Shown in pieces: positions 1 to 35,224 of a stretch of 35,224 bases of DNA. The notes below the pieces were generated by a model. That model was not told where the DNA came from, did no database searches, and was given only the letters and a program-made list of their open reading frames with translations. Every line of letters starts with the position of its first letter. The first letter of the stretch is position 1. This DNA is from Planctomycetota bacterium (GTDB lineage: Bacteria; Planctomycetota; Phycisphaerae; Phycisphaerales; Phycisphaeraceae), in NCBI GenBank assembly GCA_021413865.1, contig JAIOPN010000019.1:1-35224 (forward strand). Direction: 5' to 3'. Position numbers and translations under genes: made by a program.

Positions 1-174
1 GGCGACGCCGTGCTGTTTGAGCTGGTTGGCGCACATCACGACGCGCATACGGTCGCGTGCCTTGGAGAGGGCGGGCATGAGCAGGGCAAGAATGATGGCG
101 AGGATGGAGACGGTCATGACCGCCTCGGGATAGGTGAACCCCCCGCCGGAACGGCTACGGTGCTGGGTGGGCAT
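1..174 (-). CDS. Prepilin-like protein with N-terminal methylation motif (partial, runs off the window)
   Basis: The first 58 residues are visible; the gene continues beyond base 1. The start at 174 is fixed by an AGGAG Shine-Dalgarno 7 nt upstream. After a short basic leader comes GGFTYPEAV: a type IV prepilin/pseudopilin cleavage site with Gly at -1, Phe at +1 and the conserved Glu at +5. A hydrophobic helix (residues 18-35) follows, then a charged stretch with CANQLKQHG. That Cys-Asn-Leu-x-Gln pattern after the helix is typical of the large planctomycete pseudopilin-like families (DUF1559-like). These are expected to be cleaved by a prepilin peptidase and placed in the inner membrane or a pseudopilus. 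It lies downstream of the TMTC-like gene on the same strand, 143 nt away, so co-transcription is possible. The exact subfamily cannot be told from this fragment. Confidence 0.8.
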   Translation of the reverse strand, partial: MPTQHRSRSGGGFTYPEAVMTVSILAIILALLMPALSKARDRMRVVMCANQLKQHGVA

Positions 175-264
175 ATTTTCACTCCTGATGAGACTAACTC
201 GGTACCCAGGTTATCGACTCGTAGAGCCGACGAGGTACATTTCTGGTGGGCGGCGGGCAAGCTT

Positions 265-285
265 CCGTCTAAGATTACGAGACGG
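265..285. terminator. Small inverted repeat between the TMTC-like gene and the prepilin gene
   Basis: CCGTCT (265-270) and AGACGG (280-285) form a 6-bp stem with a 9-nt loop, 33 nt past the stop of the upstream minus-strand gene. There is no U-tract, so intrinsic termination is only a possibility. Confidence 0.25.
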
Positions 286-317
286 CGGGTGTGGAGTCAA
301 TGAAAATCGGAAAACCG

Positions 318-2300
318 TTATTCCCTCCACGGCCTGCCATCGAGGAACGCGGCGCGGTGTAGCAGGGCGTCGTTTACGAGCCCATTGGGGCTGCTTTTTC
401 GTGCGGCCTCAATGGCGTGATCAATGATCTTCACGGCCGCGTCGAATTGTCCTGTCTCGGCGGTCGCCGCGGCGAGGGCGTCGAGCGCCCAGGCGTCGGA
501 GTTCGAGGTTAGGTCGCACGCCCGGCGGGCCAGTTGTGCCGCCACGAGCCCATTCCGGATCGTTGGATCGGGGTCTGTCGACAAGACCCACGCGAGCAGT
601 TTCAAGGCGTCTACATAATCCTCGTTCGATCGGATCGCACTACGCAAGGATTCAACCGCTCCGCGGGTGTTGCCCAGACACATACGTGTTGCACCTAAGT
701 TGTACAACGCCAGACTGTAATCCGGTTTGGTTTTCACGGCCTTGATAAATTGCACCTCGGCTTCGGACATGCGGTTGAGCCTCGCCAGCACAGTTCCCTT
801 GTCGTTAAGGGCCTCCGTGTGTGTGGGGTTGAGTTCAAGGGCGCAGTCGAATTCCGCCATCGCATTGCCCAACCGTCCGATGTTCATCAGGGCCACGCCC
901 AGGCTGCGGTGCGCATTGATCATCTTGGGTTGCAGACGCACCGCGGTTTGGAAATAGGGGATGGCGTCGGCATCTCGCCCGCTCTGCATCATCAGCAGCC
1001 CCAGATTCTCCCACGCCCGGGCGTTGCCGGGGCGTTTCTCGATCGTGTCACGCCAAATCACAATCGCGCTCTGATAGTCCACGTTGCGCATGTGTGTCCG
1101 ATATGCCAGCGGTACCCCAACGGTCACGAGTACTACCGCTGCGCCGGCCCATGCTACGCGGGAATTGAGGTGTCTGACCAGGCAGGACGCGATCAAAACG
1201 GTGAGGACCACGACGACTGCCAGCGGCAGATAGAAGCGGTGCTCGACGATCGCCTCGGTGAAGAGCGGCATCACGCTCGAAGTGGGGGCGAGTACGAGGA
1301 AGAACAGGGCGCAGGGCCAACCCCATCGCGGATGCTTCCGCAGTAGCTGGGCGGTCAGAAGAACAAGGCCGAGGATCGCAAGGCCCTGTGGGACGTATTC
1401 GGGCCAGTGTTGGGGAACATCCACCCCGCCGTGTACCTCGCCGTAATCAAACACAAGCGTCGCGGGCCACACGGTAAGCCAGAGGTAATGAAGGATGGCT
1501 GGGCCCTGAATGCATAGGTAATCCCAGGTCGTCAGACCGCCAAAGCCTTGGCCGACGCCGACCTTGTGTGCCCACGCGTGGATCACGAGGACCGCCAGAA
1601 GAAGCCACGTCGCTATAAGCCCCATGTGGACTCGCCAGCGGTGCAGCACGGCCCGCCAATTCCCCGCGATGAAAATGCGGTCATACAGGATTATCGCAAT
1701 CGGTGCCGAGACCATCACCTCTTTGGTCGCCATCCCCAGCAGGCACGCGACCCACGCGGCCACATGCCACCCCCAACACCCCGCGCAGCCGCGCACGAAG
1801 CAGTAGAGCGTCAGCAGATAGAACATCGCCATCAACGACTCGGTACGACGGATCACAAATGTCACCGATGAGGTGTTCAGCGGGTGAACGACCCAGATCA
1901 ACGCCGCCGCGCCCGCCGTGCACACGGCGTGCGTGTCGGACCACCCGAAGCCAGGCAGCAGCAAGGTCCGACGTACAAGCCCCATCAAGAGCAGCGCTGA
2001 GGCCAGATGGATTGCGAAATTTACGGCATGGTACCCGGTCGTATTTAGCCCACCAAACGCGTAATTAAGTGAGAGAGTCGCGGTAACGAAGGGTCGTCCT
2101 GAGACAGACGAGTCGGGAGCATTCAGGATGTCCGACGGGCTATGCCAGATGGCGCGAACCAGCGGGTTGTTCACAATGTCGTGGATGTCGTCGAAGACGA
2201 AAGGCCCGTGGAAACTGTTGGCGTAGGCCGTGAATGCAGCCGCGGTGATTAGCAAAGCCCAGAACATGACCGACATCTGTCGTGTGTATCTGGGTTTCAT
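318..2300 (-). CDS. TMTC-like polytopic membrane protein with C-terminal TPR repeats (copy 1)
   Basis: 660 residues. The start at 2300 has GGAGG 6 nt upstream; the open frame beyond it (to 2555) runs antisense through transposase debris and is not coding. The N-terminal half (about 1-400) has roughly ten hydrophobic segments and the hallmarks of TMTC/GT-C-type proteins: an acidic loop FVFDDIHDI after the first helix, the HPLNTSSV loop and a TKEVMV segment. About residues 430-640 are TPR repeats (NARAWENLGLLMMQSGRDADAIPYFQ and following). In animals, TMTC proteins (DUF1736 plus TPR) are O-mannosyltransferases; the bacterial members are uncharacterised, so a lipid-linked-sugar glycosyltransferase role is inference. 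It is closely related in order, length and C-terminal sequence (GRPWRE) to the gene at 3107, and more distantly to that at 5397. Confidence 0.8.
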   Translation of the reverse strand: MKPRYTRQMSVMFWALLITAAAFTAYANSFHGPFVFDDIHDIVNNPLVRAIWHSPSDILNAPDSSVSGRPFVTATLSLNYAFGGLNTTGYHAVNFAIHLASALLLMGLVRRTLLLPGFGWSDTHAVCTAGAAALIWVVHPLNTSSVTFVIRRTESLMAMFYLLTLYCFVRGCAGCWGWHVAAWVACLLGMATKEVMVSAPIAIILYDRIFIAGNWRAVLHRWRVHMGLIATWLLLAVLVIHAWAHKVGVGQGFGGLTTWDYLCIQGPAILHYLWLTVWPATLVFDYGEVHGGVDVPQHWPEYVPQGLAILGLVLLTAQLLRKHPRWGWPCALFFLVLAPTSSVMPLFTEAIVEHRFYLPLAVVVVLTVLIASCLVRHLNSRVAWAGAAVVLVTVGVPLAYRTHMRNVDYQSAIVIWRDTIEKRPGNARAWENLGLLMMQSGRDADAIPYFQTAVRLQPKMINAHRSLGVALMNIGRLGNAMAEFDCALELNPTHTEALNDKGTVLARLNRMSEAEVQFIKAVKTKPDYSLALYNLGATRMCLGNTRGAVESLRSAIRSNEDYVDALKLLAWVLSTDPDPTIRNGLVAAQLARRACDLTSNSDAWALDALAAATAETGQFDAAVKIIDHAIEAARKSSPNGLVNDALLHRAAFLDGRPWRE

Positions 2301-2393
2301 TGCATCCTCCGTTGGCGGACACGGCAGTGCGCATCTACATGGTAATCCGTGTGCGACGTTGGAAGAGCCGGCGAATTCAGGTTTGAAGCGTAA

Positions 2394-2880
2394 CCCGGCG
2401 AGTTTCAGGAAGACCTCCACCACCGCGTGGTTCACGCCGTCCACGTCGAGGGGGTCAAGAAGCGCCGCGCCACCAAGGCCTTCGGGGTTAGCCGAACCTC
2501 CATCGACAAGTGGCTCGAAGACCGCCATCGCCCGCCGCACCAAGCGTGAAAACACCTTGATTCACCGGGGTGACGAGGCGGGCCTGCGGAGCGATCATCA
2601 GACCGGCACCAGGTACGGTCTCAAGGACGACCAGACCCCGGGCATTCTCGGCACCGGCACATGTTTCGACTGTAACATGCATGATCTCGGCCGTCACCAA
2701 TCAGGGCCGATTGAACTTCATGATCTTCAAGCAGCGTTTCACCGAGCCCGTGTTCCTGGGTTTCGTGGCCCGATTGATCCGCCAGCCCTCTCCGCGTGGA
2801 CGCAAGGTCTTCCTGATTGTGGAAGGCCAGCCGGCGCACAAGCACGCCGCCGCCCACGCCTGGCTGGGCGCTCGACGCGA
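2394..2880 (+). pseudogene. Broken IS630-family transposase
   Basis: Pieces in three frames read as one transposase. 2403-2549 encodes the N-terminal helix-turn-helix (VKKRRATKAFGVSRTSIDKWLED). 2570-2680 in another frame carries the first catalytic region (GDEAGLRSDHQTGTRYG). After a frameshift near 2680, a third frame gives ISAVTNQGRLNFMIFKQRF and the region of the second acidic residue, FLIVEGQPAHKH, where IS630 members usually have VDGHP or VDN. The roughly 100 residues normally found between the helix-turn-helix and the first Asp are missing, so the copy has an internal deletion as well as frameshifts. It is dead and abuts the IS3 remnant. Confidence 0.8.
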
Positions 2881-3000
2881 CACATCGAGCGCCAATACAT
2901 CGAGGCGTTCTACAACCGTAAGAGAATCCACCAAGCCCTGGGATACATGACCTCGGAGCATTCTGAACCCATCTACGTCCCCGCAACGGAAGTGGCGTAA
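2881..3000 (+). pseudogene. IS3-family transposase OrfB, C-terminal remnant
   Basis: Residues RQYIEAFYNRKRIHQALGYM are the conserved C-terminal end of the IS3 OrfB integrase (YIEFYNxxRxHxxLGY). About 39 codons remain, ending in TAA at 2998-3000. It is joined directly to IS630 debris on its left. An OrfA remnant of an IS3 element lies at 7440-7665 in the opposite orientation; whether both come from one element cannot be decided here. Confidence 0.75.
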
Positions 3001-3063
3001 ACTAACCCACGCCGGAATCTGCAATTCATGGGCCATCGCATTTTTTTTCCGGCCCGTCAAGAT

Positions 3064-3092
3064 TTGACCATACTCCCACAGCAAATTATAGC
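3064..3092 (+). promoter_or_regulatory. Candidate sigma-70-type promoter for the TMTC-like gene copy 2
   Basis: TTGACC (3064-3069), 17-nt spacer, TATAGC (3087-3092). The expected start of transcription, near 3099, is only about 8-14 nt before the candidate ATGs at 3107 and 3113. No Shine-Dalgarno is seen, so the message would have almost no leader. Confidence 0.55.
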
Positions 3093-3106
3093 TCTTTCTC
3101 ACAGTC

Positions 3107-5095
3107 ATGGTCATGCAGGATACAGACACTGGCCGCTTGGCCGTTCTAGGTTGGGCGACGATGGTTGTTCTCGTCGCTGTGGCTACATACGCGAACACCG
3201 TGAGGTGTCCGTTTGTGTTCGACGACCTGAACACGATCGTCGGCAACCCCTCGATCCGGAGTGGCTGGGGCGTGTGGGATGCCGTGGTTGGCGGCACGCC
3301 GACAACCGTTTCATCACGCCCGGTTGCCGCGGCTACGCTGGCGATGAACTACCGGCTTGGGGGGCTAAACCCATTTGGCTACCACCTCGTCAACATCGCG
3401 ATTCACGCACTGGCCGCGCTCACGCTGATGGGCATGGCGCGTCGGACGCTGCTGCTGCCCGCCGTCGCCTGGAGCGCCAGGAGCGCCCTCTGGGCCAGCG
3501 GCGCAGCGGCGTTGATCTGGACAGTACACCCTCTCAACACATCCAGCGTCACCTACACTGTCCAGCGGGTCGAGTCGCTGATGACGCTCTTTTACCTGCT
3601 GACGCTCTATTGTTTCGCGCGTGGTTGCGCAGGGGGCAGGGCGTGGCACGTGGCGGCGTGGGTCGCGTGCCTCCTGGGGATGGGCACCAAGGAAGTGATG
3701 GTCTCCGCACCCGTGGCGGTCCTGCTCTATGACCGGGTGTTTGTGGCGGGGAGCTGGCCGAGGGTCCTTAACCGTTGGCGGGTCCACGCCTCTCTGGCGG
3801 CGACGTGGTTCGCCCTGGCGGCGATCCTGTGTAGCGGGAGTAACCGGGCCGACTCCGCGGGTTTTCACTTCACGAACCTGACGTGGTGGGATTACCTGCG
3901 GATGCAGCCCGGGGCGCTGCTGACCTATTTCAAGCTCTCGTTCTGGCCTAGGCCGCTGGTGCTTGACTACGGAGCGGCCATGGGTGGCGTCGATGTGCCT
4001 TCGCACTGGAGCGGGTACGGGCCCCAAGGGTTGATCATCCTCACACTGGTTGGTGCGACGGCGTGGCTGCTCTGGCGCAGGCCGATCTGGGGCTGGGCCG
4101 GTGTGTTGTTCTTCATGGTCCTGGCCCCCACCTCAAGCTTCCTGCCCATTGTCACGGAGGTGATCGCGGAGCACCGCTTCTATCTCCCGCTGGCGATCCT
4201 CATTACCCTTGTGACAACGTCTGTCGTCGCGTGGACCCGCCGTGAGGGTGGGAGTGAAGGACGCACGCTGACCGTCGGAGCAGCGCTGGTTCTTGGCGTG
4301 CCGCTCCTGGCCCACCAGACCTATCGGCGCAACACCGATTACCAGAGCCCTCTCAAGCTCTGGCAGGACACAGTCAATCAGTGCCCGACGAACGATCGGG
4401 CCATGGTTAACCTCTCATTCGAGTTGCTGCGCGTACAACGTTATGCCGACGCCGCATCGGTCTTGGGTAAGGCGGTGGAAATCAGGCCCAAGTGGACCGA
4501 TCTGCGCTACGGCCTGGCGATGGCGCTGGTCAACAGCGGGCACGCGGGCGAGGCCATGGAACAGTTTGACATCCTGCTGAAGCAGGACCCCGGCTACGTC
4601 CCAGCATTGACCGGAAAGGGGATGACGCTCTGCCGACTCGGACGGCTCGCCGAAGCCGAACGCGCCTTCACCGCGGCCGTTGCAGCAGCACCAGAGAATG
4701 TCATGGCATTGTCCAGCCTTGGGCTGACACGCGCCAATCTCGGCGATGCCCGGGGAGCAGTGGCCCCCCTTCGCCATGCCTTGGGTCTCAGCCCAGACCA
4801 CGTCGATTCACTCAAACGACTCGCGTGGATCATGTCCACCAACCCGGACGCATCACTTAGGGATGGCCGAGGGGCAATCGTCTTGGCTGACCGCGCCTGC
4901 CGACTCACCGATGGAACGGACTCCGAAGCGCTCGACGCCCTCGCGGCCGCGTTTGCCGAAACAGGACAATTCCCCCTCGCCCTCCAAGCCATCGAGCAGG
5001 CGATCGCCGCATCGCGACATCACAACAACCTCTTGCTCGACACCATCCTCCAGCACCGCGATGCCTTCCGGGAAGGCAAGCCTTGGCGGCAATGA
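3107..5095 (+). CDS. TMTC-like polytopic membrane protein with C-terminal TPR repeats (copy 2)
   Basis: 662 residues (or 660 from the ATG at 3113). It has the same architecture as the minus-strand gene at 318-2300: an acidic loop FVFDDLNTIVGNP after the first helix, about ten membrane segments to residue 400, an HPLNTSSVTYTVQR loop and a TKEVMVSAP segment. TPR repeats follow from about 430 (NDRAMVNLSFELLRVQRYADA) to near the end. Its C-terminus (FREGKPWRQ) closely matches that of copy 1, so the two arose by duplication and now stand head-to-head with transposase debris between them. By analogy with animal TMTC O-mannosyltransferases it may move sugars from a lipid carrier to exported proteins; that is inference. 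A promoter candidate sits immediately upstream, and a short hairpin follows the stop codon. Confidence 0.8.
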   Translation: MVMQDTDTGRLAVLGWATMVVLVAVATYANTVRCPFVFDDLNTIVGNPSIRSGWGVWDAVVGGTPTTVSSRPVAAATLAMNYRLGGLNPFGYHLVNIAIHALAALTLMGMARRTLLLPAVAWSARSALWASGAAALIWTVHPLNTSSVTYTVQRVESLMTLFYLLTLYCFARGCAGGRAWHVAAWVACLLGMGTKEVMVSAPVAVLLYDRVFVAGSWPRVLNRWRVHASLAATWFALAAILCSGSNRADSAGFHFTNLTWWDYLRMQPGALLTYFKLSFWPRPLVLDYGAAMGGVDVPSHWSGYGPQGLIILTLVGATAWLLWRRPIWGWAGVLFFMVLAPTSSFLPIVTEVIAEHRFYLPLAILITLVTTSVVAWTRREGGSEGRTLTVGAALVLGVPLLAHQTYRRNTDYQSPLKLWQDTVNQCPTNDRAMVNLSFELLRVQRYADAASVLGKAVEIRPKWTDLRYGLAMALVNSGHAGEAMEQFDILLKQDPGYVPALTGKGMTLCRLGRLAEAERAFTAAVAAAPENVMALSSLGLTRANLGDARGAVAPLRHALGLSPDHVDSLKRLAWIMSTNPDASLRDGRGAIVLADRACRLTDGTDSEALDALAAAFAETGQFPLALQAIEQAIAASRHHNNLLLDTILQHRDAFREGKPWRQ

Positions 5096-5110
5096 TACGG
5101 CTTCGCCGTA
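5096..5110. terminator. Hairpin directly after the stop codon of TMTC-like copy 2
   Basis: TACGGC-TTC-GCCGTA begins at the first base after the TGA. The 6-bp stem with a tight loop lacks a U-tract and is a weak terminator or mRNA-stabilising candidate. Confidence 0.35.
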
Positions 5111-5377
5111 GATCTCGTGTGAGCTTGGTGGCTGTTCGGCTTTGCGACGGGAGAGATCGGCGAAGCTGATGTTCGATCCGGGAGTCCTCAGGTTCATCAT
5201 CCACACCCGATGGATCTTGCACGAGATTCAGGGGGTGATCCGTATGAATTAGGCCTACAAAGCAGGATATGCAAGGCCTTCAGGCCACCAACCATGCAAG
5301 CCGATCCATCGAGGCGGCCGGCCCCAAAGCCTGCTGAATCAGGACTTCGCCGGGGGTATAACCCCTCTGATCCCGTC
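5111..5377. other. Intergenic stretch between two convergent TMTC-like genes
   Basis: No convincing gene is seen. A small perfect hairpin, GGGGT-ATA-ACCCC, lies at 5353-5365. Short open frames here have no recognisable motif and no ribosome binding site. Confidence 0.5.
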
Positions 5378-5393
5378 GAAGCCTGCGGGCTTC
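5378..5393. terminator. Hairpin after the stop of TMTC-like copy 3
   Basis: GAAGCC-TGCG-GGCTTC: a 6-bp perfect stem and 4-nt loop, 3 nt past the minus-strand stop at 5397. There is no T-run on the expected side, so it may act as a bidirectional barrier between converging genes rather than a classical intrinsic terminator. Confidence 0.35.
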
Positions 5394-5396
5394 GCT

Positions 5397-7310
5397 TCAC
5401 TGCCGGGGCGCGATTTTTATCCATTTGTGCCAAGCAGTCATCGCCTCTTCATGCCTGCCGAGTTGGTCCAGGCTATTGCCTAAAGAAAGGTAGAGGTCTG
5501 CTCTCTCGGGACTGATTTCGACCGCACGCTGGTACAACTCAGCGGCCTCGTCGTACTTCTGTTCCTGCTCATACACATAGGCCAGGTTGGTCATGCTGTC
5601 GATGTAAGTCGGACGGCCGTAACTGTCTTTGGGGCCGATTTCCATCGCGTGCCTGAACGCCTGGATTGATTCGGCGGGACGCCCGGTCTCGGCGTACAAC
5701 ACGCCCAGCCAGTTATAGATGGTGAATTTATTCGGGGTGGTCGCGAGGGCGTGATAGCACGTGGCGATGGCCTCGTCGGTACGGCCGAGTGCTTTGAGGG
5801 CGAACACTTTGTTCAGGTGGGCGTCGGAGTTCACGTCGCCCATGCGGATCGCGGTCTCAGCTTCTGCGAGTGAGTCGTCGGTCCTCCCCATCAACTGGTA
5901 CACGAGCGAGAGATCGGTGTGGATATCGGTGTGGTCCAACCCTCGCTCACGCGCCCGGAACAGCGTGTGTTCGGCGAGGGCTAATTGCGTCATCGCTTCA
6001 GCCCGTTTCCCCTCGTGCAGGAGCGACAATGCGTTGTTGACATACATCATGGCCTTGTTCACATACGCCATTGTGGCGGTGGGGTTGCGGGTGATCGTGG
6101 TCTCCCAATGGGTGGCGGCATCGGCGTACGTCCGGCTTTGCAGGAAGGTGAGTACCCAGAGCAGGGCGATGACCGACACCGCGCCGGCATAACCAAGCGT
6201 CCTGATCGGCCCCTTCGCGCGGCTCAGCATCGTCGCATAAGAGCATGAGATCAGGCTGATGATCCCGAGGCTGGCCAAGTACTGGAAGTGGTCGGCGACA
6301 AACGAAAATCGGAACGGATAGACGTTGAAGAAACCCAGAACCGGGAAGAGGGTCCCGCTGAAGAACAGTAGTGCGGCCAGCGGCGCCCGCGTGCGCTTGC
6401 GCAACAGCCACAATGCTGCGATCAGCGCCAGCACGCCCGCCGGGAAGACATACTGCCACCATACCGCCGCGTCGATGTTCCAGCGTGGATAAATGAAGAC
6501 AAGGTTTTCGGGCCAGCAAACCTTGGCGAGGTAGAACCAGATCACCCGTCCGGCGATCAGGCACCGCTCCAGGAGCGTGAAGTCAAAATCTGAGCCCTTG
6601 GCGCCGATGAGGGCGTGCTCAACCCAGACGCTGAACAGGCCGGCCCCGGCGCCCAGCAGCATGAACGGCAACAGCGGCGCGACGTCTCGCCGCCACGCCA
6701 GACGCCCGCGCTGCCACCAGAAGACCACCAGCAGCGCCGGCGGCAACGTGGCGGTCACCGTCTTGGTCATCAGCGCCAGCGCGAAGAGCACGAGCGCGAC
6801 GGCGTAATCGGCCCATCGCCGCTGTTTATCGAAACGCAGGTACACCAGCGCAGCGGTGAGGTAGAACACACCCGAAAGCGTGTTCTTCAATTCCGTGATC
6901 CAGGCGACGGACTCCACGTGCACGGGGTGCAGCGCGAAGATGGCCGCGGCCAGATGCGCCCCGGGGACGCGTAGCCGGCGGAGGAGCAGCATGACCACAA
7001 ACGCGGAGGCCGCGTGCAGCGTGATGTTGACCAGATGGTAGCCGAGCGTGTCATCGCCCCAGAGCCTGTGCTCCACCCAGAACGCCGAGTAGGTCAGCGG
7101 GTAGGCCTGACGCCCGGGATATATCTCGATCCAGATTCGCCAAAGCTCGCGCAGCGAACGCGTCTCGGGCTTGACGATGTAGTTTTCGTCATCCCAGAGC
7201 ATCCCACCCCGCCAAGCGGGCAGGTAGGCCGTCAATGTGGCGACGAGCAGGACGGCGGCAAAACCGATGTCCGCGGCTCGGGTTGTCCAACTGGCTGATA
7301 AACGATTCAT
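5397..7310 (-). CDS. TMTC-like polytopic membrane protein with C-terminal TPR repeats (copy 3, divergent)
   Basis: 637 residues. It is the most canonical of the three TMTC-like proteins. It has GGMLWDDENYIV after the first helix, LGYHLVNITLHA, the loop ALHPVHVESVAWITELKNTL and about ten membrane segments to residue 390. TPR repeats fill about 405-637 (SDAHLNKVFALKALGRTDEAI, TIYNWLGVLYAETGRPAES, ADLYLSLGNSLDQLGRHEEA). A GT-C-like membrane enzyme that uses lipid-linked sugar, with TPRs for partner binding, is the family-based guess. It is less like copies 1 and 2 than they are like each other. No Shine-Dalgarno precedes the ATG at 7310, and an IS3 fragment lies only about 130 nt upstream, so its native promoter may have been replaced or lost. 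Confidence 0.8.
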   Translation of the reverse strand: MNRLSASWTTRAADIGFAAVLLVATLTAYLPAWRGGMLWDDENYIVKPETRSLRELWRIWIEIYPGRQAYPLTYSAFWVEHRLWGDDTLGYHLVNITLHAASAFVVMLLLRRLRVPGAHLAAAIFALHPVHVESVAWITELKNTLSGVFYLTAALVYLRFDKQRRWADYAVALVLFALALMTKTVTATLPPALLVVFWWQRGRLAWRRDVAPLLPFMLLGAGAGLFSVWVEHALIGAKGSDFDFTLLERCLIAGRVIWFYLAKVCWPENLVFIYPRWNIDAAVWWQYVFPAGVLALIAALWLLRKRTRAPLAALLFFSGTLFPVLGFFNVYPFRFSFVADHFQYLASLGIISLISCSYATMLSRAKGPIRTLGYAGAVSVIALLWVLTFLQSRTYADAATHWETTITRNPTATMAYVNKAMMYVNNALSLLHEGKRAEAMTQLALAEHTLFRARERGLDHTDIHTDLSLVYQLMGRTDDSLAEAETAIRMGDVNSDAHLNKVFALKALGRTDEAIATCYHALATTPNKFTIYNWLGVLYAETGRPAESIQAFRHAMEIGPKDSYGRPTYIDSMTNLAYVYEQEQKYDEAAELYQRAVEISPERADLYLSLGNSLDQLGRHEEAMTAWHKWIKIAPRQ

Positions 7311-7439
7311 CGCGATTGTTTGCGGTAGATGAGGGCCCTTGCGAACCTGCGAATCGCGAGTCCCAGTTGACTTGAACCTACAATCTTCGCCTCCGTAGCA
7401 TAACGCCTTATACCCGCACCGGCGGACGGACGGAGCTTG

Positions 7440-7665
7440 TCCTTTGTCACTTCTTCAGCCGAGCAGTTGCGCCTCAAGCTCTTAGGGCGCTTGGCTTGGT
7501 CCAGCTTCAATCCACCATACTCCTTCCGCCTGTGGTAGTACGTCTTGTCGCTGATCTCCAGCCGGCGGATCACCTCCGTCAACGCCAGTCCCTGCCGATC
7601 AGCGCGTCCGCCTCACGCGGCTTGTGAACAACCTGCTTCACCTTGAATCGCTGGTTCTTGACATG
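7440..7665 (-). pseudogene. Broken IS3-family OrfA
   Basis: The minus strand reads VKNQRFKVKQVVHKPREADALIG, then after a one-base shift QGLALTEVIRRLEISDKTYYHRRKEYGGLKLDQAKR. This is the helix-turn-helix start of IS3-type OrfA proteins (usual form: TYYRWRKEYGGLK). A second shift follows, since LEAQLLG continues in another frame. The leucine-zipper part and all of OrfB are absent here. It sits just upstream of TMTC-like copy 3. Confidence 0.75.
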
Positions 7666-7751
7666 GCCTGCTCTCCGTTTGGGCCCGGTTACGGAGGGTA
7701 ACCTTGGACCGGGTTTAGTGGGGCGGGTCAACCCCGCACGCCCCTCTAAAC

Positions 7752-7786
7752 ACAACCGCGGGCCTCTGTGAGAGGCCCGCGGTTGT
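7752..7786. terminator. Strong hairpin terminator after the first PEP-CTERM gene
   Basis: ACAACCGCGGGCCTCT (7752-7767) pairs perfectly with AGAGGCCCGCGGTTGT (7771-7786): a 16-bp GC-rich stem with a GTG loop. It lies 22 nt beyond the distal stop (7808) of the minus-strand PEP-CTERM gene. The T content after it is modest on both strands. Its place after the distal stop and not the premature one suggests the gene originally ended at 7808. Confidence 0.75.
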
Positions 7787-7807
7787 TTGATTGCATCAGA
7801 CTCGGTC

Positions 7808-7906
7808 TTAGGCCGACTTGCGGCGGCGGGCCAGAATCACCATGCTGCCCAAGCCCATGAGGCCCAAGGAGGCCGGCTCTGGAACCAGTGTGGTGAAGTT
7901 GCTGCC
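7808..7906 (-). pseudogene. PEP-CTERM sorting tail cut off by an in-frame stop
   Basis: In the same frame as the upstream gene, directly after its TAA at 7909-7907, 32 codons encode GSNFTT-LVPEPASLGLMGLG followed by a hydrophobic helix and ARRRKSA, then TAA. This is a complete PEP-CTERM signal (VPEP motif, helix, basic tail) and nearly matches the tail of the neighbour at 9415 (VPEPASLGLLGLGSMLILSRRRKTA). Without readthrough it is not translated. Confidence 0.85.
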
Positions 7907-8833
7907 TTAGCTGAAGTCCAGCCAGGTGTAAACGTCACCTGAGACGGCACCAAGTTGGCGGAGTTCAAGCTGGGCGAGCGTCCCGCTCTGCATGAGCCCC
8001 TTCTGAACCGGGGTCAAGCCCGTGTCGAACCAGGTGTTCAGGAAGGTGACGGTTGTGGTGATGCTGGTGTCAACGTCCTTCACGATCCACTGGTATTCCA
8101 TATTGCCATCGGCCCGCTTGCCCATGGTGACCGTCACGATATTGCCCGCCTTGCGTGGGAGCAGCGTGCCGACACCGCTATTGGCCAAGCTGGTGGCGTT
8201 CTTGTTGGTAGGAACAGCGCTACCGCTGGAGGTAGCCCAGGCGATGAGGCGTTGGGAGCCAGCCGACACGCCCGTGTCGGTCGAGCCGTTGTAGTACAAG
8301 TGGCCGGTGTAGCCAATGTACTGATTGACGCCGTCGCCGCTGCCCACGGGGGCGATGAAACCAGCACCACCGTTACCCCATGCCGCGGTGAAAGAACCCG
8401 TAGCGCTGCGGGGATCGCTCATCAGGCGAAACTGCGTGCCAGAGTCGGTCACGAGACCGGCACCGACCGAGCCGCGGTAGCCGTTGGCGCCGCCGGCCTG
8501 GACGCCGTTGAAAAACATCTCGAAACCGGCCCACTTGTTGGTGGAAGTCTTGCGGTCCACGAAGGTGGCCGACGCCCACCACTGGGTGCCGAGGCCGAAT
8601 TCATCGACAGCCGCGTCGTTGTGGTTCATGCTGGTGTAGCTGTTGCCGGTGGCGGTCGTGGTCTGAGTTATTTCATTGGAGCCGGCGACGGAGGGCGTCG
8701 CGGTGTTGCTGGTGTACGACACACCGCCAGAGGTCCAAGTCAAGCCTTTCCACGTCGACTGGGCGGAGGCCGTTGTGGCGGAACCCGCCATGACCAAGGC
8801 CCCAGCGGCCACAATACCTAGAAACTTACGCAT
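7907..8833 (-). CDS. Secreted PEP-CTERM family protein, truncated before its sorting signal
   Basis: 308 residues to the premature stop, 341 codons including the cut-off tail. The start at 8833 has AAAGGGAG upstream with good spacing; the longer upstream frame is not coding. A Sec signal peptide (MRKFLGIVAAGALVMAGSA...ASA) is followed by QSTWKGLTW, also seen as FTWKGVEW in the protein at 9415, so the two are related. The body is rich in Gly, Thr, Ser and Asn and looks like a beta-sandwich of the LamG/concanavalin type; no catalytic motif was recognised. Intact PEP-CTERM proteins are recognised by an exosortase, cut near VPEP and released to the surface or extracellular matrix. Because TAA precedes that signal, this form would be exported but not sorted. 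A sequencing error or stop readthrough cannot be excluded. Confidence 0.8.
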   Translation of the reverse strand: MRKFLGIVAAGALVMAGSATTASAQSTWKGLTWTSGGVSYTSNTATPSVAGSNEITQTTTATGNSYTSMNHNDAAVDEFGLGTQWWASATFVDRKTSTNKWAGFEMFFNGVQAGGANGYRGSVGAGLVTDSGTQFRLMSDPRSATGSFTAAWGNGGAGFIAPVGSGDGVNQYIGYTGHLYYNGSTDTGVSAGSQRLIAWATSSGSAVPTNKNATSLANSGVGTLLPRKAGNIVTVTMGKRADGNMEYQWIVKDVDTSITTTVTFLNTWFDTGLTPVQKGLMQSGTLAQLELRQLGAVSGDVYTWLDFS

Positions 8834-9412
8834 GAGAAATCTCCCTTTAGAAAAATGAGTTCCGAACGAATAGGACTCCACTCTTGTAAAAGCTGTCATC
8901 CAAAAAAAACACCCGTTATTATCCAGCCACAAGGAACGCAAACGAACACGGTGAGACGAAAACCTTACATGGTTTCGACCCGTGATGGGGTCACGAGCCG
9001 TACCAGACCGCATATTCCCGCCCTCCTCTCGCCCGTAATCCCCGAGTTGAACATTGTCCACTACGACCCGAGTTATGGGTAGATTACCACGCGGCACATG
9101 ACATGCAAGGGGAGAAACCCAAAAAATACAAAAAGAGCTGGCTATGTCTACTTTTTTTTGCGGGCTTTAGCGGGATAGACTACCCATATTAACATGATCA
9201 AAGAGCGGGCATGCGATCATTGGGCAAGCCTACTGACCGGCCAGCGCCTTACCGGCTCCGATAATACACAATCGCGAGCCGGTAATGAGGTGTAAAACCG
9301 GGGGCTCAATGCTCCATTTCCATGCGTCGAGTGAGCTTCCCTAAGGCACAACCACGGGGCGGTTGACGGCCCGCAGTTGGTTGGATGCCCCTATCTCTTG
9401 TCGCAAACTTGT
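8834..9412. other. Long AT-richer intergenic region between two PEP-CTERM genes
   Basis: No gene was found in about 580 nt. Contents: a weak minus-strand -10 candidate GATAAT (8918-8923) about 85 nt before the ATG at 8833; a T-run at 9152-9159; a pair of inverted 9-mers TATGGGTAG (9074-9082) and its complement (9180-9188); and a strong stem-loop at 9250-9284. It probably holds the promoter of the downstream PEP-CTERM gene and the 3' end of the upstream one. Confidence 0.5.
9250..9284. repeat. Perfect inverted repeat forming a two-part stem-loop
   Basis: TACCGGCTC (9250-9258) pairs with GAGCCGGTA (9276-9284). The stem continues with CGAT/ATCG (9259-9262, 9271-9274) across a single bulged C at 9275, leaving an 8-nt loop. 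It lies 130 nt past the stop of the minus-strand gene at 9415. No T-tract follows on either strand. Confidence 0.6.
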
Positions 9413-9414
9413 GC

Positions 9415-10389
9415 TCAGGCCGTCTTGCGGCGGCGCGACAGGATCAGCATGCTGCCCAGACCCAGCAGACCGAGGGAGGCGGGCTCGGGCACCTGGGTGG
9501 CGTCGAGGACCTCAAAATTGGTGAAGGTCACGTTGTTTTCCCCGAGGGCACGGGTCTGGAGGGAGAAGCGGGTGGGGGCCCAGTTGGGCCAGTTGATGGG
9601 GTCGAGGGTGCTCCAGCCGAAAGAAGAAAGAGCAGCGAAGTCGTAAACGATGACGGTATTGCCGTCGAGCCAGACGTGCAGGCTGCCGTCGATGCGTTTG
9701 TCGTAAATGATCGTGTGCTCGGCGCCCTGGGTGCGGACGAGCTTGTTGGCGACGGGGCTGAACGAGCCGGTCGCGGTGACGTCGAGGTGGTTCTGGGCCG
9801 AGGACGCGACAAACCCCAGCGGGCTCGTGACTGGGCCGCCGCCTCTGACGTTGCCCGTGAAGTTGTCCTTGGCTTCGAAGTAGAACCCGGTTTCGGCGTC
9901 GGTCTGCGGGTGGCTGGCACCCAGGCCACCGAAGCCGGTGATCGGGGTCGATCGGTCCGACGCCAGACGCCACGTCAGGTCGTTGGCCGCCGTCATGGGC
10001 ATGGTGGCGCCGCCGCTGATGCGGGCGTTGCCGGAGGCCAAGGTCTGTGCGAGGCCCTCGATGCCCATCCAGTCGTCGTCGGACCGCTTGGTGTCGATGA
10101 ACGAGAACGAGATGCGCCAGCGGCTCGAGGAGGCCGCGCCGTTGACGAGGGTCAGGTCGGTGAAGAGGTCGTTGGTGTTGTTGTTCGCGTCGCCGGAGTC
10201 GGCGCTGTAGCCGTTCCACTCCAGGTTTCCCGTTGAACCGCCCGGGAGGAACATGTCCGTGCCGGACATATTGCCCTCCTGCCACTCGACGCCTTTCCAC
10301 GTGAAGGGCGCGGAGACAGCTTGGGCGTGGGATGCCGTCGCAGAGACCGCGACGACGAACACCGCGAGCACAGCCGTGACCATCCGCAT
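9415..10389 (-). CDS. PEP-CTERM sorting-domain surface protein (intact)
   Basis: 324 residues from the ATG at 10389, chosen because AGGGAG lies about 7 nt upstream; ATGs at 10395 and 10383 are alternatives. It has a signal peptide (MRMVTAVLAVFVVAVSATASHA), then a beta-rich body starting with FTWKGVEW and including HTIIYDKRIDGSLHVWLDGNTV, which looks like a lectin-type beta-sandwich. It ends in a full PEP-CTERM tail: TQVPEPASLGLLGLG, a hydrophobic helix, then SRRRKTA. It should be processed by an exosortase encoded elsewhere and delivered outside the cell, perhaps into an exopolysaccharide matrix. It is a paralogue of the gene at 7907, which has lost this tail. The ligand is unknown. Confidence 0.8.
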   Translation of the reverse strand: MRMVTAVLAVFVVAVSATASHAQAVSAPFTWKGVEWQEGNMSGTDMFLPGGSTGNLEWNGYSADSGDANNNTNDLFTDLTLVNGAASSSRWRISFSFIDTKRSDDDWMGIEGLAQTLASGNARISGGATMPMTAANDLTWRLASDRSTPITGFGGLGASHPQTDAETGFYFEAKDNFTGNVRGGGPVTSPLGFVASSAQNHLDVTATGSFSPVANKLVRTQGAEHTIIYDKRIDGSLHVWLDGNTVIVYDFAALSSFGWSTLDPINWPNWAPTRFSLQTRALGENNVTFTNFEVLDATQVPEPASLGLLGLGSMLILSRRRKTA

Positions 10390-10540
10390 AGGCATTCTCC
10401 CTGGCGTCGAAACAACCGGGCTCATCCGTGAGACTCTCGGCCGCAGCCAATTTATCGCGTCGGCCCGCGGCCGCAAGGGGCAAACGGGAATTTTTACGGG
10501 AATGTGCGTGAAAGTGGGCGGGCGTGAAGCCGGTGCGCCC

Positions 10541-11494
10541 TTACGTGAGGATCAAGCGGAGCGCGTTGGGCTGGACCGTGACCTGCACGGGCGTGATGCC
10601 GGCCAGGTCGCCGTCGGTCTGGACGGGGGCGGGCTCGTCGGAGCGGATGACGATGTGCCGCGCCCGGCCGTGTTGAACGTCGGAGCGGTAGAGATGCCGG
10701 CGTCGGCGGACGTCCATGAAATAGCTGGCGGCGTTGAAGAAGCCGGGTTTTTCCAGGACGACGTAATCCAGCAGGCCGTCTCCGCCCAGCGCCTCGGGCG
10801 CGAAGGGGAGGCCCATGGCGTAGCGGGGGAGGTTGAAGACAAAGGCGTGACACCCGCGGACCGTGCGGCCGTCGGCCTCGAGCTCGACGGTGGGGTACCG
10901 GTATCCCACCAGCGAGCGCACGATCGGCCAGGCGTAGCTGACGCGGCGGACGCGTTTGAGCTTCGAGCCGGGTTTTCCCGTGCGCCACTCGGTCACGCGC
11001 CGCACGACGTCGGCATCCAGCCCGACGGAGAGCATGAGCGTGAAACACCTGCCCGTGCCGGCGCGCAGGTCCGCCGGCAACGGCTGATCCGCGGGGCCAA
11101 ACCACCCCATGTCCAGGGGCTGGTGCCAGCCGCGGATGATCGCCTGCGCGAGGGCCTTGGGCCCCTGGTTGAAGCGGAATTGTTTGGCCAACAGATTTTC
11201 ATTACCCAGGGGAAGGATCGCAATCGGGATGTTGCGCGCCGCGCCGGGTGGGGTGTCGTTGCACACGGCCGCGACGGTGCCGTCGCCTCCCGCGACGACC
11301 AGGCAGCAGCAGTAGCGTGCCAGTTGGGGGTGGTTCAGCAGGCCGCGCCGCTGCCCGGCGTTCCAGATGGTAAGGCTCAACAGTTCGGGGTTGAGCGAGG
11401 TACTGAACTGTTGCACACGGGGCCGGTTGGAACGCCGGCCCGAATAAGGATTGGCGAAGATGGCGACCCACGGGCGCTCGGGCAGCCGCAGCAT
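10541..11494 (-). CDS. Diacylglycerol kinase / lipid kinase family protein
   Basis: 317 residues from the ATG at 11494; the frame is open further upstream and the true start is uncertain because no Shine-Dalgarno is visible. The DAGK catalytic domain is clear: VAIFANPYSGRR at 9-21, the nucleotide-binding VVAGGDGT at 66-73, and IAILPLGNENLLAKQF at 91-106, where LGNENLLA replaces the usual LGTGNDFA. A C-terminal DAGK-like beta domain ends with PVQTDGDLAG and TVQPNALRLIL. Members phosphorylate diacylglycerol or related lipids (ATP to lipid phosphate) at the cytoplasmic membrane. The real substrate may be diacylglycerol, a sphingoid base or undecaprenol-like lipid. It is transcribed away from the rnfC-like gene. 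Confidence 0.8.
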   Translation of the reverse strand: MLRLPERPWVAIFANPYSGRRSNRPRVQQFSTSLNPELLSLTIWNAGQRRGLLNHPQLARYCCCLVVAGGDGTVAAVCNDTPPGAARNIPIAILPLGNENLLAKQFRFNQGPKALAQAIIRGWHQPLDMGWFGPADQPLPADLRAGTGRCFTLMLSVGLDADVVRRVTEWRTGKPGSKLKRVRRVSYAWPIVRSLVGYRYPTVELEADGRTVRGCHAFVFNLPRYAMGLPFAPEALGGDGLLDYVVLEKPGFFNAASYFMDVRRRRHLYRSDVQHGRARHIVIRSDEPAPVQTDGDLAGITPVQVTVQPNALRLILT

Positions 11495-11802
11495 GTCGGC
11501 GTCGGGCGCTTCATGCAGTTGGGAGACGATTGGCGCGGGCGAGATGGGGGTGTCACTGGCCAAGGGTGTATGGGGTGTAAAGACGGGATATGAGGTTAGA
11601 TCGGATTGATCGGGGCATGAGTTTGAGTTTAGTCGAAGCGTGCGGCAGCATCCGTGGGGGATTAGCAGAACATAGACGTGGAATCGTGCGCCGTGCTTTA
11701 TACGCCATGGATGCACCGGCGGTTCCCGGGTTGACGGGCGCGAAGCGTGCGTGCGGGATAATCCGCGGTAACCCCGTCCGCCGCGCCCGTTACAATGCGC
11801 CG
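11495..11802. other. Divergent intergenic region
   Basis: It separates the DAGK-like and rnfC-like genes. Open frames from both genes run into it but carry no family homology. The only signal noted is TACAAT at 11791-11796, just before the rnfC-like start. The DAGK-like protein may start within it. Confidence 0.4.
11791..11796 (+). promoter_or_regulatory. Candidate -10 box 6 nt before the rnfC-like start
   Basis: TACAAT ends 6 nt before the ATG at 11803, where no Shine-Dalgarno is seen. The spacing predicts transcription starting at or next to the start codon (leaderless mRNA). No clear -35 element is present. Confidence 0.45.
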
Positions 11803-13116
11803 ATGGCAGGGATTAGCGGCGGCATGGAGTTTCGCGCGGGGGTGCCAATTCGTGTGCCCGAACCGCCCGGCACATTACCCGCGCGGGGGATACGGCTTGT
11901 CAGCCGGGAACGCCCCGAGGTGATCGCCGGCCAGGTGGTGCGTGCGGGTCAACAACTCTTCCGGCCCGGGCGACCCGGGATGGCCTGCTACATCAGCCCC
12001 CTCATGGGGATCGTCAAGCGTGTCACGCCGCTGATGGAACACGATGGCGAGTCGGCGTGGGGATACGAACTGGCCATCGAGCCCTCCGGCGACCGCGCCG
12101 AAACGCAGATGAACGTCGCGCCGCCGGCGGGGCGTAAGCTCGAATCCTGGTTCGCCGCGATGTGCCAGATCGGGCCGTGGTCCGATGCCGACGGCGGCGT
12201 CGGCCTGGTGCCGCAACTGGAAATGGCCAAGGAGCGCAAGCCCAAGCAGGTGATCCTCGTGGGCCTGGATGCGTACCCGCCATGCCCGGACCGCACGAGC
12301 CTGCTGATGAGTTTTGCGGACGACGCGGTGCTCGGAGCGGTGATCCTGGCGGACCTGGTCGGCGCCAAGCGGACGGTGGTGCTCGCCGGTCGCGGGACGG
12401 GCGCCGGGGCGAGGCTCAAACCCGCGTGCAAGAACTTCGGCGCCGAATTGCTGTTGGCCAACAACGTGTACCCCAGCTCGGACCCGACGCTGGTGGCGTA
12501 CCACCAAGCGGGCGGCAGGCTGCTCAGCCGCGGTGCGAATCCGGTCTCCGAAGGGCTGTTGATGTTCGGGCCGTGGACCGCGATCCGCGTCGGGCGCTGG
12601 TTCACGCGCGGGCGGTTCGACCTGGTCCGGCCGCTGATGATGCGCTGGCCGCGGGCGGGGGAAGCGATGGGATGCGTGTACGGCTTCACGGGGCAATCCC
12701 TGGCGAGCCTCGACCCGCGGCTGGGCGAACACCTGGCCGACCCGGCGAGCGTGGTGCTGGTGGGCAACCCGATGACCGGCCGCCGCGTGGGGCCCGTTCC
12801 CAGGGCGTCGGTGGATGAGCCGGTGGTGCCCGAGGAGGAACTGCTGATCAGCGTGATGCCCGAGGTCCCGGCGACGCCGCTGGAACCGTGCATCGCCTGC
12901 GGCTGGTGCGCCGATGTCTGCCCGACGCGGCTGCAGCCGGTGAAGCTGATGGAGGCCGCGCTGTCGCGCAGGGGTGACACGAGGCTGGAGGAGCCGCTGC
13001 GCTGGTGCATCGATTGCGGCCTGTGCTCGCACGTCTGCCCGGTGGGGCTGCCGCTGACGCAGACGCTGCGCCGCGCCAAGTCCGACGCCGAGTCGGCCGC
13101 GGGGAGGTCGGCTTAG
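11803..13116 (+). CDS. RnfC-like subunit with NqrA-like middle region
   Basis: 437 residues. Two ferredoxin-type motifs near the C-terminus, CIACGWCADVCP (Cys 363, 366, 369, 373) and WCIDCGLCSHVCP (Cys 402, 405, 408, 412), are the two [4Fe-4S] sites of RnfC. The first also matches the RnfC pattern CxxCGxCxxxCP followed by LxP. Upstream, however, the glycine-rich GLGGAxFP and NGAECEP motifs that bind NADH and FMN in standard RnfC are not present. Instead the region reads QIGPWSDAD and LVGLDAYPPCPDRTSLL, which better recalls NqrA (GLWTALRTRP, TAMDTNP). It would act at the cytoplasmic face of a Na+/H+-pumping Rnf/Nqr-type complex with the rnfD-like protein that follows. The electron donor is uncertain given the missing NADH motif. 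The stop is 1 nt before the next start. Confidence 0.75.
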   Translation: MAGISGGMEFRAGVPIRVPEPPGTLPARGIRLVSRERPEVIAGQVVRAGQQLFRPGRPGMACYISPLMGIVKRVTPLMEHDGESAWGYELAIEPSGDRAETQMNVAPPAGRKLESWFAAMCQIGPWSDADGGVGLVPQLEMAKERKPKQVILVGLDAYPPCPDRTSLLMSFADDAVLGAVILADLVGAKRTVVLAGRGTGAGARLKPACKNFGAELLLANNVYPSSDPTLVAYHQAGGRLLSRGANPVSEGLLMFGPWTAIRVGRWFTRGRFDLVRPLMMRWPRAGEAMGCVYGFTGQSLASLDPRLGEHLADPASVVLVGNPMTGRRVGPVPRASVDEPVVPEEELLISVMPEVPATPLEPCIACGWCADVCPTRLQPVKLMEAALSRRGDTRLEEPLRWCIDCGLCSHVCPVGLPLTQTLRRAKSDAESAAGRSA

Positions 13117-13117
13117 C

Positions 13118-14302
13118 GTGGCAGAGGTTCCGCGGCCATCCCCGAAGACCCATGAGCCGCCGTGGTTGGGCGCGCCACGAACGCGCCGCCGCGTGGACGT
13201 GGAATGGCTCTGCGTCGCGCTGGTGATGCTGCTGTCGGGCCTGGTGTTCTTCGGTTGGCGCGGCGTGAGCCAGGCGGTGACGACGGGGCTCCTGGCGCTG
13301 GCGGGCCACCTGCTGCTGGGCGTGGTCGTACAAACGCTCAAGCTGCGCGAGAACCACGACCCGCCGCTGCACGCGTTCGTGCTCGGGCTGCTGCTGGGGC
13401 TGACGCTGCCGGTGGTGAGGCAGCCGTGGATGCCGGTGCTGACGGGGCTGCTGCTGGCGGTGTCGATGCACCTGGTCGGCCGGGCGCGGATGTTCCGCGT
13501 CTCGCCGGTCGTGCTGGTGCTCATGCTGACATGGATGCTCGGCGTCACGACCACGGGCGTGGCGGACCCGCAGTCCAGGCTCTCGCCCTTCGGGCCGCTC
13601 GACGCCGTTCTCCGCCCCGACCGCGTCATCGTCGGAGACGTCCGCAAGGCCCCCGAGGAGTATGGCCGCAGGCCATGGAAAGAGACACGCTCCGTGCCCG
13701 AGCAACCCTCGGACGCCATCCGCCGGCTCGAACCGGCGCGGCTCATCCTTACCGAAAAGCAGCGCCTCCTCTCCGACCCTAATCAGTTGGTGAACATGCT
13801 GATCTCCGGCGAGCTGATCACGATCGAAGACATCCTCCGGGGCGCAACGCCCGGCACCGTCGGCGCCTCCAGCCGTGTTCTCGTCATTGTGCTCGGCCTG
13901 GGTCTCATGTATCGGCGACTGGCGCACAAGCGGGTCGCGCTCTGGGCGCTCGGATCGGCGACGCTGACGCTCTGGATGATGCCCGTCGTGGTGGCCGAGG
14001 GGCAGCACTCGATCGTCATCGCGAGGCTGGTGCAGATGCCCCTGAGCGTCGGCGTCACCTTCACGGGCTACATGCTGCTCGCCTCGCCCTTCCTGGTCAC
14101 CACGCTGATCCTCGCGCCGATGACCGCGCCGATCAGCGGTGCGGGACGCGCGATCTACGGCTGCCTCATCGGCGCCGTGGGGGTCGCGGCGATGTGGGCC
14201 TTCAACATCCCCCAGGCGATGTTCCTGGGCCTCTTTGTCGCGGGCCTGCTGAGCAAGGCGCTCGACGAGCTCCACGGCGGGTTTCCCGGCCGCGTGACGT
14301 GA
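13118..14302 (+). CDS. RnfD/NqrB-like membrane subunit
   Basis: 394 residues, GTG start 1 nt after the rnfC-like stop, with GGGGAGG about 10 nt upstream inside the previous gene. About nine to ten membrane helices are split by a hydrophilic loop at about 150-240. GATPG at 242-246 matches the S/G-A-T motif in which Thr (here T244) carries covalently bound FMN in RnfD and NqrB. Late helices include TAPISGAGRAIYGCLIG, similar to the conserved C-terminal segment of the family. It should form the ion-translocating core with the rnfC-like protein. No rnfA, B, E or G gene is near: the next gene is a creatininase-family hydrolase, so the rest of the complex is elsewhere or absent. Confidence 0.75.
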   Translation: MAEVPRPSPKTHEPPWLGAPRTRRRVDVEWLCVALVMLLSGLVFFGWRGVSQAVTTGLLALAGHLLLGVVVQTLKLRENHDPPLHAFVLGLLLGLTLPVVRQPWMPVLTGLLLAVSMHLVGRARMFRVSPVVLVLMLTWMLGVTTTGVADPQSRLSPFGPLDAVLRPDRVIVGDVRKAPEEYGRRPWKETRSVPEQPSDAIRRLEPARLILTEKQRLLSDPNQLVNMLISGELITIEDILRGATPGTVGASSRVLVIVLGLGLMYRRLAHKRVALWALGSATLTLWMMPVVVAEGQHSIVIARLVQMPLSVGVTFTGYMLLASPFLVTTLILAPMTAPISGAGRAIYGCLIGAVGVAAMWAFNIPQAMFLGLFVAGLLSKALDELHGGFPGRVT

Positions 14303-14339
14303 GCACGCCGGATATCCATCATTCAAGGACACACCCACC

Positions 14340-15239
14340 ATGACTACAACGCACGACCACGCCACCGACAAAGTCCGCTGGGAGGAGATGCTCCCCGACC
14401 AGCTCCTGCACGCGATACAGACCCGCCGCGTCTGCTACATGGCCTACGGCCTGGCCGAGCCGCACGGCCCGTACAACGCCCTGGGCCTGGACTTCATCAA
14501 GGCTCAGGGCCTCTGCGAGCTGGCCGCCCGCGCCCACAGCGCGGTCGTCGCGCCGCCCTTCTGCTGGCACATCCAGGAACGCCCCAGCTTCCCGTGGATG
14601 GAAAGCCACGGCGTCAAAGATGGCGGCCTCTGCTCCTCCATCCCCACCGACCTGTTCTTCCGCATGGTGATGTTCAACCTCCGTGCCATCGACGCACGCG
14701 GGTTCCAGGCGGCCATCCTCATCACCGGGCACTACGGCGGCGTCGAGCTCGACCTGCGTCTGGTCTGCGACTATTACCTGCGGCGCACCGGCTCGCCGCT
14801 GCGCATCTACGCCATCGCCGACTGCGAGGTGATCCGGCACGAGCGTTACCGGGGCGATCACGCTGGCATGACCGAGACCAGCCAACTCATGGCCATCCGC
14901 CCGGACCTGGTGGACCTTTCCCGGAACGCCAAGGGTTGGCCCAGCGGCGGGTGGTGCGGCACCGGCTTCCCCACAGGCGACGGCGCGACGCCCTCACGCG
15001 AGTTGGGTGACACGATCGTTACGTCGCAGGTGAAACAGCTGGGCGAGGAGCAGCGGCGGCTCCTGGCCGAGTACAAGCCCCGCCCCGGTTGGCGCGCCCC
15101 CAACCTCCACGAAACCGACGCCATCTGGCACCGCTTCTGGCTCGCCGCGTCGCGCTATCTCATCTGCAACACCACGCTCGGGGAGTACAGCGCGGGCGGC
15201 CCGCCGAAGTTCCCCGGCTGGGAAGCCCTGGGGGAGTAA
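14340..15239 (+). CDS. Creatininase-family amidohydrolase
   Basis: 299 residues. The creatininase fold signatures are present: GLAEPHGPYNALGLD at 37-51 (metal ligands E40, H42, D51), ITGHYGG at 128-134 (H131) and GDHAGMTETS at 172-181 (E179). Family members are Zn/Mn-dependent cyclic amidohydrolases acting on creatinine or related amides; others take part in cofactor biosynthesis such as MftE. The substrate here is unknown. No signal peptide, so cytoplasmic. It starts 37 nt after the rnfD-like gene on the same strand (AAGGA 12 nt upstream) and may be co-transcribed with it. Its stop faces the ABC permease on the other strand. Confidence 0.8.
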   Translation: MTTTHDHATDKVRWEEMLPDQLLHAIQTRRVCYMAYGLAEPHGPYNALGLDFIKAQGLCELAARAHSAVVAPPFCWHIQERPSFPWMESHGVKDGGLCSSIPTDLFFRMVMFNLRAIDARGFQAAILITGHYGGVELDLRLVCDYYLRRTGSPLRIYAIADCEVIRHERYRGDHAGMTETSQLMAIRPDLVDLSRNAKGWPSGGWCGTGFPTGDGATPSRELGDTIVTSQVKQLGEEQRRLLAEYKPRPGWRAPNLHETDAIWHRFWLAASRYLICNTTLGEYSAGGPPKFPGWEALGE

Positions 15240-15244
15240 GGGGC

Positions 15245-17173
15245 TTACGCCCCCGTGCCGCTGAGGCGTCGCACGGTGTGATCAAACCCGCCGACCATGC
15301 TGGTGAGCAGCGCGTAGATCACCACGCCGTACCCCACGACCGCCGCCACGGCGGCCATGAAGAGGTTGAAACGCCCGAACTCCGGCGCGCCGCTGAAGCC
15401 GGAGATGCGCTCCCACGGGTTGACGATCATGATGAGGCCCGTGGTCGGGCTGAACGCGTTGAGCATCGGCCCGATGAACGTGATCGCTTCCGCCGAGCGC
15501 CACCCGCAGAAGCCCGTCACGAGCATCACCGGCGCGAGGACCGCCACCGCTGCCGACACCGCCGTGAGCACGCCGCGGGACCTGAGGCTCCAGTACATCC
15601 CCGTCATCACGCAGACCGCCACGTAGGGCACCAGCACCAGCGCCAGGAGCAGCGGCGCCTCGGGCAGCATCATGGGGCGGACCACGGCGAGCATCAGCCC
15701 TCCGCCGGAGTCGGGCGGGCTGTACGACATCATCGCGCGCGGCCACTGCATCCACTGGCCGTATCCCGAATAGGCCGCCGCCAGCGCCAGCGTCGCGACC
15801 GGGGCCGCCAGCATCAGGCCCAGGAAGCTCACCAGCCCGCGCAGCTTCCCCCAGATGTATTGCCGCGGCGTCACCGGCGTGGTCAGCAGCAGGTCCAGCG
15901 TGCCGTCCTCGCGTTCACGGCTGACACTCCCGGCGCTCATGTAGATCGCCACCAGCACGATCACCACCAGTTCGACCAGCAGGATCACCTGCAGCGACAG
16001 CCGGAAGGTGTAAGCCGAGTCCCTCTGCCCGATCGCCGGCAGCCTGTTGAGGTGGTGGAGCAGGAGCAGCACCGCGGCCGCGCCGACGCCGATCACAAAG
16101 AACCCCCACCGCATCAGGATCGCCACGGCGCGGTTGCCGCGCGTGTTGGCCTCACGCCACGCGATCGAGTTGGCCCACACGTCGCGGGGCTTGCGCCTGC
16201 GGTTGCCCCCGTTCCCCAGCCGCAGCCAGCCAGCAACGATGCCGCGCAGCCCGCCGCGTCCGTCCATCTCGCCCACGGCCCGCACCCGCGCCGCGCTCCA
16301 CAGGATCAGCACCATGCTGGTCAGCCCCGTCAGCGCCGCGAACGCCCCGAACGGATCGCCCAGGTAAAAACGCGTCAAGGCCCAGTACGGGGACAATTCC
16401 TCCGGCGTCGGCGTGCGGTAGCTCGCGCTGTTGAGCGACGCCTTGAGCACCAGGATCGGGTGCAGCGGCGTCAGCCAGGTCGTCCCGTCCTTCATCACCG
16501 GGCCAAACCACGTCGTCTGCCCCGGCGCCGCGGGCGGCATGTTCACCAGCACGAACTGGTCGATTGCAAACCCCAGCACCAGGTACGCCGCGATCGAGAT
16601 CACGAACAGGAACACCGCCTTGCGCCCGCCGGCGCGCAGCACCGCAAGCGTGACCGCCACCGACCCCATCAACAGCGCGGAGAGCCCCGTCACCGCGAAG
16701 CTCACGAAGACCGAGCGGATCGGCACGCCGCCGAAGATCAGCAGTACCGCGAAGAGCGGCAGCCCGCTGGCGAGCAGCGCGAGCACGAAAAACAACCGCC
16801 CCAGCAGCGAACCCAGCACGATCTGGAGGTTCGTCAGCGGCGTGGTCAGCAGGATGTTGAACGTCTGGCCGGACTGTTCCGCCGCGATCGCCCCCGACAT
16901 GAAAAGCGGGGCGAGCAGGCAGATGCCGATGACCTGCCCGTAGGAGACCCACTCGAACACCCCGGCCCCGGTCTTGGCCAGGTCGGTCAGGCTCATCTGG
17001 CTCGACAGCACGCCGCCGAACATCATCGGGGCGAGCACCATCACGATCAGGAGGCCCAGGTAGCCCATGCGCACCCAGAGGTGGCGCGTCCGCCGCGAGC
17101 CGCCCTGCACGATGCGCACCACCAGCGGGTTCGCCGGCACGAGCAGCCACAGCCATCGGTAGAGGGCTTCCAT
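15245..17173 (-). CDS. Double-module ABC-2 type transporter permease
   Basis: 642 residues from the ATG at 17173; the frame upstream to 17254 overlaps the ATPase gene's end and is not used. Two similar permease modules lie in one chain. The first contains APLFMSGAIAAEQSGQTFNILLTTPLTN and the second SAGSVSREREDGTLDLLLTTPVTPRQYIWGK; both are the E-x-x-x-G-T-x-x-x-L-L-x-T-P motif of ABC-2 permeases. About a dozen membrane helices are predicted by eye. Such fused permeases pair with an ATPase to export drugs, lipids or polysaccharide, or act in gliding-type systems. No cognate ATPase is adjacent, so it must be elsewhere. A TATCAT box 8 nt before the ATG and no Shine-Dalgarno suggest a leaderless message. 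Confidence 0.8.
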   Translation of the reverse strand: MEALYRWLWLLVPANPLVVRIVQGGSRRTRHLWVRMGYLGLLIVMVLAPMMFGGVLSSQMSLTDLAKTGAGVFEWVSYGQVIGICLLAPLFMSGAIAAEQSGQTFNILLTTPLTNLQIVLGSLLGRLFFVLALLASGLPLFAVLLIFGGVPIRSVFVSFAVTGLSALLMGSVAVTLAVLRAGGRKAVFLFVISIAAYLVLGFAIDQFVLVNMPPAAPGQTTWFGPVMKDGTTWLTPLHPILVLKASLNSASYRTPTPEELSPYWALTRFYLGDPFGAFAALTGLTSMVLILWSAARVRAVGEMDGRGGLRGIVAGWLRLGNGGNRRRKPRDVWANSIAWREANTRGNRAVAILMRWGFFVIGVGAAAVLLLLHHLNRLPAIGQRDSAYTFRLSLQVILLVELVVIVLVAIYMSAGSVSREREDGTLDLLLTTPVTPRQYIWGKLRGLVSFLGLMLAAPVATLALAAAYSGYGQWMQWPRAMMSYSPPDSGGGLMLAVVRPMMLPEAPLLLALVLVPYVAVCVMTGMYWSLRSRGVLTAVSAAVAVLAPVMLVTGFCGWRSAEAITFIGPMLNAFSPTTGLIMIVNPWERISGFSGAPEFGRFNLFMAAVAAVVGYGVVIYALLTSMVGGFDHTVRRLSGTGA

Positions 17174-17181
17174 CTCTGTGG

Positions 17182-17187
17182 ATGATA
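17182..17187 (-). promoter_or_regulatory. Candidate -10 box 8 nt before the ABC permease start
   Basis: TATCAT on the minus strand, 8 nt from the ATG at 17173, between the stop of the ATPase gene (17220) and the permease. It supports an own, near-leaderless transcript. Confidence 0.4.
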
Positions 17188-17219
17188 CTTCGCCGGGGCG
17201 TCCGCGGTTCGCGGCGGGG

Positions 17220-19640
17220 TCAGGGGCTCTTCCACCCCAGCGCCCGCAGGCCATTCAGCACTACGAGCACCGTCGAGCCCTCGTGGAACACCACGGCCAC
17301 CCCCAGGCTTGTGTAACCCATCGCCGCCAGCGGGGCGAGGATGGCGATCACGCCCAGCGCGATCACCAGGTTCTCCATGATGAGCCGGCGCGTGAAGCGG
17401 GAGATGCCCACCGCCTCGGGGAGTTTTTGCAGGTCGCCCGCCAGCAGCGCCACGTCGGCGGTCTCCATGGCCACGTCGCTGCCCGCGCCGCTGAGCCCGC
17501 CCACCGCGATGCCGACCGTCGCCCGCGCCATCGCCGGGGCGTCGTTCACGCCGTCGCCAACCATGGCGACGTAGCCGTACCGCTCAACGAGTTCCTCGAT
17601 GCAGCGCTGTTTCTGCTCCGGGAGCAGGCCCCCCTTGTAGTCATCCACCCCGACCTGCTCCGCGACCGCTCTTGCGGTGCTGGGGTTGTCGCCCGAGAGC
17701 AGGACGGTGTGTTTCACGCCCAGGCCGTGGAGCGCCGCCAGCGCATCATGCGCATCTTCGCGCGGCCGGTCCGCCAGGGCGATCACGCCGATCAACCGGC
17801 CGTCCGCCTCGACGACCGCGGTCGTGCGCCCCCTGGCTTCCAAGGCCGATTGCGCCGCACGCGCCGCGTCGAGCCCGGGCGTGGCGTCGTTGAACATCGC
17901 CAGCCGGCCCACCGCGACGGGCCGGCCGCCGACCTCGCCGGTGATCCCCATGCCCGGTGTCTGCGTCACATGTTCGGTCGCCGGGAGCGTCAGGTCCCGT
18001 GACTCCGCCTCGCGCGAGATCGCCTTCGCCAGGGGGTGGACGCTTCCCCGCTCCAGCGCCGCCGCGAGCGTGAGCACCTCGTTCTCGTCCTTCGCCCCCT
18101 CCAGCACGGCGATGTCCGTCACCTCCGGCTCGCCGTAGGTGAGCGTGCCGGTCTTGTCGAACGCGATCGCGCCGACCCGGCCCAGGTTTTCCAGGTGCGC
18201 CCCGCCCTTGATCAGCACGCCGCTCCGCGCCCCCCGCGCGATCCCGCTGAGCACCGCCGCCGGTGTCCCGATCGCCAGCGCGCAGGGCGAGGCCGCGGTC
18301 AGGAACGCCATCGCCTGGTAGAACCAACCCATCCAGTGGCTCGTGTGCGCCCTCCCGGGCTCCATCCCCAGCACCACCGGGATCACCGCCACGCACACCG
18401 TCGCCGCCAGCACCAGGGGGACGTACCACCGCTCCACGCGCTGGGTGAAAACCTGCGTCGGCGACTTGGTCGTCTGCGCCTCCTCCACCAGCCGGATCAC
18501 CCGCGCCACCGTGCTCTGCGAGGCGATGCGCGACACGCGCACGTCCAGCAGCCCCGCGCCGTTGAGCGTGCCGGCAAAGACGCCGTCGCCCGGCGATTTT
18601 TCGACCGGCACCGATTCGCCCGTGATCGGCGACTGGTCGATCGCCGAGTGGCCCTGCGCGACGGTGCCGTCCGCCGGCACGCGGTCGCCCGGGTGGATGC
18701 GCACCGCGTCGCCCACGTGCAGGTCCTGCACCGGCACCTCGCGCTCGTGGCCTCCGTCGCCGATCACGATCGCGGTCTCCGGCGCCAACCGTGTCAGCGC
18801 GCGGATCGCCCGCCGGGCGTGGTCCAGCGCCAAGATCTCCAGCCCGCCGCCCAGCGCGAAGAGGAACAACAGGAGCGCGCCCTCTTCGAGGTGGCCCAGC
18901 GCCGCCGCGCCGAACGCCGCCGCAAACATGAGCACATCGATGTCCAGCCGCATCCGTCGCAGCACTTTGGTCACGTCGATGCCCGTGAACCAGCCGGACG
19001 TGGCGTAACTCGCCGTCAGCAGCGCGACGCGGAGCAGCGGGGGCCCGTGCGTCCAGTTCACGACCAGGCCGGCGATGAGCAGCAGGCCGCCGACCACCGC
19101 GAGGATGAGGTGCGGCTGCCGCATCGCCTCGCGGATCACGCCCGTCTGCACGCGCGCCGACGCCCGGGCCGCGGCCTGGTCGTGGCTGAGCACGCGGACG
19201 CCCAGGTGGTCGAGCCGGCGGACTATCTCAGGCAGCGCGCACGCGCGGCGGTCGAACTCGACGCGCACCTGCTGCGAACCATACGACGCTGACGCATGCA
19301 CCCCCGGCAGCCGCGCGAGCACGGCATTGACCGTGTGCTCCTGCCGCGGCGAGATAAGTCCGGAGACCTGTAGCACCAGGCGGGCGACCGATTCGTCGAG
19401 CAGCCCTCCCGCGACGCCGACCAACCCCTCGATCTGTCCGAGGTTGATCAGGTCAGGGTCGTAGTCCAACTCAACGACGTCCGCGTGCGAGGGACCGGGG
19501 TGTGAGCCGGTCTCCACCACGCGCACCGCGGCGATGCCCGGGCGTGACGCGAGCTGCTCCCCGATCCGCCGTGCGCAGAGGGCTCTCCGCGCCGGATCGA
19601 CCGGGAACCGCAGCGGGAATCGGAAGGTTTTGCGCGGCAT
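17220..19640 (-). CDS. P1B-4-type metal-transporting ATPase (Co/Zn/Cd/Fe-type)
   Basis: 806 residues. All P-type motifs are present: TGESVPV (actuator), DKTGTLT with the phosphorylated Asp at 495, HPLAKAI in the nucleotide domain and GDGVNDAPAM. Metal selectivity motifs are SPC (451-453) in the middle helix and HEGST (about 786-790) near the end, the pair that defines the P1B-4 group, which exports Co2+, Zn2+, Cd2+ or Fe2+. The N-terminus has two ferredoxin-like stretches resembling HMA domains (about 8-75 and 88-150), but neither has CxxC; the second reads VSGLISPRQEHTV where MxCxxC would sit. So the metal-loading sites are lost or altered. It is a membrane protein with about eight helices. 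It lies upstream of the ABC permease on the same strand, 46 nt apart. Confidence 0.85.
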   Translation of the reverse strand: MPRKTFRFPLRFPVDPARRALCARRIGEQLASRPGIAAVRVVETGSHPGPSHADVVELDYDPDLINLGQIEGLVGVAGGLLDESVARLVLQVSGLISPRQEHTVNAVLARLPGVHASASYGSQQVRVEFDRRACALPEIVRRLDHLGVRVLSHDQAAARASARVQTGVIREAMRQPHLILAVVGGLLLIAGLVVNWTHGPPLLRVALLTASYATSGWFTGIDVTKVLRRMRLDIDVLMFAAAFGAAALGHLEEGALLLFLFALGGGLEILALDHARRAIRALTRLAPETAIVIGDGGHEREVPVQDLHVGDAVRIHPGDRVPADGTVAQGHSAIDQSPITGESVPVEKSPGDGVFAGTLNGAGLLDVRVSRIASQSTVARVIRLVEEAQTTKSPTQVFTQRVERWYVPLVLAATVCVAVIPVVLGMEPGRAHTSHWMGWFYQAMAFLTAASPCALAIGTPAAVLSGIARGARSGVLIKGGAHLENLGRVGAIAFDKTGTLTYGEPEVTDIAVLEGAKDENEVLTLAAALERGSVHPLAKAISREAESRDLTLPATEHVTQTPGMGITGEVGGRPVAVGRLAMFNDATPGLDAARAAQSALEARGRTTAVVEADGRLIGVIALADRPREDAHDALAALHGLGVKHTVLLSGDNPSTARAVAEQVGVDDYKGGLLPEQKQRCIEELVERYGYVAMVGDGVNDAPAMARATVGIAVGGLSGAGSDVAMETADVALLAGDLQKLPEAVGISRFTRRLIMENLVIALGVIAILAPLAAMGYTSLGVAVVFHEGSTVLVVLNGLRALGWKSP

Positions 19641-19673
19641 GGTCGCACGCCACCGGTTGACTCAGGAGAGCAG

Positions 19674-19756
19674 GGGTGGCTGGGGCAGAGTCTTCGATGC
19701 CCCAGTTGTCCGGGCTCCCAATCTGGGGCTTCGCAAAGCCTCAGCCCCAGCCACCC
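19674..19756. repeat. 83-bp palindromic element (REP/MITE-like)
   Basis: Terminal inverted repeats of 13 bp match perfectly: GGGTGGCTGGGGC at 19674-19686 and GCCCCAGCCACCC at 19744-19756. Inside, GCCCCAG (19699-19705) and CTGGGGC (19733-19739) add two more copies of the 7-bp core, so it can fold as two side-by-side hairpins or one long cruciform. It lies between the ATPase gene and the rsuA/rluB-like gene. It is non-coding; a REP-type repeat moved by a Tyr-type transposase, or a terminator, are both possible. Confidence 0.75.
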
Positions 19757-19795
19757 ATTTCCAACCTTGCACACCATCGCACGTGACAAAAATGG

Positions 19796-20731
19796 TCAGG
19801 CCCGCTTCGTCTTCGACGGCTGCGATCGGTGCCTCATCCCCGTCTCCTCGCGCAGCTTGGCGACCTCGGGTGGGGTGAGTTGCCGCCACTTGCCGCTGGC
19901 CAGCCCCTTGAGCATGAGCGAGCCGATGGCGACGCGTTGCAGGCGGTGGACCTTGAGACCCAGGCGGAACATCACGGTGCGGACCTCGCGGTTGTGCCCC
20001 TCGCGGAGCGTGACCATGAGTTTCGTCCGCTCCGCCGTGCCCTCGCCCTGGTCGTATCCCATCACCGTCACGCCCGTGGCCGATGGGTCACGGATTTCCG
20101 CCGGCGCGGAGGCGGCGTCTTCCTGCGGGCCGCGTTTGGGAGGTGGCGCGTGGGTGATGAGGCGGTTCATCGCATCGACGTCGGCGCCGGTGAGCCTGCC
20201 CTTGACGGTCACGAGGTAGCGTTTGGCGATGCCGTAGCGGGCGTGCGTGAGCCGGTTGGCGAGTTCGCCGTCGTTGGTCAGCAGGATCAGCCCGCTGGCG
20301 TCGGCGCTCAGCCGGCCGACGGGGAAGACGCGCTCCGCCAGGTCGGGCGGCAGGTCCACCAGCTCGGTGACCGTGCGGCGGTCCTCCGGGTCGTGGGCGG
20401 TGGAGATCACCCGCCGGGGCTTGTTCAGGGCGATATAGACGTAGCGGTCGCGCGGGTTGTGCGCGGGCTTGGGGATCGGGATGCCGTTGACCAGGATGCG
20501 GTCGCGCCAGGGATCGACCCACGCGGGCAGGGTGGTGACGGGCTTGCCGTTGACGGAGACCCGGCCGTTGGTGACAAGCGCTTCGCAGTCGCGCCGCGAG
20601 GCGACGCCGGCGAAGGCGAGGACCTTCTGGATGCGCTGGCCGTGCGAGGCGTCGCGCAGCGGGTCACCGTCGCCGGTGGGCTTCTTGGGTGCGTCGCCGG
20701 GTCGGCGGTTGGTTTTGCGGGGGCGGGTCAT
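19796..20731 (-). CDS. RsuA/RluB-family pseudouridine synthase-like protein with altered catalytic Asp
   Basis: 311 residues. An S4 RNA-binding domain (about 32-80: RIQKVLAFAGVASRRDCEALVTNGRVSVNG) is followed by the pseudouridine synthase domain (YIALNKPRRVISTAHD, then VGRLSADASGLILLTNDGELANRL, KRYLVTVKG, EGHNREVRTVMFRLGLKVHRLQRVAIG). The family normally has GRLD at the catalytic Asp; here the codon at 20308-20306 is AGC, giving GRLS (Ser142), with an Asp two residues later (D144). The protein may be inactive as a synthase, use D144, or act only in rRNA binding. Its ATG overlaps the stop of the small upstream gene (ATGA), so the two are translationally coupled. The basic N- and C-termini fit rRNA binding. 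Confidence 0.85.
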   Translation of the reverse strand: MTRPRKTNRRPGDAPKKPTGDGDPLRDASHGQRIQKVLAFAGVASRRDCEALVTNGRVSVNGKPVTTLPAWVDPWRDRILVNGIPIPKPAHNPRDRYVYIALNKPRRVISTAHDPEDRRTVTELVDLPPDLAERVFPVGRLSADASGLILLTNDGELANRLTHARYGIAKRYLVTVKGRLTGADVDAMNRLITHAPPPKRGPQEDAASAPAEIRDPSATGVTVMGYDQGEGTAERTKLMVTLREGHNREVRTVMFRLGLKVHRLQRVAIGSLMLKGLASGKWRQLTPPEVAKLREETGMRHRSQPSKTKRA

Positions 20732-20889
20732 GGTTGTTCCATCGCGGCGCGGCGTGCGTCGGCCTCATGTTTGTGCATGGTGATCATCGCCCGTTCGTCG
20801 ATCAGGCGGATGGCCAGCAGCGCGATCACCACGAGCACGGAGTAAAGCACGAGTCGTTTGGGCCAAGGTAGCAGGGGAGGGTGGGGCAT
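20728..20889 (-). CDS. Small single-pass membrane protein (53 aa)
   Basis: Reads MPHPPLLPWPKRLVLYSVLV..., one hydrophobic helix (about 14-29), then a charged tail with IDERAMITMHKHEADARRAAM, likely a short coiled coil in the cytoplasm. The stop overlaps the start of the rsuA/rluB-like gene by four bases (ATGA), strong evidence that it is real and co-translated. It begins 40 nt after lptB on the same strand. A TACGAT box 8 nt before the ATG suggests an additional leaderless start. No family was recognised. Confidence 0.75.
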   Translation of the reverse strand: MPHPPLLPWPKRLVLYSVLVVIALLAIRLIDERAMITMHKHEADARRAAMEQP

Positions 20890-20897
20890 CGCACGTC

Positions 20898-20903
20898 ATC
20901 GTA
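20898..20903 (-). promoter_or_regulatory. Candidate -10 box 8 nt before the 53-aa gene
   Basis: TACGAT on the minus strand, 8 nt before the ATG at 20889, in the 40-nt gap after lptB. It fits the -10-next-to-ATG pattern seen at several genes in the window. Confidence 0.35.
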
Positions 20904-20929
20904 GCAGGGCGGACTGCGCGGATGCATAT

Positions 20930-21670
20930 TCACGGGTCGAACTCGTCCCCGCGGAAGGTCGAGCCCAGGTAGAGCTTGCGGACCTGCTCGTTGTTGATGA
21001 TCTCACGCGGTGTGCCCTCGGCGAAAACCTTGCCCTCGAAGATGACGTAGGCGCGGTCGACGATCTCGAGCGTGCGCTGCACGTTGTGGTCGGTGACGAG
21101 CATGGCGATGCGGTGCGTGGCGCGCAGCCGGCGGATCTCGCGCTGCAGGTCCTCGACGGCGACGGGGTCAACGCCGGAGAACGGCTCGTCGAGGAGGATG
21201 AGCGTGGGCTCGGTGATCAGGGCGCGGGCGATCTCGAGCTTGCGCCGCTCGCCGCCCGAAAGGGTTCGCGCGAGCTGGCCGCGCAGCTTGGTGAGGCCGA
21301 ACTGCTCCATGAGCTCCGCGGCGCGCTGCTTGCGTTGCGCCTTGGTCATGGGCCGCGTCTCAAGGATGGCCATGAGGTTGTCCTCGACGCAGAGGCGCTG
21401 GAAGACGCTGGGCTCCTGGGCGAGGTAACCCATGCCCAGCTTGGCGCGCTGGTACATGGGGAGCTGCGAGACGTCCTTGCCGTCGAAGACGACCTGCCCT
21501 GCCTCGGGCGTGATCATGCCGATGGACATGCGGAAGCTGGTCGTCTTGCCCGCGCCGTTACGCCCCAGCAGGCCGACAATCTCACCCTCGGAGACGTCGA
21601 AGGAGACGTTGTCCACGACGGTGCGGCCGCCGTAGGTCTTGACGAGGTTGTGCGCTTTCAGGATGAACAT
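20930..21670 (-). CDS. lptB: LPS export ABC transporter ATP-binding protein LptB
   Basis: 246 residues, full length for LptB. Walker A is GRNGAGKTT (about 36-44), the Q-loop region is GMGYLAQEPSVFQRL (the QEPSVFR/QRL form is distinctive of LptB), the signature is LSGGERRKLEIARAL, and Walker B is LILLDEPFSGVDPVAV with TDHNVQ as the H-switch. It powers LptFG to extract lipopolysaccharide from the inner membrane and pass it along the Lpt bridge, implying an LPS-bearing, Gram-negative envelope. lptA, lptC and lptFG are not in the window. It heads a minus-strand group with the 53-aa protein and the rsuA/rluB-like gene. TATCAT lies 6 nt before the ATG with no Shine-Dalgarno. Confidence 0.92.
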   Translation of the reverse strand: MFILKAHNLVKTYGGRTVVDNVSFDVSEGEIVGLLGRNGAGKTTSFRMSIGMITPEAGQVVFDGKDVSQLPMYQRAKLGMGYLAQEPSVFQRLCVEDNLMAILETRPMTKAQRKQRAAELMEQFGLTKLRGQLARTLSGGERRKLEIARALITEPTLILLDEPFSGVDPVAVEDLQREIRRLRATHRIAMLVTDHNVQRTLEIVDRAYVIFEGKVFAEGTPREIINNEQVRKLYLGSTFRGDEFDP

Positions 21671-21676
21671 CGGGGC

Positions 21677-21682
21677 ATGATA
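21677..21682 (-). promoter_or_regulatory. Candidate -10 box 6 nt before lptB
   Basis: TATCAT on the minus strand ends 6 nt before the ATG at 21670, with no Shine-Dalgarno between. This predicts a leaderless lptB transcript. Confidence 0.45.
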
Positions 21683-21712
21683 GTTTAGCGACGCCCCGAA
21701 TGGGGCGGGCTT

Positions 21713-23404
21713 CTAGCGGTTCGGCGTCACCGGTGTAAAGCTCACGTCGTCCAGCACCAGGGCCGCGTCGCCGTGGAGGGTGATGTTCAGGCCGAGCGTG
21801 CCGACGAGGACTCTGGCGGGCACGTCGTAGTCCAGTTCAACTTTGGTCCACTCATCCGTGATCCTGGCGGTGGTGGCGCGTGTGTTGGGCTCGTTGTCGA
21901 ACCGGCCGGTGAGCTCGACGGTGACGGCCGCGGGCTTGTCCGCGTGCGTGCGGTCGCCGCGGAGCCAGAGCGTGAGCCTGTGCTTGAGGCCAGGGACGAA
22001 ATGGATCGGCTGCACGGCGTTGCCGCCCTTGACCAGCGCGATCGCCTGCGAGCCGTTGCGGCCCGCGCCGGGTTTGACGGTGGGGTTCATGAACCCTTGG
22101 CCGACGAGGTAGGTGATGCCCGCCGGCTCGAAGCTTCCCCACTCCGCGCAGCCGTCGGCCGTGACGGGGGCGTCGGGGGTGATCGAATCAAGCCGGGTGA
22201 TCGAGGTGCTGGACCAATTGTGGTCGGCGTCGATCACGGTTCCATATATGTAAGAACCCATCGGCATCGGGGGCAGCGTGGCGGAGGCGACGCCGCCCTC
22301 TATCTTCGCCGGCACGGTGATCCAGATGCGGTGCGACCACGCGCCCCACGCGCCGGGCGAGATGGCGAACCACGCCTCGCTGGGCTTGCGGTCGCCGGTC
22401 CATGTAAAGGTGGCGGCCGTGACCCCGTGATCTTTCCCGCCGCCGCTGCCGCCGACCACCTGTATTTTCGACACGTCGAGGAACGGCTTGTCGCCCTTGA
22501 GCTGGATGTCCAGCCAGCGGAAGACCTGGTCATCGAGGTTCGGGGTCAGGCCGTGGTTCCAGTTGGGCAGGAGCACGAGGTGCGTCGGGCCTAGCGCGCC
22601 GTCTCGCGTGGCGCAGACGGCGGGCAGCCAGTAGAACTGGTCGTTAGTGCCGGTGAACCAGGCGATGGGGACTTTACGTTTGGTCAAGCGTGTGGCGGGG
22701 TCGAGCGCCTCCTTCCAGAGGCGCAGAAAATCATCATCTCGGTCGGCGGTGTTGACGGCGCGTGCGCCCCACCATCCGTTGCCCATCTCCATGTGGCCCG
22801 AGCCGAACATCGCGGAGCCGGCCTTGATGCGCGTGTCAATGCCGGTCATCAGCGTGGTGTAGAACCCGCCCCACGATGAGCCCGACATGCCGATGCGCTC
22901 CTTGTCCACCTCCGGGCGTGATTCGAGGAATGAGACGGCCCGCAGCAGGGCGACGCATCCGTAATAGATCGGGGCCTTGCGCGGGTCATCGGGGAGCTCG
23001 AGGCCGGAGTTGATCGGGTACTTGCCGGTCGAGCGGTAGCCGGCGCCGGGGATCGGGAAGTCGATGCAGAGGGCCGCGTATCCACGGCGGGCGCCGAGTT
23101 CGGTGAAGTATGTGGTCGCGGGGTAGAGCCCTCCCTGGTTCCAGACGAAGGCGGGCAGCGCTTTGGCCCCCTTGGGGTAAGAGAAGAAGGCGAAGATTTC
23201 GATGCGCTCCGTGCCATCGACGTGGGAGAGGAACTTTATTTCCTCGGTGACGATGCCGTCGTGCTCGGTCGTCTTGAGGACTTGGGTTTCCAGCGGCGGG
23301 GCGAGGAGGGCTTTGACGTCGAAAACCGGACCGTCACCGCGTGCGGTGGAAGCGGTCATACACGCGAGCAGTGTGACGAGTGCGGTGAGCAGTCGGTGTT
23401 TCAT
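21713..23404 (-). CDS. Secreted acetyl-xylan-esterase-like alpha/beta hydrolase with C-terminal carbohydrate-binding-like domain
   Basis: 563 residues from the ATG at 23404. Signal peptide MKHRLLTALVTLLACMTAST-ARG. The alpha/beta-hydrolase core carries GMSGSSWGG (172-180) with the likely nucleophile Ser177, an Asp in WFTGTNDQFYW and a His in NWNHGL, which complete a plausible Ser-Asp-His triad. It resembles acetyl xylan esterase/dienelactone hydrolase-type secreted esterases. The last 100 or so residues (VTVELTGRFDNEPNTRATT to VLDDVSFTP) look like a CBM4/9-type jelly roll. It probably removes acetyl or similar ester groups from plant or algal polysaccharide outside the cytoplasm. It is divergent, 90 nt apart, from the oligogalacturonate-lyase-like gene, which suggests shared use in pectin or xylan breakdown. 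Confidence 0.75.
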   Translation of the reverse strand: MKHRLLTALVTLLACMTASTARGDGPVFDVKALLAPPLETQVLKTTEHDGIVTEEIKFLSHVDGTERIEIFAFFSYPKGAKALPAFVWNQGGLYPATTYFTELGARRGYAALCIDFPIPGAGYRSTGKYPINSGLELPDDPRKAPIYYGCVALLRAVSFLESRPEVDKERIGMSGSSWGGFYTTLMTGIDTRIKAGSAMFGSGHMEMGNGWWGARAVNTADRDDDFLRLWKEALDPATRLTKRKVPIAWFTGTNDQFYWLPAVCATRDGALGPTHLVLLPNWNHGLTPNLDDQVFRWLDIQLKGDKPFLDVSKIQVVGGSGGGKDHGVTAATFTWTGDRKPSEAWFAISPGAWGAWSHRIWITVPAKIEGGVASATLPPMPMGSYIYGTVIDADHNWSSTSITRLDSITPDAPVTADGCAEWGSFEPAGITYLVGQGFMNPTVKPGAGRNGSQAIALVKGGNAVQPIHFVPGLKHRLTLWLRGDRTHADKPAAVTVELTGRFDNEPNTRATTARITDEWTKVELDYDVPARVLVGTLGLNITLHGDAALVLDDVSFTPVTPNR

Positions 23405-23494
23405 GGCGTGCGATCCAGGGGGTGGCGCGTCGCACCATCGTACCCATCTTCTTATCATGATCCGCCCCGCACCCACCCGCCCAGGAGCATCACG

Positions 23495-24694
23495 ATGGCG
23501 ATCCAATGGAAATACGAGGCCTGTGACCTGAAGCCCGACCCGGTCTCGGGGGCGAAAATATCGGCACTGACGACCTCGCCGCGCGTGAGCATCAATATTT
23601 ACTGTGAGCAGCCCTACACCTCGCCCGACGGCCGGCGCGTCGCCATCCTCCGCTACAACGACCCCAACTTCGACGACGCGGGCATGCTGCTCGTGTCCGA
23701 CGTGGTGAGCCTCAAGCTCGCGCTGGTCGAGCGGCGCGTCGCCGGCGTCTGCAACGCGGCGTGGAGCGGGCAGCTCTATTACTGGGTGCCCGACCCCGCC
23801 GGCAACCGCTGTGTCCGCGTCTCGCTCACGACGCTCGAACAGGAAACCGTCTTCGTCGATGACGGTAAGTCATGCCCGAAGATGCCCGCCGGTGGCGGGG
23901 GCAGCTCGGTCTCGCCCGACCATCGCTACATGATCTACATGGCCCCGATGGAACTTGGTGGCAGGCAGACCTGCGCCATCATCCGCATCGACCTCAAAGA
24001 GAAATCGTGGAAGGTCATCTTTGACCACCCCGAGATCGTCAACCCGCACCTGCAGTTCAACCCCGTGCACGGCAAACAGATTCTTGTGCAGCACAACCGC
24101 GGCTCGATGATCTCCGCGGACGGCACCACGGTCCCCTCGCCCGACGCCGACAAAAAGCTCGGCACCACGCTCTTCACCATCGACAGTGACGGGAGCAACC
24201 AGAAACCCCTGCCCGTGGGCGAGCCGCACTCGGCGTCGAGCACCGGCCACGAGTGCTTCATCGCCGACACCGGCATGGTCGCGTTCACCGTCGGCTGGAA
24301 CAACCCGCCGCACGGCTTCGATCCGCGCCACCCGCTGGGCAACATCCTCTACGCCACGCCCGGCGACAAAAAACCCACCGTCTTCGCCACCCCCGAGCAC
24401 CACTTCAACCATATCTGCGTCTCGCGCTGCGGGAAATACTGGCTCTGCGACTCTTACCATTTAGGTCTTCCCGGTCCGGTCCCGCTGGTGATCGGCAACT
24501 TCAAGACCGGGCGGTTCCGCACGCTCCTGCAGGATTGCGGCGCGCTCTGCGGCGGCGCCCAGTTCACCCACCCGCACGCCTATTTCACCGCCGACACCAA
24601 ACGGGTGATCTACAACGGCACGATGGCGTTCGGGGCGGGCCACCAGGTGATGGCGGCGCAGATCCCGGATGGCTTCCTCGAGAGTTTGGGGTGA
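23495..24694 (+). CDS. Oligogalacturonate-lyase-like beta-propeller protein (PL22-like)
   Basis: 399 residues from the ATG at 23495, with AGGAG 8 nt upstream. Repeated blades of WD/TolB-like type (YTSPDGRRVAILRYNDPN, SVSPDHRYMIYMAPM, VSRCGKYWLCDSYH, YFTADTKRVIYNG) make a seven-bladed propeller likely. QFTHPH at 356-361 reproduces the Q-x-x-H-x-H cluster that, with another His, binds Mn2+ in oligogalacturonate lyase; GHECFI and HHFNHICV supply further His. The enzyme splits short galacturonate oligomers from pectin by beta-elimination. No signal peptide is seen, so it would be cytoplasmic. A TATCAT -10 candidate lies at 23453-23458. The exact substrate is uncertain, because planctomycetes carry many related propellers. 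Confidence 0.7.
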   Translation: MAIQWKYEACDLKPDPVSGAKISALTTSPRVSINIYCEQPYTSPDGRRVAILRYNDPNFDDAGMLLVSDVVSLKLALVERRVAGVCNAAWSGQLYYWVPDPAGNRCVRVSLTTLEQETVFVDDGKSCPKMPAGGGGSSVSPDHRYMIYMAPMELGGRQTCAIIRIDLKEKSWKVIFDHPEIVNPHLQFNPVHGKQILVQHNRGSMISADGTTVPSPDADKKLGTTLFTIDSDGSNQKPLPVGEPHSASSTGHECFIADTGMVAFTVGWNNPPHGFDPRHPLGNILYATPGDKKPTVFATPEHHFNHICVSRCGKYWLCDSYHLGLPGPVPLVIGNFKTGRFRTLLQDCGALCGGAQFTHPHAYFTADTKRVIYNGTMAFGAGHQVMAAQIPDGFLESLG

Positions 24695-24698
24695 TCCC

Positions 24699-24783
24699 GT
24701 TAGCCGCCGGGCTCGCCCAGCGCTTCTGCGGCATTGCGTAAACAGATCAAACCAGGACACGCCGTGTGAACCCGGCGGCTAAC
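24699..24783. repeat. 85-bp palindromic element (REP/MITE-like)
   Basis: Terminal inverted repeats of 13 bp match perfectly: GTTAGCCGCCGGG (24699-24711) and CCCGGCGGCTAAC (24771-24783), 59 nt apart. ACACGCCGTGT lies inside near the right end. It begins 4 nt after the stop of the lyase-like gene and ends 8 nt before the nadA -10 box. Size and repeat length match the element at 19674-19756 although the sequence differs. It may serve as terminator for the upstream gene. Confidence 0.75.
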
Positions 24784-24791
24784 GATCCATC

Positions 24792-24797
24792 TATAAT
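24792..24797 (+). promoter_or_regulatory. Candidate -10 box 6 nt before nadA
   Basis: A perfect TATAAT followed by 6 nt and then the ATG at 24804. No Shine-Dalgarno is present, so a leaderless nadA transcript is expected. No -35 match is seen at 16-18 nt, where the arm of the palindromic element lies. Confidence 0.55.
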
Positions 24798-24803
24798 CAG
24801 AAC

Positions 24804-26003
24804 ATGCTCTGGCAACCGCCCATCCCGGACCGCTACACGAAGATGACCGACGACCAGCTCGTCGCCGCCATCACAGCCCGCCGCGCCGAATTGGGCGACA
24901 AGGTCGTCATCCTCGGCCACCACTACCAGCAGGACGACGTCATCCGCTTCGCCGATTTCACGGGCGACTCGTTCAAGCTCAGCCAGCTCGCCGCCCAGCG
25001 TGTGAGGCAGGTCGGCGCGAAGTACGTGGTCTTCGCCGGCGTCCACTTCATGGCGGAGTCGGCGGACATCCTCACGCCCGATGACGTGCAGGTCATCCTG
25101 CCCGACATGGGCGCGGGCTGCTCCATGGCGGACATGGCGGATTACGACGACACGATCGGCGCGTGGGAGGAGATCGCCTCCGCCTGCGCGGGCTCCAGGG
25201 TCCGCGTCGTGCCGGTCTGCTACATGAACTCGTCGGCGGCGATCAAGGCGTTCGTCGGCGAGCACGGCGGGGCGGTCTGCACCAGCTCCAACGCCGACAA
25301 GATCATCCGCTGGACGCTGGCGGGCGGCGCGACGCCGCTCGAGCCCGGCGAGACGGTCAAGATTCTCTTCACGCCCGACCAGCACCTGGGACGCAACACC
25401 GCCGCGGCGCTGGGCTACGACACCGAACGTGACATGATCGTCTGGGACCCCAGGTCCCCGGTTGGCATGGGCGGTAACTCGGAGGAAGACGTCCGCCGCG
25501 CGACGTTCCTTCTCTGGAAGGGCCACTGCTCGGTGCACAAGCTGTTCCGGCCCGAGCACGTCGATGAGGCCCGCGCCCAGAGGCCCGACGTGACGGTGAT
25601 GGTCCACCCGGAGGTCTGCCACGAGGTCGTCGAGAAGGCGGACCTGACCGGCTCGACCGAGGGCATCATCAAGACGATCGAGAGCGCCAAGCCCGGCTCA
25701 CGCTGGGCGGTGGGCACCGAGGTCCACCTCGTGACACGCCTCGCCGCGGCGGCCGCGAAACGCGGCGTGCATGTCCGCATGCTCTCGAACTGCCAGTGCC
25801 TCTGCACGACGATGTTCCGCATCGACATGCCGCACCTGCTCTGGGTGCTGGACAGCCTCGCGGCGGGGAAGGTCGTCAACCAGATCAAGGTGCACCCGCA
25901 GGTGAAGCACTGGTCGCTGGCGGCGCTCAGCCGCATGCTGGACGTCACCGCCGACGCGAACCGCGCGGTCGTCGCACCGGTGAACAACCCGCAGCCGGCG
26001 TGA
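24804..26003 (+). CDS. nadA: Quinolinate synthase NadA
   Basis: 399 residues. NadA condenses iminoaspartate with dihydroxyacetone phosphate to quinolinate in de novo NAD synthesis, using an oxygen-sensitive [4Fe-4S] cluster. Seen here: ILGHHYQQDDV (36-46), FAGVHFMAESADIL (77-90), GAGCSMADMA (Cys106), VCYMNSSAAIKA, TSSNADKI, FTPDQHLGRN, VHPEVCHEV (Cys272) and MLSNCQCLCTTM (Cys330, 332, 334). Cys106 and one Cys from each later group fit the three cluster ligands. Length and motif order are those of the long bacterial form. nadB and nadC are not in the window. The start is set by the family N-terminus and a TATAAT 6 nt upstream. Confidence 0.95.
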   Translation: MLWQPPIPDRYTKMTDDQLVAAITARRAELGDKVVILGHHYQQDDVIRFADFTGDSFKLSQLAAQRVRQVGAKYVVFAGVHFMAESADILTPDDVQVILPDMGAGCSMADMADYDDTIGAWEEIASACAGSRVRVVPVCYMNSSAAIKAFVGEHGGAVCTSSNADKIIRWTLAGGATPLEPGETVKILFTPDQHLGRNTAAALGYDTERDMIVWDPRSPVGMGGNSEEDVRRATFLLWKGHCSVHKLFRPEHVDEARAQRPDVTVMVHPEVCHEVVEKADLTGSTEGIIKTIESAKPGSRWAVGTEVHLVTRLAAAAAKRGVHVRMLSNCQCLCTTMFRIDMPHLLWVLDSLAAGKVVNQIKVHPQVKHWSLAALSRMLDVTADANRAVVAPVNNPQPA

Positions 26004-26008
26004 TCGCG

Positions 26009-27421
26009 CTAGATGGCGGAGTTTCCCTTGTTTTCCAGGTCTGCCGGCACGTGCTCGATGACGCGCATGGTGCGCCATTTCCCGCCGCGGAACCGCAGCA
26101 GCCACGTGATCGCATAGGCGATGACCAGGACCGTCGCGAAGGTCCAGATCGCATAGACCCCCGCGTGCAGGAGGTCGATCGCGATCAGGCCGACGAGGAA
26201 CGCCCCATGCATGAGGGCGGACATCAGCAGCGTCCAGCGCGTGTCGCCCGCGCCCTGCAGGCCCGCCAGCAGCACGGCGTTGGAGGCATCGACCAGGCAG
26301 TAGGTGGCGATGAAATACATCAGGCGCACGCCGATCTCCAGCACGGGCTGGAACTGTGCGTCGGTGACGGTCTGCGGGTCGTGGAAGCAGAGGATGAGGG
26401 TGCGGGGGATGAGAACGAAGAGGGCGACGTTGAGGAGCATCCACCCCTCGCCCACCGCCAGGCCGCGCCAGACGCAGCGCTCCGCCAGGTCGGGCCGGTG
26501 CGCCCCCTGCGCCTGGCCGACGAGGGCGGCGATCGCCATGGAGAGGCCCATGATGGGGAAGATCGCGATGCCGTTGAGCCGCATGACGATGCCGGTGGCG
26601 GCCGCCTCGTCGGCGCCGACGCGCGCGACGAAGAGGGTGAAGAGCGCCCACGCGGTGACCTCGACGAGGAACCGGCAGCCGGCCGGCGCGCCGAAGTTCA
26701 TCAGCCGTTTCATGAGCGGGAGATCGAACGGCCAGTCGCGCCACGTGCCGAAATTGCGCCGGTGCGACGGCCGGAGATAGACCGCCAGGAGGAGCAGGGT
26801 GGTGACGCCCTGCGCGATGACGGTCGCCCAGGCCGCGCCGGCCATGCCCATCTCGGGCAGCCCCCACCGGCCAAAGATCAGGGCGTAGTCCAGCGCCGCG
26901 TTGACGGCCAGGCCGATCACCTGCGCCGCGGTGAGCAGGACGTTGTCGCCCCGGCCGACGAAGAAGCCCGAGAGAGCGGAGTTCAGCAGCGTGAGCACCG
27001 CGCCGTAGCAGAGGATGCGGAAGAAGACAGACTCCAGCGCGGCGATGCCCGCGGCGTGGCCCATGTGCGTGAACGCGTGCGCCGACCAGGGTGCGGTCAG
27101 GGCGATAAGGGCGCCGGCCGCCACAGCGATGTAGATGCCCTGCCAGACCACCGCGCCGACGCGCCCGGGCCGCTGCGCTCCGATGTATTGCGCGACGAAG
27201 GTGGAGGTGTAGGAGGTGACGCCGATGAAGAGCGCCGCCACCGCGAAGTAGGTGAGGCCCGCGGGCACCACCGCCGCGATGGCGTCCGAGGAGTACCACG
27301 ACAGGAACAGACCGTCGATCAACTGCATCAACATCACGCCGGTCTGCGACAGGATCAAAGGCCCGGCGGTGAGGAGGATGTGTCGATACGACCCGAAGTT
27401 GGTGGGCAGGTGGTCGCTCAT
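26009..27421 (-). CDS. MATE family efflux transporter
   Basis: 470 residues from the ATG at 27421; the frame upstream (to 27646) lacks homology. Twelve hydrophobic helices in two six-helix halves, with MATE features: LILSQTGVMLMQLIDGLFLSWYSS near the N-terminus, VAQYIGAQRPGRVGAVVWQG in the first half, the mirrored VGQAQGAHRPDLAERCVWRGL in the second, and VLLAGLQGAGDTRW. These export cationic drugs or metabolites in exchange for Na+ or H+. It converges with nadA, 5 nt apart, with no room for a terminator between them. No Shine-Dalgarno is visible; a TATAGA -10 candidate lies on the minus strand at 27469-27474. Confidence 0.85.
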   Translation of the reverse strand: MSDHLPTNFGSYRHILLTAGPLILSQTGVMLMQLIDGLFLSWYSSDAIAAVVPAGLTYFAVAALFIGVTSYTSTFVAQYIGAQRPGRVGAVVWQGIYIAVAAGALIALTAPWSAHAFTHMGHAAGIAALESVFFRILCYGAVLTLLNSALSGFFVGRGDNVLLTAAQVIGLAVNAALDYALIFGRWGLPEMGMAGAAWATVIAQGVTTLLLLAVYLRPSHRRNFGTWRDWPFDLPLMKRLMNFGAPAGCRFLVEVTAWALFTLFVARVGADEAAATGIVMRLNGIAIFPIMGLSMAIAALVGQAQGAHRPDLAERCVWRGLAVGEGWMLLNVALFVLIPRTLILCFHDPQTVTDAQFQPVLEIGVRLMYFIATYCLVDASNAVLLAGLQGAGDTRWTLLMSALMHGAFLVGLIAIDLLHAGVYAIWTFATVLVIAYAITWLLRFRGGKWRTMRVIEHVPADLENKGNSAI

Positions 27422-27762
27422 GCGGGAAGGCGGGAGAGAGTTAGCGGGAGGCGGAGTCGGGTCGGCATCTATACCACAAGCTGTCCCCCTTCCGACTGAG
27501 ATGAAACGGGGCGATTCCGGAACAAGGGTCGCTATCTTGCCCAGTCTCACGGGTTGAACTTTGTGAATGCAACTAAGCCGTGCTCGGCTGGTGGACGATA
27601 AAGGAGGGTAGATGGCATGATTAGACCACTGCATCAGAAACAGCATTGAATCGTAACATCCTTTAGAAACAGTTGGTTACGTCAGTTATTTTGATTACGA
27701 CGGCGGCTTTGGGACGCGATGGGGCGAGTGGCCGCTGGTCGTAAACTCGGGGAAAAATACCT
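27422..27762. other. Intergenic stretch before the peptide cassette
   Basis: No gene was recognised. An unusually strong Shine-Dalgarno AAAGGAGGG (27600-27608) precedes only ATG-GCA-TGA (27612-27620). That is overlapped by a 10-codon frame reading MIRPLHQKQH (27617-27649). These may be a leader peptide, a decayed gene or chance. Confidence 0.4.
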
Positions 27763-27791
27763 TTGACCCTTGGGGGGTCATGGGTTACATT
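27763..27791 (+). promoter_or_regulatory. Sigma-70-type promoter of the PqqD/HprK cassette
   Basis: TTGACC (27763-27768), exactly 17 nt, then TACATT (27786-27791). Transcription would start near 27798, giving a leader of about 120 nt that contains a stem-loop (GCCGGG at 27866-27871 with CCCGGC at 27881-27886). The first gene has a purine-rich ribosome site. Confidence 0.65.
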
Positions 27792-27916
27792 CAACGGGTT
27801 GGCAGTGTCGGGTGGGGGGTCATAGTCCGAAAGTCTTGGGGGTCCCATCTTGCTGAGGTGTGATTGCCGGGCTGGAGAGACCCGGCCGGATGGGCATCGA
27901 GGTTGGAGAAAGAGAA

Positions 27917-28123
27917 ATGACTGAAGAGCAGAACCATTCCACCGACACAAACACCGGCGCGGAAGCGCGCGGCGGCTCGCGTCGTGACTTCATCCGCAAA
28001 GCGGGCATCCTTGGCGTGCCGTTGCTGCTGACCATCTACAGCAAGCCGGTTCATGGTTGGACGCGCCCGCCCGGTGGCACCAATACCTCGCCCAGCGCGG
28101 GCTCCGCGGGTTCGACCAAGTAA
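27917..28123 (+). CDS. Small Tat-signal protein, candidate substrate/precursor peptide of the PqqD/HprK cassette
   Basis: 68 residues; start at 27917 after GGAGAAAGAGAA. Layout: acidic/polar leader (MTEEQNHSTDTNTGAEARGG, 1-20), twin-arginine motif SRRDFIRK, hydrophobic core AGILGVPLLLTIYS, a c-region KPVHG, then about 21 residues WTRPPGGTNTSPSAGSAGSTK. The RR motif with Phe at the consensus place fits a Tat signal, so the mature product would be a tiny Gly/Ser/Pro/Thr-rich peptide. It is the first gene after a good promoter and is followed by a PqqD-like protein, which in other systems binds a peptide substrate. That makes it the natural candidate for the modified peptide. It lacks Cys, so lanthionine or thiazole chemistry is unlikely. 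No family was recognised with certainty. Confidence 0.7.
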   Translation: MTEEQNHSTDTNTGAEARGGSRRDFIRKAGILGVPLLLTIYSKPVHGWTRPPGGTNTSPSAGSAGSTK

Positions 28124-28251
28124 TCAAACGAGGTTGCCCCGCTCCAACTTCGGCTCGCCAGACGCCGCCGCTCATCCCGCAACACAGAACTGACCGATCC
28201 TGCTATCACGGCCGCCGCCGTTCGGCGGTCTCGCTGCGCCGTGGATACGCC
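28124..28251. other. Spacer with hairpin between the small peptide and the PqqD gene
   Basis: A GC hairpin CCGCC-GTTC-GGCGG lies at about 28215-28228, 23 nt before the PqqD start, with no T-run after it. It could partly end transcription or protect the mRNA, so that the small first gene is made in excess, as in many peptide operons. Inference only. Confidence 0.35.
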
Positions 28252-28551
28252 ATGCCCGCCGACCCCGCCTTCACGCTCTGGCACGTGCCCGATCCCAAAC
28301 GCCTCCTCTGGCGCTGCTGGGACGACGGCTGCATCGTCTATCACATGGACTCGGGCGACACGCACGAACTCAACGACGTCGCCGCAGCGGCGCTGCGCTG
28401 CCTGGCTGCGGCGAAGCTGGATTACCATCAGGTCTCCCAGCTCGTCTGCGCCTCGCTCCAGGTCGAGGGCGGGACCGATTTCGACGGCCACATCCGCCAA
28501 CTGATGGACTCCTTCGACCAGGTGGGCTTGATCGAACCGGTGACACCGTGA
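28252..28551 (+). CDS. PqqD-family peptide chaperone-like protein (HPr-rel-A type)
   Basis: 99 residues from the ATG at 28252. The PqqD-like winged-helix fold is suggested by WRCWDDGCIVYHMDSGDTHELNDVAAAALRCL (about 20-50) and the C-terminal FDGHIRQLMDSFDQVGLIEPV: a strand-turn-strand with hydrophobic positions, HxLN, then helix-turn-helix. PqqD and related RRE proteins hold a peptide substrate for its modifying enzyme. Its stop overlaps the start of the next gene by four bases (GTGA), so it is translationally coupled to the HprK-related kinase. From memory, a PqqD-like protein next to HprK-related kinase A defines the HPr-rel-A system. The Shine-Dalgarno is weak (GTGGAT). Confidence 0.75.
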   Translation: MPADPAFTLWHVPDPKRLLWRCWDDGCIVYHMDSGDTHELNDVAAAALRCLAAAKLDYHQVSQLVCASLQVEGGTDFDGHIRQLMDSFDQVGLIEPVTP

Positions 28552-30725
28552 AGATCGGCGAGCTCTCCCAACGCGAACTCGAACAGCGGCTGCGCGGCGG
28601 GGGGCTGATGCTGCGCGCCGGGCCGTTTGTGGCGTGCATCCGTGCGAACGCGCCCCACGTCGCCGAAGAGGTCCGCCTGCTCTATGAGGATTACCCCCTC
28701 GCCGACGACGAGCCCGTCGCCGATTTCCACGCCCGTCTTGCCCTGGGCACGGGCCTCCGGCGGTTCATCAAGCCCAAGCTCTATTTCCACTGCGACAGCG
28801 ACCGCCCTTTCCTCCCGATGCCCCCCGCGCTGGCGATGCCCCTGCTGGAGTGGGGGCTTAACTGGGCCGTCGCCAACCGAGGCCACCGCTGGTTCATGAT
28901 GCACGCCGCCTGTATCGAGAGGCACGGCTTAGCCGCCATCCTCCCCGGCCAGCCCGGCGCGGGGAAATCCACGCTCACCTCCGCCCTCGTCTGGCACCGC
29001 TGGCGGTTGCTCACGGACGAGGCCACGCTCATCTCGCCCGCCGACGGCCGCGTTACCGCCGCCATCCGGCCCGTCAGCCTCAAGAACGCATCCATCGAGG
29101 TCATCCGCCGCTACTGCCCCCAGGCCGTCATCACTGCCGCGTCGCCCGACACGCACAAGGGCACGCTCGCCCACATGCGCGTCCCGCCCGACGCGCTGCG
29201 GCGCGCCGGCGAGACCGCCGCGCCGCGCTGGATCATCTTCCCCCGTTACGAAAAGGGGGCCCCGGCCGTGTTCGAGCCCGTCACCCGCGCCCGCGCCTTC
29301 ATGCGGATGATCCCCAACACCTTCAACTATTCCATCCTCGGCCCGACCGGGTTCGAGGCGCTGACGCGGCTCATCGAGCGGTGCGAAATCTTCGACTTCC
29401 GCTACGGCGACCTCGACGAAGCGTTCGCGGCGTTCGACAAACTGGCGGCGGGGGCGACGCCGCTCTCTATCTCGCAAGGGGATGCTCAAGGCGCGGGGGC
29501 CGTGGCGATTGATCTTGATGCAAAACCGGTAACCGTTGGTGTTGACGCCGCCACTCCATTACCTGCGGGAAAGCGAAACAGCGGGAAACAGGCCGACCCG
29601 GTGGCGACGCTCTTCGCCGCGCTGAGGTTCCCATACACGATGCCCGAACTGGAACCGCGCGAATGGGACACGCTGGCGCTGATGGCACGCGAGTCGGGTG
29701 TGCTGGCGCGGCTGGCCTACCATTGGCGCACGCAACCGGGCTTCGACGCGCTGCCGGCCCGGCTCCGGTGGATGCTCGAAGCGACGATCACGCTTTCGCG
29801 CAAGCAGGCCACGGGCATCAAGTGGGAAGTCAATCGCGTGGCCCGGGCGCTGGTGCCGCTGGGGGTGCCGGTCGTGCTGCTTAAAGGCGGGGCGTATGTC
29901 GCGGCGGGGCTGCCCGCGGCGCGCGGGCGCTGGGTGAACGACGTGGACATCATGGTGCCGCGCGAGGCACTAGACCGCGTCGAGGCGGCGCTGGAGGCGG
30001 AGGGGTGGGAATCGTCGGACAAGGACGAGTACGACGAGGCGTACTACCGCCGGTGGATGCATGAACTGCCGCCGATGCGTCACCGCAACCGCGAGACCTT
30101 CCTGGACGTTCACCACAACATCCTGCCCCCGACCGGGCGCTTGAAGCCCGACGCCGCGAAGCTGATGGCCGCCGCCGTGCCCTTGCGTTTCCCCGAGGGC
30201 GACCGCGCGCCGTACGGGGCGTCGTGCCTTTACACGCTGTCGCCGGCCGACATGGTGCTGCACAGCGCCGTACACCTGTTCCAGGATGGCGAACTGGAAG
30301 GGGGGCTGCGCGACCTGACCGATCTAGACGCGCTGCTGCGTCACTTCGGGGGCCTTGATTCTTCTTTTTATGACAGGCTTATCGACCGCGCGGAGGAACT
30401 GGGGCTGGGTCGTCCTCTGTATTACGTCTTGCGTTTCACGGTCCGGATGCTCGGGACGCCGATCCCCGCCGGCGCAACGGCCCATGCCGATGCCTTCGCC
30501 CCATTCGCCCCGGTGCGTGTACTCATGGACGCCCTGGTGGTCCGGGCACTCACCCCGGTGCCGCCGGGCCGAAACGGGGCATTGACGCGTTGGGCGGGCC
30601 ACCTGCTCTATATCCGGGCCCACTGGATGCGGATGCCGCCGCTCCTGCTGGCGAGGCACCTGGTGATTAAAGCCTGGCGCCGGATTGTGGACGCCGACCC
30701 TAAAAAAGAAGACGAAGCGATGTAA
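28548..30725 (+). CDS. HprK-related kinase A fused to a nucleotidyltransferase-like domain
   Basis: 725 residues, GTG start overlapping the PqqD stop. Residues 1-310 resemble HPr kinase-like enzymes: FMMHAACIERHGLAAILPGQPGAGKSTL (Walker A at 134-142, Lys140), then LLTDEATLISP, and a C-terminal part ending near GDLDEAFAAFDKL. After a linker (about 310-350), residues 350-725 match the uncharacterised nucleotidyltransferase family (PF14907-like): VVLLKGGAYVAAGLP (442-456), WVNDVDIMVPREALDRVEAALEAEGW with Asp465/Asp467 as likely metal ligands, FLDVHHNI, and LSPADMVLHSAVHLFQDGEL. These two proteins usually come from separate adjacent genes; here they are one chain. A role in phosphorylating or nucleotidylating the small peptide or a carrier is inference. 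The protein is cytoplasmic. Confidence 0.8.
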   Translation: MKIGELSQRELEQRLRGGGLMLRAGPFVACIRANAPHVAEEVRLLYEDYPLADDEPVADFHARLALGTGLRRFIKPKLYFHCDSDRPFLPMPPALAMPLLEWGLNWAVANRGHRWFMMHAACIERHGLAAILPGQPGAGKSTLTSALVWHRWRLLTDEATLISPADGRVTAAIRPVSLKNASIEVIRRYCPQAVITAASPDTHKGTLAHMRVPPDALRRAGETAAPRWIIFPRYEKGAPAVFEPVTRARAFMRMIPNTFNYSILGPTGFEALTRLIERCEIFDFRYGDLDEAFAAFDKLAAGATPLSISQGDAQGAGAVAIDLDAKPVTVGVDAATPLPAGKRNSGKQADPVATLFAALRFPYTMPELEPREWDTLALMARESGVLARLAYHWRTQPGFDALPARLRWMLEATITLSRKQATGIKWEVNRVARALVPLGVPVVLLKGGAYVAAGLPAARGRWVNDVDIMVPREALDRVEAALEAEGWESSDKDEYDEAYYRRWMHELPPMRHRNRETFLDVHHNILPPTGRLKPDAAKLMAAAVPLRFPEGDRAPYGASCLYTLSPADMVLHSAVHLFQDGELEGGLRDLTDLDALLRHFGGLDSSFYDRLIDRAEELGLGRPLYYVLRFTVRMLGTPIPAGATAHADAFAPFAPVRVLMDALVVRALTPVPPGRNGALTRWAGHLLYIRAHWMRMPPLLLARHLVIKAWRRIVDADPKKEDEAM

Positions 30726-30737
30726 TATGCTGTCGTA

Positions 30738-30760
30738 TCGCCCCGGGGGGTCCGGGGCGA
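30738..30760. terminator. Strong hairpin after the kinase-nucleotidyltransferase gene
   Basis: TCGCCCCGG (30738-30746) pairs with CCGGGGCGA (30752-30760): a 9-bp GC-rich stem with a GGGGT loop, 12 nt past the stop. There is no T-tract, so it may be an attenuator or processing site before the last gene of the cassette rather than a full terminator. Confidence 0.45.
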
Positions 30761-30785
30761 GGGGCCTGTCTCGGGGTGTGACGGC

Positions 30786-31877
30786 ATGAGCATATTGAGG
30801 CTTCGTCATCTGCTCGTCGGGCTTCTGCTGCTGCTCGCGGCATCAGGGGCGCGCGGCAACGAGACCGATCAATTCACGCTGCCCGAGCGCGAGAGCTTCG
30901 CCGACCTCGGCGAGTACATGTCGCGGACGCACTACGAGGTATTGTCGCGTGTGGTGAGCGACGCCAATCACCGGATCGCCGAAGTTTTGAAAAACAGCGA
31001 CGACGAGAAGGAGCGGGCCGAGGAACTGGCCGACGCGCGGTCGCCAGGCCGCCTGGCGGACGCGGTGCGTGAGACGTTCGGGCCCGCGATGTTCGAGATC
31101 GACGGGCTCGAACAACTGCTCTATTCCAAGGAGTTCAAGTCGCAGTACCCCGGCAAGATCACCGCCTACAAGACCGACAACTGGATTTATGCCGACGCGC
31201 TCCTGATCCTGGACCCGCGACGTTTGCTGTTCCTCCAGAACCCGTCGAGCACGATCAGGGTGTACGGCGTGTTCATGGGCACGGACAAGATCGGCCACTT
31301 CCACGACCTGGGCCATCTCTACTACAAGGACTACCTCGGTTACGTCCGCGACGGCGACACGGACCAGAAGGCGTGCGCCAAGATCGTCTCGGAGTATTCC
31401 AAGGGTGTCGTGTCGGAGAAGGGGATCGTCGGCAGCGTCGTGTCGGGGGTCTATTCCAACGCCGACCTGGCGTGCAACTACGCGGGGATGCGGTTCTATC
31501 AGAACCTGACCGAGCCCGTGCGGATCAACGGCGTCGAGCGGCCGCCGCTGATCGTCCGCAACGGAGATTTCCTCAAGCTCAACGACCACGTCAAGCCCGA
31601 CAAGCCGTGGTTCGGCGTGTTCGTTTCCGACCACTTCAACGAGGCGCTGAACCCCTGCCTGCACGACTGGATGATGCGGGGCTCGGTGCGGGACCGCGTC
31701 CGCAAGAACAAGGCGGCGATCCTGCGTTTCTACGCCGACCCCAGCGGCCAGCCCTACCCGCGCGAGCATTTCGAGACCTTGGCGCGGGAGCTGTCGACGT
31801 TCTACGGCGAGCCGTACGGCCACAGCGGGTTTAATGGGCATCTGGTCGGGGTTTACAACGTCTGCTTCGAGAAATAA
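30786..31877 (+). CDS. Secreted protein of unknown function with a DKIGHF-type His cluster
   Basis: 363 residues. Signal peptide MSILRLRHLLVGLLLLLAASGARG, so exported. The body is charged and well ordered. The most striking stretch is GTDKIGHFHDLGHLYYKDYLGY (about 162-183), with three His spaced H-x-H-x-x-x-H; it recalls the DKxxHF motif of YfiM-type envelope proteins and could bind a metal. A short linker and hairpin separate it from the kinase-nucleotidyltransferase gene on the same strand, so it may belong to the cassette. No enzyme family was recognised. Cys residues (about 198, 227, 296 and 361) could form disulfides in the periplasm. Confidence 0.65.
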   Translation: MSILRLRHLLVGLLLLLAASGARGNETDQFTLPERESFADLGEYMSRTHYEVLSRVVSDANHRIAEVLKNSDDEKERAEELADARSPGRLADAVRETFGPAMFEIDGLEQLLYSKEFKSQYPGKITAYKTDNWIYADALLILDPRRLLFLQNPSSTIRVYGVFMGTDKIGHFHDLGHLYYKDYLGYVRDGDTDQKACAKIVSEYSKGVVSEKGIVGSVVSGVYSNADLACNYAGMRFYQNLTEPVRINGVERPPLIVRNGDFLKLNDHVKPDKPWFGVFVSDHFNEALNPCLHDWMMRGSVRDRVRKNKAAILRFYADPSGQPYPREHFETLARELSTFYGEPYGHSGFNGHLVGVYNVCFEK

Positions 31878-32122
31878 ATGTGTTTCCCCGCATTCAAACC
31901 ATTCGATTCCGGCCCAATGAATCGTGAGCCGGGACCCTTTTCCCCCGGTTTGCCCCGGCATGTCTGATCTGCAATAATTGCCCTGTCGATGGCCGGTGAC
32001 GTCTCGGGTTCAACCTTGAGCCGACGGAACGCCGCCTGTCGCTTCGGAGTGTTCCACGCGCGAACCCACCCCGCCCCCCATCGGCCACCCCTTCCCCGGC
32101 CGTATCTTTGCCCCGAACATCC
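31878..32122. other. Intergenic region before the DUF1854 ABC exporter
   Basis: No gene was seen. TATCTT (32103-32108) lies 14 nt before the ATG at 32123 and could be a -10 box. No Shine-Dalgarno is evident. Confidence 0.4.
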
Positions 32123-35044
32123 ATGAAACTGCACACCCTCCCTCCCCAGGCGATTCATTCCAACTTGAAACAGGCCGGCGTTGACGTCGATGCCGCCGTC
32201 ATCAGCATCTCCAGCGACATCAACCTGCTGGGCCAGTACGAGCCGCAGTGGCTGGTCGCCAACGCGAAGATGCTCTGGGTCTTCGACGAGCGCCGCCCCA
32301 CGGAGACGCTGCTGACCGTCACCTTCGAGGAGACCAGCGAGTTCCGCACCGTCGCGGTCGTCGGCTCGGGCCTGCTCCAGGCCAAGATCAGCGGCATCTG
32401 GCTCGACCTGCTCCGTTTCTCCAACCGCCAGAAGTACTACTTCGGCCGCGTCGCCAAGCGGCTCGATCAGCTCCGGCAGGGCAACACCGTCACCATCGAG
32501 GAGGAGGACGAGCACGACCCCCGGCGCTGCAGGACCTGCGGTCTCATGCTCGAGTTCCAGGGCGAGACCTGCCCGCGCTGCCTCAACCGCGGCGCGGCGC
32601 TGAGCCGGGTGCTCCAACTCATGCGGCCCTACTGGGGCTCGGCCGGCGTCATGTTCCTGCTGCTGATCATCGGCATCATGATCGACCTGTCGATGCCGCA
32701 GCTCACCCGCATCCTCGTGGACCGCATCCTCGCGCCGGTCGATGCGCCGGTGAACGGCGCCGCGAGCACCGGCTCTCTGATCACCCGCCTTGCCGAGAAG
32801 CTCAGTTACGTTGAGCCGGTCAAGGCATTGCTGGTGGTCGTCGGGGCGCTGGCGTGCTTCAATATCCTGCGCGCTCTGGTCAACATCCTCAACGGCCGCA
32901 TGGCCAGCGCCGTCGGCACCTCCATCACCTTCGACGTCCGCGCCAAGCTCGTTGAGCACCTCGAAAAACTCAGCCTCAGCTACTACGACAAACAGTCCAC
33001 CGGCTCGCTGGTCGGCCGCGTCGCCTACGACACCGAGGCCGTGCAGGGCTTCATGAGCCAGCTCACCAGCGGCTTCCTCATGCAGATCATCATGGTGGTG
33101 CTCACGGGCTTCGCCATGTTCAGCGTCGAGCCGCACCTGGCGATGTGGGCGCTGCTCCCGGCGCCCTTCGTCATGTTCGGCGCTACGCTCTATTACCGTT
33201 GGATCTACCCCCGCTACAACCGCTTCTGGGACCGCCAGAGCAAGCAGGCGAACATGATCAACGGCATCCTCAGTGGCATCCGCGTCGTCAAGGCGTTCAA
33301 CCAGGAGGAGCGGGAGTTCAAGCGGTTCCAGCGGTCCTCCTCCACCCTGCGTGACGCCCGGCGCAGCCTCGACCTCTCCGCCGCGACCTACTACCCGATC
33401 TTCGGTTTAGTCTTCACCGCCGGCGGCTGGATCGTCTGGTACGTCGGCGGCAAGGACGTGCTCCTCCACAAGGTCAGCCCCGAAAGGGGCATCACCCTCG
33501 GTACGCTCCTCATGTTCATGGGCTACATGGGCATGTTCTACGCACCGCTCCAGAGCCTGACTAACCTGACGAGCTGGCTCACCGGCTTCAGCACGCAGAT
33601 GCACCGCATCTTCGAGGTGCTCGATACGCCCATCGCCGTGCCCGACGCGCGTGACCCCGTAAGTATTGAGGTGATGAAGGGGGACATCGAGTTCCAGAAC
33701 GTCGTTTTCGGCTACAGCCGGCAGAACCCTATCCTCAAGAGCGTGACCTTCAAGATCGACTCGGGTCAGATGATCGGCGTCGTCGGCCGCTCCGGCTCGG
33801 GCAAGACCACCGTCATCAACCTTATCTCCCGCTTCTACGACATCGACGAGGGCAAGATCCTGATCGACGGCCACGAGATCCGGAAGATCAGGCGTCAGGA
33901 CGTGAGCCGTCAGGTCGGCGTCGTCCTCCAGGAGCCGTTCCTCTTCCGCGGCACGCTCTGGCAGAACCTGGTGTACGGCCGGACCGACGCCGCCGTGCCC
34001 GATGTCCTGGCCGCCAGCCGCGCCGGCAACAGCCACGACTTCATCATGCGCCAGCTCTACGCTTACGACACATGGGTCGGCGAGCGCGGGGCGGGTCTCT
34101 CCGGCGGCGAGCGCCAGCGCCTCTCCATCGCCCGTGCGCTGCTGTGCGACCCGCGCATCCTCATCCTCGACGAGGCCACCAGCTCCGTGGATTCCGAGTC
34201 CGAGCTGGCCATCCAGAACGCGCTGTCCGAGCTGGTCAAGGGCCGTACCTCGATCATCATCGCCCACCGCCTGAGCACGCTCCGCAACTGCGACAAGATC
34301 ATGGTCATCGAGGAGGGCAGGCTCGTCGAGGAGGGCACCCACAACCAGCTCATGGCCATCCCCGAGGGCAAGTACGCCAAGCTCGTCAAAATCCAGACCT
34401 CCGTCAGCAAGACCGACAGCGTGGACACCATCGTCGCCCACGAAGAGCAGATGAAGAAGCAGGGCATCACCGACAAGCCCGTCACCGACGCCCCGCCCGA
34501 GGCCGACCCCACCACCGGCCTCATGCCCATCAACCACTTCCGCCCCCGCTGGCTCGAACCCGGCTTCGCCAAGATCCACCTGGGCAACCGCAACGCCCTC
34601 CACGTCACCATCCTCAACGAACGCATCTACAACGGCGTCTTCGCCCTCCGCTGCATGCCCATTCGATACCCCTCGCAGTTCATCAGCCTCCGCTGGGTCA
34701 ACGCCGAGAACCGCGAGCAGGAGATCGGCCTTATCCGCGACCTCACCCAGTGGCCCCCGGACGTCCAGCAGCTCATCAACGAATCCCTCCTCCGCCGCTA
34801 CTTCGTCCACGTCATCACCAGCGTCGAGTCCATCGAGCAGATCCAGAACTTCCTCAACTTCAAGGTCAACACCGACCTGGGCGAGATGGAGTTCTTCATG
34901 CGGTGGAGCTCCGACACGGCCCAGGACTACGGCGAAAAGGGCAAGGTGCTCCTCGACGTGGAGGAGAACCGCTACGTCATCCCCGACGTCTCGGCGCTCC
35001 CCGATGCCGACCGCGAACTCTTCGAGCGGTTCATCTACTGGTGA
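32123..35044 (+). CDS. ABC exporter fused to N-terminal zinc ribbon and C-terminal DUF1854 domain
   Basis: 973 residues from the ATG at 32123 (a TTG 15 nt earlier is in frame). About 1-125 form a PH-like beta domain (ISISSDINLLGQYEPQWLVAN). A zinc ribbon follows (CRTCG and CPRC; Cys 136, 139, 150, 153), then a six-helix exporter domain (about 175-500). The nucleotide-binding domain has Walker A GRSGSGKTT at 555-563, the signature LSGGERQRLSIARAL, Walker B ILILDEATSSVD and IIAHRLS. After about residue 800 comes DUF1854 (HLGNRNALHVTILNERIYNG to FFMRWSSDTAQDYG). In some proteobacteria a zinc-ribbon ABC transporter and a separate DUF1854 protein lie beside cyanophycin genes; here they are one polypeptide. 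No cyanophycin synthetase is in the window. The substrate is unknown, perhaps a peptide or polyamide. Confidence 0.85.
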   Translation: MKLHTLPPQAIHSNLKQAGVDVDAAVISISSDINLLGQYEPQWLVANAKMLWVFDERRPTETLLTVTFEETSEFRTVAVVGSGLLQAKISGIWLDLLRFSNRQKYYFGRVAKRLDQLRQGNTVTIEEEDEHDPRRCRTCGLMLEFQGETCPRCLNRGAALSRVLQLMRPYWGSAGVMFLLLIIGIMIDLSMPQLTRILVDRILAPVDAPVNGAASTGSLITRLAEKLSYVEPVKALLVVVGALACFNILRALVNILNGRMASAVGTSITFDVRAKLVEHLEKLSLSYYDKQSTGSLVGRVAYDTEAVQGFMSQLTSGFLMQIIMVVLTGFAMFSVEPHLAMWALLPAPFVMFGATLYYRWIYPRYNRFWDRQSKQANMINGILSGIRVVKAFNQEEREFKRFQRSSSTLRDARRSLDLSAATYYPIFGLVFTAGGWIVWYVGGKDVLLHKVSPERGITLGTLLMFMGYMGMFYAPLQSLTNLTSWLTGFSTQMHRIFEVLDTPIAVPDARDPVSIEVMKGDIEFQNVVFGYSRQNPILKSVTFKIDSGQMIGVVGRSGSGKTTVINLISRFYDIDEGKILIDGHEIRKIRRQDVSRQVGVVLQEPFLFRGTLWQNLVYGRTDAAVPDVLAASRAGNSHDFIMRQLYAYDTWVGERGAGLSGGERQRLSIARALLCDPRILILDEATSSVDSESELAIQNALSELVKGRTSIIIAHRLSTLRNCDKIMVIEEGRLVEEGTHNQLMAIPEGKYAKLVKIQTSVSKTDSVDTIVAHEEQMKKQGITDKPVTDAPPEADPTTGLMPINHFRPRWLEPGFAKIHLGNRNALHVTILNERIYNGVFALRCMPIRYPSQFISLRWVNAENREQEIGLIRDLTQWPPDVQQLINESLLRRYFVHVITSVESIEQIQNFLNFKVNTDLGEMEFFMRWSSDTAQDYGEKGKVLLDVEENRYVIPDVSALPDADRELFERFIYW

Positions 35045-35224
35045 GTCGCTCTTTGAGGCACGCCCACTTCAGCGGACCGTGCTCTTAGAGCATCCCCAAC
35101 GCATGCGTAGCGCGTACGGCGCATGTTCGGTATTGCGCTCTTGAGGTTGCCGCGTTAGATTCGCTCCACGCCCGGGTTTGAACGGGTGATGGAGCCAGGG
35201 ATGGGCGCATCGTATTCGCAGGAC
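35045..35224. other. End of window, no gene seen
   Basis: About 180 nt after the ABC exporter. Short self-complementary bits occur (for example CCCG/CGGG around 35171-35187) but no gene or RNA could be supported. Confidence 0.4.

Follow-up and report, generated by a model that had tools for sequence, protein, structure and literature searches.

A compact HPr-rel-A cassette of the Planctomycetota with a likely twin-arginine-leader precursor peptide

The 35,224-nucleotide stretch of DNA analyzed here (hereinafter the window) codes for a compact cassette that, by its sequence, is an HPr-rel-A locus (TIGR04352 kinase, TIGR04353 PqqD) whose kinase is joined to a PF14907 nucleotidyltransferase. We propose that it is probably a RiPP-like system: a 68-aa protein with a twin-arginine hydrophobic leader and a 21-residue Ser/Thr-rich core would be the Tat-type precursor; a PqqD-family RRE would bind the leader and present the precursor; the HprK-related kinase domain would place one or more phosphates on the core serine(s); the fused nucleotidyltransferase might then cap the phosphoserine with a nucleotide or a sugar-phosphate; and the Tat pathway would export the precursor, with the leader being cut off at about the junction of VHG and W. 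Our best reading of the cassette by analogy is that it is akin to the linear polyphosphorylated peptide (LPP) and paeninodin systems, the former from Bacillota. Sequence and structural models show the gene order, the homology, the fold class of the RRE, that the catalytic residues are intact, that the RR leader goes with the cassette and that natural fusions occur, while the proposed reactions and the choice of the modified serine are ones that we infer. Modification of a precursor serine is consistent with the characterized HprK-like RiPP kinases (PMC13381572, PMC9266682). The nucleotidyltransferase step is the weakest of the mechanism, since the corresponding LPP enzyme, the NTP transferase LppN, showed no activity in its heterologous host (PMC13381572). 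The features in question are the following:

27763..27791, + strand: sigma-70-like promoter TTGACC-N17-TACATT, a weak match (9 of 12 consensus bases)
27917..28123, + strand: P0001, 68-aa RR-leader precursor and proposed substrate (ORF, profile A4, alignment A2)
27977..28057, + strand: predicted leader of P0001, SRRDFIRKAGILGVPLLLTIYSKPVHG, residues 21-47; compare SRRRFxKAGLxAxGVLLTLxSRP in the long precursors
28058..28120, + strand: predicted core of P0001, WTRPPGGTNTSPSAGSAGSTK, residues 48-68, Ser/Thr-rich, 21 residues
28252..28551, + strand: P0002, PqqD-family RRE (TIGR04353; family scan, fold model, profile matches)
28548-30725, + strand: P0003, 725-aa kinase-nucleotidyltransferase fusion (TIGR04352 and PF14907)
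28548..29447, + strand: HprK-related kinase A domain, about residues 1-300 of P0003 (TIGR04352, 347 bits)
29640..30725, + strand: kinase-fused PF14907 nucleotidyltransferase region with GG..DVD motif (195 bits)
30786-31877, downstream of P0003: P0004, 363-aa His-cluster protein
32108-35044, downstream of the cassette: ABC exporter with DUF1854

An ORF check of the window bore out all the gene positions given by the sequence-only reading, as well as the 4-base overlap between the pqqD gene and that of the 725-aa protein. The promoter it had called is present, if weak, and is to be seen against three promoter-grade sites found on both strands of 27640-32130, where 0.5 are expected. The PqqD protein scores 46.7 bits against TIGR04353 (curated cut-off 35), the kinase 347.4 bits against TIGR04352 (curated cut-off 200) and the C-terminal half of the 725-aa protein 195 bits against PF14907 (cut-off 31), a nucleotidyltransferase that we take to be part of the HPr-rel-A system. 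P0002 models as a lasso-type RRE fold (pLDDT 93.9), with TbiB1 and then TfuB1, each with its leader, as the best fold matches and PqqD within the first nine; profile matches likewise recover TbiB1 (5e-10) and TfuB1 (6e-10). The catalytic residues of the kinase are, by alignment, intact, with H119, K140, D157 and E158 conserved without exception in all 147 kinases aligned. A check of ten kinases against TIGR04352 placed seven from the set of 80 related loci discussed below above the cut-off and three from a sister clade below it. The nucleotidyltransferase motif of P0003 reads GGAYVAAGLPAARGRWVNDVD, and only in the window and one further locus (L036), among the loci examined, do the kinase and nucleotidyltransferase share a single ORF.

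The gene for the 68-aa protein has a GGAG stretch 5′ of its ATG and a third-codon-position GC of 0.78. P0001 is the top match (E 2.9e-6, nominal Z=10000) of profile A4, which was built from 54 long precursors with both the window and the window's class left out; the 10 best matches of this profile are all RR leaders of cassettes, and none of 891 control ORFs, drawn from 36 loci that the Tat model had picked out, reaches E<0.01. This test is independent, while the E of 1e-16 for P0001 came from an alignment that included the window sequence and is not; the E-values for profile A4, its control, the class-leader HMM and the fusion scans all use nominal database sizes. The same rule does pick up an RR-hydrophobic ORF in some 4.5% of comparable windows (73/1605), but the match to an independent profile, the position kept in relatives and the codon-position GC pattern make it exceedingly improbable that the 68-aa reading frame is a chance ORF rather than a gene. 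In terms of its sequence, P0001 is a minimal form of the precursor family, since the upstream RR genes of its relatives usually carry about 140 further residues. Its core offers T49, T55, T57, S58, S60, S63, S66 and T67 as candidate acceptors, has no Cys and does not end in Ser. In alignment A2 (where the row of L109 is out of frame), the SPS of the core lines up with the long precursors' SPSG, a match that is no more than suggestive, as the tail of P0001 is low-complexity. The window leader reads ILGVPLLLTIYSKPVHG, departs from the LPP leader motif YxxPxVLxHQxIxFETxxS and is not detected by the leader HMM of the window's class. With respect to the [Y/W]xxPx[hydrophobic] motif bound by the RREs of lasso and LPP systems (PMC13381572), its first proline site, LGVPLL, is missing the aromatic residue, and its second, YSKPVH, is a partial fit.

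The sequence-only reading had asked whether an RR-signal gene lies upstream of homologous kinases. In 77 of 80 related loci, pqqD is immediately preceded by an RR-leader gene, usually longer than that of the window; the 80 loci are the best of 379, come mostly from Betaproteobacteria and are not independent. Clustering accounts for 70 of the 77 and reading for 4; in the other 3 (L046, L083, L096) the precursor, pqqD and kinase lie together in a block opposite in strand to the nucleotidyltransferase gene. In L102 the RR-leader gene is instead downstream, and in L045 and L077 it sits at a separate place on the contig. Open frames extend to an RR upstream of the called start in L044 and L085, and the precursor is split into two ORFs in L033. 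PF14907 is present in all 80 loci. Across the long precursors, the RR, the Ser of the leader "SRP" (S42 in the window) and the core residues Ser63 and Ser67 are each invariant in 54 of 54 sequences. About 140 residues follow the leader in these proteins, of which about 110 are modelled as a folded domain with pLDDT block means of at least 95 over residues 81-190. This domain has no PDB match at E<=0.001, and no Pfam or NCBIfam model scored above cut-off in the precursors scanned. None of the 70 leaders compared from the 80-locus set contains the stretch [YWF]xxPx[LVIAFY].

The window's class also harbors a sister clade of 65 cassettes (67 loci less the window and G053, neither of which is of that clade), with a leader HMM matching 53 of them, 13 of these outside its training set. 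The class loci contain near-identical leaders, and the leader and core totals of 40 and 32 used here count the window and G053. Across the class, [YWF]xxPx[LVIAFY] is present in 35 of 40 leaders (the window and G053 being without it), as compared to 1 of 33 ordinary Tat leaders. Cys-rich cores make up 16 of the 40 unique ones, and among the short cores without Cys 23 of 32 have a C-terminal Ser. A nucleotidyltransferase gene is found in 52 of 66 class loci. A scan for RR-hydrophobic ORFs gave 30 of 58. This figure is approximate: L144 was missed, the distant hits in L161 and L178 are spurious, and the L128 hit is out of frame, its true leader being situated more upstream. Six genes of the sister clade are natural fusions: kinase, leader and core are joined in frame in L155, L174, L178, L181 and L182, and PqqD, leader and core in L116. 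The leader is internal in all six, which is at odds with a simple N-terminal Tat signal. Together with the upstream position in related loci and the best match of profile A4, these fusions uphold the earlier grouping of the small RR protein with the PqqD, kinase and nucleotidyltransferase genes, and the sequence evidence makes it likely that this protein is the substrate of the cassette. The accompanying claim that it is exported folded finds no support, the core being short and low-complexity and the leader lying within the fusion genes.

The sequence-only reading had included the His-cluster protein P0004, which we rule out as a member of the system: it is matched in 13 of 198 class genomes and has no match in G053, whose cassette is nearest to that of the window. 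The ABC transporter with DUF1854 is not adopted as a dedicated exporter, none having been seen by eye among the ORFs listed beside the G053 cassette. No leader peptidase or SpI-like signal peptidase was found among the window genes scanned near the cassette (NadA, MatE, the cassette, P0004 and ABC), and no macrolactam cyclase, B2 protease or lyase was recognized there. Among the recurring neighbors of the 80 loci, for which representatives of ten other gene clusters were scanned, a trypsin-like peptidase (PF13365) cluster lies near 31 loci and a polysaccharide-export type cluster near 30, each identified from one scanned member; neither was recognized at the window. These clusters are leads to a leader peptidase and a capsule context, respectively, in neighborhoods that may share ancestry.

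These observations bear differently on the alternatives to a modified, exported peptide. The RR protein might be an ordinary small Tat substrate that merely shares the operon, the kinase and nucleotidyltransferase being directed at some other target, for instance a small molecule or a carrier protein. P0001 indeed scores close to the cut-off of the Tat model TIGR01409 (16.2 bits, or 16.5 on a rescan and 16.7 with neighbors; cut-off 16.7), and TatC is encoded in the window's genome. However, the leader family is separable from ordinary Tat leaders by the control of profile A4, it is fused to the kinase or PqqD in six genes, the RRE fold is nearest to lasso RREs, and both leader and core have invariant serines; this explanation is accordingly rather improbable. 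Still less credible is that phosphorylation only activates Ser for elimination to dehydroalanine, as in lanthipeptides, with Cys-rich cores then being cross-linked. While the frequency of such cores in the class would suit it, the window core has no Cys, no lyase or cyclase is recognized at its cassette, and the scheme has no place for the nucleotidyltransferase, leaving it with a very slight chance.

A stronger contender, although still an unlikely one, is surface decoration: a secreted structural protein, and not a free peptide product, would receive a sugar-phosphate or nucleotide on its serines, and the mini-protein of the window would be its reduced form. This would suit the long substrates with their modelled folded domain, the universal presence of PF14907 in the related loci and the polysaccharide-export type genes near 30 of the 80, as well as the homologue PsmN, which adds hexose(s) to phosphoserine, acting after the kinase (PMC9266682). 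Against it, a conserved anchoring gene is not established, and the short cores of the window's class resemble peptides, not surface proteins.

More broadly, and tentatively, we posit that the cassette could belong to a large superfamily, as yet unnamed, of phosphopeptide systems with a Tat leader in Pseudomonadota, Planctomycetota and the window's class, a possibility to which we give slightly less than even weight. In such systems the RR-hydrophobic leader would serve as the RRE dock, via a [YF]xxPx[VIL]-like stretch inside the hydrophobic region, and later as the Tat signal. Their cores would span very short ones of a few residues with Ser at the end, Cys-rich knottin-like miniproteins, and ones of about 140 residues that include a folded domain. 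Where the precursor and the kinase, or the precursor and the RRE, form a single polypeptide, as they do in some species, the modification would occur in cis. In the open-licence PubMed Central literature, we found no report of a substrate for HPr-rel-A and no description of a precursor system combining a twin-arginine leader with an RRE, and the PqqD passage of PMC9902471 describes no such system. In that literature the name HprK-like kinase led to PMC13381572 only. The sequence-only reading had suggested a new peptide-modification route. This holds in part: the Bacillota LPP systems already use an RRE, an HprK-like kinase and an NTP transferase on linear peptides, and the novelty lies in the leader being of Tat type, in the hosts and in the core types. 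A substrate family is proposed for HPr-rel-A and tied to the kinase and RRE via natural gene fusions, and HPr-rel-A is linked to the linear polyphosphorylated peptides of Bacillota described in 2026. The proposal predicts a conserved leader, candidate acceptor serines and a Tat-coupled step, the last with no description for such peptides in the open-licence PubMed Central papers searched. The function is directly testable with three small genes, and the window protein, a leader plus 21 residues served by one kinase-nucleotidyltransferase fusion, makes for an uncommonly compact test system.

Among known systems, the cassette agrees with HPr-rel-A in that its kinase and PqqD are adjacent genes that pass both curated cut-offs and its nucleotidyltransferase is shared with all 80 related loci. 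However, the NCBIfam models (TIGR04352 HprK_rel_A, TIGR04353 PqqD_rel_X) cover the kinase and PqqD without a precursor, and the window differs from HPr-rel-A in general in its fused kinase-nucleotidyltransferase and in a precursor consisting merely of the leader and 21 residues. The LPP systems of Bacillota likewise have a discrete RRE, an HprK-like kinase and an NTP transferase (Popov et al. 2026, PMC13381572), and their precursors combine a conserved N-terminal region with a variable core, of which LppK phosphorylates Ser3 (PMC13381572). The sister-clade leaders share their [Y/W]xxP-type motif, and the polysaccharide-export type genes near the related loci parallel the capsule genes often found beside LPP loci (PMC13381572). 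In contrast, the passages on LPPs in PMC13381572 mention no RR leader, ascribe to these systems a leader peptidase of SpI-like type together with an MsbA-like exporter, and describe them as restricted to Bacillota, whereas the present cassettes come from Pseudomonadota, Planctomycetota and the window's class. The cassette differs from those of lasso peptides in its RR-type leader and in lacking a recognized macrolactam cyclase or B2 protease at the window. Ordinary Tat substrates (TIGR01409) share the RR.F consensus, the hydrophobic region and a host with TatC, but the cassette leaders are set apart from them by the profile control, by extra conserved Ser and Pro and by their internal position in six fusions. 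Finally, the paeninodin and pseudomycoidin systems (PadeK, PsmK, PsmN) present a comparable sequence of an HprK-like kinase acting on Ser followed by a nucleotidyltransferase, and the C-terminal Ser phosphorylated by PadeK (PMC9266682) has its counterpart in the C-terminal Ser frequent in the class cores.

The enzyme pair of the cassette is already known to NCBIfam as HPr-rel-A, on which our literature search found no paper. Family scans place the PqqD protein in TIGR04353 (HPr-rel-A system PqqD family peptide chaperone; 46.7 bits against a cut-off of 35), the first 300 residues of the 725-aa protein in TIGR04352 (HprK-related kinase A; 347 bits, cut-off 200) and its remainder in PF14907, an uncharacterised nucleotidyltransferase (NT; 195 bits). 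The genes concerned are:

27917-28123, + strand, 68-aa RR protein, an ORF scoring around the Tat-model cut-off
28252-28551, + strand, PqqD-family protein of 99 aa, matching TIGR04353
28548-30725, + strand, kinase-NT fusion of 725 aa, matching TIGR04352 and PF14907
30786-31877, + strand, 363-aa protein, without a family in Pfam and NCBIfam scans

The 4-base overlap that the sequence-only reading had placed at the cassette core is that of the PqqD and 725-aa genes. The promoter it had named, TTGACC-N17-TACATT, is present, yet matches the consensus at 9 of 12 positions. The 363-aa protein, which it had listed with these genes, drops out of the cassette: 13 of 198 class genomes match it, and G053, the class genome with the nearest cassette, is not among them. 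It is predicted to be secreted, with the His cluster KIGHFHDLGH, and downstream of it lies an ABC exporter whose C-terminal domain is DUF1854 (32108-35044). Elsewhere in the window, three ORFs of 276–418 aa (18036-19292, 19829-20845 and 20858-21688) have no Pfam match at E ≤ 0.001 and are possibly not genes.

If the small RR protein is the substrate, as first proposed, a short RR gene should lie upstream of homologous kinases. This is what we observe: among 80 loci that encode a relative of the 725-aa protein, the best of 379 (mostly from Betaproteobacteria, two from named Phycisphaeraceae), an RR-leader gene lies directly upstream of pqqD in 77. The parts of the cassette and their association are plain from this set, with the kinase in 80/80, pqqD in 79/80 and the NT in 80/80; all seven kinases scanned from it exceed the TIGR04352 cut-off. 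An all-against-all ORF comparison recovers one cluster of unnamed proteins spanning 71 of the 80 loci; in 70 its member precedes pqqD in the same orientation (median gap 16.5 bases, largest 326), and in L102 it lies downstream. The contig edge truncates the precursors of L044 and L085, with the RR still within their frames. Reading of the loci added four with an RR-leader gene immediately before pqqD (L031, L036, L037 and L064) and three more (L046, L083 and L096) in which this gene, pqqD and the kinase lie together on the strand opposite to the NT. In L045 (Phycisphaeraceae) an insertion-sequence/transposase-like gene, by our reading, lies upstream of pqqD (L045:4816-5655), and an RR-leader gene of 109 aa (L119:4099-4428) is found 13.5 kb off on the other strand of the same contig. 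In L077 a precursor piece and pqqD stand at the start of the kinase's contig, ~27 kb from the kinase. Of the loci examined, only the window and L036 have kinase and NT in a single ORF.

Ten other gene clusters recur around these 80 loci, and one representative of each was scanned. They include a trypsin-like peptidase near 31/80 (L097:3191-4042) and a polysaccharide-export protein near 30/80 (L042:10480-11193). The former is possibly a leader peptidase, or merely part of a common exopolysaccharide neighbourhood; family scans of the genes flanking the window cassette recognised neither.

The typical precursor has an RR leader of the form SRRRFxKAGLxAxGVLLTLxSRP, followed by C.SPSGF.SGN.S, and ends in a conserved C-terminal region. 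Across an alignment of 54 long precursors (A4, numbered after the L098 protein, L098:5084-5659), six residues never vary: R31, R32, S50 (the SRP serine), S63, S67 and N143. Structure modelling confidently folds ~110 of the ~140 post-leader residues into a helical domain, for which there was no PDB match with E ≤ 0.001; for 17 members scanned against Pfam and NCBIfam, the listed matches were all at E ≥ 0.059. The helical domain, C-terminal in the long precursors, bears an SPGYWKN...WP motif. The window protein and its G053 relative (79 aa; L111:6396-6635) possess the leader and a short tail. To avoid circularity, their homology was tested with a 54-row profile lacking window and class sequences, searched against ORFs from the window and from 66 class loci (E-values at nominal Z 10000). 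The window ORF ranked first (E 2.9e-6) and that of G053 second, the top ten matches all being RR leaders of cassettes, and the same profile had no match at E < 0.01 in 891 ORFs from 36 Tat-model loci. Alignment A2 pairs the window's T-SPS-AG with the K-SPS-GF of the long precursors, a core correspondence that we grade as suggestive because the window tail is of low complexity.

The PqqD protein has the fold of a RiPP recognition element (RRE): its model (pLDDT 93.9) best matches TbiB1 and TfuB1, two lasso RREs whose structures include the leader (PqqD comes ninth), and a 28-row family profile retrieves the same two from PDB sequences (5e-10 and 6e-10). TatC is encoded in the window's genome. 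The NT retains a GG...DVD motif, which we take to be catalytic. Over its P-loop region the kinase can be aligned with HprK (E 0.07, weak, from a single sequence), and its catalytic residues are intact, H119, K140, D157 and E158 being invariant in 147/147 aligned kinases. E158 occupies the position of HprK's second Asp; for lasso kinases, a review gives a His-Lys-Asp-Asp motif as essential (PMC9266682).

Within the window's class, some kinase-family match occurs in 88 of 397 genomes, above the cut-off in only 6. In a sample of 66 loci oriented by the kinase, G053 included, an RR-hydrophobic ORF lies near the pqqD start in 30 of 58 evaluable cassettes versus 73 of 1605 control windows, an approximate count that includes the window and G053 (L128 is in the wrong frame and L144 was missed). 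Ten further class cassettes have a Cys-rich RR peptide 1.4–1.7 kb upstream. A leader HMM built from 38 sequences detects a leader in 53 of 65 class loci, window and G053 left out, with 13 of these matches outside the training set; it misses the window peptide and reaches that of G053 only at E 0.05. A tree of 42 kinases splits into two groups with full support, the window grouping with HPr-rel-A proper. Together, these data show a sister clade sharing the design of the window cassette. The RR peptides of L137, L138, L140, L141, L158, L159, L169, L170 and L176, ~1.4–1.7 kb upstream of pqqD, have knottin-like cores (Cys-rich, with a CC pair). In L006, L019, L021 and L025 an upstream gene of ~300–490 aa appears, by eye, VKOR/DsbA-type oxidoreductase-like.

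Fusions, an RRE-type leader motif and core composition point to function. The fused ORFs, all in frame, are:

L155:2731-3909, - strand, kinase, RR leader, Cys-rich core
L174:1944-3152, - strand, kinase, RR leader, Cys-rich core
L178:2695-3876, - strand, kinase, RR leader, Cys-rich core
L181:2672-3925, - strand, kinase, RR leader, Cys-rich core
L182:3017-4204, + strand, kinase, RR leader, Cys-rich core
L116:9658-10305, - strand, PqqD/RRE, RR leader with FVAPLV, Cys-rich core

The five kinase fusions unite enzyme and presumed substrate in one polypeptide; a second pqqD-like ORF adjoins the L116 fusion. The motif [YWF]xxPx[LVIAFY] follows the RR in 35 of 40 unique leaders; of 33 ordinary Tat leaders drawn from the same genomes and from related ones, 1 has it. 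According to the paper on linear polyphosphorylated peptides (LPPs), the sequence recognised by discrete lasso RREs is [Y/W]xxPx[L/V/I/A/F/Y], and LPP leaders contain YxxP (PMC13381572). Neither LGVPLL nor YSKPVH of the window leader fits the motif, which is also absent from the G053 leader and from the leaders of the 80-locus set (0/70). Cores are Cys-rich in 16 of 40 unique cases, and 23 of 32 non-Cys cores, counted by locus with some near-identical, end in Ser. Published work gives the precursor's C-terminal Ser as the target of the lasso peptide kinase PadeK (PMC9266682) and core Ser3 as that of the LPP kinase LppK (PMC13381572).

Most likely, the cassette works in the order of RRE binding, kinase, NT cap and Tat exit: the RRE would bind the leader and present the core, the kinase would phosphorylate a core serine, the NT would cap the phosphoserine and the product would leave through Tat. 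We infer each reaction, the acceptor residue and the Tat export. Against the proposed order stand the atypical RRE motif of the window leader and the internal leaders of the six fusions, which suit RRE binding better than a simple Tat signal; against its NT step stands the LPP NTP transferase, reported silent in its test host (PMC13381572). A further point against it is that no leader peptidase was recognised among the genes scanned around the window cassette.

Several features are new within the literature searched: the family of precursors and its Tat-type leader, the hosts, the cores that end in Ser or are Cys-rich, and the fusions of enzyme with precursor. A search at the window cassette found neither the LPP leader motif nor, among the genes scanned, a leader peptidase, and hence we do not class it as an LPP system; LPPs are called restricted to Bacillota in their description (PMC13381572). 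That 2026 account likewise has RRE-HprK-NTP transferase logic acting on linear peptides, and it places LPP loci often next to capsule genes (PMC13381572), comparable to the polysaccharide-export gene recurring near the loci studied here.
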